Shown: positions 1 to 64,000 of the stretch, piece by piece
Layout of the letters: each line of letters begins with the position of its first letter
Numbering within the stretch: position 1 is the first letter of the stretch
Source of the DNA: Candidatus Thorarchaeota archaeon
Lineage (GTDB): Archaea > Asgardarchaeota > Thorarchaeia > Thorarchaeales > Thorarchaeaceae
Reading direction: 5' to 3'
DNA: 64,000 nucleotides
NCBI GenBank assembly: GCA_003345595.1
Contig: PRDI01000075.1
Coordinates: forward strand, 1-64,000
Position numbers and translations under genes: made by a program
The notes under the pieces: model-generated
Seen by the model: the letters and a program-made list of their open reading frames with translations, nothing else
The model's database searches: none
Told to the model about the DNA's origin: nothing

Positions 1-2
1 GC

Positions 3-101
3 CTGCTTGTAAAGGACTCTGCTGGAGTCAGTCGAGGCGAGATCAGAGCACTTGCACGTGCGATTGGCGAGTTCATAAAAGAGGAGATTGGAAAGGCATA
101 G
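3..101 (+). CDS. 3' end of a CDS truncated by the window edge (…LLVKDSAGVSRGEIRALARAIGEFIKEEIGKA*)
   Basis: Open frame from the window edge to TAG at 99-101 with protein-like composition; family not recognised. Confidence 0.5.
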   Translation: MLVKDSAGVSRGEIRALARAIGEFIKEEIGKA

Positions 102-154
102 ACCGAATGGCAAAGCCAGTCCGGTCGCCTTGAAGAGCTTCGACGACTGATTGC

Positions 155-355
155 CTATTTCTTGATCTTTCCACCTTTCTCATAGCTCAGGGTCCACTTC
201 GTGTCCCTAGGCTTCATGTGTCTTCTCAGTCGGCTGACCTTACACTTGTTGGAGCAGAACCAGAGCACACTCCCGTCTTTGGTCTGGACAAAAGCCATCC
301 CAGTACCAGGCTCAATGTCCTTGCCGCAGAAGACACATTTCTGGATACCGACCAA
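155..355 (-). CDS. rpl24e: 50S ribosomal protein L24e
   Basis: CxxCG…CxxxC zinc motif, 'FCSNKCKVSRLRR' signature; adjacent to S28e and L7Ae. Confidence 0.95.
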   Translation of the reverse strand: MVGIQKCVFCGKDIEPGTGMAFVQTKDGSVLWFCSNKCKVSRLRRHMKPRDTKWTLSYEKGGKIKK

Positions 356-357
356 GC

Positions 358-579
358 TCAGCGCCTCCTCATCTTCCGGGCTTCACGTTCAGTTTCCCGT
401 AGAATGAGTATGTCCCCCATCCTTACTGGACCCTTGACATTCCTCGTGAGGACTCGTCCCTTGTCCCGGCCTTCCATTATCTTCACGCGGACTTGGGTTA
501 TCTCACCGGTGACGCCAGTTCTACCCAACAACTGAATCACTTCAGCCGGGACTGCAAGAGCTTCTTCTTCTTTGCTCAT
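358..579 (-). CDS. rps28e: 30S ribosomal protein S28e
   Basis: '[55 protein letters not shown]' signature. Confidence 0.96.
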
Positions 580-600
580 ACGAAAACATCACCTGGGGTC

Positions 601-972
601 CTACTTCCGCAGAGCCGCAATCTTTTCCACTATGTCGGTGATCAGGTCCTTTGCTTTCCCCTCAACAAGAATCGCCACAGCCGCAGTGGGTCGCTCTATA
701 CCTGCAGCATTCCCGAGATCTTTCTTGCTCTTGACAAAGATATAGGGTGCTTTCTTGTCATCACAGAGACCGGGCAGGTACATTATCACCTCGGGTGGTT
801 CAACGTCTTCGGCTACCAACACCAGACGCGCTATGCCGCGTTCGATTGACTTGGTGGCCTCATTGATACCTTTCTTGATTCGACCCGTGTCCTTTGCCAT
901 TTCTACGGCCTCTAGGGCCTTCTTCTGAAGCTCCTCGGTAGCTTCCCACTCAACAAAACTGGGTTTTGGCAT
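601..972 (-). CDS. rpl7ae: 50S ribosomal protein L7Ae
   Basis: 'KKGINEATKSIERGIARLVLVAEDVEPPEVIMYLPGLCDDKKAPYIFVKSKKDLG' signature. Confidence 0.97.
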   Translation of the reverse strand: MPKPSFVEWEATEELQKKALEAVEMAKDTGRIKKGINEATKSIERGIARLVLVAEDVEPPEVIMYLPGLCDDKKAPYIFVKSKKDLGNAAGIERPTAAVAILVEGKAKDLITDIVEKIAALRK

Positions 973-1102
973 TCATCATACCTCTGTTCGCACTTCATTG
1001 GTAATGCATACGAGCGATAGGCCGCCCGTTTGCCGGGATGTTCTCGTCGCCCTCGTGACAGCCTCTTTTAAAACTGTCGAAGCAGTTCAACGTCTGAAGC
1101 AT

Positions 1103-2101
1103 CTAGTAGAGCTTGGCGATGGTTTCAGAGAGCCGACCATCATCAATCCCTCCGAGAACCGAGTATCTCCCTCTCTTTCTCATGATTTCTAGAGCATGAT
1201 GAATGTCGTCGATGAACACATCAGGAGCGAGACTCATCTCCGTCAGTGACACTGGCAATCCCCTTTTTCGCATTATACGAATAAGGTCGTCCGCCTTGTG
1301 TTTCGTATAGCCGGCTTGGTCCAGGTGGTAGAGACATAGTGGTGTTGCAAAGGCGACCTGAAGTCCATGTAGCTCCTGACTGTGCCTGTCCATCGCGTGG
1401 GAGATTGCATGCTCTGTACCTGAGCACGGTCTTGAGCTGCCGACCATGCACATTGCCCTGCCGGCATCTATCTGCGCCTTGACCAAGACCTCCAGACTAT
1501 CGTTCCTCATGACAGAGGCAAGTGCGGATTCAACTACATGGTAGGCAGAATCATCAAAATACTCGCCGTTGTTCTCTTTACCAAGCCTCCACTCTGCCAA
1601 GCTCGATGATTTGCAGAGGACGTCGCCAGTGCCAGCCAGTTTGAGTCTAGGGGGCGCCCTTGACATGATAGACAGATCGGCGACAACTGCAATAGGTCTC
1701 TTGCACTTCTTTGAGTACTTGTAGCCGTCCTGACTCACTGATGCGACATCGCTAGCGATGCCATCGTGAGATGCGGCGGTCGGGATTGACACCCAGTCAC
1801 ATCCTAGCTCAACAGCCAGCAACTTGGCTACGTCAAGGCTTCGTCCTCCACCGAACCCAAGAATCACGTCGCCTTCATTTCGAGGAAATGCCCCGTCTTG
1901 GTAGTCTGATACCATCAGCCATGTCATACCACGTTTGACGACTCCCTCTAACCGAACGCCGTATTCCCCACGGATTATCTCGTCTGAAACACAGACCACA
2001 TGGCGATATGGATCTAGGATGCTGTCCAGCCTGTCCAGTGCGTTCTTGGCAACTATCACTGTGGCGGGACAAATGGATGCCATCCTGTCAGCTCCCCCCA
2101 A
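1103..2101 (-). CDS. egsA: sn-glycerol-1-phosphate dehydrogenase (archaeal lipid backbone)
   Basis: 'GFGGGRSLDVAKLLAVELGCDWVSIPTAASHDGIASDVASV' and GTEHAISHAMD motifs. Confidence 0.93.
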   Translation of the reverse strand: MGGADRMASICPATVIVAKNALDRLDSILDPYRHVVCVSDEIIRGEYGVRLEGVVKRGMTWLMVSDYQDGAFPRNEGDVILGFGGGRSLDVAKLLAVELGCDWVSIPTAASHDGIASDVASVSQDGYKYSKKCKRPIAVVADLSIMSRAPPRLKLAGTGDVLCKSSSLAEWRLGKENNGEYFDDSAYHVVESALASVMRNDSLEVLVKAQIDAGRAMCMVGSSRPCSGTEHAISHAMDRHSQELHGLQVAFATPLCLYHLDQAGYTKHKADDLIRIMRKRGLPVSLTEMSLAPDVFIDDIHHALEIMRKRGRYSVLGGIDDGRLSETIAKLY

Positions 2102-2204
2102 GGGTCTCCTTACATGCTGTTAAGCGCTTCTGTTCAACACACCTGTGGCGGACAGGTCCTCTCCGCTCGCTTTAAGTGATTGGCCAGTACACCTCGCAGT
2201 CCGA

Positions 2205-2222
2205 GTGTTACTTGAGTAACAC
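2205..2222. promoter_or_regulatory. Perfect 8-bp inverted repeat GTGTTACT-TG-AGTAACAC in a divergent intergenic region
   Basis: Read directly; lies between egsA (-) and the small GTPase (+). Confidence 0.5.
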
Positions 2223-2264
2223 GACGTCTGATATGTCCACCGGCTGCTTCAAACCTAAGACGAA

Positions 2265-2777
2265 TTGGAGTCACGTCGCATGACCGAGTATGTTAAGGTC
2301 GCTCTCATGGGCTCTGGATACGCCGGCAAGTCCACTTTGATCAAGCTGCTCACAGACAGGGAAGCAAGACTAGACTCCAACTATGTGCCAACTGCAGGAA
2401 TGGACTGTGGCACCATTACTCTGGACAGGACCACCAAAGTGTCGCTTGTTGAGATGGGTGGTCAGTCCCACTTCGAATTCCTGTGGCCTGATTTGTTGAA
2501 GGGCAGTAAGATGGTCGTCGTGGTGACCGAGAGTACACCCAAAGCAGTGCTGAAGACACGTCAGCTTCTTCAGAAGTACAGGGAACAGCTAGCGGGTCTT
2601 CAAGTCATCGCAATAGCCAACAAACAGGACGTATCTGGTTCGATGAGACCAGAGTCTGTACAAGATCTGCTTGGAGTCCCAACGTTCGGCATGGTCGCAA
2701 TTGACCCGAAGCAAAGGGTCAACGGCTACAGAGTCATAGTCGACGGGCTTAGACAGCTCTGCCATGTGGCCGCATAG
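2265..2777 (+). CDS. Arf-like small GTPase
   Basis: P-loop GSGYAGKST, 'EMGGQ' at the G3/switch II position, 'ANKQD' G4; likely start at MTEYVKV (2280). Confidence 0.85.
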   Translation: MESRRMTEYVKVALMGSGYAGKSTLIKLLTDREARLDSNYVPTAGMDCGTITLDRTTKVSLVEMGGQSHFEFLWPDLLKGSKMVVVVTESTPKAVLKTRQLLQKYREQLAGLQVIAIANKQDVSGSMRPESVQDLLGVPTFGMVAIDPKQRVNGYRVIVDGLRQLCHVAA

Positions 2778-2943
2778 TCCTGAGCCCGAGAGTCTTAGAG
2801 CAACACTTTTATGCGTGACAAATCCCCGCTCAACCACCCAGGGCACGGGCGAGTGAGCTCAAGGGCCATCTGGTCTTTTGGCGAGTCCGTCCGGGCGGAG
2901 TATCTTTTGGGTAAGCCGAACACCTCCGCGTTCAGGTGAGAAG

Positions 2944-3744
2944 ATGGAGATCACAATCATCCACAGAGAAAGTGACACGATTCACTTCCTAGTAGAGGGT
3001 GCAGATGTCGCGTTCGCTAATGCTCTTCGACGGACCATGCTTACGCGGCTGCCAGCAATGGCCATAGATGAGGTGCTGGTACTTGAGAACACAAGCGTGA
3101 TGTACGACGAGATTTTGGCGCACAGGCTTGGACTAATCCCCCTAGTGACCAAACTCGACGACTACAACCTTCCTCAGGATTGCGATTGTGAGGGGAAGGG
3201 CTGTAGTCTCTGCCAATGCACACTCACTCTTGAGAAGGAGGCCGCTGACCAAGAGATAGTGGTATACTCGAAAGACCTACAGTCTCAGGACCCAAAGATA
3301 GTCCCGGCTTCAGGAGACATTCCATTGGTGAAGTTGGCGCCGCACCAGAGGTTGATTGTTGAAGCGTACGCTCGTCTTGGGACTGGTACTGAGAACGCCA
3401 AGTTTCAGCCAGTTGCCACTGTGGCATACAAGTATGTACCAGTTGTGAGTGTGGACAAGGCGAAATGCGACCGGTGTGGTGCATGCGTTGAGGTCTGCTC
3501 GAAGAAGATTCTGAAACTGGACGGCGACAAGGTTTCCACGCAGAACACGTTGGACTGCAGCATGTGTGAGGCCTGTGTCCAGGAGTGTGAACCCGGCGCT
3601 ATCACAATCGATTCAAAGAAGGACAGCTTCCTGTTCAAGGTGGAATCCTCAGGAGCACTTCCTCCAGATGAGATTGTCGAGAGAGCAGCTGACCTTCTGA
3701 AAGAACGGATCCGTGGGGCCCTTGACTTTGCGAACTCGCTGTGA
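2944..3744 (+). CDS. rpo3: DNA-directed RNA polymerase subunit D (Rpo3) with ferredoxin-like domain
   Basis: 'FLVEGADVAFANALRRTMLTRLPAMAIDEV' plus two CxxCxxCxxxC motifs; ORF track start 2878 looks over-extended. Confidence 0.95.
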   Translation: MEITIIHRESDTIHFLVEGADVAFANALRRTMLTRLPAMAIDEVLVLENTSVMYDEILAHRLGLIPLVTKLDDYNLPQDCDCEGKGCSLCQCTLTLEKEAADQEIVVYSKDLQSQDPKIVPASGDIPLVKLAPHQRLIVEAYARLGTGTENAKFQPVATVAYKYVPVVSVDKAKCDRCGACVEVCSKKILKLDGDKVSTQNTLDCSMCEACVQECEPGAITIDSKKDSFLFKVESSGALPPDEIVERAADLLKERIRGALDFANSL

Positions 3745-4118
3745 GGTGGTTAAGAATGGTTAGATCTGGACCGACAGACCCCAATACGCGCGCCCTAATC
3801 AACGCGCTCAAGAAAATCTCGACCAAGCAGGACGCTAGGATATGGAGGCGGGTTGCCGAATTACTCTCTCGCCCAACGAGGCAGCGTGCAGCAGTCAATG
3901 TGGGGAAGATCGCACGTTATACGCAGGACGGTGATGTTGTTGTCATACCTGGAAAGGTGCTGGGTTCAGGCAGTATATCGCACAAGGTCACTGTTGCGGC
4001 GCTGAACTCTTCCGCTTCTGCTAGGTCAGTCATAGTTGGTGCAGGTGGTTCATTGATTTCAATTGACGAGCTTCTCGACAAGATTCCCAAGGGAACTGGA
4101 ATCACGATCATTACATGA
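3741..4118 (+). CDS. rpl18e: 50S ribosomal protein L18e
   Basis: L18e signature and operon context. Confidence 0.93.
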   Translation: MRWLRMVRSGPTDPNTRALINALKKISTKQDARIWRRVAELLSRPTRQRAAVNVGKIARYTQDGDVVVIPGKVLGSGSISHKVTVAALNSSASARSVIVGAGGSLISIDELLDKIPKGTGITIIT

Positions 4119-4582
4119 AGGTGGCTTTGATGAGTGAACAGAGTATAACAGTCTTCGACGCGGACGGCATGATTGCGGGACGCTTGGCAGCAAAGATGGC
4201 GAAGGCCGCTCTCATGGGAAATCATGTTGTGGTTGTGAATGTCGAGAAGGCTATCATAACAGGCGACAGGAGGACGGTAATCGACGCCTACAAGACGAAG
4301 AGAGAGATTAGGAACTCAGCAAACCCGACTAAGGGTCCGTTTCATGAGAAGCGCCCTGATAGGATGTTTCGCAGAATGGTACGGGGCATGCTGCCGTGGT
4401 CCACACCACGTGCTAGGGCCGCATACAAGCGAGTCCGTGTCTTCATTGGCGTTCCAGGTGAGTTCGCAGGAAATGAGAAGACTGTCCTCGAAGACTCGCG
4501 GTACAGGAGCCCCAGGCGGAAGCACGTGACGATGGGAGATTTGAGCCATGAGCTAGGCTGGACTGGTCTGGAGGTGGCATGA
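4115..4582 (+). CDS. rpl13: 50S ribosomal protein L13
   Basis: 'VFDADGMIAGRLAAKMAKAALMGNHVVVVNVEKAIITG'. Confidence 0.95.
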   Translation: MKVALMSEQSITVFDADGMIAGRLAAKMAKAALMGNHVVVVNVEKAIITGDRRTVIDAYKTKREIRNSANPTKGPFHEKRPDRMFRRMVRGMLPWSTPRARAAYKRVRVFIGVPGEFAGNEKTVLEDSRYRSPRRKHVTMGDLSHELGWTGLEVA

Positions 4583-4583
4583 A

Positions 4584-4982
4584 GTGCGTGTTGTCGTAAC
4601 CGCTGGTAAGAGAAAGACATCATTGGCAAAGGCCACCATAAAGAGCGGCAGTGGTCGAATCAGGGTGAACGGGGGGCCGCTTGAGATAATCGAGCCTGAG
4701 ATTGCGCGGCTCAGAATACAGGAACCGCTGATCTTGTTCGGTGAGGGCTGGAAGAAGTACGATATCCGGGTCAGCGTTCGTGGCGGTGGTTTCATGAGTC
4801 AGGCAGATGCTGTGCGAATGTCCATAGCCACGTGTCTAATCGAGATGAGTCAAGACTTTGAGGCCCGCTCGAGAATGATCGAGCACGACAGGACCATGCT
4901 GGTTGGTGATCCTCGCCGCACCGAACCAAAGAAGTTTGGTGGACCCTCGGCGAGATCTCGTTTCCAGAAGTCATACAGGTGA
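4584..4982 (+). CDS. rps9: 30S ribosomal protein S9 (GTG start)
   Basis: 'GKRKTSLAKATIKSGSGRIRVNG' and C-terminal 'KKFGGPSARSRFQKSYR'. Confidence 0.96.
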   Translation: MRVVVTAGKRKTSLAKATIKSGSGRIRVNGGPLEIIEPEIARLRIQEPLILFGEGWKKYDIRVSVRGGGFMSQADAVRMSIATCLIEMSQDFEARSRMIEHDRTMLVGDPRRTEPKKFGGPSARSRFQKSYR

Positions 4983-4994
4983 TGTGTTCACAAG

Positions 4995-5210
4995 ATGATA
5001 ATCCCAGTAAGATGCTTCACATGTGGAAAGGTTGTGGCCGACAAGTACGAACAGTTCAAGCGAGAGGTCCGACAAGGCGAGGACCCAGCGGTCGTACTGG
5101 ACAGACTCGGTCTTCATCGCTACTGCTGCAGGAGAATGCTCCTGTCCCATGTTGACATAATTGACAGCTTCATGGCATTCTCAACATCTGAATCAACGGA
5201 GGTCAAGTAG
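4995..5210 (+). CDS. rpo10: DNA-directed RNA polymerase subunit N (Rpo10)
   Basis: '[21 protein letters not shown]…[20 protein letters not shown]'. Confidence 0.97.
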
Positions 5211-5212
5211 TC

Positions 5213-5848
5213 ATGAGCGAAGGAAACGTAGCTGAGATTGACCTGCTTACACCTATGGACAAGTATCTTGCTGCAGGTTGTCATATAGGAACACAGGTCA
5301 AGACGCAGGACATGGAGCCGTTTGTTTACAGGCAGAGACCAATCGGTCTATACGTCTTGGATGTCAGGAAGACCGACGAGCGAATCCGGGTCGCTGGCAA
5401 GTTCATCAATCGATTCAATGCTGATCGAGTTGTCGCTGTTTCGGGACGTGTCTATGGTAAGAGACCAGTCGAGTCCTTTGCCAACTACATCGGAGCACAC
5501 GCTTTCACTGAGCGTTTTGTCCCAGGTACACTGACCAATCCGAACATCTCAGGTCCCCGAACATACGTCGAACCAGAACTCTTGGTCCTGACGGACCCTC
5601 GTACTGACCAGCAAGCGTTGTCTGAAGCGGCGAGAATTGGAATCCCAGTCATCGCGCTCTGCGATACTGACAATGTGACCGCCAATATCGACCTCGTTAT
5701 TCCGTCCAACAACCGTGGGCGAAAGGCATTGGCACTCGTCTACTATCTAATCACGAAGCAGGTGCTTAGAGAGCGCGGTGATTTGACCGGTGATGCTGAG
5801 CCCTCGTTTACACCGGAAGACTTTGAGCCTCAGGTACAGCGGGTTTAG
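5213..5848 (+). CDS. rps2: 30S ribosomal protein S2
   Basis: 'YLAAGCHIGTQVKTQDMEPFVYRQRPIGLYVLDVRKTDERI'. Confidence 0.96.
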   Translation: MSEGNVAEIDLLTPMDKYLAAGCHIGTQVKTQDMEPFVYRQRPIGLYVLDVRKTDERIRVAGKFINRFNADRVVAVSGRVYGKRPVESFANYIGAHAFTERFVPGTLTNPNISGPRTYVEPELLVLTDPRTDQQALSEAARIGIPVIALCDTDNVTANIDLVIPSNNRGRKALALVYYLITKQVLRERGDLTGDAEPSFTPEDFEPQVQRV

Positions 5849-5859
5849 ACGCCTGGTTA

Positions 5860-6273
5860 TCAATCTTGGGTAGAAACGATGCCACGGTCTGCGTCCACAT
5901 CTACCCGTTCTCCTGTAAGCAGTTTCTCAATCTCTATTTGATCAACTGCTGGAATCTCTGAGATAATACAGCCAACAGCAACGACAGGATCGACAGTCTT
6001 GTTGATGATTGCGGCAGGTGCCCTGCCCGTCTTCTTCAGGGCATAGAGCACATACGAGCCGACTGTGGACCCCTTACCGGTTGGAAAGACCAGGATTTTG
6101 CCGGAAACGGACTTCCCCTCAAGTTGATGCCCTTTCTCGATGATTACACCAGTTTCAGGATCACAGCCGCCATAGAATGAAACGTCTTGGGTGGTCACTA
6201 GGGCCTCTCCTGAAACCCTCCCTCTGAATACTTTCCTCCCAGAGAGCTTCATGAGACCGCCTCCCTGATGCAC
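5860..6273 (-). CDS. Aconitase X swivel-domain small subunit (DUF126; phosphomevalonate dehydratase small subunit)
   Basis: DUF126-like sequence overlapping the aconitase-X catalytic subunit gene. Confidence 0.88.
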   Translation of the reverse strand: MHQGGGLMKLSGRKVFRGRVSGEALVTTQDVSFYGGCDPETGVIIEKGHQLEGKSVSGKILVFPTGKGSTVGSYVLYALKKTGRAPAAIINKTVDPVVAVGCIISEIPAVDQIEIEKLLTGERVDVDADRGIVSTQD

Positions 6274-7433
6274 TGTTCGACCGGTCTAATCTCAGTCTTG
6301 AACTTGTTCTTTCCGCGGGCGTAGAAGCATGCCTTTGCAGAATCGGTCATCAAACCCTTGAAGCGTCCCTTCAATGGCGCAACTGCGCAGCAGGCATCGC
6401 TCACAAGAAACGCACCCGACCTCTCAATCTTGTCATAGTACCCCATCTTGACTGCCAGGTCTTTCGTAGGCCGGGCTGTCGTTATCCAGACGGTCTTTCC
6501 ATTCTTCACAGTCTTCCCATCCAGCATTGTAGCTATCTGAGCTATTTCTCCTATGCTGGCATGCGGGCAGCCGATGCTGATGAAGTCGATTTCTGCACCC
6601 TTATCATCCAGCTTCCCACGGGCCTTCTCTAGATCCTCTTGGGACACGACCTCCGTTTTCTCAGGTATTGCTGTCCTGCTTGGAGTGATTCCCTCCATAT
6701 GAAACATGGCGATTCCTCCATAGGTCGCCGCTGACGCACACAATGACTTCAGGTCTTCAGTTGTCGCTTTTGAGATGCCGGTGATGAATGGTATCGCCTT
6801 GTTCGTTCGTTCACCAATCACTTGACCGAGTAGTCCAAAGTCGTCAGTTCCTCTGAGGATTGCTCTGACTTCATACTTGACCTCTGCCACCCTGTTCTCA
6901 TCGAGATGGAATCCATACTCAGCCGTCACGCCTGTGAGTGCAGCAGCAAGGGCACTTGGTCCCCCCTCTCTGTTAGTCCTTGCACCGATGACCGAATTGG
7001 CAAAGCACACAGCAGAGGACTCGGCCCATGCGATATGCTCACCATAATGCGGGAGGTTTCCGACCAGATATGGTGTGCATGTGCAGGTGGTCATCACTCC
7101 CATCTTAGCGAAGGCGTCCACAACCCTCTCTTGGTTCTTTGCGAAATCTGGACTGATGCCGTGCCTTTCCCAGTCCTCAAGGTCCATACCTGCAGGATTC
7201 AATGTTGTGAGTACTCTGACTTGCCCGTCCACCGCCATATCCGACAGAAACTCGAGACCTGGTTCGCCCAAGTTGTCATATGAAACGCCGGCAATCTGAA
7301 CACTCGACACTGGTATCAGTCGCTTTGCTCCATATATCTCACCAAGCGATGTGATTATCTCCATTGCCTTGCGGGTTGCCTTGCCACGTTTTCCATCAAG
7401 CATCGCTCTCTCTTCTGGCTTCAGCTCAAGCAT
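6249..7433 (-). CDS. Aconitase X catalytic large subunit (phosphomevalonate dehydratase large subunit)
   Basis: AcnX-like sequence ('CTCTPYLVGNLPHYGEHIAWAESSAVCFANSVIGARTNREGGPSALAAALTG'). Confidence 0.92.
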   Translation of the reverse strand: MLELKPEERAMLDGKRGKATRKAMEIITSLGEIYGAKRLIPVSSVQIAGVSYDNLGEPGLEFLSDMAVDGQVRVLTTLNPAGMDLEDWERHGISPDFAKNQERVVDAFAKMGVMTTCTCTPYLVGNLPHYGEHIAWAESSAVCFANSVIGARTNREGGPSALAAALTGVTAEYGFHLDENRVAEVKYEVRAILRGTDDFGLLGQVIGERTNKAIPFITGISKATTEDLKSLCASAATYGGIAMFHMEGITPSRTAIPEKTEVVSQEDLEKARGKLDDKGAEIDFISIGCPHASIGEIAQIATMLDGKTVKNGKTVWITTARPTKDLAVKMGYYDKIERSGAFLVSDACCAVAPLKGRFKGLMTDSAKACFYARGKNKFKTEIRPVEQCIREAVS

Positions 7434-7437
7434 CCTG

Positions 7438-8745
7438 TCAGTCCTCCAAGAAGCGTTTCAAGTCCACCTTGGGGAACTCTGCTTTCTCGAACCCCTTTCC
7501 CTTTGTTTCAAGAGCCTTTGTACAATCGAAGCCAATCTTTGTCGTCATCTTTGTTCCTGGTTCCGCACTAGGATCAAGTGAGCTTCCCGGCTCACGCGCC
7601 TTTACATGCAAGCTCTTGTCGCCTTGGAAGCGGGTCGCCATCGCCCACTCTCTCTCTTGCTCGTTGTAGATATCAATGTCCTCATCGTAGACCCAGACAT
7701 GCTTTGCACTTGTATGCCCTGCAAATGCGCCCTCAATTGCCTTCAGACCATCATCCGGGCTTTTCTTCCTTATCTTCACAGCGACGTGCAGCCAGCTCGC
7801 GCCGCCCGGAGTAATGCTCGTGTCAAGGACTTCGACCCCACGTTCCTTGACCTTCTTGTAGACAGTTGGCTCTCGAGGCATCCCCATGAGTATCTTGTGC
7901 TCCAAACGTCCTGGAAGCAGCGCCTGCCAGATAGCTGTCTTCCTGTGGGTGATCTTCTTCACTTCGAAGACTGGTTCTTGTCGTACCACATCCACTGTTT
8001 CAGTCAGATCTATGAACGGCCCCTCGGAGTGTCTTTCCTTCTGAAACACCCTGCCCTCGAGTACAAACTCACAGTCTGCAGGTATCATTAGGTCCACGGA
8101 TTTTGCCTTTGTGACCTTGATTGGTTTCAGAGCATTGGCTATGTGCAGCTCGTCCACACCCGTTTCCACCGATGTCGCCGCAGCAACGAGAACTTCAGGT
8201 GTGTTACCAATGCAAAAGGCGACATCAACCTCTCCGTTCTTCTCAAGGAACTTGTGAAAGTCGCGGCCGCTGACAACTCTCACCACCATGTGGTTCTTGC
8301 CAATCTGCATCGCTCTGTGAAAATCCAGATTCTGTCCATACTGGGGGTCAGCAGAAACCACAACAGCAGAAGAGATGTAGGGCCCCCCATCGATTACGTT
8401 GTGCATGAGTATTGGCAGTTGATTCAAGTCCACGGTGCTCTCGACTACCTCTTGGCATGGGGCTGTCTTTGCCTTTTCTGGAGGGCTTCGGTGCTCTATT
8501 GCACTGGCCAGAGTGGGTATCATTTGATCAGGTCTGATACCAAAATAGTCTGCGATCTGTGTCTTGGTACAGAACAGATTGCCAACGACGCGATACGCAG
8601 ACTCTTTCAAGCTCTGAAACAGCACGGGTGTGGGTTCTAGAGCCTTTAGGACCCCTGCTATCTCCAAGTCCTTAGAGATGGGCTTGCGTACAGTCTTGAG
8701 AATGCCCTGCGTAGCTAGCTTCTTGATGTAGTCTTCCAGAATCAT
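7438..8745 (-). CDS. UbiD-family decarboxylase (probable anhydromevalonate phosphate decarboxylase)
   Basis: UbiD-like sequence; likely start at MILEDYIKK; between aconitase X and mevalonate kinase genes. Confidence 0.88.
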   Translation of the reverse strand: MILEDYIKKLATQGILKTVRKPISKDLEIAGVLKALEPTPVLFQSLKESAYRVVGNLFCTKTQIADYFGIRPDQMIPTLASAIEHRSPPEKAKTAPCQEVVESTVDLNQLPILMHNVIDGGPYISSAVVVSADPQYGQNLDFHRAMQIGKNHMVVRVVSGRDFHKFLEKNGEVDVAFCIGNTPEVLVAAATSVETGVDELHIANALKPIKVTKAKSVDLMIPADCEFVLEGRVFQKERHSEGPFIDLTETVDVVRQEPVFEVKKITHRKTAIWQALLPGRLEHKILMGMPREPTVYKKVKERGVEVLDTSITPGGASWLHVAVKIRKKSPDDGLKAIEGAFAGHTSAKHVWVYDEDIDIYNEQEREWAMATRFQGDKSLHVKAREPGSSLDPSAEPGTKMTTKIGFDCTKALETKGKGFEKAEFPKVDLKRFLED

Positions 8746-8761
8746 ATCAGTGCAACTCCAC

Positions 8762-9703
8762 TCACTGTCCAAAGGTTGTCTTCCAGACCGCAGCTGCTCC
8801 TGCCTTTTGCAGTGCCCCTGCGACTTGCTCGGTGGTGCGCTTGTCCGGAACAAGAGATATCATCAATCCTCCTCTTCCGGTCCCAGTCAGCTTCGCACCC
8901 AATGCACCATTCCGCAGTGCCTCTTGTATCAAGGTTTCAAGCTCTGGGCAGGACACAGTCAACGAACGTAGCATCTCCTGGTTCTTGTTCATGAGCTGGC
9001 CTGTCTTCTTCAGGTCAATACGGAGCAGAGATTCACGGGCTTCTCTTACGAGATCCTTGTACTCCTCCGCGATGGAGTCAAACCATCTAGGATCACTACT
9101 CTTCTTTACGGCCACATCATCAACGACTTTCTTGGTGCTTGCTGTCAGTCCCGTGGACCCAATGACCAATCCTACCTGTTTCTTGAGCTTCAGCTTCTCG
9201 AACACGGGCACACCACCTGCGGGGTTTCTCACATACCAAATCAGTCCGCCGAAGGTTGATGCGGTATTGTCTATTCCTGAAGGAGTTCCGTGGTAACCTT
9301 TCTCACCCTCGTAAGCTGCTTCGTTGATCTGGTCCGCAGTCAAATCTAGTTGGAATTCCGCATTTAGTGCCCGGGCTAGAGCAACGCAGTTGGCAGCACT
9401 CGCTCCAATGCCAGACGCAGCCACCAAGTTTCCTCCGAGCTTGATGTGGACTCCTCTCTTGGCGAGATCCAAACCTAGATGGCGGATGACTCTGTCTGTT
9501 GAGGCTTTCTGTTCCTCTGCCTTCTCCACCTTATAACCCGGCGTTTCTGGTCTCAAGTCTTCAATAGTCCAACCTGGGGTGTCTGTCCTCGTTACTTCCG
9601 CAGTGGTTTCTGCGGCAATGCCCGCCGCGACTGCGGGGAGTCCATAGACTACAAAATGCTCACCAAACAGGATGACCTTTCCCTTGCCGGAACCTTGACC
9701 CAA
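8762..9703 (-). CDS. mvk: Mevalonate kinase
   Basis: GHMP kinase motifs 'GKVILFGEHFVVYGLPAVAAGI', 'GIGASAANCVALARALN', 'KLTGTGRGGLMISL'. Confidence 0.94.
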   Translation of the reverse strand: MGQGSGKGKVILFGEHFVVYGLPAVAAGIAAETTAEVTRTDTPGWTIEDLRPETPGYKVEKAEEQKASTDRVIRHLGLDLAKRGVHIKLGGNLVAASGIGASAANCVALARALNAEFQLDLTADQINEAAYEGEKGYHGTPSGIDNTASTFGGLIWYVRNPAGGVPVFEKLKLKKQVGLVIGSTGLTASTKKVVDDVAVKKSSDPRWFDSIAEEYKDLVREARESLLRIDLKKTGQLMNKNQEMLRSLTVSCPELETLIQEALRNGALGAKLTGTGRGGLMISLVPDKRTTEQVAGALQKAGAAAVWKTTFGQ

Positions 9704-9837
9704 TTCTCTTTCTTCCTGTGGTTTAGTTTCGGCGGTTGCCTTTCGCCACTTTTGAACTTATTCTTCGACATTATGCCATACAGCATTGAACGATTGATTT
9801 CAAGGAACGGGGTGTGAGTATGGCACTAGGTCGACGG

Positions 9838-9990
9838 CTCTAATGTGTTCGTGAGAGTGAAGCGCACCCTGTCATGCAGAAGAAGGCCATGGTGGGCCGG
9901 GCCGGATTTCTCGGCCAAGAGCTGGGAGCCAGCTCCTGCGAACCGGCGGCCTCTTGGTTTTGCGCTCGTGGACCACAAGACCATCGAGTC
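9838..9990. ncRNA. Candidate structured RNA or regulatory element, strand uncertain
   Basis: Perfect GC hairpins GGCCG-gatttct-CGGCC and GAGCTGG-gag-CCAGCTC, enclosed by AGCGCA…TGCGCT, in an intergenic gap. Confidence 0.3.
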
Positions 9991-10054
9991 CCGAACCAAG
10001 AATCATAGCCAAGCTAGACTACCGACCCATGCCAACGTGGACTCATGGTGGCAG

Positions 10055-10918
10055 TCATTTAATGGTTTCGTTCGACTGTGCCTGCAAAAACTCCACCGAA
10101 CCAAGGAACACCCCATCAATACTGTAGACTTCAGACGTAGGAAGGTCCACGCATCCACTTTCAAACAGAGGCCCCTGCAACTTAGCACCCTGTTGATTAA
10201 GTGGAAGTCCGGAGATCAGTGTGTTGAAGCTTGGGAGGGTTATCAGAACCCCGTCAGAATCTTCTTGGCCCTGAGGAATGCCGATGTTCTCTCGAAGACA
10301 GTTCTTGTTCAGTCTGGAACGGAGTATGACTGGCAGTGGTCCAGCGTATCTTCTTCGAGTCTGTCTGCCGGGCAATCGCGCCGACACTACTCTTGTTCGT
10401 GTCAGGCTAGGGTGGCTGTGTCCAATCACGATCATCCGTGAATCTATGACCTCTGGCGAAGGCCATGCATGACCATGAACTAGCCCAATGGAGCAATCCT
10501 CAGTCTTACAAAGCACAACTCCTCTCACATCTGCCACTTTGATATTCCTAGGCAACAGGCTCTCGATTGCACCATCATGATTGCCAGGTATCAGAATCAC
10601 GTCCGTATTCTCTGATAGTTGTGTCATGAAGTTCGGGATAGTCTGCCAGTTGAAGGAGCTGTCAGGGGAGATTGTGTGTTTCAAATCACCTATGATATAG
10701 AGCGAAGAAACCGAATGCTTCTCGATTAGGGTTTTGAGTTTCTTGAGCATTGACCGGTGTTCCGACGGGAATGAAATGCCACTGAGCTTGGACAGCTCAT
10801 CATGGAAACCCAAATGTATATCGGACACCAGAAGCGCAGAGAGCGTATCGGTGTGGACTACCAAGCAGCCACTATCAAAGATTGTTTCCATCGATGTACT
10901 GTCTGGATTCGAGAGCAT
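10055..10918 (-). CDS. Calcineurin-like metallophosphoesterase
   Basis: 'LLVSDIHLG…IIGDLKH…PGNHDG…GHAW…GHSHP' motifs. Confidence 0.88.
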   Translation of the reverse strand: MLSNPDSTSMETIFDSGCLVVHTDTLSALLVSDIHLGFHDELSKLSGISFPSEHRSMLKKLKTLIEKHSVSSLYIIGDLKHTISPDSSFNWQTIPNFMTQLSENTDVILIPGNHDGAIESLLPRNIKVADVRGVVLCKTEDCSIGLVHGHAWPSPEVIDSRMIVIGHSHPSLTRTRVVSARLPGRQTRRRYAGPLPVILRSRLNKNCLRENIGIPQGQEDSDGVLITLPSFNTLISGLPLNQQGAKLQGPLFESGCVDLPTSEVYSIDGVFLGSVEFLQAQSNETIK

Positions 10919-10954
10919 TTCAACATCGTCATATGAAGAGGCTCGTGATTAGAG

Positions 10955-11341
10955 ATGGTCCTGACTGCTCATGAGATTGGGCTCCTTGCTCAGGAGGAAT
11001 TGACTCAGGCTGACATCCAGTACTTCAAAGGTAAGTATGGTATACGGTTCATGAGGGCCTTGCGAACAGTCGAAGAACGGCGTGTCGTCAAGTATGTCTT
11101 CAAGCCGAGCGGACTCACCTCATGGATCGTCCGAGGCGTCAAACGCGAGTATCTCGTGATTCCAGAGAACTACTGTAGCTGCAGAAGCTTCTACCAGTCG
11201 GTCGTTATTGCAAGAGAGATTGACACTTGTTACCACCTTCTTGCACAGAAGATTGCAGAAGTCCGAGGATCCTACGAAACAATCGATTCGACAGATAGTC
11301 AGAGAAGGAAGATGCATGTTGTATGGAGAAGGACTGACTAG
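10955..11341 (+). CDS. Small SWIM zinc-finger protein (ZSWIM7/SWS1-like)
   Basis: 'YCSCRSFYQSVVIAREIDTCYHLLAQKI' = CxC…CxH SWIM motif. Confidence 0.7.
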   Translation: MVLTAHEIGLLAQEELTQADIQYFKGKYGIRFMRALRTVEERRVVKYVFKPSGLTSWIVRGVKREYLVIPENYCSCRSFYQSVVIAREIDTCYHLLAQKIAEVRGSYETIDSTDSQRRKMHVVWRRTD

Positions 11342-11372
11342 ACGGTCCTGGAAACACGCCCGCTGAGGATAA

Positions 11373-11383
11373 CTTTAAAAAAC
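11373..11383 (+). promoter_or_regulatory. TATA-like element (CTTTAAAAAAC)
   Basis: AT-rich box about 50-60 nt upstream of the secreted-protein start. Confidence 0.45.
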
Positions 11384-11430
11384 GCCCTCTGATGACGCTG
11401 GCTATCTAAGCATCTAGGTCGAACTGAGCA

Positions 11431-12525
11431 ATGCTGCGGCTTGATAACATGTCCAAAATCTGTACGGCCGTGATTACGCTCATGGTAGTCTTATCCTGTT
11501 TAGAGAGTACCGCAAGCGCTCAGACCCCCCTTGACCCGGTCGTCATCCTGTACGATGCCTCCCACGGACCACAGTTTGCGGCGGACGACGCAGACAAGGG
11601 CCTCAAACTCATGCTTGACCTGGTCAATGCGTCAACAAGATACATGGTCCGTGTCAACGAGGTTTCTCCCATCAATGACACCATATTGAAGGATGTAGAC
11701 GTCCTAATTCTCGCGTCCCCCGATCGAACTTATGAGTTCACCAAATCGGAAGCATTGTCAATCGTAGAGATGCTGAACAACGGTAGTTCATTGATGATAC
11801 TCGGTGATCCTGCCATCAGCTCGAACTCCACGTATTGGTCGGGTGAGCCGGCTTTCCAAGACTTGGGGGACAATATTGCAGTCAATCGGCTCTTGGACCT
11901 ACTAAACATCACCGGTGTTGGGTTCAGTATCAATGCGACTGGTGACGACAACTTCTGGCCGGACACAATGTTTGACTATGAACGCGCCTTGAACAACACA
12001 TATCCCTGGGTGATACGGCTCGATCCTACGACATGGGAATCAAGCCATCCAATCTTCAAAGACATCAACGAACTGATTCTGATGACCGCCTCTCTAAAGC
12101 CAGTGTCCCTAGTCAGTTCGATCGCACATGGTGCGAAGACCTCATTTGCCCAGTTCAGAAAGGGTCCTAACACCTTCGCCAACTATTCCTTTCCAAACAT
12201 GAGCTTGGCCGAGTTTGAAGAACGCCCGCTCTCCTACTCGGCAATTAACGGCACACTCCCACCATGGCTCTCCGCCTTTGAGTACAACAACAGCAGGGTT
12301 GTGATATCAGGCTCCACAATCATGTTCACAGGACGTCTTCTTGATTTGCCCAAAGCCGAGGTCAAATGGTTCTATGCAGCAGATAACTCCCGGCTTTTCA
12401 TGAACATACTCGGCTGGCTCTCAGAAGACTTCGTCGAACCCGAGACCGCCGTTATGCCCATGCTGTTGATCTCATCCGCGATTCTTGTAATCGGTGTTGT
12501 CTTCTATTTGGCTAAGAAGAGGTAA
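11431..12525 (+). CDS. Secreted, C-terminally membrane-anchored protein, sequon-rich
   Basis: N-terminal hydrophobic signal, C-terminal TM 'LLISSAILVIGVVFYLAKKR', many N-x-S/T sequons. Confidence 0.75.
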   Translation: MLRLDNMSKICTAVITLMVVLSCLESTASAQTPLDPVVILYDASHGPQFAADDADKGLKLMLDLVNASTRYMVRVNEVSPINDTILKDVDVLILASPDRTYEFTKSEALSIVEMLNNGSSLMILGDPAISSNSTYWSGEPAFQDLGDNIAVNRLLDLLNITGVGFSINATGDDNFWPDTMFDYERALNNTYPWVIRLDPTTWESSHPIFKDINELILMTASLKPVSLVSSIAHGAKTSFAQFRKGPNTFANYSFPNMSLAEFEERPLSYSAINGTLPPWLSAFEYNNSRVVISGSTIMFTGRLLDLPKAEVKWFYAADNSRLFMNILGWLSEDFVEPETAVMPMLLISSAILVIGVVFYLAKKR

Positions 12526-12539
12526 GCTGTGGAAAACGC

Positions 12540-13148
12540 TTACCAGGTGGGTATCTGCAGGCCCTCAGCCTGCAAGACTCTCTCTATCTCGTTCCTGAGC
12601 TCAACGATATTCGTCCCCTGCTTAGCCGAAAGTGGGACAATCACGGGAGCAAGTCCCTTCTGTGGAATCTTGTCATGCAGATAGTCTATCTCTTCTGCTC
12701 TGTTACCACTTGGCAGCTTGTCAATCTTGTTAGCGACTACTATCACGTGTTGAGATATCTCAGAAAGGAAGGTATAGAATTCCATATCGATTGGAATCTC
12801 TCCCTTGTTTTCCCATCTCTCGACGAGCTCTCGGAAGAGCGAGATGTCTATGACGAGGACCGCCAAGACTAGGCGACCGCTCCAAGACTCAAGCTTTTGC
12901 ACGAGTGCGGTCTTTGCCCGTTCAATGGCCTTCCTTCCCTGTCCAGCCATGTGGCCAAAGCCCGGTGTATCAACAAAGAGCACGGCTCCGAGATCAATAC
13001 TCTTCTCCCATCGTGTGGTCCCTGGACGCTTGCCTACCTTGAGTCTTCGGCCTGTGAGTGCTCTCATCACGCTACTCTTACCCACGTTGCTTCGTCCAGC
13101 GAAAACGACCATGGGTTTCTCATTCCCAGAATGGTCTTGTTCTGGCAT
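12540..13148 (-). CDS. engB: Probable GTP-binding protein EngB
   Basis: 'VVFAGRSNVGKSSVMRALTG…VDTPGFG…ANKIDKL'; likely start MPEQDHSG. Confidence 0.9.
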   Translation of the reverse strand: MPEQDHSGNEKPMVVFAGRSNVGKSSVMRALTGRRLKVGKRPGTTRWEKSIDLGAVLFVDTPGFGHMAGQGRKAIERAKTALVQKLESWSGRLVLAVLVIDISLFRELVERWENKGEIPIDMEFYTFLSEISQHVIVVANKIDKLPSGNRAEEIDYLHDKIPQKGLAPVIVPLSAKQGTNIVELRNEIERVLQAEGLQIPTW

Positions 13149-15960
13149 AGTTCCGCTCCGCCTCTGCAATCTGCCTGAGCAGACTGACTCTGTCTGTCAT
13201 TCCCGGACGCAGTATACGAGATGCTGTCGTCGGTCCAATTCCACGTCCGGCCAGCGCTAGTAGGGCAATCCTGCCATACGTTGCCACAAGTTCTGCTGTC
13301 AGGACGCCTGCAGCATAGAGCTTTCTCTTGTCCTTAGGTACCCTTCGGCCGGCTTTCACTGATTTCACTGTTCCTGAAAGCTCCGAGTCGTCCGGAGAAA
13401 CTGCTGCAATCATTCTTGATCCACAGCTTGGACAGGACACTATCTCGTCCAAAGTGGATACTGTCCGAACCGAGTTCCAATCTCCATTGGCCATACACAC
13501 GAGTCTGAACTGTTTTGCGAGAAGTCTGGCCTCCATAAGCCGAAGAATCTCGTTCTCATCAGTGATTTCACCTAGCACCTCGAAGCGGCTCTTTTCCTCA
13601 ATTATCAGGCGTGCGAGTGGCGAGGGTTTGTCGGTTACTACAGTATAGACGTCCACAGTCCCAGATGAGATTCGGTCGAATAGGTCGACGACCATATTCT
13701 CGTCCAGTTTGTCGTGCAGCACCTCTCTCATCGCCTCTTCGTAGACAGGTCCGTCCTGAAAGACATCTATCAGGCGTCTGACCGGGATGTCCTTGACCCT
13801 TATGTCTCTTCTAATCACACCCATTCTACGGGCGACATGGATGAATCGGGACGCGAATGTCTGCGTGTGTTTCACTGCTAGTCGAAGTATCGTCGAAACC
13901 TGATTGCCTGTATATCCCTTGAGCGTGTCAACAACACGATTCAAGTCAAGCCGTGCCGTCGAAGTCAGAAGAATTCGGTAGGGATCTCTCTCAACACCCA
14001 CGTCTGCTCCGATGCTCGTTGTCAGTAGAGCTGCTACGACAATGCCGAGGGTTTCATTTGCCTTGGTGCCGAACGGGGTATGAATGACCAAACCCGATCC
14101 GAAGTCCTCAACCAAGACAGAGTCCGCAGACGGCAACCTGCCCAATGACTCATGGCTCTGCACCACGGTTCGAATCATGTAGTCTTGTGTTGTTTCATCT
14201 ATCCCGTAGTGAGTCTGTAGCCAATTCCGGGCTTCAGCATTCGGTTCTCTCAGTGTGGAGTTCCAGAGCTTGGCAACCTCCGATGCAACCTCATATGGGA
14301 CCGGGATCATCTCACCAATCCAATGTGGTGCCTCGGTGTCAACGCTGGTTGCTGGTGCACAGAGGACCTCTTCTTCATCCACACTTACAACAGTCCAAGA
14401 CTTACCCCTTATGACAAGCAGCGAGCCGCCTTGCAGATTCTGTGTGACATAGTCTTCGTCCAATACACCTATGGATGTCCTCGTAGTCATGTCTAGGGCG
14501 TTCAGTTGTCTAACATCTGGAATTGTGCTCAAGTGCTCGTAGTAGAAGACCCGTGTCTTCCTGCTAGCTGAGATTCTTGAGTTCTGTATGCGTACAATTC
14601 CTCTCTCGGCCATAAAGTCCAGCACTGAGCCGAGTTCCTCATCAGTCACCTCCACGAACGGGTATGCTCCGTGTATCAATGCTGTGAGATCCTTGCGGTC
14701 TATCTGATGCGTGTCAATGACAACCCCAGCTATCTGATGACATAGAACGTCCCAAGCCTTCTTGTGTATGCTTGCGTCCTCGACCTTGTTCGACAGGGCA
14801 CGTCTAAGTATCACCGCTGACTCAGTCACGTCGTCGAGATTAACGGTTGCCAGAAACACCCCCTCTGCGATCTTGTCGAGTCCATGGCCGGCGCGCCCAG
14901 TACGCTGCAAGGCGCGGGCCACTTCTCGAGGGGACGAATACTGGACGACTAGGTCTGCCTGTCCGATGTCTATGCCAAGTTCCAGACTTGACGTAGCGAT
15001 GATTGCCCTTGAGAGTCCCTGTTTCAAACGAGTTTCAGCAGCCACTCGGGTGTCCTTTGAGAGTGACCCATGGTGGACATCAAACTCAAATGGAGGTTTG
15101 AGAGCGTGCATCTTGGCGCCAAGGACTTCCGCGAACGACCTAGTGTTAGTGAACACTATTGTCGAGGTATGTGATTGCACTAGATCAACGATTCTTCGAA
15201 GCCTCGCTGTGGAGTTCACGGGATAGGAGATTCTCTTGGAAGTTTCAATATCCTCAGTAGTGGGTTGTGGCATTTCCACTCTCAAGTTCATCTTCCGTAG
15301 TCCATATCCCTCCCACAGGATTCTTGTTTCACCCTTCGGCCCGCTCAAAAGGGCCATAACAGCCCTAGGGTTCCCGACGGTTGCGGACAGCCCTATTCGT
15401 TGTACTCGCCCCCCTACGGCTTGGTCCAGCCGTTCAAGACCAAGACTGAGCTGTGTCCCTCTTTTGCTGTCGGCCAGTTCGTGTACCTCGTCGACAACCA
15501 CGGCAAACACAGTCTTGAGATGGTATCTGAGCCTCGGCGCTGGCAGGATTGCCTGAAGCGACTCGGGCGTCGTTATTAGCAGGTGAGGTGGTGTGATGGC
15601 CTGCTGTCTTCGCACATATTGTGTTGTATCACCGTGCCGGACAGCCACTGTGAAACCCAATTTGCCACAGAGGCCCTCCACTCTTCCAAACACGTCCCTG
15701 TTGAGTGCTCTTAGCGGCGTTATGTACAGGATGTAGACCCCAAACAGGTCTCGTTTCTGCTGTTTTTCTCCAAGGAGTTTCAGTAGTGGTAAGAGGGCCG
15801 CTTCAGTCTTGCCGCTGCCTGTGGGGGCGAGTAGAAGCATGTCGCTGCGTTCAGTCAGTATTGCTGGAATCGCCTTCTCTTGGATCGGTGTGGGCTTCTG
15901 GATACCACGAGCTGACAGGAATTCGGAAATCTCTGGACCTAGAGAATCAAAAGCACTCAT
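13120..15960 (-). CDS. lhr: Lhr-type DEAD/DEAH superfamily 2 helicase
   Basis: 'LLLAPTGSGKTEAALLPLL', 'DEVHEL', 'ELGIDIGQADLVVQYSSPREVARALQRTGRAGH'. Confidence 0.94.
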   Translation of the reverse strand: MSAFDSLGPEISEFLSARGIQKPTPIQEKAIPAILTERSDMLLLAPTGSGKTEAALLPLLKLLGEKQQKRDLFGVYILYITPLRALNRDVFGRVEGLCGKLGFTVAVRHGDTTQYVRRQQAITPPHLLITTPESLQAILPAPRLRYHLKTVFAVVVDEVHELADSKRGTQLSLGLERLDQAVGGRVQRIGLSATVGNPRAVMALLSGPKGETRILWEGYGLRKMNLRVEMPQPTTEDIETSKRISYPVNSTARLRRIVDLVQSHTSTIVFTNTRSFAEVLGAKMHALKPPFEFDVHHGSLSKDTRVAAETRLKQGLSRAIIATSSLELGIDIGQADLVVQYSSPREVARALQRTGRAGHGLDKIAEGVFLATVNLDDVTESAVILRRALSNKVEDASIHKKAWDVLCHQIAGVVIDTHQIDRKDLTALIHGAYPFVEVTDEELGSVLDFMAERGIVRIQNSRISASRKTRVFYYEHLSTIPDVRQLNALDMTTRTSIGVLDEDYVTQNLQGGSLLVIRGKSWTVVSVDEEEVLCAPATSVDTEAPHWIGEMIPVPYEVASEVAKLWNSTLREPNAEARNWLQTHYGIDETTQDYMIRTVVQSHESLGRLPSADSVLVEDFGSGLVIHTPFGTKANETLGIVVAALLTTSIGADVGVERDPYRILLTSTARLDLNRVVDTLKGYTGNQVSTILRLAVKHTQTFASRFIHVARRMGVIRRDIRVKDIPVRRLIDVFQDGPVYEEAMREVLHDKLDENMVVDLFDRISSGTVDVYTVVTDKPSPLARLIIEEKSRFEVLGEITDENEILRLMEARLLAKQFRLVCMANGDWNSVRTVSTLDEIVSCPSCGSRMIAAVSPDDSELSGTVKSVKAGRRVPKDKRKLYAAGVLTAELVATYGRIALLALAGRGIGPTTASRILRPGMTDRVSLLRQIAEAERNYARTRPFWE

Positions 15961-16196
15961 CCAAACGACTTCCTTAGTCGGAGCGTGTGACGAATGGCAC
16001 TCACTAGGATGCGGATGTCGGTTCTGAGTGTAGCATCAGCATCGCATGCCCTGTTCTCAAGCAGTTCTATGGCCTCGTTCGGAGAGGAGATCTGTTTCAT
16101 TATCTCCTCGACCAGTGACTGCACTATGTCAAGATTGGACAGGTGCGGTGCAGATCTCTCGAATGCCTGTTGGACTATTTCTTCAGTGTTCATCAT
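15957..16196 (-). CDS. Small conserved-looking protein of unknown function
   Basis: Stop overlaps the lhr start; protein-like composition. Confidence 0.55.
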   Translation of the reverse strand: MMNTEEIVQQAFERSAPHLSNLDIVQSLVEEIMKQISSPNEAIELLENRACDADATLRTDIRILVSAIRHTLRLRKSFG

Positions 16197-16216
16197 GAGG
16201 TGGCTCTGGACGTGCC

Positions 16217-16321
16217 TTACTCTTCCTCTTCCTCACCGTATGCGACGTAGCCCAAGACAAGGAGAAGGGCCACGATTCCCAAGACGTACAAGACAATATC
16301 GATGACTGGGATTATCTGCAT
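16217..16321 (-). CDS. 34-aa single-TM microprotein (MQIIPVIDIVLYVLGIVALLLVLGYVAYGEEEEE)
   Basis: Manual translation of the minus strand; ATG at 16321, TAA at 16217; hydrophobic core and acidic tail; below ORF track size cut-off. Confidence 0.5.
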   Translation of the reverse strand: MQIIPVIDIVLYVLGIVALLLVLGYVAYGEEEEE

Positions 16322-16388
16322 AGGTATCAGATGGCTCCGTCTGAGTGTCACTTATAATCATTGCTGACTGAAAAGATTGATGCAGTGG

Positions 16389-16640
16389 CTATTCCTCTGT
16401 CTTTGCGCTCTCGTAGAATCGGTCAATGAAGCTGCCGTAGACATCTACAGGCTCGGTGAGCGAAGTGACATCGTCAATAGTCATCTCAAGTCCACAGGAG
16501 CCGCACTTAACAGTGGCGACTTTCTTTTCTCTAAGCAGTTCTATCTTGATTGCCGCATTACCACAGCTTGGGCATTGATAAACGTCAGGAATCCGCTTTT
16601 GTGGTCGTCGTCGGATTTTCTGCCTTCTTCTTCTTCCCAT
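16389..16640 (-). CDS. elf1: Elf1-like zinc-ribbon transcription elongation factor
   Basis: 'MGRRRRQKIRRRPQKRIPDVYQCPSCGNAAIKIELLREKKVATVKCGSCGLEM'. Confidence 0.88.
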   Translation of the reverse strand: MGRRRRQKIRRRPQKRIPDVYQCPSCGNAAIKIELLREKKVATVKCGSCGLEMTIDDVTSLTEPVDVYGSFIDRFYESAKTEE

Positions 16641-16795
16641 GATTCCTCACCTTTGCCTATTTCGCACAGACCGAGCTACAAGGCACGGAGAAACAGAGCG
16701 ACTCCGGCCTCGGCTGGGATTCATTTAAGCGTTGCGTTAAGTCCCGATGAGTTTGGGGTTCGAAGGCTTCTTATTGCAGCTGCCGTGCGACATGA

Positions 16796-17032
16796 GTGAT
16801 GTCCGCCTTGTCAAGAAATGCTCAGTGCGTATTGCAGATACTACAGGCCACAGGTACCCTGACGACATCCGAGATACTTGAGATGGCAAGGAGAACTGAG
16901 TACGCTGAGATCTGCAAAGACTGTGCAGGTGGTGACACTTTTGTCGCCGCTGCCAACCAGCTTGTCGAACAGGGGCTTGTCACGAAGAAACTGGGTAAAG
17001 GCGGATACCACTGGCAAATTGTGAGGCGATGA
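16796..17032 (+). CDS. Small winged-helix-like protein (GTG start)
   Basis: wHTH-like sequence; ATGA overlap with the next gene. Confidence 0.6.
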   Translation: MMSALSRNAQCVLQILQATGTLTTSEILEMARRTEYAEICKDCAGGDTFVAAANQLVEQGLVTKKLGKGGYHWQIVRR

Positions 17033-17132
17033 GAGAACGGACACTGAGTACTGGGCGCGTATCAGGGACGACTTCCCTGTCCTCAAGCGTACGGTCAATG
17101 GTCATCCACTGGTCTATCTAGACAGTGCATGC

Positions 17133-18299
17133 ATGGCATTGAAACCCCGTCAGGTTCTTGAGGCGATGAACGAATACTACGAGCAATACCCTGCCTGTGC
17201 TGGCCGCAGTATCCACAAGTTAGGACAAGAGGCCTCAGCTGCCTATTCAAGAGCTAGGGAGAAGATTGCTCGATTCATCAATGCCAGTGAACCAGCTGAG
17301 TGTATCTGGACGCGAAACGCAACAGAGGCGCTCAACATGGTTGCAAGTGGTCTCAAGATTTCCAAGGGCTCGAAAATCCTGACGACTAGCCTAGAACACC
17401 ACAGTAGTTCGCTTCCTTTTGTGGAAAGAGCGAGAAGGAGCGGTATGAGGATTGAGGTCCTCAGGGCGCACAATGATGGGACTTTCGATATTGAAGACTG
17501 GAAGAAAGCCATTGACCGCACTACGAGAGTTGTTTCTGTTGCTCACTCTTCAAACGTCACTGGTACTGTCACACCCCTCAGGGACATAGTCGAGATTGCA
17601 CATGATCGAGGTGCATTGGTTGTTTCAGACGACGCCCAGTATGCTCCGCATCACCCACTTGATGTACAGAGCCTCGACATTGACTTCTCAGCCATCTCGG
17701 TACACAAAATGTGTGGCCCAACGGGAATGGGCATTCTCTACGGAAAAATGGAACTACTAGAGTCATTGAACATGTTCCTTGTCGGTGGCGATACCGTCAG
17801 CGATGTGAGGTTTGAGAAGGGCCGCATACTGCCCCAATATCTGCCGCCACCGGCAAAGTTTGAGGCTGGACTGCAGAACTATGCAGGTGCTATAGGTGCC
17901 GGCGCGGCCGCAGAATACCTTCAATCGATTGGCATGATCGAAGTCGAAAAACGAGAGCGGGAACTTCTGACAATCATGCTCAAGGGCTTGAAGGAACTGG
18001 AACACGTCAATGTGCTTGGGCCTGAGGATGTCAGGGTTCGAAGTGGGCTCGTGACATTCTATGTGGACACAGTCACATCAGCACATGACATCGCATCTTT
18101 CTTGAGCGACGAGTATGGAGTGATGATAAGGAGCGGGTTCCATTGTGCAGGGCCTTTTCACTACCAGCTGGGAATCCCTCCCGCAAGAGGGACTGCACGG
18201 GCTTCAATATACATCTATAACAACGAAGCAGAAGTCAGTAGGCTCCTAGAAGGTCTTCATGCACTGATTGTTACAAGCTCACAGGAAGAAACTCACTGA
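17133..18299 (+). CDS. sufS: Cysteine desulfurase / class V aminotransferase (SufS-like); true N-terminus lies upstream
   Basis: 'SVHKMCGPTGMGILYG' PLP lysine region, 'RSGFHCAGP' catalytic Cys; homologous-looking N-terminus in frame upstream to about 17028 without ATG/GTG/TTG. Confidence 0.88.
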   Translation: MALKPRQVLEAMNEYYEQYPACAGRSIHKLGQEASAAYSRAREKIARFINASEPAECIWTRNATEALNMVASGLKISKGSKILTTSLEHHSSSLPFVERARRSGMRIEVLRAHNDGTFDIEDWKKAIDRTTRVVSVAHSSNVTGTVTPLRDIVEIAHDRGALVVSDDAQYAPHHPLDVQSLDIDFSAISVHKMCGPTGMGILYGKMELLESLNMFLVGGDTVSDVRFEKGRILPQYLPPPAKFEAGLQNYAGAIGAGAAAEYLQSIGMIEVEKRERELLTIMLKGLKELEHVNVLGPEDVRVRSGLVTFYVDTVTSAHDIASFLSDEYGVMIRSGFHCAGPFHYQLGIPPARGTARASIYIYNNEAEVSRLLEGLHALIVTSSQEETH

Positions 18300-18353
18300 G
18301 GACGCGAAACTTGGAACTGAGCTGGTCCGGAACCTCTTGTTCGTTGCCTGTAT

Positions 18354-20147
18354 TCAGCCGACGAGTTTGGTGACACTCTCTCTCAGGCGTTTGGCTTCTT
18401 CCATCGGATCGACGAGAATCAACTCGTTCGCCGATATCTCTAGTGCCTCTCTGAATTTCACGACGCGCCCGCGTACTGCGACATACCTACCAAGCACTTT
18501 GTCAGAGTTCTTTTCAATTGGCAGTGTCTTGTTACCTGACTTGACTATCAGTTCTTGAGCTTCCTGAGCTGTCATCTGGAGAAGGTCTTCTCCAGTCTTC
18601 CCAAAGAGTGTCACACGTATCGATCCCGACCCATCGTCAACAGTAACCTTGTATAGCATACGGTACTCGGGTTTCTCGACTTTGCCACAGTTCACACAGA
18701 AGTACTTTCCCTCTTTCTCCTCAATCTTTTTCCTACACTTCGGACACGAGGCGTAGACTGGGCTTGTACGGGACGGCACGACAATAATACCACAGATCTC
18801 AACGGTCTTTCCCTCCCCAGCATCATCAATATCACTTACCATGACTCTTCCTGCTTGGACAACGGGTCTTGCTGTTATCTCGGAGAGGTCCAGCTGATCA
18901 AGATGTGTGTCACTAGGATTGATTTGTATGTCGGACCGACGCCCTGCATGATACTCGACTCCACCGCGGAAGCCCTCCTTCGCGTAGCCGTGTTGTATCC
19001 GGATGACATCACCCTCTTGCAGGTCCTTTACCTTCTCGACATCTTCATTCCAGAACGTGACACGGACAGTCCCTGACTCGTCACCAATCACTATGTTCTG
19101 AACCTTGCCCTGCTTTCCTTCTCTCTCAAAGGATGTGGGCGGGAAGACTTTGGCAACTTTTCCCTCTACGTCTACGTCTTTCATCTCCACAGACAGGTCT
19201 ACGATGCTCTTCCTACCCATCGCCTCAGCCACAGACTTGGTTCCTGCCGCCTTTGCAGGAGCTTTTGCCGCAGATATCTTCTGCTTTAGGCCTCTCTCTA
19301 TCTTGGTACTTCTCCCGGTATGAACCTCTATCTCGCCGTTTCGCCCTGTCTTCGTATAGGCCCTACTGAGTCTTATGACTTCTCCCGGCTTTGCGTCTTT
19401 CATCTCTTCCGCATACTGATGCCAGAAGACAACCCTGACGCTACCTGTATCATCGGTCAGCGTAGCATTTGCAACCTTCCCCTCTGCTCCATCAGACTTC
19501 CGAGTGAATGTAGATATACCATAGAGCGCGTCCAGTCGTGCAGTCAGGGTCACATCAAACATTCTGTCTTGAAGATCCGATATCTGGACGCTCTTTGACT
19601 CAGTCGTCTTGATGTCCAAGTCCGCTGCTTCGTATTCGTCTAGTACCGTAATCCCTCCCATTCTGCCCAAGTTCAACTCAAGGGCATCTCTTAGTCCCTT
19701 CTTCACGTACGCTCCTCTGATCTGGACTACGCTCCCAATAGCTATCGGGCCATCCTCTATCGCATCTACCATTTCATCCCAGAGCGCGACTCTAATCTGG
19801 CCAGTTTCGTCGGCCACAATGATGCTCGCTACTTTCCCTTCGCCTCCACTAGGCTTCGAGAAGGTTCGTAAGGCTCCAACGTTGACAACCTTAGCAGTGA
19901 GCGTTACGCTCCTGCTGCTCTCGGTTATGTCTTCCACCCTCATTCGCGCCTTAGGCGAAACCTGCTGTAGGTCAATCCCAAGCTCCCGGGCCACAATCAT
20001 TGCAGCTGATTCCTCATTGACGACCTCCGGACCAAGTTCCTCTCGCTTTTCGTCAATCAGTTTTAAAATGCCTTTGCGGTCGTACTCCGTGGAATGCTTC
20101 AGAATCAACTCAATGGTTTCTTCAAGTGTAAGCACGGTCAATTCCAT
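18354..20147 (-). CDS. rpa: Replication protein A-like ssDNA-binding protein, multiple OB folds and zinc finger
   Basis: Repeated OB-fold segments ('…GKVANATLTDDTGSVRVVFWHQYAEEMKDAKPGEVIRL…') and CxxC…CxxC zinc motif. Confidence 0.93.
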   Translation of the reverse strand: MELTVLTLEETIELILKHSTEYDRKGILKLIDEKREELGPEVVNEESAAMIVARELGIDLQQVSPKARMRVEDITESSRSVTLTAKVVNVGALRTFSKPSGGEGKVASIIVADETGQIRVALWDEMVDAIEDGPIAIGSVVQIRGAYVKKGLRDALELNLGRMGGITVLDEYEAADLDIKTTESKSVQISDLQDRMFDVTLTARLDALYGISTFTRKSDGAEGKVANATLTDDTGSVRVVFWHQYAEEMKDAKPGEVIRLSRAYTKTGRNGEIEVHTGRSTKIERGLKQKISAAKAPAKAAGTKSVAEAMGRKSIVDLSVEMKDVDVEGKVAKVFPPTSFEREGKQGKVQNIVIGDESGTVRVTFWNEDVEKVKDLQEGDVIRIQHGYAKEGFRGGVEYHAGRRSDIQINPSDTHLDQLDLSEITARPVVQAGRVMVSDIDDAGEGKTVEICGIIVVPSRTSPVYASCPKCRKKIEEKEGKYFCVNCGKVEKPEYRMLYKVTVDDGSGSIRVTLFGKTGEDLLQMTAQEAQELIVKSGNKTLPIEKNSDKVLGRYVAVRGRVVKFREALEISANELILVDPMEEAKRLRESVTKLVG

Positions 20148-20188
20148 CCTAGTCTTGAGTGCCGGATGCAGAATAGTCTTTTTGCACG

Positions 20189-20198
20189 CCTTTAAAGG
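20189..20198. promoter_or_regulatory. Palindromic TATA-like element CCTTTAAAGG between divergent RPA and PolD DP2 genes
   Basis: Perfect 10-bp palindrome in divergent intergenic region. Confidence 0.45.
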
Positions 20199-20297
20199 GC
20201 TCTTCTCAGAATCCGAGCTTCTCTCAGACGCCTACAATCGCAGGAGCCTGAGCGAAAACACAAAAAGCCAACGCTCAGTGGCATTCCATGATATCCA

Positions 20298-23200
20298 GTG
20301 AGTGATTCCGAGCCTAGTCTGCCAAAACACAGTGTGAGCTATGGAGAGTACTTCTCGTCTATCAAGACAGACGTAGAACGTATCTACGAGGTCGCTGAAC
20401 GCGCGAGAGCCAAAGGCTTCGATCCGGTGACTAAGGTCGAGATACCTCCGGCACATGATGTGGCAGCAAGGGTGGAGGCCACTCTTGATGGCCCCGTTGG
20501 AGTAGCCAAAAGAATCCGTGAACTCCAACAGACCTTCTCTAGGGAGGAAGTGGCTTTTGCAGTCGCTAGGGAGATAGCGACTGGAGATCTTGGAGGGATC
20601 TCAGATCGTGAGAAGGCCGCAGACAAGGCAGTACGTGTCGCATTGGCAGTCATGACGGAGAGTATCACTGCAGCACCCTTGGAAGGCATTGCCAAGGTTC
20701 GGATACGTGGTTCAGGAGAGGGCGAGTATCTGGCGCTCTATCTTGCTGGCCCGATTCGTGCTGCTGGAGGCACGGACGCCGCTATGACCGTGCTTGTCAC
20801 AGATCAGGTACGGCAAGTATTGCACATTCCAGCATTCAAGACAACTGATGACGAAGTGGAACGAGCAGTTGAGGAGGTCGAGCTGTACTCCCGTGCGTCA
20901 CACTTGCAATACCCGGTGTACCCAGACCTGATCAGGTTTGCAGCAGCGAGACTACCCATAATGCTGACTGGTGAGCCGACTGAAGAGTATGAAGTCTCAG
21001 GTGGCCGCGACCTTGACCGTATCGAAACCAATAGGGTCAGGAGTGGTTTTGTTCTCGTCCTAAGTGACGGGGTTGTCGGCCGGTCTGCGAAGCTTGCAAA
21101 GATGGTGAGCAAGGTCAATGTTCCTGGGTGGGAGTGGCTTAGCGAGATTGCTGCCAAGACATCGAAGGCCAAGTCTCCAGAGGCAGATGAGTCTGCTCTC
21201 AAGAAGCTTGCACCGAAACCCGAATACTTGGCCGATGTGATAGGCGGAAGGCCTGTGTTCTCTCACCCATCTCGTATTGGTGGTTTCAGGCTCAGGTACG
21301 GTCGGTCACGCAACACCGGCCTGGCGGGTGTCGGCATCAGTCCTGCCACGATGTTCCTAGTCGACGAGTTTCTAGCCCCCGGAACTCACATTCGTACAGA
21401 GCGACCGGGCAAGGGGGCAATTGTAGCTCCTGTAGACACTATCGAGGGACCGATAGTCCTGCTCAGAGATGGCTCAGTGAAACAGGTCAACACTGCTGAG
21501 GAAGCTCAAAGGCTCGAAGGAAAAGTGGAACGTATCATCTTTCTGGGCGATATCTTGGTGGCGCTGGGTGAGTTCCTGGAGAACAATCACCCACTGGTAC
21601 CCTCCGGATACTGCGAAGAGTGGTGGTCACACGACCTTGACAAGGCTTGCTCTCGTCTGAGTGCAAAGCATGTTGACAAGCATCTGTCCGACTCCGGAAT
21701 CACACACGATGATCTCAAGGCCTTCATCGAGTCTCCACTCTCCAAGATTCCAACACCAACTCAAGCACTACGTCTTTCAGAGCATTTTCAAGTGCCATTA
21801 CACCCAAGGTACTTGTACCGATGGGCGGTTCTCAATGCAGCAGAGGTTTCCGAACTGAGGACATGGCTTCTGTCCAAGTACAAGACAGAACAGACTCCTG
21901 AAGGCGAAACTCTTACAGTCCCAAGTGATCCGCACTACAAGGGCCTCCTAGAACGACTTGGCGTTCCTCACATTGTGAGCCGCGACAAGACGTACATCAC
22001 TCTTACTGACAGTCCCGAAACTGTCCTTGTGCAGTTGGGCTCTAGAAGCAAGTCGCTCAGTGGTACAGATCCTCTTCAGATGCTTAACTCTGTCACAAGC
22101 GTGCCGCTCAGAGACAAAGCAGGTTTCTTCATAGGAGCAAGAATGGGTCGGCCCGAGAAGGCTGAGGAGCGGAAGATGCACCCTCCAGTCCAAGTCCTCT
22201 TTCCTGTGGGTCGGACTACCGCAAGTGAGAGGAGATTGGAGAGAGTTGCCAAGACCACACAAGCCGTTTCCATTCTCTCATCTTTTGATGATCTGACAGA
22301 CGGACAGTCAAGCTATGCTGAAACATATGGGCCAGACATTGAAATGGTATCACGCGTGTGCCCTGAATGCCAAACCCTGACATTCGAGTCACGTTGCCCC
22401 AAGTGTCTGGTACACACCGAAGTGAGCCGATGGTGTTCTCAGGACGGTTGCGGTCGTCCAATAGATGCGAACACCGGGATGTGTCCTCTGAGCCACGACG
22501 TGAACATGGTCCGGGCCACAAGAAGGTATGTTGTTGACATTCAGATGCTTCTTGATCGCATAAAGACCGAGATCGGTGAATCACAGGCCTACAATCCACG
22601 AGGCGTGCTTGGATTGACGAATGAGTTCAAGATCCCTGAATACGCTGGGAAGGGTATGCTCCGCGCCAAGCACGACGTATACTGCTATCGAGATGGTACT
22701 GCGCGGTTTGACTCGACAGACGCTCCCCTGACTCACTTCTTCCCTCGTGAAGTAGGCGTTTCAGTCGAACGTCTACGTGACCTGGGCTATCGCACTGATT
22801 ACAATGGCAGCCCTCTTGTTTCAGACGACCAAATCGTGGAACTCAAGGTGCAAGACCTAGTTGTATCGGAGAACTGTGCTGAGTATCTGTTCAGAGTAGG
22901 ATGTTTTGTCGATGACTGCCTTGAGAGAGTATATGGACTGGAGCCGTTCTACAAGTTCGAAACGCAAGATGATGTCTTGGGGCAGCTCGTCATAGGGCTC
23001 GCGCCACACACGTCGGCAGGGATAATCGGTAGGATCATCGGTTTCACCGATGCGAGTGTCTGTTATGCGCATCCATACTGGCATGCCGCCAAGAGAAGAA
23101 ACTGTGATGGCGATGAAGATGCAGTGATGCTAGTCTTGGAAGCTCTTCTCAACTTCTCAAGAGCCTATCTTCCTGCAGGTAGAGGGGGTTTCATGGATGC

Positions 23201-23846
23201 GCCACTTGTCCTCTCGGTTATCCTTAACCCCTCTGAGGTAGACGCCGAAGCGCACAACATGGATGTGTGCAGACGCTATCCTGCACAATTCTTTGAGATG
23301 GCTGCTGAGGCTCGTCACCCCAAGGAAGTCGAACGCCTAGTTGACATTGTGGCATCTAGGTTGAACACAGAGAACCAGTATGAGGGATTCGGTTTTACTC
23401 ATGGGACTTCTTTGATTGATGCAGGTCCGCGTAATACAAGGTACAAGACCTTGGGCAGTATGGAAGAGAAGCTGGATGCTCAACTCCGACTGGCTGGCAT
23501 AATCGATGCAGTAGATGCAAAAGACGTCGCTGAGCGTGTCCTATCGCATCATTTCATTCGTGACATTAGAGGAAACCTGAGAGCCTACTCCACTCAGAAG
23601 ATTCAGTGCATAAGGTGTCACAGAATCTATCGCAGAGTCCCGCTATCTGGAAGGTGTGATTGTGGTTCCAAGCTCTCGCTGACAGTCAGACGCAAGAACA
23701 TCTCAAAGTATCTTGCCATAGCTCAGAGAGTGATTGACGAACATGGCCTTGGCCAGTATCTGAAGGATGGGCTAAGGTTGATCAACTCTGCTATGGACTC
23801 CCTCTTTCAGTCTGAGCAGACTTCTCTGACAGACTTTGTAGACTGA
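20298..23846 (+). CDS. polC: DNA polymerase D large subunit DP2, apparently without intein
   Basis: 'RAAGGTDAAMTVLVTDQVRQ…', 'CDGDEDAVML', C-terminal zinc motifs; continuous ORF. Confidence 0.95.
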   Translation: MSDSEPSLPKHSVSYGEYFSSIKTDVERIYEVAERARAKGFDPVTKVEIPPAHDVAARVEATLDGPVGVAKRIRELQQTFSREEVAFAVAREIATGDLGGISDREKAADKAVRVALAVMTESITAAPLEGIAKVRIRGSGEGEYLALYLAGPIRAAGGTDAAMTVLVTDQVRQVLHIPAFKTTDDEVERAVEEVELYSRASHLQYPVYPDLIRFAAARLPIMLTGEPTEEYEVSGGRDLDRIETNRVRSGFVLVLSDGVVGRSAKLAKMVSKVNVPGWEWLSEIAAKTSKAKSPEADESALKKLAPKPEYLADVIGGRPVFSHPSRIGGFRLRYGRSRNTGLAGVGISPATMFLVDEFLAPGTHIRTERPGKGAIVAPVDTIEGPIVLLRDGSVKQVNTAEEAQRLEGKVERIIFLGDILVALGEFLENNHPLVPSGYCEEWWSHDLDKACSRLSAKHVDKHLSDSGITHDDLKAFIESPLSKIPTPTQALRLSEHFQVPLHPRYLYRWAVLNAAEVSELRTWLLSKYKTEQTPEGETLTVPSDPHYKGLLERLGVPHIVSRDKTYITLTDSPETVLVQLGSRSKSLSGTDPLQMLNSVTSVPLRDKAGFFIGARMGRPEKAEERKMHPPVQVLFPVGRTTASERRLERVAKTTQAVSILSSFDDLTDGQSSYAETYGPDIEMVSRVCPECQTLTFESRCPKCLVHTEVSRWCSQDGCGRPIDANTGMCPLSHDVNMVRATRRYVVDIQMLLDRIKTEIGESQAYNPRGVLGLTNEFKIPEYAGKGMLRAKHDVYCYRDGTARFDSTDAPLTHFFPREVGVSVERLRDLGYRTDYNGSPLVSDDQIVELKVQDLVVSENCAEYLFRVGCFVDDCLERVYGLEPFYKFETQDDVLGQLVIGLAPHTSAGIIGRIIGFTDASVCYAHPYWHAAKRRNCDGDEDAVMLVLEALLNFSRAYLPAGRGGFMDAPLVLSVILNPSEVDAEAHNMDVCRRYPAQFFEMAAEARHPKEVERLVDIVASRLNTENQYEGFGFTHGTSLIDAGPRNTRYKTLGSMEEKLDAQLRLAGIIDAVDAKDVAERVLSHHFIRDIRGNLRAYSTQKIQCIRCHRIYRRVPLSGRCDCGSKLSLTVRRKNISKYLAIAQRVIDEHGLGQYLKDGLRLINSAMDSLFQSEQTSLTDFVD

Positions 23847-23868
23847 AATCATCCAGTCGCAGAGTCCT

Positions 23869-24807
23869 TTACTCTCGCTTCTCTGCCCTTGGACTCGGAG
23901 CAAGACGTTTGGCAACCAATTTGAGGAGGTCCTGGTCTTCAATCATGCCGACGAGAGCACCTGCGGCAGACAGGACGGGTGCCTGATCAATCTCACTCTT
24001 CCTTAGCGTCTTCACGCAATCTGAAACAGTGGCGACCTCACTCACACTGATCAGGTTCTTGGTCATCACTTGACTGACCGGCACGTTTGGAAGCTTCAGG
24101 AGTTTCTTGGTCACCAATAGGAAGTCCTTGGAAGTCCAACCCCACTCCACCGAGGATTCGGTCCCACTGTAAGTCTTGGAGACATTGTCTTCATGCGTTT
24201 CTTCTGAGAGGCGGATGTAGTCACTGACAGACATCATCCCTGTCACTCCGCCTATTTCGTTGACAATCACCACAGCAGTCTTGTGCGCCATCTCCATGAT
24301 CATGAATGTGAGGGGCAGCGGGGTTTCTTCCCAAATCGCAGTCACACTTCTATTCACATGGTCTGCGATACTCGCGGACTGGAAATGCTTGTCCTCCTCC
24401 AGCACTGCTCCAAGAATATCCGGAACCGACACGATGCCAACCAAGTCCCCGCTTTTCACGACCGGTACTCTTCTGAAACCCCTATCGAGCATGAGGTCGA
24501 CGACTTTCCTAGCATCAGTTTCCGGTGTGACTGTGACAGGGTCCCTGACCATCAGCAAGGCCAGCTGATTCTCATCTGGTTTCCGAAGCAGGTCGTGCCT
24601 CGTAATCATTCCTACTAGGGTCTTTGTACCCTTCTTACAGACCGGAAAACCACTGATCTGAGTTTCAGCCATCAGCTGTAGCACATCTTCTCTCGTACCC
24701 GGCACTGTAACGTACCGAACATCTGATTGCATGAATTCAGATACCTTCATTGTTGAAGCAACTCCGGTATGGGATAGAAGGGCGGCGGATTCTAGCACAC
24801 ATGCCAT
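23869..24807 (-). CDS. CBS-domain protein, probably four CBS motifs
   Basis: Repeated CBS-like segments ('MITRHDLL', 'GIVSVPDILG', 'GMMSVSDYIR', 'GMIEDQDLL'). Confidence 0.9.
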   Translation of the reverse strand: MACVLESAALLSHTGVASTMKVSEFMQSDVRYVTVPGTREDVLQLMAETQISGFPVCKKGTKTLVGMITRHDLLRKPDENQLALLMVRDPVTVTPETDARKVVDLMLDRGFRRVPVVKSGDLVGIVSVPDILGAVLEEDKHFQSASIADHVNRSVTAIWEETPLPLTFMIMEMAHKTAVVIVNEIGGVTGMMSVSDYIRLSEETHEDNVSKTYSGTESSVEWGWTSKDFLLVTKKLLKLPNVPVSQVMTKNLISVSEVATVSDCVKTLRKSEIDQAPVLSAAGALVGMIEDQDLLKLVAKRLAPSPRAEKRE

Positions 24808-24945
24808 ACAGGCAATTGTGGTGGCATCTGAGCCAGAACAAGACTAAGGTCCTGTCTTACCTTTTATGTCTATCTTTTGGAGGGCGTAGTGAGCCGATCA
24901 CTCGCATCATGCTCCTGTGAATGTTGTGGCTGGTTGCTACTCATG

Positions 24946-25506
24946 CTACCAAGGATGGTCCTTGAGGCCCAGAAGGTAGCCAAGAGCGTTACTCAGCCAG
25001 TGCACGAAGAGAGTTGTCAGTATCAGAACAATAGCATATTGTGAAGCCGGATGCAGAAATGGCGACGCTATAATCAGGGCCACGATTATGAAGCCCAGCT
25101 GGTCGAGTATGGGTGACGGGTCTCCGCTCCTTATGCCTGCTCGTCTCTTGGAGAATGATCCGAGGAGATCACCAGTCAGTGCTCCCAAGGATAGCAGGAA
25201 TGCGGAAGGCAGCGTCATGAACAGGACAACTTCCATATCTGGTGTTACTGTAACAAACATGCTGAGCAAAGGGCGCAAGTATGGGGCAACAATGGTCTGA
25301 GCCGCACCCACCAGAGTGCCACAGATGACACCTAGTACAAATCCTCTGATCGTCTTGCTGTTACCAAAGAGTCTGTGTCCATCTCGTAGGACAAGTCCCC
25401 TGTCTATTGGGGCACCTCCACCAAGGATGACAGGTGTGGAGTTCGCTACCCATGCAGGTAGGCCCAACCATACAGCGAGTTCGAGAAGAGCCAGTGCTTC
25501 ATACAT
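24946..25506 (-). CDS. carS: CDP-2,3-bis-(O-geranylgeranyl)-sn-glycerol synthase (CDP-archaeol synthase)
   Basis: 'PVILGGGAPIDRGLVLRDGHRLFGNSKTIRGFVLGVICG', multi-TM. Confidence 0.92.
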   Translation of the reverse strand: MYEALALLELAVWLGLPAWVANSTPVILGGGAPIDRGLVLRDGHRLFGNSKTIRGFVLGVICGTLVGAAQTIVAPYLRPLLSMFVTVTPDMEVVLFMTLPSAFLLSLGALTGDLLGSFSKRRAGIRSGDPSPILDQLGFIIVALIIASPFLHPASQYAIVLILTTLFVHWLSNALGYLLGLKDHPW

Positions 25507-26248
25507 CTGGGGTGCTTCCTTGCTGAGTCCTCTCCTCAGACCATTTACCTGTTTCTGCTGGCTCAGGAGTTGAAGACAAGCCTCTCCGAGTAAGATACAG
25601 CACAGCGGTCTTCCTATCACCTTCAGGTCTCGTTCTTTCGATAAATCTCTGTGCCCGAGATTGTCCTATACGCATCTGCATTACATAGTCCGCCCAATAG
25701 TCCAAGATGTTTTTGGCAACAGGCTCAAAGGCGCTGTAGTCACCCGGCACGCCTCGTACTTGGTTGAGAACCAAGACCGCCATGTCACCCAGTCTTGCAA
25801 GCCCCTTCAAGAAGCCTGTCTGCCTGTTCAATTCTCGATGGGCGACATAGTTTGTGGCCTTGTCCTCTAGCACACTCCTATACAATCGAGTGAGAGTATC
25901 AACCACCACGAGTCTAGTTCCCTCTCTCGCATAGAGCTCAAGATCATCTATTATTGCGCCCTGTTCATCAAAGCTCTTTGGTATGAGAATTCTGACCATG
26001 TCCTCAATCTGGCTGAACCTCTTGTCAATAATCTGCTCAAGTCTCTCTATTGGCGAAGAACTCTCTGAGTTGACATACACAGTCCGGACGCCAATCCTAC
26101 AAGCGGAGTTCACAAACTGAAGGCCTAGGGTGGTCTTGCCAGAAGCGGCCTCACCGTACACATGTGTAATTGTTCCTGTGTGCAGGCCGCCGTCTAGGAC
26201 TCGGTCCAAGGGCAAAATGCCTGACGGAACAGTAAGTCCGCGTTTCAC
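25499..26248 (-). CDS. radB: RadB-type RecA-family recombinase paralog
   Basis: 'GILPLDRVLDGGLHTGTITHVYGEAASGKTTLGLQFV' Walker A, 'LVVVDTLTRLYR' Walker B. Confidence 0.92.
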   Translation of the reverse strand: MKRGLTVPSGILPLDRVLDGGLHTGTITHVYGEAASGKTTLGLQFVNSACRIGVRTVYVNSESSSPIERLEQIIDKRFSQIEDMVRILIPKSFDEQGAIIDDLELYAREGTRLVVVDTLTRLYRSVLEDKATNYVAHRELNRQTGFLKGLARLGDMAVLVLNQVRGVPGDYSAFEPVAKNILDYWADYVMQMRIGQSRAQRFIERTRPEGDRKTAVLYLTRRGLSSTPEPAETGKWSEERTQQGSTPDV

Positions 26249-26302
26249 TACTCTTGTTTCGTACCAGATGAGTCATAAGCATAACGGGCGACTGACTGAC
26301 CA

Positions 26303-27073
26303 ATGGCGCAGAATGAGATTGCCATCGCTACTCGTGACCCAAAGGCCCTCTATCACGCTGTGAAGATACTCAAGGGGCTGAAGATTGGCTTCACAATATG
26401 CGCCCCTAACGACTTTGAGTGTGATATTGCAAAGGTCGTCATAACGACTGAGGCTGAGGAACCACAGAACCAGGATACACGAACCGTTTTAGTCGGGACT
26501 GATCCGGATCCAGATTCAGTTGCGATTGACATCATGGTCCGGCTCCTCGAGATTCATAACCCTGCATGTATCATCATCGGCATCGATCCTGGTATGCGAA
26601 ACGGACTGGCGTTAGTGATTGACGGGAAGTCTGTGCACACGAGGAACTCATCTTCACCAATTGACGCTGTTCAACGCACTCTGAGCTGGATTGACCATGT
26701 CAGGCAGCTGTACCACGACAGTGTGATCATAGTCCGGGTCGGAACTGGCTCTCCTCTTTATTCTGCTCTCTATCTACGTGGAATCCTCGGCAGAGGCAAT
26801 GTGTCCGCGGTGGAACTCGTGAATGAACACCATACGACGCTCGCTGGTTCGCTACATTCCGACCAATCTTCTGCGTCTATGATTGCAGCTCGTCACGGAC
26901 GTGCTCCCAGTGAGTCAGATGTCACAATTGAGCCAAAGGATGGTCACGTTAGGTCCTTGAAACGGCTTGTCGCTCGAATCACTGATGGCAGACGGTCTTT
27001 GACAACGGAAGAGGCGCAGTCAATCCTAGTTGGGACATCATCACTCGAGAGCATCATAAACGGAGTCGCCTAG
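26303..27073 (+). CDS. Predicted RNase H/RuvC-fold protein
   Basis: 'IIIGIDPGMRNGLALVIDGK' RuvC-like strand-1 motif. Confidence 0.65.
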   Translation: MAQNEIAIATRDPKALYHAVKILKGLKIGFTICAPNDFECDIAKVVITTEAEEPQNQDTRTVLVGTDPDPDSVAIDIMVRLLEIHNPACIIIGIDPGMRNGLALVIDGKSVHTRNSSSPIDAVQRTLSWIDHVRQLYHDSVIIVRVGTGSPLYSALYLRGILGRGNVSAVELVNEHHTTLAGSLHSDQSSASMIAARHGRAPSESDVTIEPKDGHVRSLKRLVARITDGRRSLTTEEAQSILVGTSSLESIINGVA

Positions 27074-28998
27074 TTTGAGAAGAAGGCTGCCACCTGCTCT
27101 GCTACCGCAGAGGGGTCGTCCGGCATTGTTCTTGTCACTTTGTCCAACCATGACGGCATGAATCTGCGAAGGTAGCGTGTCGCAAAGCGCTTGTCCAAAA
27201 AGACAATCACTCCTCGGTCAGATGGTCTTCGAACAGGTCTGCCGGCCGCTTGAATGGCCCTTGTCATTGAGGGCAGGACGTAAGCGTATTGTCTTCCTCT
27301 GCCGTTGAAGCGTCTGTCAAAGTACTCTATTAGTGCTTCAGTGCGGGGTGTCGGTTTTGCATAGGGTACTCCAACAACTACAACGCTCTCCATGGCCGGG
27401 CCGGGGAAATCGCCCCCTTCAGAGTTGCGACCACCCTGTACACCGAGAAGCACAGCTCCCCCTTTGTCACCTCTGCTCTTGAAATCCTCAATCATTATGT
27501 CGTTCTCACTTGTCTTCATTCCCTGCCTCTCAACAAACAGTCTTCTATTCAGCTTCTTCTCAAGACCTGCCTTGAGCAGTGACTCGGCGATGGAGTAGCT
27601 CGATGCAAAAACCCCCGTGTTGCCGGGTGTAGCATTCACAACCGCTACACAATGCTCTACCATGTGTTGAAACAGTGTTTCATTTCTGCCTTCATAGGAA
27701 GTGTCCAGTCCCTCGACAATGATTCCGAGCCTGCTCTCAGCTCCAAAGGGACTTTGAAAGGCGACTTTCACAGTTTCGGGTCCAAGACCAAGCATGTCGG
27801 TATACGCATCAAGAGGTGACAACGTGCCTGAAACTGCAACGGAGCTGTGAACAAGCTTCAAGATAGGACTGGTGACACTGGTTGGGTCAAGAGCCAAGAG
27901 GTCGAGTGAAACCTTCCTGCTATCCCCCGTGCCCCGCTCAGATGCGATTATGAATGCATAGTCGTCACGTTCAGCGCATCGCAGCCATTTGCCGAGGAAC
28001 TCTGCCACTCGGTGAATTGCTGAACGCGGGAGCTTCCCTGCTCTCAGCAACCCCTTCTTGATCTTCAATCCGGTTTCAGCCATATGGGAGACGATTTGAG
28101 TTTCACCAGCCAGCTCCGACGCCTTCACAGCGGCATTGTAGATGTCTGTAGGTTTGATAGTTCTCTCTTCGTTCTCTTCCATCCCGCTCGATATCTCAAG
28201 GATCACCTTTGCCAGCCCACGACAGAAGACTCTTGAAACAGGGTCGCTGTACGTTTCGGCCTCCTTCATTGCCTGTCTTACTGTACCCACTGGAAGTGAG
28301 TCACTTGCTGAGTCGAGTGCCGTGAAAGGGACGTTGTGTGCTTCGTCTTCAATCAAGACAACTTTCGACATCGGCACCCCAAGATCAGGCATGAATGATT
28401 CGAATATGAACGGATCAAAGACGTAGAGATATGACAGGGCCACGACATCGGCGCCCCTTGCAAGTGACTTCGCCATTTCGTATGGGCAGACTGACCATCC
28501 CTTTGCTATCCCAACCACATCGGATGCAGTGAGAATCCTTTTTGGCATGTCCTCGAATGGGTCGTCTGATGCGATCAGTTTCTTCATGTGTTCGTGATAC
28601 GCGCATTTTCCAGTCGCTTTGAGCTGTCCACAGACCTCACTCAAGGGTGCTACGAAGTCTGCATTCTCAAGCACAAACTGGTTCAGGCACATGTGCTGTC
28701 GTCCTCTGAAGGAGATGCCAGTCACATCATGGCGACCAGATATTGCATCCAGCTCCTCCATCACCCGGTCCAGTTGCCTGTGTGTACGGGCACAGTATAG
28801 CATTTTGGCCTTGTTCTCTTTGACCCAAGGCAGAACGCTACACAGTGTCACACATGTCTTTCCGAATCCATTGGGTGCTTCGCAGCATATGTTCTTTCCC
28901 GCTCTGACAGAGCTCTCTATCACCTGCATCATCTCCTCCTGCCCTTTCCGCTTCTCTGGGTATGGAAAGAAACTCATGTAGGAGAGGATGTCGCTCAT
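27070..28998 (-). CDS. XPD/Rad3-related superfamily 2 DNA helicase with Fe-S cysteines
   Basis: 'CCEAPNGFGKTCVTLC', 'LIEDEAHNVP', FeS region 'CLNQFV…CGQLKATGKCAYH', 'QAAGRPVRRPSDRG'. Confidence 0.92.
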   Translation of the reverse strand: MSDILSYMSFFPYPEKRKGQEEMMQVIESSVRAGKNICCEAPNGFGKTCVTLCSVLPWVKENKAKMLYCARTHRQLDRVMEELDAISGRHDVTGISFRGRQHMCLNQFVLENADFVAPLSEVCGQLKATGKCAYHEHMKKLIASDDPFEDMPKRILTASDVVGIAKGWSVCPYEMAKSLARGADVVALSYLYVFDPFIFESFMPDLGVPMSKVVLIEDEAHNVPFTALDSASDSLPVGTVRQAMKEAETYSDPVSRVFCRGLAKVILEISSGMEENEERTIKPTDIYNAAVKASELAGETQIVSHMAETGLKIKKGLLRAGKLPRSAIHRVAEFLGKWLRCAERDDYAFIIASERGTGDSRKVSLDLLALDPTSVTSPILKLVHSSVAVSGTLSPLDAYTDMLGLGPETVKVAFQSPFGAESRLGIIVEGLDTSYEGRNETLFQHMVEHCVAVVNATPGNTGVFASSYSIAESLLKAGLEKKLNRRLFVERQGMKTSENDIMIEDFKSRGDKGGAVLLGVQGGRNSEGGDFPGPAMESVVVVGVPYAKPTPRTEALIEYFDRRFNGRGRQYAYVLPSMTRAIQAAGRPVRRPSDRGVIVFLDKRFATRYLRRFMPSWLDKVTRTMPDDPSAVAEQVAAFFSN

Positions 28999-29138
28999 GG
29001 GAGTCGGTTTTCAGTGATTGGTTGACGACTGATAATGATGTTGTTTGCTATTGCCAAAAGCCCGGTTGAGGTATTGTATCGTGGGCCATTCGGCATTGAT
29101 TTATCGTCGACCTGTTGTCCATCTAGCCGGGGCTACGA

Positions 29139-29483
29139 ATGGAATCAGGCGAGATTCAGGACTTTGAAAGCGAAACAGAACGTGCTCGGCTGAAAGTGCG
29201 AGTCATGCATCTTGAAAACGGGCTCTTGATTCTAATCTCAGATTCAGAGCGGTTTCGCTTGGGCCTCTCGGCTGTAGCAGTCCCAGGTGGATCTGGTAGA
29301 CCGGAGCCCAGTTCCACAGGGTTCCTGTCTGTCGGAGAGGAGGCTGTACAAGTGCGCATTCTGGCCGAAACTGTTGCGAAACGTACAGGCCAGATGTGCA
29401 TGGTGGTAGTCGCTGTCAAAGAGCTAAGCCGTGCCTTCCTGATGGACATCACTAGGACTCTGAGGGAACATGTCCCGAAGTGA
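29139..29483 (+). CDS. Candidate proteasome-assembly-chaperone 4 (PAC4)-like small protein
   Basis: By-eye resemblance to PSMG4: VMHLENGLLILISDS…SSTGFL…AETVAKRTGQMCMVVVAV…LREHV. Confidence 0.45.
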   Translation: MESGEIQDFESETERARLKVRVMHLENGLLILISDSERFRLGLSAVAVPGGSGRPEPSSTGFLSVGEEAVQVRILAETVAKRTGQMCMVVVAVKELSRAFLMDITRTLREHVPK

Positions 29484-29682
29484 CGTAGTCAATCACTTCC
29501 TGAACCCACGGTCCGAGTCCCTCGACGTGGCGTAGTGCGGCAAGATAGTCCATCCAGCCAATCTCCAGCGCTCTCTTCCATCTGTCAAATGCGATGTGTA
29601 GTCTGTCAAGGGCCTCTCGGTGAAATCTGCATAGCTCGCTGTTGTCTACCGATTCACGGCCGCAGAGTGGGCAGTCTGTCAG
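29452..29682 (-). CDS. Small zinc-ribbon protein (CTG-start candidate): (M)TDCPLCGRESVDNSELCRFHREALDRLHIAFDRWKRALEIGWMDYLAALRHVEGLGPWVQEVIDYVTSGHVPSES
   Basis: Manual translation; not in ORF track; GGAGGTGA Shine-Dalgarno 6 nt upstream of in-frame CTG; overlaps topA stop. Confidence 0.65.
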   Translation of the reverse strand: MTDCPLCGRESVDNSELCRFHREALDRLHIAFDRWKRALEIGWMDYLAALRHVEGLGPWVQEVIDYVTSGHVPSES

Positions 29683-31868
29683 AGTTCGTCACCTCCATAG
29701 GATTGGTCCTTAGTTTCTCTGTCAGTCCTTCGTTTCTCGAGGAGTTCAAGGTCCTGTTGGCGGCCTGGGCACTTTGTCCAATTCAGACATGTTTCCCACG
29801 CCCTCTTCCCGGACTGAATCTTGATCATGCGATGTCCGCAATGAGGGCAGATCCTGTCCAGGGGCATCAGCTTGCCTTTCTGCGGCAAAGGAAAGGTCAC
29901 GTTACACGTTCCCCTCTTATAGTTCGAACACCCCACAAACCTCTTTCGGGTCTTTGGTGAGTAAACGACAACTAGAGTTCCATCAGCGCAACTGGGACAA
30001 GGCCCTATTTCCTGCTCCTCTCTCCAGTACCTTCGCAGTCCCTTCGCTAGGGCTTGGCCTATGTCTTCCTCCTGCGATTTGAAGTCCTGCAGTAGTTTCG
30101 CGAGCTCAGTCTTAGCGTCAGAAAGCACGCTTTCTCTTTGCCCAACGCCTTGCTGAATCTCCTCCATCTTCAGTTCGAGCCGGCGTGTCATATCAGCGGA
30201 CAACATGTCGGGCACGTGTAGTTGGAGAGTTTCAAAGGCCGCATAGCCCAGCGCGGAGAGTTCAAACCGACCGCCGAGCGTGTACCCTCTAGAGTTGATG
30301 GAGTCGATAATCCCGGCACGAGTGGATTTTGTACCCAAGTTCTCCTTCTCCAGTAATTTCAGTAGACTGGATGGATTGAAACGAGCAGGGGGCGGCGTAT
30401 ACTTCTCATCAGCATGAACCGACGTTAGGTCAATCAAATCGCCTTCGCTGAGCGGGGGCATTGCTTTCTCGTTCGTAATAGCATAGGGGCCGTAGAAGCT
30501 AGTCCATCCAGCCTCGAGGACTCCCAAGCTCCTCAGGTAGAAGAGGTGTCCATCGCATCTGATGTCGGCTCTCACGACTTGTTTCACAGCAGGCTCTCCG
30601 AACAAAGCGAGGAACCTGCGCACCACCAAGTCATACACCTTCTCTTCGTTTGCTGCCAGCTTCTTAGTGGGTAGATTTCCCGTCGGCAGTATCGCGGGAT
30701 GTGCTGGGTCTTCCATCTCACCCTGCACTGGTACCAAGCTCTTGCGCTGAAGAAGACGTCCAACAAGTGGAATGTACTTGCTCATCTTTCCAATGTCTTC
30801 GAGCGTCTGTCTGATATTCAGAGCAGATGGCACCTTTTGGCTGTTAGTCCTAGGATATGTGATGAGAGCATCAAGATACAATCCCTGTGCAATCTGCAGG
30901 GTTCGGCTTGGTCGGAGTTCGAAATGCCTGTACGCCTCCGCCTGGAGGTCACTGAGATTGAAGGGGGGCGGGGGGTTCTGTGAGAAGGTTCTGCTTGTGA
31001 TCGAGCTCACGCGACCAGTTCGACCAAGCAGACTCTTTACCAGGATGTCTGCTTGTGTCTTTGTTTCAATCCTTCTCTTGCTGTACTCCAGACTTATTTG
31101 CTGTCCATCTAGAACCGCTGTAGTAGACAAGGTCCAGAACGGTATCGGTACAAAGAGATTGATCTGCTGATCGCGTTCCGCCACAAATGCTAGTGTGGGA
31201 CCTTGAACTCTTCCTGTCGAAACAATCCTGAACAGTCCTGTTGCGTTCTTTATGGCGAGCGTGAGCGCGCGTGTGAGATTGATGCCATACAGCCAGTCCA
31301 CTTCATGTCTCACGCAGCCTGACTTGATCATAGGAAAATCGAGAGTCGGCATCAGGGTTTCATAGGCTCTCTGCAATTCTGGTTTAGTCAGGGACGAGAA
31401 GGCCATCCTCTGTGCTCTTGAGGGGTCGATACCACAGACATGTTTGACAATCAAGTAGCCAATCAGACTTCCTTCGATATCGTAGTCCGTGGCCACAACA
31501 AACTTGTCAGCATCCACAGAGAGGCGTCTTATCAGTTCGATGACCGGCTTGGTGTTGCCTGCGTTCCTTTCGACTTCATATTTGGGTGCCCACTCTGTAT
31601 CGAGTCGTGGATACGTCCATCCTCTCTCAGTCTGCCGAAGCTCATACAGATGTCCAAGAGCGTAGACAACGGTGAGAGAGTCACCCCGGCATTTGCACTC
31701 ATAGTATGAGGCTTTTCCACTCTTGACTTCATGGGAGCCAGAGTGATCATCGAGTGCCTCAGCTATTCTCTTAGCCGCATTTGGTTTTTCCGAGATCACA
31801 AGGACCCGGGACAGTTCTATTCGCCTCTGGTTCTCTTGCTGTCGTCGATACTCGCGTGTTTTTAACAA
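29679..31868 (-). CDS. topA: Type IA DNA topoisomerase with C-terminal zinc fingers
   Basis: 'RVLVISEKPNAAKRIAEAL', 'GLYLDALITYPRTNSQ', 'GPCPSCADGTLVVV…CSNYKRGTC'. Confidence 0.95.
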   Translation of the reverse strand: MLKTREYRRQQENQRRIELSRVLVISEKPNAAKRIAEALDDHSGSHEVKSGKASYYECKCRGDSLTVVYALGHLYELRQTERGWTYPRLDTEWAPKYEVERNAGNTKPVIELIRRLSVDADKFVVATDYDIEGSLIGYLIVKHVCGIDPSRAQRMAFSSLTKPELQRAYETLMPTLDFPMIKSGCVRHEVDWLYGINLTRALTLAIKNATGLFRIVSTGRVQGPTLAFVAERDQQINLFVPIPFWTLSTTAVLDGQQISLEYSKRRIETKTQADILVKSLLGRTGRVSSITSRTFSQNPPPPFNLSDLQAEAYRHFELRPSRTLQIAQGLYLDALITYPRTNSQKVPSALNIRQTLEDIGKMSKYIPLVGRLLQRKSLVPVQGEMEDPAHPAILPTGNLPTKKLAANEEKVYDLVVRRFLALFGEPAVKQVVRADIRCDGHLFYLRSLGVLEAGWTSFYGPYAITNEKAMPPLSEGDLIDLTSVHADEKYTPPPARFNPSSLLKLLEKENLGTKSTRAGIIDSINSRGYTLGGRFELSALGYAAFETLQLHVPDMLSADMTRRLELKMEEIQQGVGQRESVLSDAKTELAKLLQDFKSQEEDIGQALAKGLRRYWREEQEIGPCPSCADGTLVVVYSPKTRKRFVGCSNYKRGTCNVTFPLPQKGKLMPLDRICPHCGHRMIKIQSGKRAWETCLNWTKCPGRQQDLELLEKRRTDRETKDQSYGGDEL

Positions 31869-31914
31869 TGACTCTGTGCCACGCTTATGTCATGGTACAG
31901 GCCTACATCTCACG

Positions 31915-31928
31915 ATATTTTTAAAAGC
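31915..31928 (+). promoter_or_regulatory. TATA-like element (ATATTTTTAAAAGC)
   Basis: AT-rich box upstream of the OSTC-like gene. Confidence 0.4.
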
Positions 31929-32028
31929 AGACCTACCGACCTCGCTCGCTGAGGTTTGCCAGTTGCCTGTATGGTGGCCGCGATTCATAATTAAGCCGCA
32001 AGTACGACTCACGAGGCCCCGTTTTGGA

Positions 32029-32376
32029 ATGCCTGCACGTCCTCCCGACATAGTCCTCTTTGGAGGCCTGTTGCTGGTGGTCCTGTTTATTATGGGTGGC
32101 AACATTTACACGCTAGTCAAGACCCCACCCGCGATTGCTGCTGACTCATCAGGAAATCCAATCCTTATTGCGCCAGGTATTGATGTCCAGCTTGGACTGG
32201 AGGGGATTGTGGCCTCGGTCGTCATTTTCATAGGAACTGTTGGTGTTGGTCTCGTCTATCTGTCCTCAAAGTATGTTTTCCAGCCCGGCTACGCAACACG
32301 TCTGATGGTTCTTGGTGCAATACTTGCAGGGGGCGCATTCTTAGTCATAAGCTACCTCTATGGTCTTAAGACGTAG
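32029..32376 (+). CDS. OSTC/OST3-OST6-like oligosaccharyltransferase membrane subunit
   Basis: 'MPARPPDIVLFGGLLLVVLFIMGGNIYTLVKTPP…VQLGLEGIVASVVIFIGTVGVGLVYLSS' resembles eukaryotic OSTC/DC2 topology and motifs; likely start 32029, not 31876. Confidence 0.72.
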   Translation: MPARPPDIVLFGGLLLVVLFIMGGNIYTLVKTPPAIAADSSGNPILIAPGIDVQLGLEGIVASVVIFIGTVGVGLVYLSSKYVFQPGYATRLMVLGAILAGGAFLVISYLYGLKT

Positions 32377-32468
32377 GGGACGCGGCAGGTCCGCAGAACG
32401 TGCCGGCAGCGCTCCAGTCAGACAGAGCACGAAGAAAGAGAATTTCCATTTGCCCCATAACGAGTCAC

Positions 32469-33182
32469 TCATCTGAGCTGAGTATAGGGCACATTAGTTT
32501 CTGCAAGCAGAGCCGAAACAAGTTCTTTGGCAATCTCAAGCTTAATCTTCTTCCTGTCATCCGCCTGATAATGAAACGCCCTGTCCGGTTTTGACCAGCG
32601 TCCAACCACGGTTCCGAAATCCATTCCCGCAAGGACTATGTGTCTTGGCACGTAGTGCAGCGCAATGTGACACGCCCTGTCTCCATCAGTGAACCCACCC
32701 CAGAGAAACGCTCTGTCAGTAGGCTCTACCTGAGTGCTCCCGAGTGCCTCCTTCAGTGTGGGAACGAACTGCTTGACTCTGTCCATGTTGTCGCCATGCG
32801 CGTGTACTATTGGTAATGCTCCGTTCTTTATGACACGCTCCAAATCCCCTCTGTTTCCATCGAGGTCTGTCACAAGCACATCACAGTGTCGATCCTGTTC
32901 TAAGAATGCAGTGGCTGCACCGTCAGCAGCGATATAAGCGGCGTCTTTGAGCTCTGCCATCTGAGCGGTTTCTCTGAGATGCCGTTCGAGAGAGGGTCCT
33001 GCCCCACAGACAACGACTTCATGATTGTAGATTCGGTTTCTGAGGCGAAACAGGATTGGGGCGGGGTCTATGCCTCTGAGTAACGACGTGAGCAGAACAG
33101 TTGCATTTCTGTCGGCCTCAACACTCAGTGCCAGTCTTCCGACTATGTCAAGATAGACTGGCTGCCAAGAGCTCCACTCCAT
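32469..33182 (-). CDS. mptE: 6-hydroxymethyl-7,8-dihydropterin pyrophosphokinase, MptE-like (DUF115)
   Basis: 'VVVCGAGPSLERHL', 'DVLVTDLDGN', 'LAGMDFGTVVGRWSKPD'. Confidence 0.9.
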   Translation of the reverse strand: MEWSSWQPVYLDIVGRLALSVEADRNATVLLTSLLRGIDPAPILFRLRNRIYNHEVVVCGAGPSLERHLRETAQMAELKDAAYIAADGAATAFLEQDRHCDVLVTDLDGNRGDLERVIKNGALPIVHAHGDNMDRVKQFVPTLKEALGSTQVEPTDRAFLWGGFTDGDRACHIALHYVPRHIVLAGMDFGTVVGRWSKPDRAFHYQADDRKKIKLEIAKELVSALLAETNVPYTQLR

Positions 33183-33188
33183 GACAAA

Positions 33189-34403
33189 TCACCCGACTTG
33201 ACGACTGCGGTCGGCCATTAGTGACTGTATTCCCTTGGCGATATCTATGAGTCGAAAGTACTGCATCTTGGATATCCTCTTTGTCATTCTTCCAAGCTGA
33301 AGAGGTGTTCCCATTATCAGGATGTCCGTGTGATCAGTGCGATGATCTATGACATCGTGATGATAGGCTGCATCTCCTCCAACCGCTAGCATCTCCTGCT
33401 TGATTATGAGCGCCGCGGAGGTCGGAGCCTCCCTGATCCGGAAGCTGAGCATGACTGCCTTTTCAGCCAATGGATGAACGATTTCTGCATCTGCACCCAG
33501 TTGCTCGATCACGAGTGCAGCCTCTCTCTCATTAGAGAGATCCATTAGCTCAATGTTATCTCTTGTCATCAATGAGGAGTGCCTGAGAGCACGTCCGATT
33601 ATCGCCGCCATACGAGCTTCTTCCACGTCGTGCGCGCGAATCATGTCCGCACCGTTTGCGACTGCCAGGGATGTGGCAGCAATTGTGCCAACGATACGCG
33701 CCGCCGGGTCGGGTTGGCCAAGCAGTTGGCCTATGAACGCCTTTCTCGACACTCCCACAAGGAGTGGACGTTCCAATAATGTGAACCGCCTGAGGTTTCT
33801 AATAATCGACAAATCAACGTCAGTAGGTTTTCCGAAGCCAATACCCGGGTCCACGACAATCCGTTCATATCCAATCCCCTCCTCAATTGCTTTCTTCATG
33901 CTTGTCTTGAGTGTGTCCAGTGTTGCATCCAGACCTAGACACGGTTCTCCACAGTCCGCCATCAGTATGATTGGCACATCTGCATCTGCGACCAGCTTTC
34001 CCATTTTGTTGTCCGTACGAAGGCCTGAAACATCGTTGACAAGGGCTGCGCCAAGGTCCAGTGCCGCATGTGCAACAGTGGCGGAAGTCGTGTCGATAGA
34101 TACCGGAAGATGTGTGTTGTCAACGATTGATTTGAACGCCTCTGAAACTCTTGTCAGCTCCTGATCCGCACCTACTCTAGTTGTACCGTAGATGCTCTTT
34201 GGCGCACTGGAAGCGGCGCCCACATCGATGATGTCTGCACCTTCCCGTTCTATCTCCTGAACTTGTCGAACTATCTCGTCCCTTGAGGTCGCCACAGATC
34301 CGCCATAGAACGACTCAGGAGAGAGATTGATTACACCCATGACCCTGGTTGGGTTTTCGCGTCCAACCTTGAGTCCGTCGATGTCGGTTTCGCAAAGGCC
34401 CAT
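33189..34403 (-). CDS. folP: Dihydropteroate synthase family protein
   Basis: 'RVMGVINLSPESFYGGS', 'EREGADIIDVGAASSAP', 'VDPGIGFGKPTDVDLSIIRNL'. Confidence 0.9.
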   Translation of the reverse strand: MGLCETDIDGLKVGRENPTRVMGVINLSPESFYGGSVATSRDEIVRQVQEIEREGADIIDVGAASSAPKSIYGTTRVGADQELTRVSEAFKSIVDNTHLPVSIDTTSATVAHAALDLGAALVNDVSGLRTDNKMGKLVADADVPIILMADCGEPCLGLDATLDTLKTSMKKAIEEGIGYERIVVDPGIGFGKPTDVDLSIIRNLRRFTLLERPLLVGVSRKAFIGQLLGQPDPAARIVGTIAATSLAVANGADMIRAHDVEEARMAAIIGRALRHSSLMTRDNIELMDLSNEREAALVIEQLGADAEIVHPLAEKAVMLSFRIREAPTSAALIIKQEMLAVGGDAAYHHDVIDHRTDHTDILIMGTPLQLGRMTKRISKMQYFRLIDIAKGIQSLMADRSRQVG

Positions 34404-34491
34404 GACTGGCTTTCCTCGGCTAGCCGATAGTATGGAAGAAGATAAAACCTAGGGGATGCGACAACCCCAACACCTGAGGCGGTGAACGGAG

Positions 34492-35637
34492 ATGAGCGAA
34501 AACCTAGGCAGAACACACCTCTACGATTGGCACAAGTCACACGGAGATGTAATCCCATTTGCAGGCTGGGAGATGCCCGTTCGATACACGGACATCCGTG
34601 AGGAGCATATGGCTGTAAGAAAGTCCGTTGGCATATTCGACACCACACATATGTTTCGCTTTCTCATAAGTGGTCCTCAAGCACCCGATTTGCTGCAGAC
34701 TGTCACTACAAACAGCATCTCCAAACTGGGGATGAATGAAGGGCACTACTCGACTTGTCTTAATGAAAAGGCAGGGATTCATGACGACCTCATGATATAC
34801 AGAATTGGTGAGCAGAAGTACATCTGGATAACTAACGCATCAAATGGTCCAAAGATCAAGGCGCACCTAGCAGCACATGCCAAGCAGTTCAAGGTCAGTG
34901 TCGAGGACAAGTCACGAGACATTGTGATGATAGCAGTACAGGGACCACAGGCATTGACGCTGCTATCAAAGATGGCTGGAGAGGACCTCAGAAAGCTTGC
35001 CCGGTTTAGCTGTAATCCCATTAGGTTTGCGGGTCGCGACTGTTACTTATGTCGTACGGGCTATACAGGAGAGGAAGGCGGAGAGATACTGCTACTGGAC
35101 ACGCCGTTTAGTGAGGCTGGAAAGAAGAAGGCTATCTCATTCTGGGAAGAGATACTCAGACAGGGAAAGGACCTTGATGTGAAGCCCTGCGGGCTCGGCG
35201 CCAGAGACTCGACAAGACTTGAGGCCGGATTCGTACTTTACGGACACGAGCTCAACGAGGAGATTACTCCACTTGAGGCTCGGATTTCCTATGCAGTCAA
35301 GTTCAAGGTCGAGCCGCACTACATAGGCTACGATGCACTGCTGAAGCAGAAGCAGGAGGGTGTCACTAGAACACGTATTGGACTGCTGATGATAGACAAA
35401 GGTGTTCCACGTGAGCAATACCCCATCATGCTTGGCAACCAGCAGATAGGGGCCGTGACAAGCGGCGGCATGTCGCCTGTGCTCGACTGTGGTATTGCGT
35501 TGGCCCTCGTCAAAGCCGATGCCGTGAAGGAAGGTGACACTGTTGAAGTGGACATAAAGGGGCGACTACGAAAGGCCCGAGTGACAGGCTGGCCCTTTTA
35601 CAATCCTGACGAGTACGGGGAGAACAGAACCCATTGA
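34492..35637 (+). CDS. gcvT: Glycine cleavage system T protein (aminomethyltransferase)
   Basis: GcvT signature 'RTHLYDWHKSHGDVIPFAGWEMPVRYTDIREEHMAVRKSVGIFDTTHM', 'GARDSTRLEAGFVLYGHEL'. Confidence 0.96.
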   Translation: MSENLGRTHLYDWHKSHGDVIPFAGWEMPVRYTDIREEHMAVRKSVGIFDTTHMFRFLISGPQAPDLLQTVTTNSISKLGMNEGHYSTCLNEKAGIHDDLMIYRIGEQKYIWITNASNGPKIKAHLAAHAKQFKVSVEDKSRDIVMIAVQGPQALTLLSKMAGEDLRKLARFSCNPIRFAGRDCYLCRTGYTGEEGGEILLLDTPFSEAGKKKAISFWEEILRQGKDLDVKPCGLGARDSTRLEAGFVLYGHELNEEITPLEARISYAVKFKVEPHYIGYDALLKQKQEGVTRTRIGLLMIDKGVPREQYPIMLGNQQIGAVTSGGMSPVLDCGIALALVKADAVKEGDTVEVDIKGRLRKARVTGWPFYNPDEYGENRTH

Positions 35638-35644
35638 TACACAA

Positions 35645-35656
35645 ATTAATTAAAGG
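35645..35656 (+). promoter_or_regulatory. TATA-like element (ATTAATTAAAGG)
   Basis: About 40-50 nt upstream of gcvH. Confidence 0.45.
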
Positions 35657-35694
35657 GTTCTCGTTCCCACAGCAGGAACAGAAGGTGCGCGTAG

Positions 35695-36108
35695 ATGTCG
35701 AAAGGCACTTCCAAGGCAACCAAAGTCATCGATGGTCTATACTACACGAAGGAACACGAATGGGCTAGGGTTGAGGGCGACCTAGTAGTAGTTGGAATCA
35801 CCGACTATGCTCAGCACGCTCTCCACGAGATTACCTTTGTTGAGATCATGCAGTCCGGCACAACTCTCAACGCCGGCGAGGAATGTGGCCTCGTTGAGTC
35901 GATGAAAGCCTCTTCGGATGTCTTCTCGCCAGTTTCTGGTCAGATAGTTGAGGTCAATACGTCGCTCGAAGACTCTCCTGAAACTGTGAACGAGGATCCG
36001 TACGGAAAAGGTTGGATGTACAAGATACGCCCCTCGAATCTCAAGGCGGACCTGAAGAAGCTCATGGACAGCAAGGCCTATGCCTCCTTTGTCGCTTCCA
36101 AGACTTAG
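35695..36108 (+). CDS. gcvH: Glycine cleavage system H protein
   Basis: 'EHEWARVEGDLVVVGITDYAQHALHEITFVE', lipoyl site 'GLVESMKASSDVFSPVSG'. Confidence 0.97.
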   Translation: MSKGTSKATKVIDGLYYTKEHEWARVEGDLVVVGITDYAQHALHEITFVEIMQSGTTLNAGEECGLVESMKASSDVFSPVSGQIVEVNTSLEDSPETVNEDPYGKGWMYKIRPSNLKADLKKLMDSKAYASFVASKT

Positions 36109-36328
36109 GCAGAGAGTCAGTGCCGCATCGGCAGGGAGAGTCTGCCTTCAGAGGTAGAAGGTCTCGTGACCCGGTAAGTCCTTTGGATGTTGACTGAAGA
36201 CTCTTGCATCCGATTCCAAGTTGTCGTATGGATGACTGGAGCCGTACAATCGATTTACGAACAGCAACCTTTTTAGCGTATCCAAGAATCGCTCGGCCGG
36301 ATGCGCCCTTAATCGGAGACGTCACTCT

Positions 36329-39121
36329 ATGCCGAGCCTGAGTCACTTCAAAAGATCCGCTAGCAGGTTCCTTCATCAAGTCTTTCACAAACCAAAAGCA
36401 AAGATATCTCGAGGATCGGTCCTTCTCATCGTTGCTCTTTGTATCATAGTCGTTTCTGCTATAGCGGTTCGTCTAGAGCCACTGCTCGACTCACAACCGA
36501 TTGTCCATGAGTTTGACTCGTGGTATCAGCTTAGAGTGACTCAGTATATTGCTGCAAATGGATATGCATCATTCTTCAGCTGGTACGACCACATGAGTTG
36601 GGTGCCCTTCGGTCGCGACATAGCGGTCTCAACCTACATTGGTGTGCCGTTCACAGCCGCCACATTCTACTTTCTTCTTAATGGAATAGGTATCAGCGTG
36701 GATTTGGTGGTTGTCTGCATCATGATGGCTGGGTTCATGGGCGGCTTCGCGACACTGGCCACATTCTTTCTGGGGAAGGAGTTGTCGAACAAGTCAGTCG
36801 GACTCCTGAGCGCTCTCTTCGTGGCACTCATGCCTGCGTATATTCAGAGGACAACAGCCGGCTTTTTTGACAACGAGTCTATAGGCGTCTTTGCCATTGT
36901 GATTACCCTCCTCTTCTTCATGCGCTCTCTGAAGAGGGGTTCTCTGCCCTCTGCAGTGGCCGCAGGCCTATCTCTAGGCTATCTACAACTGTCTTGGGGA
37001 GCAGCAGACTTTCTTACGGACCTGTTTGCTCTCTATGCGTTCTTCATGTTAGTCACAGGTCGATACAGTAGTCGTCTTCTCTCAAGCTACTTGATCACGT
37101 TGAGCTTGGGTCTCTTCATTGCAAATCTGCTGCCTCGTAACAGTTTCCTGAACTCGGGGGCACTCACTTCTCTCACATTCCTTGCTCCGGTAGGGGTGGG
37201 TGTCTTGCTTGCAGGCTATGAGGTCTGGTTGCGGGTTTCAAAGTACCGTGAGGCCACAGCAGGTGCACTGGCTCCTCATATGAAGCCAATCTTGCTAGGG
37301 ATAATCGCTCCAGTCCTTGGTGTGACGGCCTATTCCGTATTTGCAGCTGGTCAAAACCTGCAGATTTCAACACTCACTTCTAACCCCATAACTTTCGTCG
37401 GTGGTAAGTTTCTCGCTGTCATTAACCCCTTCTATCGACTTGACCAGCGTATCTTCGCATCGGTAGCCGAGCATCTCCCTGCTCCCTGGGCGAGTTTCTA
37501 TCAGACGCTGATTGTGCTGATATTCTTCTTCCCGGTTGGAATGTACTTCCTGTTCAAGAGGGGCCGCGATGAAGACTGGTTGGTAGTCCTCTTTGGAGTC
37601 ACTGCAGTGTACTTCACGGGTAGTATGATCCGTCTTGGCCTGATCCTAGCACCCGCAGTTGCACTACTTGCTGCTGTCGCCGTGAACGGTGTCTTGACGC
37701 CATTCGCAAGGGTTGTTTCTCAGAAGTCCGTTTTCGAACGTCGCAGGTTTCGAATCAGCTCGTCCCTTACTTCAGAACACACGATTGCTGTCTTTACGCT
37801 CATAGGACTGCTGCTTTCGGTCAATGTCTATCTTGGAGTTCAGTACGCTGTCCAAGTAGGTGCTCCTGAGTTCGCGCCCTCAAAGCTCAGTGACACGAGC
37901 CAGTTTCTCGACTGGCAGACTGCAATGACATACGTCCGTAATGTCGTTCCCAAATCGGCAACAATAGCCAGCTGGTGGGACTATGGATACTGGATAACGT
38001 GTGCTGGCGCGGGACGGTCGATTGTAGACAATGCCACCTTCAATGCCACCCAGATAGCTCTTATGGGCTATGCCCTGATGGCTCTCAATCTCACTGAGTC
38101 ACTGAAGACCTTCAAGCTGTGGAATGCATCACATGTACTGGTATACTGGGGACACGAGCTCTCGTTCTTTGGTGGGGACGAAGGAAAGTGGCCCTGGATG
38201 GTCCGCATAGCTGAAGACTATCTCGGGTCGTCAGTCATAGATGACCGTACGTACCTCGGGGACAATCTTGCGACCACGAATACAATCGAGACTGACTACA
38301 CCCTCGATCCTTTCTACTCCTCGACCCTGTATAGACTGATGTCATACGGTGAACCACTCACCTCAACCGAAGCCGATGAGTGGGGTCTGCCGAGTGGAAG
38401 GAAATCGGTTGACTTCTATCAACCTCAAGGATACAGTTCTCCAATCAGTTATACGGGCGACACGAGATGGACCTCTCATATGCCTATCGACCTACACGGG
38501 GCGTTCAAGGGCCCCTACTATAGCTCAGACTATGGCACAGTCAAAATCTACGAGATCGACTACACCATGTATGAGCAGTATCTCAATAGGACTGCCGCTC
38601 AGTGGGCCCCCAAGGAGGGCACATTGACTGGTGTCAAAGCCGACGGCGTTCTCTCTGCCAGTGAGAAGGCCTTCCAGAGCTTCGATGGAGTTCTTGGAGG
38701 CGGCTTTGATGCCAAAGTCTACGTACAGGCCAACTCCACACAACTGTACTTTGGTCTTGAGATGGATGATTACCAAGTCGGCAATGACGCCTTCGGCATA
38801 CAGATTGCGCCGCTGGGCCCGGTCACGGCATCAGACATCCGCATAGTGAACTATGCAGGCCATCAGTTCTATGACGGTCATATTGACTACAACGGTGATT
38901 GGGCCTTCGACTCAAGTGGGGCCAATGCAACGTTGTTTGGAACAGGAGAGAACGTCACCGAGCTGATATTTCCGCTCAACTCTCTCGATCCTCAGGACCT
39001 GAACCTGAAACCGGGAATGAACTATCAGATACGGCTGCTGTTCTGGGACAATGTTGACTCAGGAGAACCGACACTCGCGACCGATTGGCGAACCATCTGG
39101 GTGCCTGTGAGCTTGTACTGA
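36329..39121 (+). CDS. aglB: Oligosaccharyltransferase catalytic subunit, STT3/AglB family
   Basis: 'VHEFDSWYQLRVTQYI', 'TTAGFFDNESIGVF', catalytic 'ASWWDYGYWI'. Confidence 0.95.
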   Translation: MPSLSHFKRSASRFLHQVFHKPKAKISRGSVLLIVALCIIVVSAIAVRLEPLLDSQPIVHEFDSWYQLRVTQYIAANGYASFFSWYDHMSWVPFGRDIAVSTYIGVPFTAATFYFLLNGIGISVDLVVVCIMMAGFMGGFATLATFFLGKELSNKSVGLLSALFVALMPAYIQRTTAGFFDNESIGVFAIVITLLFFMRSLKRGSLPSAVAAGLSLGYLQLSWGAADFLTDLFALYAFFMLVTGRYSSRLLSSYLITLSLGLFIANLLPRNSFLNSGALTSLTFLAPVGVGVLLAGYEVWLRVSKYREATAGALAPHMKPILLGIIAPVLGVTAYSVFAAGQNLQISTLTSNPITFVGGKFLAVINPFYRLDQRIFASVAEHLPAPWASFYQTLIVLIFFFPVGMYFLFKRGRDEDWLVVLFGVTAVYFTGSMIRLGLILAPAVALLAAVAVNGVLTPFARVVSQKSVFERRRFRISSSLTSEHTIAVFTLIGLLLSVNVYLGVQYAVQVGAPEFAPSKLSDTSQFLDWQTAMTYVRNVVPKSATIASWWDYGYWITCAGAGRSIVDNATFNATQIALMGYALMALNLTESLKTFKLWNASHVLVYWGHELSFFGGDEGKWPWMVRIAEDYLGSSVIDDRTYLGDNLATTNTIETDYTLDPFYSSTLYRLMSYGEPLTSTEADEWGLPSGRKSVDFYQPQGYSSPISYTGDTRWTSHMPIDLHGAFKGPYYSSDYGTVKIYEIDYTMYEQYLNRTAAQWAPKEGTLTGVKADGVLSASEKAFQSFDGVLGGGFDAKVYVQANSTQLYFGLEMDDYQVGNDAFGIQIAPLGPVTASDIRIVNYAGHQFYDGHIDYNGDWAFDSSGANATLFGTGENVTELIFPLNSLDPQDLNLKPGMNYQIRLLFWDNVDSGEPTLATDWRTIWVPVSLY

Positions 39122-39165
39122 AAGACATACTTGCAGTGGTCTGTTGAGCAATCAGTCGTCTACGG

Positions 39166-39420
39166 TCAGGACTCTCTGGTTTCAATACCCGTTTCAGTCG
39201 CCACTCTACGCGAACTTCTCTTCGCTCTTCGACGATAGTCCCCATACTTGTCTTCGATGGAAAACCTCGCAGGCTGAGGGTCCTTGACTCGTCCTCCACA
39301 GATCGGGCAGGTCTTGTCATGAAGAGTGTATTTGCCGCACGCAATGCACTTGAAGAGATGGGTCACGTCGGATGAACTCCTACTTCCGGCTGAGGCTGAC
39401 CGATCCTCCATTGCCCTCAA
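39166..39420 (-). CDS. nop10: H/ACA RNP / ribosome biogenesis protein Nop10
   Basis: 'FKCIACGKYTLHDKTCPICGGRVKDPQPARFSIEDKYGDYRRRAKR'; start probably internal. Confidence 0.95.
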   Translation of the reverse strand: MRAMEDRSASAGSRSSSDVTHLFKCIACGKYTLHDKTCPICGGRVKDPQPARFSIEDKYGDYRRRAKRSSRRVATETGIETRES

Positions 39421-40174
39421 CGCTCTTCTTGACGATACTCATGATGCTCTGAAGCAGATCTTCTGCGTCCTTGTATGTTGGACCAACGATATGGAGTTTG
39501 TAACGAGGAGCGCCCAAGGCATAGATTTCAACCGAGAGTCTCTTGTCGTCCTTTCCCTGCTCAAGCGCATCCGACAGAGCCCTCTTAATCACTTCTATTC
39601 CCGCTGGCCCGGGCACAACAACAGACAACTCACCGTCTATGTCTACTGAAGGTATCTCGATACGCACCTTTGCCAGGTCCGCTATCTGTTTCTTCAGCTT
39701 CTTGTCGGCATTCACTTCTTCCAAGGCTTCCGGGCCGCCCTCTGCCGCGCGTTCAAGTCCTTTGTAGATCTCTCCATACGCGTCCTCAAGAGGCCATCCC
39801 AGCTGCTCATAGATCTGGTCAAGTGTTATCCCGTTCTCGTTAGCCACACTCTCGAGGAGCTTCTCAGCTTTCTGGGCGCGTTTCCATTCGTTGTTCTTTG
39901 CCCTCTTCGCCTCTGCAGACACCCTTCTGAGGGAGCAGTCGATATGTTTCTTCTGTGTGTCTACCTGAAGCACTTTCACGACGGTTCTCATGTTTTCATG
40001 TATGTGGTTTCGAATGTTTCGCACCCATGTGCTGCTGATTTCAGAGATATGGATGAACCCCTCCTTGTCGCCATACTCTGGCAGTGTCACATAGGCTCCA
40101 TAAGATGCCACCTTTGTAGCGACAGCCACTGCATAGTCATCAGGCTGCGGCCACTCAGCGCGCTTCTTGACCAT
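39380..40174 (-). CDS. Translation initiation factor aIF2 subunit alpha
   Basis: S1 domain 'GAYVTLPEYGDKEGFIHISEISSTWVRNIRNHI'. Confidence 0.96.
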   Translation of the reverse strand: MVKKRAEWPQPDDYAVAVATKVASYGAYVTLPEYGDKEGFIHISEISSTWVRNIRNHIHENMRTVVKVLQVDTQKKHIDCSLRRVSAEAKRAKNNEWKRAQKAEKLLESVANENGITLDQIYEQLGWPLEDAYGEIYKGLERAAEGGPEALEEVNADKKLKKQIADLAKVRIEIPSVDIDGELSVVVPGPAGIEVIKRALSDALEQGKDDKRLSVEIYALGAPRYKLHIVGPTYKDAEDLLQSIMSIVKKSVEGNGGSVSLSRK

Positions 40175-40214
40175 GTATCACTGCCCTCCCAATCAAGTCA
40201 TGACGTGATGGCAT

Positions 40215-40424
40215 CTACTGAAGGGACTCGACTTCCCTAGCATTGGTTTCAAGTCTGGCTTTTCCACCGCTTGGCTTCGCCAATACCTTTCCACACTTCA
40301 GACACTTGACTTCGGTTGATGCATAAGCGAAGATGATTTGTTCGTTTTCGCAGTCCAGACATTTCACTTTCAGGAACCGCGACTTGGGTTGCTGAACAAT
40401 CTCTCGTCTGGCCAATACCGTCAC
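40215..40424 (-). CDS. rps27e: 30S ribosomal protein S27e
   Basis: 'FLKVKCLDCENEQIIFAYASTEVKCLKCGKVLAKPSGGKA'. Confidence 0.96.
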   Translation of the reverse strand: MTVLARREIVQQPKSRFLKVKCLDCENEQIIFAYASTEVKCLKCGKVLAKPSGGKARLETNAREVESLQ

Positions 40425-40608
40425 CGCTCTAATTCAAACATAATCGTCGCCGCAGTTGGGAAAACGATGCCCGACTTTGGGACTTGTTAGGGCCGGGTTG
40501 AGCTTTCATTATAACTCTATCGACACAACGTCGAACTTCCGCCTCAAGAAACCATGAATGCACATCTCACCGAATGAGTATCGGAATGAGATCTTGCTGT
40601 TGGCTGGT

Positions 40609-40890
40609 CTATGCACGAACAACCTCAAGTTTCTTCAGTCTCATGCCCTTGGTCATGAAGACGAATCCACAGACCTTGCACTTGTAATTGAGTGCAGTCT
40701 TCTTGGTTGTCTTGGCAAACTTGTGTTGGATTGGCTTTGGAAAAGAACCGTAGCCTTTCGTCTTTCTGACCAGTCTTCGCTTGCCCTGCGCCATTGTCCG
40801 GTCTTGTCCCTTCTTGTAGGTTGATATGGTGTGTTCTGTATATTTGTGGCATTTGGGACAGTATTTGTTCATCGACCCCTTGATGTTCAT
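40609..40890 (-). CDS. rpl44e: 50S ribosomal protein L44e
   Basis: 'YCPKCHKYTEHTISTYKKGQDRTMAQGKRR…YKCKVCGFVFMTKGMRLKKLE'. Confidence 0.95.
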   Translation of the reverse strand: MNIKGSMNKYCPKCHKYTEHTISTYKKGQDRTMAQGKRRLVRKTKGYGSFPKPIQHKFAKTTKKTALNYKCKVCGFVFMTKGMRLKKLEVVRA

Positions 40891-40980
40891 CTCAGAATCA
40901 CCGGCGTTCGGGCCGTCGGAAACGGCTGTGAGTTGTTTATAACCGTTGGGGCGCGTCGCATCCTCTTCTGAGTATTGCGA

Positions 40981-41160
40981 CTACAGAATATGAGCTATAA
41001 TGGTGGCGACTACAAGTATGGATGCGAATACCACGACCACCGTCGGGCCTATCTTCACACCTGGAGTCTCGTCTTCAAAGAACCTGATCAGCCCTGCACC
41101 ACCTGAGGGCATCGGTCCTTCACCCTTCTTGCTCTTGCGCTTCTTGGCGGTCTTCGGCAT
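40981..41160 (-). CDS. Sec61 beta-like preprotein translocase subunit (59 aa)
   Basis: Manual translation MPKTAKKRKSKKGEGPMPSGGAGLIRFFEDETPGVKIGPTVVVVFASILVVATIIAHIL; absent from ORF track by size. Confidence 0.88.
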   Translation of the reverse strand: MPKTAKKRKSKKGEGPMPSGGAGLIRFFEDETPGVKIGPTVVVVFASILVVATIIAHIL

Positions 41161-41247
41161 CCTTTTGCCTCCTCGGTTGAGGACCCAGCTAGTCCTGACC
41201 TTTTAATTCTTTTGACGCATCCAGCTAAAACGTGTAGGCCGGAGCCG

Positions 41248-41544
41248 CTACGGCTCTTGCACACATTCACAAGGAGCCTTATGGCATCGAGAGCATACAC
41301 CGTTATACTTACTTCGCAGGGCAGTTGAGAGATCGATGTCAAGAAGATTGGCCAGTGAACACAGCCACGCAAAGACATCTGCCATCTCGTCAGAAACTTC
41401 GTTTCGACCTTTATGTCTGAGAACCGCGTCGCTGAGCTCGGCAAGTTCCTGCATTGTCCTCAACAGGGTTCTGTCGACTCCTCTCGCTTTGTCTCTCTGG
41501 TAGTAGATAAGGCGCATGAGTTCCTGTGCTTCTCTAATATCCAT
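41248..41544 (-). CDS. MazG-like nucleotide pyrophosphohydrolase
   Basis: 'MQELAELSDAVLRHKGRNEVSDEMADVFAWLCSLANLLDIDL'. Confidence 0.82.
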   Translation of the reverse strand: MDIREAQELMRLIYYQRDKARGVDRTLLRTMQELAELSDAVLRHKGRNEVSDEMADVFAWLCSLANLLDIDLSTALRSKYNGVCSRCHKAPCECVQEP

Positions 41545-41572
41545 CGAAATTCCACTCGGGAGTCAATGTGTG

Positions 41573-42904
41573 CTACTTGAATCTCAGATGAGCATAGGCA
41601 GGTGTTACAGTGTCGAAGGCGAAGTGGACCTTCTGGTAGCTCTTTCTGAAGGCCTCAACCTCGGCAGATATCTTCTTGACGTTCTCGCCCTTCACAACAA
41701 CACGGTGCATGAATTCTGCAATGGTGTCCATTTCAGATTCCTTCATGCCTAGCCTAGTCATCTCACTGGTCCCCAGGCGAATACCACCCGGTTTCTTATA
41801 ATCGCGTCCCATCTTCTTATCCCAAGGCAGGAGGTTGCGATTGATGATTATGTTCGCTTTCTCAAGTTCTTCTTCGACAGTCCGTCCATTCTTCATCGGA
41901 GTGTCTGATACATCGATGAGTATCGTATGCGATTCCGTGAAGCCCTTGTGGGCTGCTACGACCTTCCAACCTTTGTCGTAGAGTGCCTGTGCAAGCGCTT
42001 TCGCGTTCTTAATGATCTGGTCCGCATACTGTTCCCCGAACTCCGTCATCTCAGCTAGTGCAACGGCAAGTCCGGCCACATTGTGTAGATGGTGGTTACT
42101 CATCATGGCAGGGAATGCCGCCTGCTTGACCTTCTCAGCGTATTCGGCCTTCGAGAGGACCATACCGTGCTGTGGCCCCGGCATTGTCTTGTGCGTTGAT
42201 GCAGTCACAATGTCTGCGCCTTCTCTCAGAGGGTCCTGAAACCGTCCTGCAGCAATGAGCCCAGAAACATGTGCAGAATCGTAACCGATGTGCATACCAT
42301 ACTCATCAGCAACTTCACGGAACTCTTTCACTGGGTGAGGAAAAGGGAAGACACTCCCTCCGAAGAGCAGAAACTCCGTGTGCTTTCCTTCTGCTTCTAG
42401 GCTTCTGATTTCCTTGATGCTAGCATCGACATCGATGTTGAACTCCTTCTCGTCGAAAGCGTAGTTGCGGACCTTGTGTCCCCTTACCGCCCCCGCGGTA
42501 CCGCCAAGGTCTCCTCTGGCGTGAGAGATATGGCCACCATGTGCAATGGACAGGGCAACCATCCTGGCGCCTGGCTCCATCATGGCAGTGTACATCATCA
42601 GGTTGGCGACCACTCCAGACACTGGACGCACGTCAGCAAACTCGGCTCTAAACAGCTTCTTCGCCAAGTCGATACAGATCAACTCGACTTGGTCGATGTA
42701 CACACATCCGGCATACACTCGTTCACCCGGCCATCCTTCTGCGTAGCGGTCTCTGAAGTCACAGACTATTGCTGATCTTACAGCAGGCGACGACACATTT
42801 TCCGATGCGATCAGATTGATAGTCTTGGTCATCCAGTCATCGTGTTGCTCTATGAGACTGAACACCTTGTCATACAGCTTTTTGTGCTCACTCAATTTCT
42901 GCAC
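41573..42904 (-). CDS. glyA: Serine hydroxymethyltransferase
   Basis: 'INLIASENVSSPAVRSA', 'DIVTASTHKTMPGPQHGM'. Confidence 0.95.
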   Translation of the reverse strand: MQKLSEHKKLYDKVFSLIEQHDDWMTKTINLIASENVSSPAVRSAIVCDFRDRYAEGWPGERVYAGCVYIDQVELICIDLAKKLFRAEFADVRPVSGVVANLMMYTAMMEPGARMVALSIAHGGHISHARGDLGGTAGAVRGHKVRNYAFDEKEFNIDVDASIKEIRSLEAEGKHTEFLLFGGSVFPFPHPVKEFREVADEYGMHIGYDSAHVSGLIAAGRFQDPLREGADIVTASTHKTMPGPQHGMVLSKAEYAEKVKQAAFPAMMSNHHLHNVAGLAVALAEMTEFGEQYADQIIKNAKALAQALYDKGWKVVAAHKGFTESHTILIDVSDTPMKNGRTVEEELEKANIIINRNLLPWDKKMGRDYKKPGGIRLGTSEMTRLGMKESEMDTIAEFMHRVVVKGENVKKISAEVEAFRKSYQKVHFAFDTVTPAYAHLRFK

Positions 42905-42990
42905 TTCCAGTCTGGAGTGGTGGTCCTGAAGTCGGAGAGCCTCCCTTCGTTATATGACTTGCGTCAACACAGATTGGCGTAGAACCGGAA

Positions 42991-43000
42991 TCTCTATAAA
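42991..43000 (+). promoter_or_regulatory. TATA-like element upstream of tRNA-Lys
   Basis: TCTCTATAAA, about 30 nt upstream of the tRNA 5' end. Confidence 0.5.
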
Positions 43001-43026
43001 CTGAAGCTGGGCTCCGGGCGTTTTGT

Positions 43027-43167
43027 GGGCCAGTGGCTAAGCCAGGTATAGCGACAGGCTCTTACGTTTCTCAGTGGCCCCGCTGGGAGATGGAGATACC
43101 TGTTGGTCGGGGGTTCGAAAACCCCCCATATTCCATGGGGCGATCGACTATCCCCCCTGGCCCGCCA
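43027..43167 (+). tRNA. tRNA-Lys(CTT), CCA-encoded, with intron 43065-43097 (37/38) and probable second intron 43120-43150 (59/60)
   Basis: GGGCCAG/CTGGCCC acceptor, ACAGG-CTCTTA|A-CCTGT anticodon arm, GGGGG-TTCGAA|T-CCCCC T arm after removing both introns; BHB around intron 1. Confidence 0.88.
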
Positions 43168-43175
43168 TTTACTTC

Positions 43176-44417
43176 TCATCTACGTTGGGGGTCAGTTTCG
43201 GCAGCGAATGAAACGGCGCTCTGCAGATTTTGATACAGCTGAAGCAGCAACATTGAGTGTTTTTGTAGGTCAAAGCGCTTTTCGACAGTGTTGCGGGCGT
43301 TTTTTCCTAGTTTCACCCGCAGTGCGAAGTCCGACATAATCCGACGGACCGCCTTCGTGAGTTCATCGACATCTCCGGGCGACACAGTGAAACCGTCATA
43401 GGCGTGGGTGACAATCTCGCTGGGGCCGTGAATGTTCGAGGTGATGACAGGGACTCCACAGGCCATTGCCTCAATAACAGAAAGCCCAAACGGTTCCTCT
43501 CTGGATGGGTACAGGAAGACTCGGATACTGTTCATGAGACTCGGAATCCTATCAATTGGTACGACACCCAAGTAATCTACTTGCTCAATCACATTCATTC
43601 TCCCGAAATCATTAAAGACTTCCCTACGAATTGATCCATCCCCAGTAATCACAAGACGAATGTCAGGGAAGTGGGGCTTCAGAGCTGACAGCATCTCGGG
43701 AAAGAGGTCCACTGCCTTCATTCGTTCAAGTCTTCCAAAGAACCCTAAATCCCACTTTCTCTTGAGCCCTGTCTGTGGCTGGAATATTGAGAGATCCACT
43801 CCAAGGTAGAGTACATTTACTCTCTTTCTCAGACGTTTCGAGAGATGAGCTTGTAGTGCAACCTCTACGGCTCTGCTGACTGCAATGATTCTATCAAATG
43901 GACATGATTCTGCGAGCTGCCTGTAGTCTGTGGTTTTCTCTCCGTTGGGAAGGACTAGGGCCTTGGGGAGACCGTGAATGGTCGCAAGCACTGGCACGTT
44001 GACAAGTCTGTTCTTACGTAGTTTCTCAATCACTCTGTTGAAGACCACATACGTGCTGTGTGCGTGAATTATGTCAGGGGAAATGTCGTGGACTAGAGAG
44101 TTGAGTTGACCTGCCAATATCTCAACATCACTAGCAACATCATCCTGCCTAAAGATGCGACCAGCAGCCTTCGCCCGTTCTTCTTCGGGTAATGAGAGAA
44201 AGTCCCACTTCCGCGCCTCTAGGAGATTCCCCGGAAGGTGAAAGAGCGTGTAGTATGGCCGTTTCACTGATTCTGGAGAGTTCGTACCCGGCGGTTGAGT
44301 CACGATGAATGACTCGTGTCCCTGCGATTCAAGTGCCCTTGAGAGATAGTGCAGGTAGGACTCATAGCCTCCAACGCCTGAAGGGTTGAGGCTATCGCAG
44401 ACATGGAGAATCCTCAT
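43176..44417 (-). CDS. Glycosyltransferase family 4 protein
   Basis: GT4 motifs 'SREEPFGLSVIEAMACGVPVITSNIHGPSEIV'. Confidence 0.92.
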   Translation of the reverse strand: MRILHVCDSLNPSGVGGYESYLHYLSRALESQGHESFIVTQPPGTNSPESVKRPYYTLFHLPGNLLEARKWDFLSLPEEERAKAAGRIFRQDDVASDVEILAGQLNSLVHDISPDIIHAHSTYVVFNRVIEKLRKNRLVNVPVLATIHGLPKALVLPNGEKTTDYRQLAESCPFDRIIAVSRAVEVALQAHLSKRLRKRVNVLYLGVDLSIFQPQTGLKRKWDLGFFGRLERMKAVDLFPEMLSALKPHFPDIRLVITGDGSIRREVFNDFGRMNVIEQVDYLGVVPIDRIPSLMNSIRVFLYPSREEPFGLSVIEAMACGVPVITSNIHGPSEIVTHAYDGFTVSPGDVDELTKAVRRIMSDFALRVKLGKNARNTVEKRFDLQKHSMLLLQLYQNLQSAVSFAAETDPQRR

Positions 44418-44504
44418 CTAGCGGGCTCCTTTGGTTCGTCTGCCAGGCATCAGCTTAATCTGTCTAGCTCTTAGCACGTTTGAATCATCAAGAGGGCGCA
44501 TGGC

Positions 44505-45587
44505 TTGATACCAAGTGCTCATGACGGACTGCCCAAGTATGTAAGAGACCGCGACATAGTCCATGACAAGAATGGCCGTGTCTTTGTTGCTCTGGGCCAC
44601 ATTCAACCAGTCGAACGCATACTATCTTTTCTCAAATATGTACCGGACCCGGGGGGCGAATGGCGTAGTGGCAATAACAGGTACCGACGTGTGTTCTGGG
44701 GTGGGGTCGACTCTGTCACTAGGGGTATGGCCATGGTACCCCCTCACTATATAGTGGATGATACTCACTTTGGCACCAGCCTATTGGAGCCGCCCAGAGA
44801 GAGCATCTCAAAGTACTTCAGTCCCGAGTTACGACTGAGTGAGATTTCTCGCGAAGGCCCCCGTGACGAACTTGAGTCATCTGCCAAGCATCTAGCTGAG
44901 CTGATTCATGACGCACTTGGCATTCCTCTTGAACGCATTGGGGTCACCGGGAGCATTTGTTGGAAGGCGCATGATCCAGCACGTTCAGACATTAACATGA
45001 ATGTCTACGGTTATAGAGAGGCGTGGCGCCTTCAGTGTGGTTTCGAACAACTCGCAGACCAGAACAAGCATGTGACTCTGAGAGGCCACTCGGACTGGGG
45101 CCCCGCTCTATGCCGAACGATGCAGCGGTTTCCTCAGCTGCCGGCTAGCGTAATCGAGAATCTGTTTCGCCGACGTAATGAACTGTGTGTTGATGGTAAG
45201 TGCATCGGGATAATGCCCGTACTCCTGCCAAGTGAGGTACCGATACAACATGGTAGCGAACATTACGTTTCAATGACCAATGACCCTGTGAGCATCACAA
45301 TGAACATCAGTGATGCAAGATACGGTATCTTCATGCCTGCAATGTACCAAGGCATATCAGAACCCGTGAACGCAATACATGGTGCCCGAATCAGTCGTAT
45401 AATGGTCTATGACGGCATGTTCAGAGGTCTACTGCGTACCGGTGATCGCGTTGAAGCGGTAGGGGCTCTTCAAAGAGTCAAGTCCGGGTCAGAGGCAGAC
45501 GACGGGCACGAGTCTTATCAGATTATGATAGGTACCAAGAATGGCTACGGACATGAGTTCATTCGCGTGGTCAAGGCCAGCTCCTAG
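44505..45587 (+). CDS. Archaeal predicted nucleotidyltransferase (COG1665-like)
   Basis: 'VRDRDIVHDKNGRVFVALGHIQPVERILSFLKYVPD', 'GVTGSICWKAHDPARSDINMNVYG'. Confidence 0.7.
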   Translation: MIPSAHDGLPKYVRDRDIVHDKNGRVFVALGHIQPVERILSFLKYVPDPGGEWRSGNNRYRRVFWGGVDSVTRGMAMVPPHYIVDDTHFGTSLLEPPRESISKYFSPELRLSEISREGPRDELESSAKHLAELIHDALGIPLERIGVTGSICWKAHDPARSDINMNVYGYREAWRLQCGFEQLADQNKHVTLRGHSDWGPALCRTMQRFPQLPASVIENLFRRRNELCVDGKCIGIMPVLLPSEVPIQHGSEHYVSMTNDPVSITMNISDARYGIFMPAMYQGISEPVNAIHGARISRIMVYDGMFRGLLRTGDRVEAVGALQRVKSGSEADDGHESYQIMIGTKNGYGHEFIRVVKASS

Positions 45588-45646
45588 TGGTCACATGAAT
45601 CGGACGACACAGATTCATCGGAAGTGTCTTAGGCACTAAACAGTAG

Positions 45647-46717
45647 TTGCACTTGATGTACTCCCCTAGACCCTTTCTCAGAATACCTGAAAGTGACGGA
45701 GATTGGGTAAGGAAGGCCCTCTTGACTGCCAATCTGCTCGACAAGGACTTCAGAATTGAATCGAGAGATGGTATGCTGTTCATTCCTCTGAGGCATGAGG
45801 TGGAACACGAGAGGATTCGAGAAATCCTTGGGGTCGTCGCCTTCGAAACCGGAAGGAAGGACTTCGACCCGCTTTCCAAGTGTCCAAGAACACTCAAAGA
45901 CGCATTGGCTGGCACGATGGGCGCCGAGCAAATGGCGTTGCTTCCCAGAGCGTACGATATGGTGGGTGACATAGCGGTGCTTGAGCTGCCAGAAGAGATA
46001 GCATCATATGGAAAGCAAATTGGCGAGGCATTCTTGGCAGTCCACAGCAGCTTCATGACAGTCCTAGCCAAAAGAGGCGCCGTGTCAGGTACTTCCAGAA
46101 CGCGACAGTATGAATTCCTTGCAGGCCAGAGAAAGACAAAGACTGTTCATACAGAATACGGTTGCAGAATTGCCGTGGACTTGGCAAAGGCCTACTTCAG
46201 TCCTCGGCTGCTTGAAGAGCACAGCAGGATTGCCAAACAGGTGAATGATGACGAGCTCATCATAGACATGTTCACCGGTGTCGGCTGCTTCCCTCTCCAC
46301 ATTACAAGAGCGCACGATTCTCGTGTGGTGGCAATAGACATCAACCCAGACGCAATCCGCTTGCTGAGAGAGAGCATGAGCATGAACCGGCTCAGAGGCG
46401 AGATTGTCCCGGTAGTGGCAGACTCAGGAGTCTACGTCCGGGCCAACTTCTTCAAGAATGCCGATCGCATCATAATGAATCATCCCTCAGGGGCTCTGGA
46501 ATTCGTTTCAGAGGCTTGTCATGCAATCAGGGACAATGGGGTAATTCACTACCACGCATTCACGGGAGCAGACAATTCGGACGAAGAGATGATCGAGAAG
46601 GTCACTCAAGTAATCAGCAAGAGCGGCCGGGATCTTGTTGAGATAGCACAACTGAAGCGTGTTCGCGAGAGTGCTCCTCACGAATACCAGATGGTTGCAG
46701 ACTTGATTATCCGCTGA
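45647..46717 (+). CDS. trm5: Trm5/TYW2-family tRNA methyltransferase
   Basis: 'LIIDMFTGVGCFPLHITRAHDSRVVAIDINPDAI', 'IIMNHPSGALEF'. Confidence 0.88.
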   Translation: MHLMYSPRPFLRIPESDGDWVRKALLTANLLDKDFRIESRDGMLFIPLRHEVEHERIREILGVVAFETGRKDFDPLSKCPRTLKDALAGTMGAEQMALLPRAYDMVGDIAVLELPEEIASYGKQIGEAFLAVHSSFMTVLAKRGAVSGTSRTRQYEFLAGQRKTKTVHTEYGCRIAVDLAKAYFSPRLLEEHSRIAKQVNDDELIIDMFTGVGCFPLHITRAHDSRVVAIDINPDAIRLLRESMSMNRLRGEIVPVVADSGVYVRANFFKNADRIIMNHPSGALEFVSEACHAIRDNGVIHYHAFTGADNSDEEMIEKVTQVISKSGRDLVEIAQLKRVRESAPHEYQMVADLIIR

Positions 46718-47132
46718 TGTAGATGAGTTCACAATCCAGCACGGCATCAGGCCGTTTGAGCCTATCCACAAAACCACGGTCCAATCCCGATGCCGCTTTG
46801 TCCGCCTGGACGAGCACAGTACGTCCGCACTCAAACGAGCTGGTCCGTGCAACCATGCTTGTGGTGTCAGTGTACGTGAGACCTATACTGCCTCGACCCA
46901 CTACTTCCTCGGTCATGTCATCTACCGACAATTTGAGGACTATCTTCGTGTTTCTGTTTCTAGCCATGGCCTTTATCTCATCATCCAAGTTTCGCAGAGT
47001 CTGGTTGGCGCAGATGCCAACAATGCAGGTGCCCCGTCTTGTGACACCTCTCTCAGTCGTTATCTCAAGCGTGGTATCATGTCTGCCTACTATGTTGCTG
47101 TGGCCTGCTGCCCGAAAGCGGACACTACGCAT
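46707..47132 (-). CDS. DUF371-family protein
   Basis: 'RAAGHSNIVGRHDTTLEITTERGVTRRGTCIVGICANQ'. Confidence 0.8.
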   Translation of the reverse strand: MRSVRFRAAGHSNIVGRHDTTLEITTERGVTRRGTCIVGICANQTLRNLDDEIKAMARNRNTKIVLKLSVDDMTEEVVGRGSIGLTYTDTTSMVARTSSFECGRTVLVQADKAASGLDRGFVDRLKRPDAVLDCELIYISG

Positions 47133-47191
47133 GCCCCATTGATTGCTCTCAAGGCTTTTATCATTGCACGTATCTCCACTTTACGATTGGT

Positions 47192-47869
47192 ATGCCTGAG
47201 AGCCGCATGAAGAGTGAAAAGGAGGGTCTGGTTCAGCGGCTAAAGGCCAGTGGCTATCTTGCAAGCGAACAAGTGGAACGAGCATTAAGAAGAGTACCAC
47301 GCGAGGAGTTTGTATTGCCTGAGCTTCGGGACGAGGCATACCGAGATACACCCCTCCCGATATGTTGTGGACAGACGATATCTGCGCCCCATATGTGCGT
47401 GATTATGTGTGAAGCATTGGAGCTTGGAGAAGGGCTCAGAGTGTTGGAGGTAGGTGCGGGATCTGGTTACCACGCCGCTCTCTGTGCCGAGATAATTGCA
47501 CCTACGGACGCACAAACGCCCGGTCATGTATATACTGTAGAGATTATGGATGGGCTCATCAACTTCGCACGAGGGAATCTCGAGCGGACTGGTTATGCCA
47601 GTAGGGTGACCTTGATTCACGGTGACGGCGGGAAAGGTCTTCCCCAATATGCGCCTTTCGACAGGGTAATTGTCACGGCGGCTGCTCCATCTGTACCTCC
47701 GCCATTGGTAGAGCAGCTTGTTCCTGGAGGCACGATGCTGATACCGGTAGGTGGACGTGGTTTCTTCCAAGAGCTGCTGGTCCTGAGGAAAGACCCAAAG
47801 GGCAGAATCAGCACAAAGAACTGGGGTGGTGTCGCATTTGTGCCTCTCACAGGTGAGTATGGACACTGA
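47192..47869 (+). CDS. pcm: Protein-L-isoaspartate O-methyltransferase
   Basis: 'QTISAPHMCVIMCEALELGEGLRVLEVGAGSGYHAAL'. Confidence 0.95.
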   Translation: MPESRMKSEKEGLVQRLKASGYLASEQVERALRRVPREEFVLPELRDEAYRDTPLPICCGQTISAPHMCVIMCEALELGEGLRVLEVGAGSGYHAALCAEIIAPTDAQTPGHVYTVEIMDGLINFARGNLERTGYASRVTLIHGDGGKGLPQYAPFDRVIVTAAAPSVPPPLVEQLVPGGTMLIPVGGRGFFQELLVLRKDPKGRISTKNWGGVAFVPLTGEYGH

Positions 47870-47871
47870 GC

Positions 47872-48585
47872 TCACGTCACAAGGTGAAGTGGCACCACCC
47901 TGAGGACAAGGGCCTCATCGACACCTAGGCCGAGCTTCTTCCTCAGGTTCACAGGCGCAATCACCTCAAGAATGTCCTGACTGTGATGTGTCCTCTGAGC
48001 AATGACGACCGCGCCTTCAATCTTGTCGTTGACTCTCACTCTGTAGCAGATCACATCACCGAATGTCCTTCCTTCTCTAGTGAAGCCAGTTACAACCAGT
48101 GGTGGAGTATGCTTCATCCTGCTGACTGCTCTCTGCGACTCTTCGTCAGCGACTTTGACATTCAGAGTACCAGAGAAAGGAGCGAAACCAAGTGCGCTCC
48201 TGAATCTCGAGGAGTAGGCATCAACGTAATACGCTCCTTCACCTAGGCCGTCCACAACCTTACCGCGAATCAGAATCTCGTTTCCAGTCTGCGCTAGGGC
48301 GGTTTCTAGGCCTCCGAGAATCTGCAGCAACTCATTGCGACCCTGCTCCGTAAGCTCGACCCCCATACCATTCGCAGTGAGGGTCCGGCTTATGTATCCA
48401 CTCTCAGCACAGTGAGCCACACGACGTGATGCAGTCTGCTGGCTTACTCCCATGAAATTGCCGAGTTGACGAGTAGTCAAGGTCACCCGCTCATGTATTG
48501 CTCCAAGTTGTGCCAATGAGTAGAGGGTGAACCATGTTTCGGGTTCAATCAACACGCGCTGCCTCCATGAAGTGTTTGTACCCAC
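47872..48585 (-). CDS. ribK: CTP-dependent riboflavin kinase with N-terminal wHTH
   Basis: N-terminal HTH and 'GKVVDGLGEGAYYVDAYSSRFRSALGFAPFSGTLNVKV'. Confidence 0.92.
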   Translation of the reverse strand: MGTNTSWRQRVLIEPETWFTLYSLAQLGAIHERVTLTTRQLGNFMGVSQQTASRRVAHCAESGYISRTLTANGMGVELTEQGRNELLQILGGLETALAQTGNEILIRGKVVDGLGEGAYYVDAYSSRFRSALGFAPFSGTLNVKVADEESQRAVSRMKHTPPLVVTGFTREGRTFGDVICYRVRVNDKIEGAVVIAQRTHHSQDILEVIAPVNLRKKLGLGVDEALVLRVVPLHLVT

Positions 48586-49217
48586 GACTTTGCGATGCTA
48601 TGAGCTCTGCGGAGTGGTTCGGGAAAGCCATGAATGGAAGTCTTCCTGACAACATCAAGGGCGGTTTCAAGACTGACTCTGTGTCCAATTGACACAAAGA
48701 CCGGCTTTTTCTTGCCATTGAGCCACAGTGCCGAACCGACGGTCTGCCCCGCATCTACGACTTCAGCTGTGTCACCAGAACGAGCCTGAATCTCCCCCTG
48801 TAGAAGAGTCTTGGTGACGCCGACTGTCTGCCTATCCATCGTAACTCCCAAGTATGAGGCGAGACCAAGTCTGCGGGGATGAAGGACGCCGTTGCCGTTG
48901 ATCAAGACGGGTCCTGTTGGCTCCAATTCACCAAGAATGGAAGCCACTATTGGTCCCTCACGCAACTGAAGGAATCCCGGCAGGTAGGGCGTCCTACACT
49001 CACATGTTCTCTTTACAATCTGCACTACAGCCTGATTATGGAGGTTCATCACCACAGCGCAGCCCAATGCCTCAGTGTCCGTGTAAGCAACATCTATGCC
49101 AGTGACAAGTAGGCCATTGAATGGTGGCTCGTCACGGGCGATGACTCTTTTCGCGAGTTCCATCTGCTGAGTTTCAGCCTGTGCTATTGCCTGAATGAGC
49201 TCAGCGTTTGCGCTCAT
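48549..49217 (-). CDS. nfi: Endonuclease V
   Basis: 'VTGIDVAYTD', 'YLPGFLQLREGPIV', 'LINGNGVLHPRRLGLASYLG'. Confidence 0.93.
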   Translation of the reverse strand: MSANAELIQAIAQAETQQMELAKRVIARDEPPFNGLLVTGIDVAYTDTEALGCAVVMNLHNQAVVQIVKRTCECRTPYLPGFLQLREGPIVASILGELEPTGPVLINGNGVLHPRRLGLASYLGVTMDRQTVGVTKTLLQGEIQARSGDTAEVVDAGQTVGSALWLNGKKKPVFVSIGHRVSLETALDVVRKTSIHGFPEPLRRAHSIAKSWVQTLHGGSAC

Positions 49218-49857
49218 CTCTGGCGCGCTCCTCGAAGTCCCTCAGCTCTCCTATGAGCTTGGACTGTTGTACGCCGGCGGTGAGATCTCCGCGGGTTCGT
49301 TCCACGAGCGACCTAGCGACATCGCACTTTCTGCGAAGGTCCGGGACCAAGGCATTTGGGAAGTCGAATGATAATAGCCCCTCTAAGGTTTCTTCCATAA
49401 ATCCCAAGAGTTGCTCAGCCCGCTCGACCTCGTCTGCGCGTAGAGAGTCGAGTACTGCCCTTCTGAGTTCTCCAATCGCATCTGCGAGCCCTGTAAGGAA
49501 TGGCCTGATAGGTATGCCATGCTGCTGAGGTGGAGTGAACGTGCCCTCACTAAGTAGAGAAACCACGTTTGCCGCCTCTGCTATCTCTTGGTAAGCGCTG
49601 TCCAACAGTCTAGAGGAAAGCATGAACTCGCTCTGTGAGCACTCTCTGCTTGCCTCGGTCAGGATGTCTTGGGCTTCATAGACCAGCCCAGATGCATCAG
49701 CATACTCTCTTCTGTGTGCGCACTTCACTGACTCGGCACACTTTCTTACAGCCTCTCTTGCCAGAGGTAGGACTCTCTCACGAATGTGATCATCGTTCTC
49801 AATCTCAGTCTTGAGGGGTTCTAGAATCCTGTCAAGCTCCATATGGTCCACCATCAC
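49201..49857 (-). CDS. Translin-family protein
   Basis: All-helical Translin-like sequence, 'GLADAIGELRRAVLDSLRADEVERAEQLLGFMEETLEGLLSFDFPNALVPDLRRKCDVARSLVERTRGDL'. Confidence 0.88.
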   Translation of the reverse strand: MMVDHMELDRILEPLKTEIENDDHIRERVLPLAREAVRKCAESVKCAHRREYADASGLVYEAQDILTEASRECSQSEFMLSSRLLDSAYQEIAEAANVVSLLSEGTFTPPQQHGIPIRPFLTGLADAIGELRRAVLDSLRADEVERAEQLLGFMEETLEGLLSFDFPNALVPDLRRKCDVARSLVERTRGDLTAGVQQSKLIGELRDFEERARDERKR

Positions 49858-50825
49858 AGTGACTGTATACTCTCTGGATGCCGCTCTCGAGATAGAAGCA
49901 CAACACGGCTTTCAACTTGTTCATCGAGAGTGATATATCCAGTGATTGCTGATATCTTCTCTGCAAACGCACGTATGTCTTGGTGAGAGGGAACGTTGTG
50001 GAGGCTCAGCCTTCCTCTTGATGAGCCTAGGGGCATGTACCCCTTAACCTCCACGAAGTCTGGGTTTCCCTTCAGAATCATGCTTCCATAGGCCCTTGGA
50101 TTGTGCATGTTGCGGCCTGAAACCATTGTGAGTCTGTTGACACGTCTGCAGTTGAGTGACCTGAGCAAGTCCTGCGTTTCGTTGATTAGCTCCCACGAAT
50201 GGGGATCCGCTGGTCTGCACAGAAACCTGTAGGTCTGTTCATCGGGTGCGGCAAGTGTGACGTACAACTGAGTGGGGAGTGACATTTCTCTTATGACCTC
50301 GGGGCGCGTACCATTAGTAACGAGGAATGATGTCATCTTTCGATGACGAATCTCATCAATCAATAGCCCAATCATAGGATACAGAGTAGGTTCTCCGGAC
50401 AGTGAAATAGCCACATGCTTTGGGTTGCGTGCCTCCTTGTACTTGCTCTCCGGGACCCTTGCGCCCGCTTCGGGATTGTAGCCTCCCAGTGCTCGCTGGT
50501 TCGCCATCAATGCGGCATCCAAGAGCTCTCGTGGAGGTAGCGCATCCTCTTCCGCCACTTCTGTCTGATTCCAAGCAATGCCAACGTCAGTCGGCGTCAC
50601 GCGCCAACAGAACTCACATTGCTGAGTACACTTGTCGACCAGTGGAGTCATCTGGACGCATCTGTGCGACTCAATCCCGTAGAATCGCTGTTTGTAACAG
50701 ACATCACCAAAGAGGAGGCTCTTCTTCTGCCACTGACAGGCCTTGAATGCTCCTCTCTCCCCAAGAATGTCATACCCCTGATGCTCAAGCTTCTCCCTGA
50801 GCTGGGCCGGCATCTCAGTACTCAA
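49854..50825 (-). CDS. taw1: 4-demethylwyosine synthase TYW1/Taw1 (radical SAM)
   Basis: 'CTQQCEFCWR' CxxxCxxC, 'ISLSGEPTLYPMIGLLIDE'. Confidence 0.95.
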   Translation of the reverse strand: MSTEMPAQLREKLEHQGYDILGERGAFKACQWQKKSLLFGDVCYKQRFYGIESHRCVQMTPLVDKCTQQCEFCWRVTPTDVGIAWNQTEVAEEDALPPRELLDAALMANQRALGGYNPEAGARVPESKYKEARNPKHVAISLSGEPTLYPMIGLLIDEIRHRKMTSFLVTNGTRPEVIREMSLPTQLYVTLAAPDEQTYRFLCRPADPHSWELINETQDLLRSLNCRRVNRLTMVSGRNMHNPRAYGSMILKGNPDFVEVKGYMPLGSSRGRLSLHNVPSHQDIRAFAEKISAITGYITLDEQVESRVVLLSRERHPESIQSL

Positions 50826-50923
50826 GTTCGGCTCTCCTAGTTCAGAAAGGCTGGTATCTTATGAGCCTTTGGCAATAGTCACCGATTCAGAAGCCTTTGT
50901 TCAGATATGGACCCAATTCACGC

Positions 50924-52189
50924 TCATATACATCGAGAGGACAGCTTCTGGGCCAAGCGCTCCTGTGTGCCCCATGACCCAGTGAGGTATCCCCGTTTAG
51001 CAAGTCTACCCAACGTTGTTCTTGTTTCTTCACTAAGGTGACCCGGCGGCATGTTCTCATAGGCGCTTCCGGGTAATGGCAGGAACACGTGTGCGTGAAT
51101 CTTTGCGCCCATCTCTATCAGAGTCAGACATGTTTCTATGTTAGCCCTCACATCGTCGTCCCTCTCACCGGGTAGACCGAAGATCATATCCACATGAGGC
51201 ACAAAACCGCTGTCCAGAGTCGTCCTGACAGCCATCATACCCTCCTCGACAGTATGCTTTCTGTTGATGGCTTCCAGAATGCGGTCACTACCCGACTGCA
51301 GCCCTATCTGGAGAGTTTCGTTGGATACGTATCGTCGCAGTATCTGCAGAGTGTCACGAGTTACAAAGTCGGGTCTCACTTCTGAGGGGAAGGCTCCGAA
51401 GAACACTTCCTCAAGCCCCTCTATCGAGGTTGTTTCGCTTAGGAGTTGTTTCAGTTTCTCTGGTGCCGCACGTCCTCCTGAACCCCCAAAGGAGAGGGCG
51501 TTCGGAGACAGGAACCAGGTCCGCTTGAAGTTCCTCTTCTGAACTGCAAGACGAAGCCAACTGACTATGGACTCCACGGACCTGTGTTTCACTGTTCCTC
51601 CAGCGAGGAAGGGGGTGCAACAGAACTTACATGCGAAAGGACAGCCACGGGTAACCTCGACGGGACCGACAATGTTTAGGTCCAGTGCAAACGGTGGATA
51701 GTCGTCGAGATTCACTTTCGGTAAATCGCGGGGCTTTGGGTATGTTTCCATATGCTCAGACACCACACCCTCCACTCCTCTCACATCACTTCCATTCATC
51801 AATCGCCATACCATCTCTGGAAAGGCCCGTTCGCCCTCACCAATCAAGACATGATCGAATCCAGCGTCAATCAACTCCCAAGGTCTTGCACTCGCATGTG
51901 GTCCTCCTGCGAGCAGAGTCACTGTGTTCCCAAACTGACTGCGGATTTCCCTGACCTCGTCAGATACTCGATCCACCTGTGTCGACATGACGGAGTATGC
52001 GACTGTGACGTGCCCCTGTCTGAGATACTTCTTGATAATCTCGTTTGGAGGAATGGGGGGTGCAAGGACTCTCAGACTGCTCAGTTTCGGGTCTGACTCA
52101 AGTGCACCAAGCAGGGCGGCTGCACTATAGCGCGATTGTTGGTAGAAGCGGAAAATCAGTGTGTGGTCAAACACGTGTCGCACGCGCAC
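50924..52189 (-). CDS. B12-binding-domain radical SAM protein
   Basis: 'LLAGGPHASARPWELIDAGFDHVLIGEGERAF', 'VTRGCPFACKFCCTP'. Confidence 0.9.
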   Translation of the reverse strand: MRVRHVFDHTLIFRFYQQSRYSAAALLGALESDPKLSSLRVLAPPIPPNEIIKKYLRQGHVTVAYSVMSTQVDRVSDEVREIRSQFGNTVTLLAGGPHASARPWELIDAGFDHVLIGEGERAFPEMVWRLMNGSDVRGVEGVVSEHMETYPKPRDLPKVNLDDYPPFALDLNIVGPVEVTRGCPFACKFCCTPFLAGGTVKHRSVESIVSWLRLAVQKRNFKRTWFLSPNALSFGGSGGRAAPEKLKQLLSETTSIEGLEEVFFGAFPSEVRPDFVTRDTLQILRRYVSNETLQIGLQSGSDRILEAINRKHTVEEGMMAVRTTLDSGFVPHVDMIFGLPGERDDDVRANIETCLTLIEMGAKIHAHVFLPLPGSAYENMPPGHLSEETRTTLGRLAKRGYLTGSWGTQERLAQKLSSRCI

Positions 52190-52785
52190 TAGTTGAGTAC
52201 TTTCTCCTGTACTCCTTCTTTCGTGACAGACATGATCCGGATGTCACCACCAGACTGGACGTCCCGTGCAATCCCTGCCTTGACTGCCTTCACTGCTACA
52301 TCTTCTGCCTCTTTCACAGTAAGCCCCTGTTTGTACTCTCTCTCAAGAACACCGTATGCCATCTGCATTCCTGACCCTGCAGCGGTGTACTCGTCAGGAA
52401 TCAATGAACCACCCATGTCCAGGGTATAGAGGGCAGGGCCATTCTTGTCGACACCTACAATCACCGTTTGGACGTAGAGCGGGTCGACTCTTCTCGCGTA
52501 AAGCGTGTTTGCTACTATCTTGGAGAGCGTCTTCACTGTGATCGGTTTCTTCTCACTGAGTTCATACAGTTTGATCTGAACGTGAAGGCGGTTGACGAGC
52601 ATCTGGTAGTCAGAGGTCAGTCCGGCGGAAGCCAAGACAATAGTGTCTGTAAGCTTGAATGCCTTGATGCCTTTCTCGCTCAAGACGAATGTACCCCAGC
52701 TCACCAATGAATCTGTTGCCACTATTGCTCCGTCGCTGCACTTGATGCCGACAACGGTCGCGCCTGTTGGTATTGACATTGTCAA
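52189..52785 (-). CDS. psmB: 20S proteasome beta-type subunit, predicted non-catalytic (Ala at the Thr1 position)
   Basis: 'PTG|ATVVGIKCSDGAIVATDSLV…KGIKAFKL': Asp17 and Lys33 positions retained, residue 1 = Ala. Confidence 0.92.
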   Translation of the reverse strand: MTMSIPTGATVVGIKCSDGAIVATDSLVSWGTFVLSEKGIKAFKLTDTIVLASAGLTSDYQMLVNRLHVQIKLYELSEKKPITVKTLSKIVANTLYARRVDPLYVQTVIVGVDKNGPALYTLDMGGSLIPDEYTAAGSGMQMAYGVLEREYKQGLTVKEAEDVAVKAVKAGIARDVQSGGDIRIMSVTKEGVQEKVLN

Positions 52786-52832
52786 GATGCCTCCGTCCGA
52801 GGAACTCTGGTACAGCTATGGTCAATTACGGT

Positions 52833-52843
52833 CCTTTTAAAAC
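52833..52843. promoter_or_regulatory. TATA-like element (CCTTTTAAAAC)
   Basis: In the divergent interval between psmB and NOG1-like gene. Confidence 0.4.
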
Positions 52844-52896
52844 GCTTTTGAACTGTTCCTATCAGCACCAGACATGCCTTAGGAGTAGTTTCTCAA

Positions 52897-53973
52897 GTGC
52901 CATCTCTGAATCCATTCACAGACATTCCAGTATTGATGACCTCGGAGGAGATAATCGAATATGCGCACAACAGATCAGTGAGAAAGAGTGCGAAGAGTCC
53001 CGTACGGATGTCCAAGCTTGAGAAGACTCGCATAAGGGAGATAGCTAGGACTCAGGAGTTCACCAAGCAAGTGAGGGCTAAGCTAAAGGCGACCGTTGAG
53101 TCCTTTCCGTCTCTGGACCGACTCCATCCGTTCTATCTCGAGTTGACTGAGATACTCATAGGTGTGGACAAGTTGAAACAAGCACTGGGAGCCATTTTCA
53201 ACTGCATTGGCCCGATAGATAGGATAGCAGACTCACAGATTGCAGCCATGAAGCGTGCAGACGAACTCGGTGAGATCAAGAAGTTGCGGAGCGCCACAAA
53301 AGGACGCATCTCCTCAATCGTACGTGGAACAGCCAATAACCTCGACACGGTCATTGAGGCAAGAAAGGTCTTGAGTGGTTTGCCCGGAGTGAATCCGAGT
53401 TCGCCCACAGTCGTGTGTGCAGGTTTTCCCAATGTGGGTAAGTCTACTCTCGTGAAGGCGGTTTCGACGGCGGAACCCGAGATTGCCTATTATCCATTCA
53501 CAACTCGTGAGGTGATAATCGGACACATGACTGTAGACAACCAAGTCATTCAGGTGGTTGACACGCCGGGCATCCTAGACCGGCCGATGAGTCAGAGAAA
53601 TCAGATTGAGAGGCAGGCCATTGCCGCCCTGAAGTATCTCGCGAGTGTCATCATATTCATGATGGACCCATCAGAGGCTTGCGGGTGGACTTTCGACGAA
53701 CAGATTCATCTGCATGATGAGGTACGTAGAATGTTTCCGGTGAACCCTGTCATCGTTGTGTTCAACAAAGTGGACATAACCCCTCAGGATCGTCTTGAGG
53801 CAGCAAGAGCAAGGATTCCCGGGGCCCGCGAGATTGTGGCTTCACAAGGGATCGGCCTCCAAGAGCTCATGAGAGAGGTAATTGAAGCCGTGGATTTGTC
53901 GTCACTGCAGGAAGTCATAGACGCGTACCTTTCAGCGCTGCCCAAGAGCGAATCCCATTCCTCGGATGCGTAA
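52897..53973 (+). CDS. NOG1-like OBG-family GTPase
   Basis: 'VVCAGFPNVGKSTLVKAVSTAEPEIAYYPFTTREVIIGHM…VVDTPGILDRP…FNKVD'. Confidence 0.93.
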   Translation: MPSLNPFTDIPVLMTSEEIIEYAHNRSVRKSAKSPVRMSKLEKTRIREIARTQEFTKQVRAKLKATVESFPSLDRLHPFYLELTEILIGVDKLKQALGAIFNCIGPIDRIADSQIAAMKRADELGEIKKLRSATKGRISSIVRGTANNLDTVIEARKVLSGLPGVNPSSPTVVCAGFPNVGKSTLVKAVSTAEPEIAYYPFTTREVIIGHMTVDNQVIQVVDTPGILDRPMSQRNQIERQAIAALKYLASVIIFMMDPSEACGWTFDEQIHLHDEVRRMFPVNPVIVVFNKVDITPQDRLEAARARIPGAREIVASQGIGLQELMREVIEAVDLSSLQEVIDAYLSALPKSESHSSDA

Positions 53974-55002
53974 CACTCCTGGTCCTCCGACTTCTCCTTC
54001 AATCTCTGCATTAACACCCAAGATATGCTGAGCGACCCAGACGTTAGTTTCTAGATGCGATGTCACTTCGGTCACTCCAATCCGACTATCTCCTGATGCC
54101 ACAGCCATGTATGGCACCAGCATGTCACTCAGGTGTGAATCAACGGCTTTTCCTGCGGAAAGCTCGTGAATGAGATCATGAGCTGCCTCCGAACCAACAT
54201 TCTCAGCACTCTTCCCTCTCTCTCCCAAGCTATCAGAACCTAGCCTGACACCGTTTTCCGACTCTGCCCAGAGTACAATACCGCTACCTGGCCCCAGATG
54301 TGGATCCCTAGCTTTGGGATACGTTTCTCGTGAGATATTGACTCTCTGAATGCTGTGACTGCGTAGCATCTGTTCTGCAGATGCCGCCTGTCTCTCGGCC
54401 ACATGCGATGGAAGTTTAACACAGTGGGACACTCCGCCTATCTCCCTAAGGCGTCCGAACTCAATCAGCTCAAGTGGCGAAACCACTCGGACTGAGCCTA
54501 TTGTGCACGAAACCCTGCCTCCTCCTGCAGGGTAATGACCACGCTGTTCCTGCACCAATTTTACTACCGGCCCCATACGTCGAAGCGTGTACAGGAACAC
54601 TTCGCGCAGATAATCGACAGGGGGACTCCAAGCGACATCAGTGCCGCCCACTAAATGAAAGCTGATGGGGTCGTTAGACAGAATTGCAGGCGGCAGGACT
54701 GTCTGAAGAACAAGCGATATTGACCCTGCTGTTCCAACGTCAAATACGAAATCGCCGCCGCCTCTCCGGACGGGTTCAAACCGGACTTCAGTGCTACCTA
54801 CTTTCAGACCACTCACTTTTGCACTAACGATTCTTGCAGCCAGTTCCACTCCTGCAATGTGCTGGCTCTTCAGGCCGGGATCTGGCCTGTTTGCACGTAT
54901 GTTGAATACTCTCACCGGCCGCATGGCAAGTGCTGACAACGAGACTGCTGTGCGCAGTATTTGCCCACCGCCCTCGCCATGGGAACCATCAACGTCAATC
55001 AT
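53932..55002 (-). CDS. rtcA: RNA 3'-terminal phosphate cyclase
   Basis: 'DGSHGEGGGQILRTAVSLSALAMRPVRVFNIRANRPDPGLKSQH'. Confidence 0.96.
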   Translation of the reverse strand: MIDVDGSHGEGGGQILRTAVSLSALAMRPVRVFNIRANRPDPGLKSQHIAGVELAARIVSAKVSGLKVGSTEVRFEPVRRGGGDFVFDVGTAGSISLVLQTVLPPAILSNDPISFHLVGGTDVAWSPPVDYLREVFLYTLRRMGPVVKLVQEQRGHYPAGGGRVSCTIGSVRVVSPLELIEFGRLREIGGVSHCVKLPSHVAERQAASAEQMLRSHSIQRVNISRETYPKARDPHLGPGSGIVLWAESENGVRLGSDSLGERGKSAENVGSEAAHDLIHELSAGKAVDSHLSDMLVPYMAVASGDSRIGVTEVTSHLETNVWVAQHILGVNAEIEGEVGGPGVLRIRGMGFALGQR

Positions 55003-55157
55003 ACTGGTTCACTTGTGGACGACGGGATGTGTCGGTGGTTAAGGTCTTTGGTGCTTAAACTGCTGCTGACAAGGAGCAAGGTTGTTCAACGTTTCCTGAG
55101 TTGTGCACGAGGTCCCAACGCTTATTTGCCATTTGAGTCACAGGTCGACGGATTGAG

Positions 55158-55679
55158 ATGCGGTCACTGTTTGTAGGGCGTTTTCAGCCGTTACACAAGG
55201 GTCACATATACACTGTCAAACAGATAATCGACAGAGGAGAAGACCTAGTCATTGCCATAGGCAGTGCTCAGTACTCCCATACTCCCGACAACCCCTTCAC
55301 GGGAGGCGAGAGGCTGATGTTCTGGAAACGCGCCATCATAGATGAAGGTCTCCCGCTTGAGCGTATTGACATTGTACCGGTACCTGACATCGGCATCCAT
55401 CCACTGTGGGTTTCGCACCTCCGGTCATTAGTACCGCACTTCGACATGGCATACAGTCACAACCCCCTTGTAAGGAGGCTTCTAAAAGATGCTGGGTTCG
55501 AAGTGGCTGAAACCGGGCTTCTTGAGCGAGGAACATACAGTGGCAGGCATATCCGGGATCTGATGAGATGGGGCGGCGAATGGGAGCCTCTGGTACCTGA
55601 CGGAGTAGTAGAGATAATCAAGGGGCTCCAGCTTGACGAGCGTGTCAGGGAGATTGGTGAGGTCACAATCGTACGATGA
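55158..55679 (+). CDS. nadM: Nicotinamide-nucleotide adenylyltransferase
   Basis: 'SLFVGRFQPLHKGHIYTV', 'YSGRHIRDLMRWG'. Confidence 0.95.
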   Translation: MRSLFVGRFQPLHKGHIYTVKQIIDRGEDLVIAIGSAQYSHTPDNPFTGGERLMFWKRAIIDEGLPLERIDIVPVPDIGIHPLWVSHLRSLVPHFDMAYSHNPLVRRLLKDAGFEVAETGLLERGTYSGRHIRDLMRWGGEWEPLVPDGVVEIIKGLQLDERVREIGEVTIVR

Positions 55680-55687
55680 AGGCCACA

Positions 55688-55710
55688 TTCAGTATGACTT
55701 AAATACTGAA
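55688..55710. promoter_or_regulatory. Perfect inverted repeat TTCAGTAT-gacttaa-ATACTGAA overlapping a TATA-like core
   Basis: 8-bp arms, 7-nt spacer; between nadM stop and proS start. Confidence 0.5.
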
Positions 55711-55830
55711 AGCTGAGGACTCTCCACTGGTGAGCGAGCGATGCTAGGTGAGCGCGTTCCGCATTATCAATAGACCGCTTCTGAGTCCTAGCCAGTTTCT
55801 TGCATTTCAGTCAAATCAGAGGATACTACA

Positions 55831-57315
55831 ATGAGCGACGGTGAAACCCATGGGACCGAGGCTGAGGTCATATTTCACATCAGCAAGAAGGATCGGTTTC
55901 CAGACTGGTATGGAGAAATATGCAGAGTTGCAGAATTGGCTGACATAAGGTATGGTGTGAAGGGCTTCACTCCATTCCTGCCATGGAGCGTCATGACCAT
56001 GGAGGTCATGTTCGACATTCTCGAGAGAGTCCTGCAGCGCAAGGGTCACCTGCCAATGCTGTTTCCAAGTGTCATTCCAGAGAGCAATCTGACAAGGGAA
56101 ACCGAGCATGTACAGGGTTTCACTCCGCAAGTGTTCTGGATAAGCGAGTACGGTGAGGGTGTGAAGCTGGAGGAGCGGCTTGCTCTGAGACCCACAAGTG
56201 AAACCGCAATATACCCAATGTACTCCTTGTGGATTCGGAGCTGGCGCGACCTGCCTCTGAAGAGATACCAGCGGTGCACAGTATTCAGGTCAGAGGTCAA
56301 GAGTACTAGGCCTTTCCTCAGGGGTCGTGAGTTCCTGTGGATTGAAAGTCATAACGTGTTTGCCACACACGAAGAGGGTCTTGCACAAGTCAAGGAAGAC
56401 CTTGAAACCACTAAGGAGGTCATCACGGAGGAGTACGGCATCCCAGTGATGGTGTTCAAGCGCACTCAATGGGACAAATTCCCAGGAGGAGTGAACACAT
56501 ATGCCGCAGATACACTCATGCCAGATGGAAAAGTGCTGCAGCTGCCCTCCACACACGATCTGGGGGACAACTTCGCAAGGTCATTTGACGTGAAGTATGT
56601 GAACAAGGACAACGAAACAGTATACGCGTTTCAGACCTGCTATGGTCCTGCCATCTCCAGAATCTACGGCGGAATGATATCGGTACACGGGGACGACAAC
56701 GGTCTTCGACTGCCGTTCAAACTGGCACCATACCAGGTGGTGATTGTACCGATATTCAAAGGCAAGAACATGAACGAGATCGTGCAGCACTGCCGTGCTA
56801 TCGAGTCATCGCTGAAGGAAGCAGGAATGAGGGTCTATCTCGATGACCGCGATGCCACACCCGGTTGGAAGTACAACTACTGGGAGATGAAAGGAGTCCC
56901 AATCAGAGTTGAGGTCGGACAGCGCGAAGTAAAGCAAGGGAAGGTGGCAGTCTTTCGCAGAGACAGAATGAGTCGCGAAACAGTTGCTCTCGAGGGTCTG
57001 ACAAAGAGAGTGAGGGCACTTGGTTCCGAGATAGATCATGCGCTCAGATCCGAAGCTGAGGCGAGGTTCGAGGGTCTAGTAGTCGATGCAGAGTCACTAG
57101 GTCAAGTTGAGGACGCTCTAGACAAGGGCAAGATTGTACGAGTCCCATTCTGTACGAGCCAGATGGATGGAATGAGCTGTGGGGAGGAGATCAAGAACAA
57201 GACCGGTGGCGAAGTCCGCGGCACAAGAATCGATGTCGAGGAGAAACCCACAGGTGTCTGCGTCGTCTGCGGGAAGGTCGCACAGGAGTTTGTCTATGTG
57301 GCACGCTCATACTGA
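55831..57315 (+). CDS. proS: Prolyl-tRNA synthetase
   Basis: Class II motifs 'RPTSETAIYPMYSLWIRSWRDLPLKRYQRCTVFRSEVKSTRPFLRGREFLWIESHNVF'. Confidence 0.97.
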   Translation: MSDGETHGTEAEVIFHISKKDRFPDWYGEICRVAELADIRYGVKGFTPFLPWSVMTMEVMFDILERVLQRKGHLPMLFPSVIPESNLTRETEHVQGFTPQVFWISEYGEGVKLEERLALRPTSETAIYPMYSLWIRSWRDLPLKRYQRCTVFRSEVKSTRPFLRGREFLWIESHNVFATHEEGLAQVKEDLETTKEVITEEYGIPVMVFKRTQWDKFPGGVNTYAADTLMPDGKVLQLPSTHDLGDNFARSFDVKYVNKDNETVYAFQTCYGPAISRIYGGMISVHGDDNGLRLPFKLAPYQVVIVPIFKGKNMNEIVQHCRAIESSLKEAGMRVYLDDRDATPGWKYNYWEMKGVPIRVEVGQREVKQGKVAVFRRDRMSRETVALEGLTKRVRALGSEIDHALRSEAEARFEGLVVDAESLGQVEDALDKGKIVRVPFCTSQMDGMSCGEEIKNKTGGEVRGTRIDVEEKPTGVCVVCGKVAQEFVYVARSY

Positions 57316-57413
57316 GTGTTGTATGTTTCGCCAGAGTTGCTGTGACTTGGAGTAAGGCTTTAAGGAGGACCCCTCTGAGGGGTGAAGACAGTCTTGGCTC
57401 AGGGGAATCGAGA

Positions 57414-59600
57414 GTGAGCGTTTCAAACATCTCGGACATTCCAGGCGTCGGCGACAAAATCAAGAAAGCACTGATAGACCACTTCGGGAGCGAAGCAGTC
57501 GCTCTGAAGGTGATACTGGACTCTCGTGTAGACTTGGTTGCAGCCGTGCCGGGCATCGGTGATAAGCAGGCAGTCAACATTGTGAAGGCCGCTTTCGAAA
57601 CTCAGTTCGGGGCAAGTGCCAACATGATTCTTCGGAGCCCAGACCTGAGAAAGATCTTCGATTCAACTATGGACATAATCCGAAGCTATGCCAACACGGG
57701 CTACGCTAAGGACAAGCTTCTTCTGTACTTTCCCCTTCCCCCGGAGAAGCTCGATGTGATACTTGAGCGGCAGAGATACTTCAGTGACGCTGCAGACATG
57801 GCCCGGAAACTCAGTGCGGAACAACGCGAAACCCTGAGGAGTCTGCTCGGGCAAGTCCGTGGACTTCACAGGAAGGTCCAGCAGCGAAGGCTAGAGGGAC
57901 GGGTAATAATCACTGACGACGACAAAGTGTTTGATGCACTTGTCAAGGATGGCGTTGACAAGTGGTGCCCTGTGTATGTCCTCTCTCAGGGTGAGAGTGG
58001 TGCTGACTACGCTCAGGGCTATGACCTCGTGATGTTCATCTCACCCACAGGCGCCTATGACGAGTCCATTGACGCACTTGACAATGTGGAGATCATAGGG
58101 AAAGGATGGACTGTTGATGACGTCCTTCCTGAGAAGACTGTAGGCTTCTATGGCAAGAACTACAGGGTGATTGACGCTGCATGCAAGCTAGCAAAGGAGT
58201 TTGGGTCTCTCCCATCTAACGACTCCCTCGCTACCTTTCTAAAGGGGCTGGACTTTCAGAGGCTAGAAGAAGCAGGCGAGGTACTGAAATGCTTGGACGA
58301 GGAGGGCGATGTTGCGGAGGGTGTGGATCCCGAGCTCGACAGATTCAGGAAGGCTGTCAAGGCTTTTCCAACAGCAATTGCAGAAATTGAGTCTTGGCTC
58401 AATGAAGAGATCACATCGAGAATCTCGAAGAGCCAAGTCACCCTCGGGGGTCAGCAGATAATAAGCATCCTACAGTCTGCAGATGTTGAGGGAGCTGATG
58501 TCAGTGTACTAAGAAACATGCTGCCCGCCGAGATAGTCGAAACATTCACACACACTGTCCAAGAGGCCGAAGACAGGCTGGTTCAGATGCTTAGCCTGAA
58601 TGCAAAAGAAGCAGACTGGGTGACAGGACTGATCGGTGAAGAGATAACCCTACCTGTCAAAATGATGACAAACAGCATAAACGAACTGGAGGACAGGTTG
58701 AGACGGATTCTCGCCGAGCGCAAGTTCAAGTTGATGAAGAAGTTCGCTGGTCAGCTTGATAAGCTTAAGACAGTCGTGACTGACGCAGTTCAAACCCTTC
58801 TGGAGTTCGACCTTTTTCTCGCTGTTGGGTTGTTTGCATGTGACTACGAGCTTCAGACACCTGACATATCCGGTGACTATAATGGAGTGGGAGTTCAGGG
58901 CGCACGCAACCTCTTCCTTGTCGAAAACATGTTGAAGGGAAGACATGGGCCAGTCCAGCCGATTGATTATGCCATTGGCGAAACCCCGTTTAGACCGAAA
59001 GGCACCAATGGCGAGAATTGTGCTGTTCTCTCTGGCGCCAATAGCGGCGGAAAGACAACAACAATTCAAACTCTAGCTCAGGTAGCGACTTTGGCACAGA
59101 CAGGTCTACCTGTTCCTGCGAGGAAGGCATACATTAAGGTGTTCGAAGAGATATACTTCTTCTACAAGAGCCGGGGCGTGGTCAGTGCAGGTGCGTTTGA
59201 AACCACTTTGAAGCAGTTCGCAGAGATTGTGGTTTCTAACAAGTCTAAGTTAGCTTTGTTTGATGAAATCGAGGCAATCACAGAGCCGGGCAGTGCGGCA
59301 AATGTGATAGCCGGACTGATTGAGATCCTGCAGCGAGACCCTAAGAGTTGCACAGTCATCTGCAGCCATTTGTCCCGTGAGATAAAGGAGGTCACCAATG
59401 TGCCCGTGAGGATAGATGGCATAGAGGCCCGAGGTCTCGATGAGAATCTCGATCTGATAGTGGACAGAACTCCTCGGTTTGGTGTCATTGCGCGAAGCAC
59501 ACCCGAGCTGATTGTCGAACGTCTTGCCAAGCTCTCCAAGGGTGAGAAGAAGGAGGTCTACCTGAAGATTCTCGAGAATCTGGGTAGAGCACACCCATAG
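57414..59600 (+). CDS. Archaeal MutS-like ATPase with N-terminal helix-hairpin-helix region
   Basis: HhH 'ISDIPGVGDKIKKALIDHFGS…VPGIGDKQA', Walker A 'LSGANSGGKTTTIQTLAQ', 'LALFDEIEAITEPGSA'. Confidence 0.9.
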   Translation: MSVSNISDIPGVGDKIKKALIDHFGSEAVALKVILDSRVDLVAAVPGIGDKQAVNIVKAAFETQFGASANMILRSPDLRKIFDSTMDIIRSYANTGYAKDKLLLYFPLPPEKLDVILERQRYFSDAADMARKLSAEQRETLRSLLGQVRGLHRKVQQRRLEGRVIITDDDKVFDALVKDGVDKWCPVYVLSQGESGADYAQGYDLVMFISPTGAYDESIDALDNVEIIGKGWTVDDVLPEKTVGFYGKNYRVIDAACKLAKEFGSLPSNDSLATFLKGLDFQRLEEAGEVLKCLDEEGDVAEGVDPELDRFRKAVKAFPTAIAEIESWLNEEITSRISKSQVTLGGQQIISILQSADVEGADVSVLRNMLPAEIVETFTHTVQEAEDRLVQMLSLNAKEADWVTGLIGEEITLPVKMMTNSINELEDRLRRILAERKFKLMKKFAGQLDKLKTVVTDAVQTLLEFDLFLAVGLFACDYELQTPDISGDYNGVGVQGARNLFLVENMLKGRHGPVQPIDYAIGETPFRPKGTNGENCAVLSGANSGGKTTTIQTLAQVATLAQTGLPVPARKAYIKVFEEIYFFYKSRGVVSAGAFETTLKQFAEIVVSNKSKLALFDEIEAITEPGSAANVIAGLIEILQRDPKSCTVICSHLSREIKEVTNVPVRIDGIEARGLDENLDLIVDRTPRFGVIARSTPELIVERLAKLSKGEKKEVYLKILENLGRAHP

Positions 59601-59647
59601 TGTTTCTGTGACATATGCTAATCGTTACCTAGCAGGGAGGACAAACA

Positions 59648-60220
59648 TTGAAGCGGGTCTTGGTATTGGGTGACACTCATATTCCGAAGCGCCGGGACTC
59701 CATACCTCCCGCTTTCTTTGAACACATCCGTATGAGCAGCTACGACTTGGCCCTCATCACAGGTGACCTCGTACGCGAGAGTGACATGAGAAAGGCGATG
59801 CCTCCGTTGCCCCAATGCGTCATAGTTCGTGGCAACATGGACCTAGAAACGAAATACAATCTGCAGGAATTGGTTCAGATTGACGACTTCCGTATTCTTT
59901 TGCTCCACGGGACTCAAGTAGACCCGCGTGGGGACCTCTCTCAGCTTGGAGAGATTGCCCGTGAGAGCGATGCTGATGTCACTGTCCACGGTCATACGCA
60001 TGAAGAAGCGATAGACCTGCTCGATGGGCGGCTGTTCCTGAATCCGGGAACGATCTCTGGTTCTACAGGCGGCTGGGCGGGACGAGTAGACGCGAGTTTC
60101 ATGGAGCTCGTCGTTTCACCCGGCCATATAGGAGTGACTCTCTATCACACCGACTGGGTCGACATTAGAGAATCGAAGACTGCCTACCTCAAGACCAGCA
60201 AAGGAATATCCAAGGCATGA
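59648..60220 (+). CDS. YfcE/MJ0936-like phosphodiesterase (TTG start)
   Basis: 'VLGDTHIPKRRDSIPPAF', 'GNMD', 'VHGHTHEEAIDLLDGRLFLNPGTISGS'. Confidence 0.92.
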   Translation: MKRVLVLGDTHIPKRRDSIPPAFFEHIRMSSYDLALITGDLVRESDMRKAMPPLPQCVIVRGNMDLETKYNLQELVQIDDFRILLLHGTQVDPRGDLSQLGEIARESDADVTVHGHTHEEAIDLLDGRLFLNPGTISGSTGGWAGRVDASFMELVVSPGHIGVTLYHTDWVDIRESKTAYLKTSKGISKA

Positions 60221-60231
60221 ATGAAACTCGG

Positions 60232-60879
60232 CTACCCTTCATCGCTCTTCTCGATATTCAATCCCCAAGGATCAGGACTCAACAGACCTGCGAATAGCTG
60301 CTTGAGTACTCTCACACTCTCAGCCAATGCTGCACTGATGACCTTTTCATTAAGCACACCGGTTTCATCCATACGGGAACCAAAGTTCTGTGAGAGAGGT
60401 GAGTCATATCGTTCACGCGAGGAGGAACCTGCAGTCCTTGTTACTGGCCCTAGTGACTTGACAGCCTCTTCTATCTCCTCCACTGGGGAAACGTCACGGT
60501 TGAATCTGAGTCGCTTAAAGAAGTGCATGAGGGCCTGTTTGACCGCTGGCCCTGTCAAGGACTCATCTCCAAGTCTCGATACTAGGCTCAATGCTCCGTG
60601 TTTCAGTTGCTCCCCTACGATGCTCTGTACCCTTTCGGCAAACGTCCGGTCCCCACCGCAGGCTATGCCAATGGCAATCAGGAGCATTCGTATTCTGTCG
60701 AGGAAGACACCAGCATCAGGGGCTGTGTTCGCGTGCCCTCTCATGGATGCACGCCAGTCATCATAAGCCTGGCTTATCCTCTCGAGCTGACCTCTATATC
60801 CGGTCAGCTTCTGGAGGTCCTCGAATGGTATCAGAGGACACCATACCGGAGCTGAGTTGTGTTCAGGCTCGGGGGTCAT
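60232..60879 (-). CDS. Hypothetical protein, mostly helical
   Basis: Long ORF with coding-like composition; no family recognised. Confidence 0.65.
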   Translation of the reverse strand: MTPEPEHNSAPVWCPLIPFEDLQKLTGYRGQLERISQAYDDWRASMRGHANTAPDAGVFLDRIRMLLIAIGIACGGDRTFAERVQSIVGEQLKHGALSLVSRLGDESLTGPAVKQALMHFFKRLRFNRDVSPVEEIEEAVKSLGPVTRTAGSSSRERYDSPLSQNFGSRMDETGVLNEKVISAALAESVRVLKQLFAGLLSPDPWGLNIEKSDEG

Positions 60880-61018
60880 GGCAATCTTCGGTGTGACTGA
60901 GCATTATGAGTCTTTGGCGTACGTTGCTGCTTTCGGTTCATGTGTGCAGGCCAATAATACATGAATCGACTTGCGTCAGCCGAATGTCTTGTAACCATAT
61001 GAGTAGAGTCAACTGGCA

Positions 61019-61321
61019 GTGATGAAAGTGGGAAAGAAAACAGTCACAATAGAGGTCATGAGCATACTAGGCGAAGGCAAGTGTTCTCTTGGGCAGAGAG
61101 TCGGTGATATCTTTAGATATCCCCAGGATCTGAACAGGCTTTGCCCCAATGCCTTTCACATCTTATATCCGTGGATACTGGTTCTGGAATCGGGCGGTAC
61201 TTTTCCTTTCTTTGGTGACAATGGTGACAGTGTGACTCTCGGTTGTTCTGACTACAGACACCAGGTAGTCTTTAGAATCACTCGAACGCGGTCGCGGGAA
61301 CCAACAGAGAGAAGAGAGTAA
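61019..61321 (+). CDS. TIGR04076-like small protein
   Basis: 'G.C..G.RVGDIF…CPNAFHILYPWILVLESGG' pattern. Confidence 0.65.
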   Translation: MMKVGKKTVTIEVMSILGEGKCSLGQRVGDIFRYPQDLNRLCPNAFHILYPWILVLESGGTFPFFGDNGDSVTLGCSDYRHQVVFRITRTRSREPTERRE

Positions 61322-61427
61322 TGGCGCCGCCGAGAGGGCTCGAACCTCTGACCAACAACTGTCTGGCGTTCGCTTTGACTAGCAGGACGGTAACAGGCTG
61401 TCGCTCTGCCGACTGAGCCACGGCGGC
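61322..61427 (-). tRNA. tRNA-Asn(GTT), CCA-encoded, intron 61361-61390 at 37/38
   Basis: GCCGCCG/CGGCGGC acceptor; GCTC…GAGC D arm; ACAGC-CTGTTA|A-GTTGT anticodon arm; AGAGG-TTCGAGC-CCTCT T arm. Confidence 0.93.
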
Positions 61428-61441
61428 CTTCTTGCGGAGTC

Positions 61442-61455
61442 GTGACCACGGTCAC
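61442..61455. promoter_or_regulatory. Inverted repeat GTGACC-AC-GGTCAC just upstream of tRNA-Asn
   Basis: Read directly, between the tRNA 5' end and its TATA-like box. Confidence 0.4.
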
Positions 61456-61458
61456 ACA

Positions 61459-61469
61459 ATATTAACATT
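61459..61469 (-). promoter_or_regulatory. TATA-like box AATGTTAATAT of tRNA-Asn
   Basis: Same 11-mer occurs upstream of tRNA-Met (62055-62065). Confidence 0.5.
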
Positions 61470-61474
61470 GCTGT

Positions 61475-61744
61475 CTAGTTCGATGGAGTGGGCTCGGCTT
61501 CGAGCTTGACCCTCATGGCTCTTCTGGCGCGAACTCCCGCAGACCGGTCATCTAGTATCATCATCACAAAACGAATCATCGGATTCATCGTAGCGGCTCT
61601 CTCAAAGCCTTCCGCGCGAATCCTGGGAATCGCTTCATTACTCACGACAGAAACCATTGCTCCAGTCGCAAATGCCAACTCATACAGGAGCAAATGGAGA
61701 GAGTGCGACGATTGACACCTAGACGAATCTCCAGATCCTGTCAA
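61475..61744 (-). CDS. Possible small protein, unknown
   Basis: ORF only; antisense ORF 61488-61715 competes. Confidence 0.3.
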   Translation of the reverse strand: MTGSGDSSRCQSSHSLHLLLYELAFATGAMVSVVSNEAIPRIRAEGFERAATMNPMIRFVMMILDDRSAGVRARRAMRVKLEAEPTPSN

Positions 61745-61906
61745 GCAGTATGCGGGTGGCGCTCAACCCTGTCGCCCCACCTGCAATCCGACTGTCTAGA
61801 AGGTCAGTTGCCATTATGTCGGACAAGAACAGCATGGCCTTCTACCGCCCGTCACTGAAAATCGTCAGGGAGTATGAAGCAGTTGTCCGACTGTCATAGT
61901 AGATTG

Positions 61907-62012
61907 TGGTGGGCCCGGGGGGACTTGAACCCCCGGCGGGCAGGTTATGAGCCTGCTGCTTACGGCGCTCGCTCTGGAACGAGTGGGCTCTACCAAGCTG
62001 AGCTACGGGCCC
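61907..62012 (-). tRNA. tRNA-Met(CAT), elongator-like, CCA-encoded, with about 29-nt noncanonical intron between D stem and anticodon stem
   Basis: GGGCCCG/CGGGCCC acceptor; GCTC…GAGC; GCAGG-CTCATAA-CCTGC; GGGGG-TTCAAGT-CCCCC; extra segment within 61957-61986. Confidence 0.9.
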
Positions 62013-62054
62013 CTGTCGCTTGCCGATTAGCAGACAACAGCCGCTGCAATCGTG

Positions 62055-62065
62055 ATATTAACATT
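62055..62065 (-). promoter_or_regulatory. TATA-like box AATGTTAATAT upstream of tRNA-Met
   Basis: Identical 11-mer upstream of tRNA-Asn. Confidence 0.5.
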
Positions 62066-62250
62066 ACGAAAGTGGGCGCCAGTGCGACTATTCCGGACGC
62101 TGATTGAGTTCATCCTGTGCTGTCTCTTGTATGTCGTGCAGGCCATACGCGACGAGGATTGCGCAATCCTTGGCGCAGAATCCACTTGTCTTCTTCCGAC
62201 TTTATATGAAACGGTCAACACTATGAGAAAAGCCGACTCTGGTAATTCGA

Positions 62251-62709
62251 ATGATTCTCCTATTCACCTCCGAACATTGCACCATGTGTGATATGGTCAA
62301 AGACATGCTGGAAGAAGAGAAGGGCACTCTGTTTGACGGCACCACCATATACGAGGTGAATGTGGAGAAACACCATCACATTGCAGAGGTCTATGGTGTT
62401 GTGATGGTGCCCACACTTGTGGCGGGCTCTAGCGTGCTGTCAGGTGTGCCCTGCCCGAACGAACTGAGGTCGTTTCTTCTTCAAGCTGTCATTGGCAGTC
62501 ATTCTTACGATGAGGACGAGGACGCGGGATCTGTCTTGACTCCAGTGGTTCATCTGCAACAGCTGGAGTCCTCTTCGAAGACTCGTAGGGCTCGCAAGAT
62601 ACTGAAGTCAAGAACCACGCTAGTTTCGAATCGACGCGGAGGTCTAGCAGAGACTGCGGGTTTCAAGGGATGCAGAGAGGAGCCGCCAGGGCCTGCACTC
62701 CGCCAATGA
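62251..62709 (+). CDS. Thioredoxin/glutaredoxin-like protein with C-terminal extension
   Basis: 'MILLFTSEHCTMCDMVKDML' CxxC, 'VVMVPTLVAG' cis-Pro. Confidence 0.8.
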   Translation: MILLFTSEHCTMCDMVKDMLEEEKGTLFDGTTIYEVNVEKHHHIAEVYGVVMVPTLVAGSSVLSGVPCPNELRSFLLQAVIGSHSYDEDEDAGSVLTPVVHLQQLESSSKTRRARKILKSRTTLVSNRRGGLAETAGFKGCREEPPGPALRQ

Positions 62710-62734
62710 GTGGCACTGCTGTCATTTCTGCATA

Positions 62735-62745
62735 ACCTTAATAAC
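62735..62745 (+). promoter_or_regulatory. TATA-like element upstream of tRNA-Glu
   Basis: ACCTTAATAAC about 30 nt upstream. Confidence 0.45.
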
Positions 62746-62770
62746 TGCTTCAAGAAGTCCGGTCGTCTGC

Positions 62771-62848
62771 GCCCCGGTGGTGTAGTCCGGCCCAGCATTG
62801 GGGACTTTCGCTCCCCCGACCCGGGTTCGAATCCCGGCCGGGGCACCA
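62771..62848 (+). tRNA. tRNA-Glu(TTC), CCA-encoded, no intron
   Basis: GCCCCGG/CCGGGGC acceptor, GGGGA-CTTTCGC-TCCCC anticodon arm, CCGGG-TTCGAAT-CCCGG T arm. Confidence 0.95.
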
Positions 62849-62880
62849 ATGTCTTCTGGGAAACGACGTGGTGCTCTGTT

Positions 62881-63738
62881 TCAGGCCAGTGTCAGACTCA
62901 TACTGAAGTCGGACGACGTGTATGAGTGCGTGAGTGCGCCTGATGAAATCACGTCGACTCCGCTCTTCGCAAATGCTCTTGCATTGCTCTCATCAATTCC
63001 TCCAGAGGCTTCCAGAATCACTCTCGCGCGTAATCCTCTCTGAGTGAGGACAGTGTGTACGTTCTCGATCTCCTTAGGAGTGAAGTTGTCGAGAAGGACT
63101 ATGTCCACACCTGTTTCAGCGGCCTGAATCGCCTCTTGTAGGTTCCTCACTTCGCACGAGATCTTCTTCGTGAATGATACGCGTTCTCTTGCTGCACGTA
63201 TCGCTTGGGCTACACCCCCTACAACCGCGATATGATTGTTCTTGATGATCACCATATCATCGAGCGCGTAGCGGTGTGGGTCGCCGCCTCCTACTTCCAC
63301 AGCGCGCTTCTCGAAGTACCTGAAGCCTGGTGTGGTCTTTCGAGTGGCTGCCACAATGACCTTTGGGTTCTCCTTCCTTGCGGACTGTACCATGTTGTAC
63401 GTTGTTGTGGCTATGCCGCTCATACGCATGACTATGTTGAGCACTACTCTCTCCACGACCAGCAAGGTCTTTGCAGGTCCTTTGAAGCGAATCACAGGTT
63501 CCCTCGGTCCAACCCAGTTTCCCTCGAAGGCCAAGACCTCACAGGTGATCCCGTATAGGTCTGCGATTGCAGCAGCCTCCTCGACACCAGCCAGAATCGT
63601 CCTGCTCTTGGCGATTACTGTGGCGATGCCTGTCGCATTCAAAGGTCCCAAGGCTTCCGTGGTTATGTCCCCGGACCTGATGTCCTCCTCCAAGAACATC
63701 TTCAACTTCTCAATGATAGCAGGAGGAAGTCCTTTCAT
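62881..63738 (-). CDS. nadC: Nicotinate-nucleotide pyrophosphorylase (carboxylating)
   Basis: 'LEEDIRSGDITTEAL', 'ATRKTTPGFRYFEKRAVEVGGGDPHRYALDDMVIIKNNH'. Confidence 0.96.
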   Translation of the reverse strand: MKGLPPAIIEKLKMFLEEDIRSGDITTEALGPLNATGIATVIAKSRTILAGVEEAAAIADLYGITCEVLAFEGNWVGPREPVIRFKGPAKTLLVVERVVLNIVMRMSGIATTTYNMVQSARKENPKVIVAATRKTTPGFRYFEKRAVEVGGGDPHRYALDDMVIIKNNHIAVVGGVAQAIRAARERVSFTKKISCEVRNLQEAIQAAETGVDIVLLDNFTPKEIENVHTVLTQRGLRARVILEASGGIDESNARAFAKSGVDVISSGALTHSYTSSDFSMSLTLA

Positions 63739-63754
63739 TCATAGTCCTCCTTCA

Positions 63755-64000
63755 TTATACTCTCGGGTGCTGCGGATTCCTCACCACATTACCACGCGGC
63801 TTTTCTTCTCCGAAGATCTCCGCTTGGAACGACATGAACTCGGTCTTGGGGTCCAACCACATATTAGCAGGAAGACCTGCCTTGTTGCATGTCTGTTCCA
63901 AGAATTCCTTGACGCCCCATCCCCACTCTACTGGCACTTGAGGTAGGAGCAGTCCTCTTCTTCCTCCTCTGCTCACTATGAGACCGTCACGACCAATCTC
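63755..64000 (-). CDS. AMMECR1-domain protein, C-terminal part (runs off the window)
   Basis: '[54 protein letters not shown]'. Confidence 0.9.

Follow-up and report, generated by a model that had tools for sequence, protein, structure and literature searches.

Can a tRNA gene of an Asgard archaeon be interrupted inside the T-loop and still yield an ordinary tRNA? Positions 43027–43167 of the window (the whole 64,000-nt stretch of the Candidatus Thorarchaeota contig PRDI01000075.1 analyzed here) raise this question. The first-pass annotation had read the segment as tRNA-Lys(CTT) with two introns, 43065–43097 and 43120–43150. This is borne out by an intron-permitting alignment, in which removal of these 33 nt and 31 nt, respectively, yields a 77-nt tRNA-Lys(CTT), and by comparison with an ortholog from the same genus. 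On the joint evidence, we consider it highly probable that 43027–43167 is a functional Thorarchaeia tRNA-Lys(CUU) gene with two introns of the bulge–helix–bulge (BHB) type, predicted to be transcribed, spliced by the endonuclease EndA, and ligated.

Anatomy of the gene and its first intron

All parts of the gene lie on the forward strand. Exon 1 (43027–43064, tRNA positions 1–37), delimited by the alignment and by comparison with orthologs, which in named genomes come almost all from 'Candidatus Thorarchaeota', is followed by intron 1 (43065–43097) at the canonical position 37/38, exon 2 (43098–43119, positions 38–59), intron 2 (43120–43150) at the T-loop position 59/60, and exon 3 (43151–43167, positions 60–76), which ends with the encoded CCA at 43165–43167. 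After double splicing, the mature tRNA is GGGCCAGTGGCTAAGCCAGGTATAGCGACAGGCTCTTAACCTGTTGGTCGGGGGTTCGAATCCCCCCTGGCCCGCCA. A TATA-like box, CTATAAA (42994–43000, forward strand), precedes the mature 5′ end by 33 nt; of 18 orthologs, 13 have a motif of this kind at −32 to −35, and in two it lies farther upstream. The gene is adjoined by a glycine-hydroxymethyltransferase-like gene (41573–42904) and a glycosyltransferase-like gene (43176–44417), both on the reverse strand and named from reading their translations. Nearby, an ORF at 45647–46717 (forward strand) resembles a Trm5-like tRNA methyltransferase, judging by its translation only.

Intron 1 shows both features of archaeal BHB tRNA introns: its removal restores a canonical tRNA, and a four-pair helix lies between two three-base bulges. 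As the first-pass annotation had it, this BHB is strict: CTCT (43059–43062) pairs with GGAG (43092–43095) with one wobble, and the bulges are TA|C and AT|A; the inner and outer helices are each paired in four of four positions. The intron is present, in a diverged form, in the same-genus ortholog. No significant sequence similarity was observed between introns 1 and 2.

Standard tools describe the locus poorly. ARAGORN reports no tRNA at 43027–43167, and none if intron 2 is left in, while the spliced sequence is recognized as tRNA-Lys(ctt). The Rfam match covers only 43027–43135, with 29.7 bits against the cut-off of 29 and a misplaced 3′ end; the corresponding structure, in which the C-run of intron 2 closes the T-arm and the gene ends at 43135, leaves the acceptor stem unpaired and was therefore rejected. 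Annotation pipelines lose or shorten such intron-bearing tRNAs, and therefore the tRNA sets of Asgard archaea are probably undercounted.

Intron 2 and its boundaries

The spliced exons coincide with the ortholog from another genome of the same genus (G001) in 77 out of 77 bases, and this ortholog does not contain intron 2, the difference being exactly 31 nt. Taken together, the exon identity and the exact absence exceed a match expected by chance, and the latter is the clearest single evidence that 43120–43150 is an intron and not a part of the tRNA. The two genomes are sisters with full support in the tree of EndA alpha and beta subunits. The gene anatomy, the conservation of the exons, and the precise presence and absence of the intron between sister genomes are direct observations.

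Removal of intron 2 restores a canonical tRNA with a seven-base T-loop. The boundaries 58/59 and 59/60 yield an identical product, and base pairing favours the latter. The inner hairpin is formed by 43124–43129 and 43135–43140, and the central helix, by 43114–43117 and 43145–43148. In the 59/60 register, three of the four central pairs are formed, with U54 opposite C; the four-pair central helix of a strict BHB is thus lacking at these splice sites, and the BHB of intron 2 is relaxed, a form recorded for known introns as well (PMC6379350). The earlier placement of this intron in the T-loop at about 59/60 agrees with these data; its description as having only a relaxed BHB holds for the 59/60 register, while a strict four-pair helix exists in another one.

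Indeed, a slide by one pair inward adds the pair A58–U and produces a stronger four-pair helix, and canonical cuts there leave a nine-base T-loop. The intron would then be 29 nt long, cut after 43120 and after 43149 within a UCGA/UCGA helix, leaving the loop UUCGAAAAU and, across the T-loop, the sequence GGGGGUUCGAAAAUCCCCC. This variant forms four pairs, bulges three bases on the 5′ side, and comes out best in predicted energy (−21.2 kcal/mol; the 59/60 register by itself gives −17.5 kcal/mol), and its length agrees with the 29–30 nt of T-loop introns in other Thorarchaeia. However, the T-loop has seven bases in the same-genus ortholog and in the other mapped tRNA-Lys genes, the minimum-energy structure shifts the T-stem by one base, and the 59/60 register is common to the relatives: among seven introns at 59/60 from two isoacceptors, the central helix pairs best in this register, and the pair G57–C of the window's gene, which corresponds to A57–U in four of the six others, is compensatory. 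Folding of the precursor assigns about 78% of the predicted ensemble to the exon T-stem and about 22% to structures in which the C-run of the intron mimics the 3′ strand of the T-stem. Since the orthologs keep seven T-loop bases and share the register, the 59/60 cut, expected to produce GGGGGUUCGAAUCCCCC across the T-loop, is far more likely, and we regard the nine-base loop as improbable.

Even less probable, in our opinion, is that the gene is a young pseudogene, disrupted by a recent 31-nt insertion that is not removed, so that tRNA-Lys(UUU), or a copy outside the assembly, reads the Lys codon AAG. The sister genome without the insertion and the imperfect central helix would be compatible with such an origin; on the other hand, all 77 exon bases are intact and the TATA-like box is in place. 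A second complete tRNA-Lys(CTT), which according to the first-pass annotation would have spoken against the two-intron gene were this locus unexpressed, was not found in the assembly of the window's genome, which is 83% complete, so that a further copy is possible. Moreover, T-loop insertions of the same type occur in two other tRNAs of this genome, tRNA-Lys(TTT), with a 29-nt intron at 59/60 and a strict BHB (G000:C52:6349-6454, L188), and tRNA-Gln(CTG), with a 30-nt intron at 59/60 (G000:C86:13696-13801, L218), and these genes would have to be dead, too. Finally, an artefact of sequencing or assembly in this metagenome-assembled genome is very improbable, as the insertion, while known from one assembly only, shows the pairing expected for a BHB intron, and T-arm introns of equal size occur in independent genomes, in one of them (G021) at the same position 59/60.

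T-arm introns and the splicing endonuclease in Thorarchaeia

Thorarchaeia as a lineage are rich in T-arm introns. Complete tRNA-Lys(CTT) genes were obtained from 33 Thorarchaeia genomes, and 22 of these genes carry a T-arm intron that can be removed to leave a seven-base T-loop: 13 introns are located at 56/57, four at 53/54, three at 58/59, and two, including that of the window's gene, at 59/60. Other intron positions in this family are 22/23, 30/31, 37/38, and 43/44. T-arm introns were also observed in nine of the 30 mapped tRNA-Lys(TTT) genes.

No gaps are needed to align the 13 introns at 56/57, whose proposed hairpin and central helix are 96.9% paired, with ten out of 15 pairs changed on both sides (46 cells); in a control with slid partners, 23.7–46.7% of positions are paired, with two to seven double-sided cells. 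The evidence for compensatory base changes in these introns is strong, and the recurrence of T-arm introns with covarying stems in the relatives is directly observed.

Two tRNA-Lys(CTT) genes have four BHB introns each, at 22/23, 30/31, and 43/44, and, in the T-arm, at 56/57 (G011:C68:170099-170293, L044/L136) or 59/60 (G021:C1:159559-159753, L043/L137), each intron forming three or all four of its central pairs. The published maximum is three introns per tRNA gene (PMC4033280, PMC8450103); four, if confirmed in RNA, would exceed it. The two genomes are near twins in EndA, and the difference in the best placement of their T-arm introns looks like intron sliding across the A run at positions 57–59. 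Among 19 genomes on the EndA tree, the presence of a T-arm intron changes at least four times, and its state, at least seven times; these counts are lower bounds only, because the tree has a poorly resolved backbone, with 11 of its 22 inner branches open. Intron 2 also resembles T-loop introns in tRNA-Lys(TTT) of two other genomes (G002 and G008), with shuffle p of about 0.001–0.002, uncorrected for 12 comparisons and inflated by C-rich hairpins, so this sequence likeness, of the sort that intron transposition between tRNAs as in Thermoproteales would leave, is suggestive only.

In the window's genome, introns outside the T-arm were found in tRNA-Asn(GTT) (61325–61427 of the window, reverse strand; 30 nt at 37/38), tRNA-Met(CAT) (61910–62012, reverse strand; 29 nt at 22/23, strict central helix), and tRNA-Glu(CTC) (the G000:C49:33333-33391 region, L020; 32 nt near 10/11, strict central helix). 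This set derives from 25 Rfam hits only and may miss multi-intron genes; tRNA-Gly(TCC) and the Leu tRNAs, whose intron maps are ambiguous, were left out. The intron near 10/11 conceals the 5′ end of the tRNA-Glu(CTC) gene from standard searches.

Some other Thorarchaeia have additional, truncated 5′ copies of tRNA-Lys(CTT): three in L074, and copies on the reverse strand in L061 near 7627, L070 near 7831, and L072 near 5725. They retain the promoter, which reads CTATAAA or nearly so, and in many cases the 30/31 intron, and most of them end within or just before the T-arm; no integrase-like genes were seen in their neighborhood. L040 and L041 (G023, G004) and L121 (G045) contain a tRNA-Lys(CTT) that lacks introns and differs in its body. 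This tRNA is the same in genus g4 as in G045, which belongs to genus g6, reflecting either transfer between lineages or contamination, G045 being 9% contaminated.

The first-pass annotation expected a T-loop intron to need a permissive splicing endonuclease. The window's genome encodes two different EndA-family (PF01974) subunits, as do nearly all sampled Asgard genomes. The alpha subunit aligns over its full length with EndA of Aeropyrum pernix (3p1z_B, E = 4.5e-49), and residues K44-P45-R46 of the 'Crenarchaea-specific loop' (CSL) in the latter are matched by K-P-K in the former. The K-P-K motif is present in all 25 alpha subunits of the tree set, and K-P-[KR], in every alpha of the wider Asgard set aligned. 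The catalytic Tyr and His are also retained in the alpha subunits of all 25 tree genomes, along with the RK motif, whereas in the beta subunits of the same genomes the His site is occupied by T, S, N, V, P, or A. The subunit make-up and the CSL motif are seen directly in the proteins, and the pair of an alpha and a catalytically incomplete beta subunit is, as far as sequences tell, of the kind expected. In Crenarchaea, EndA composed of alpha and beta subunits and bearing the CSL cuts relaxed BHB motifs (PMC6379350, PMC12397907); by analogy, the Thorarchaeia enzyme may be (alpha-beta)2 and act on relaxed motifs.

For this locus we infer transcription, cleavage, and ligation, as well as the quaternary structure of EndA, as follows. 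The TATA-like box at −33 would direct transcription of the pre-tRNA-Lys(CUU); the presumed (alpha-beta)2 endonuclease with the CSL would excise both introns, cutting the strict BHB at 37/38 and the relaxed one within the T-loop at 59/60; and a tRNA ligase would join the exons, resulting in the standard seven-base T-loop UUCGAAU.

In a broader scenario, which we propose tentatively and rate at slightly below even, Thorarchaeia experienced a burst of tRNA introns similar to that in Thermoproteales, with T-arm introns gained, lost, slid, perhaps transferred between Lys isoacceptors, and accumulated up to four per gene. The burst would have been enabled by a CSL-bearing (alpha-beta)2 EndA, the CSL being either older than the split of Asgard archaea and Crenarchaeota or shared later; if so, this loop is not limited to Crenarchaea. 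A CSL-bearing alpha/beta EndA and numerous relaxed introns in the archaea nearest to eukaryotes bear on the origin of eukaryotic tRNA splicing, and the introns and enzymes of Thorarchaeia provide concrete substrates and enzyme sequences for testing.

Comparison with known tRNA introns and endonucleases

The position 59/60 is not new, as it is already listed for archaea, and T-loop introns are known as well (PMC6379350). Non-canonical BHB introns of Crenarchaeota, chiefly Thermoproteales, occur at 20/21, 22/23, 25/26, 29/30, 30/31, 45/46, 53/54, 56/57, and 59/60 (PMC4090602). Like those of Thorarchaeia, they have BHB structures, include 56/57 and 59/60, and co-occur with each other and with introns at the canonical 37/38. 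The present host, however, belongs to Asgard archaea, and two of its relatives reach four introns per gene. The earlier remark that such introns are known mainly in Thermoproteota should be extended by a Thorarchaeia host with T-loop introns common in its relatives and present in two other tRNAs of its genome.

Closer in taxonomy, Atabeyarchaeia and Freyarchaeia are reported to have introns, often non-canonical and multiple, in most tRNA genes (PMC11291895); these are also Asgard archaea, but of other classes, and the main text of that report covers neither Thorarchaeia tRNAs nor the endonuclease. We found no reports on Thorarchaeia tRNA introns or on the EndA type of Asgard archaea in the open-licence literature, and the set of Thorarchaeia introns, the genes with four introns, and the presence of the CSL in EndA of Asgard archaea appear to be unreported in the literature searched.

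The (alpha-beta)2 EndA of A. pernix (3P1Z) shares with the Thorarchaeia pair the Tyr, His, RK motif, and CSL Lys-Pro-Lys of the alpha subunit, and a beta subunit without the catalytic His (PMC12397907, PMC6379350), while the pair described here comes from Asgard archaea, and its assembly and activity are predicted. Outside archaea, tRNA-Ile(UAU) of Cyanidioschyzon merolae has introns in the D-, anticodon-, and T-arms (PMC9602550), and hence the same combination of T-arm and anticodon-loop introns as the window's gene; C. merolae, however, is a eukaryote, and its T-arm intron resides at 53/54, compared to 59/60 in the gene considered here.
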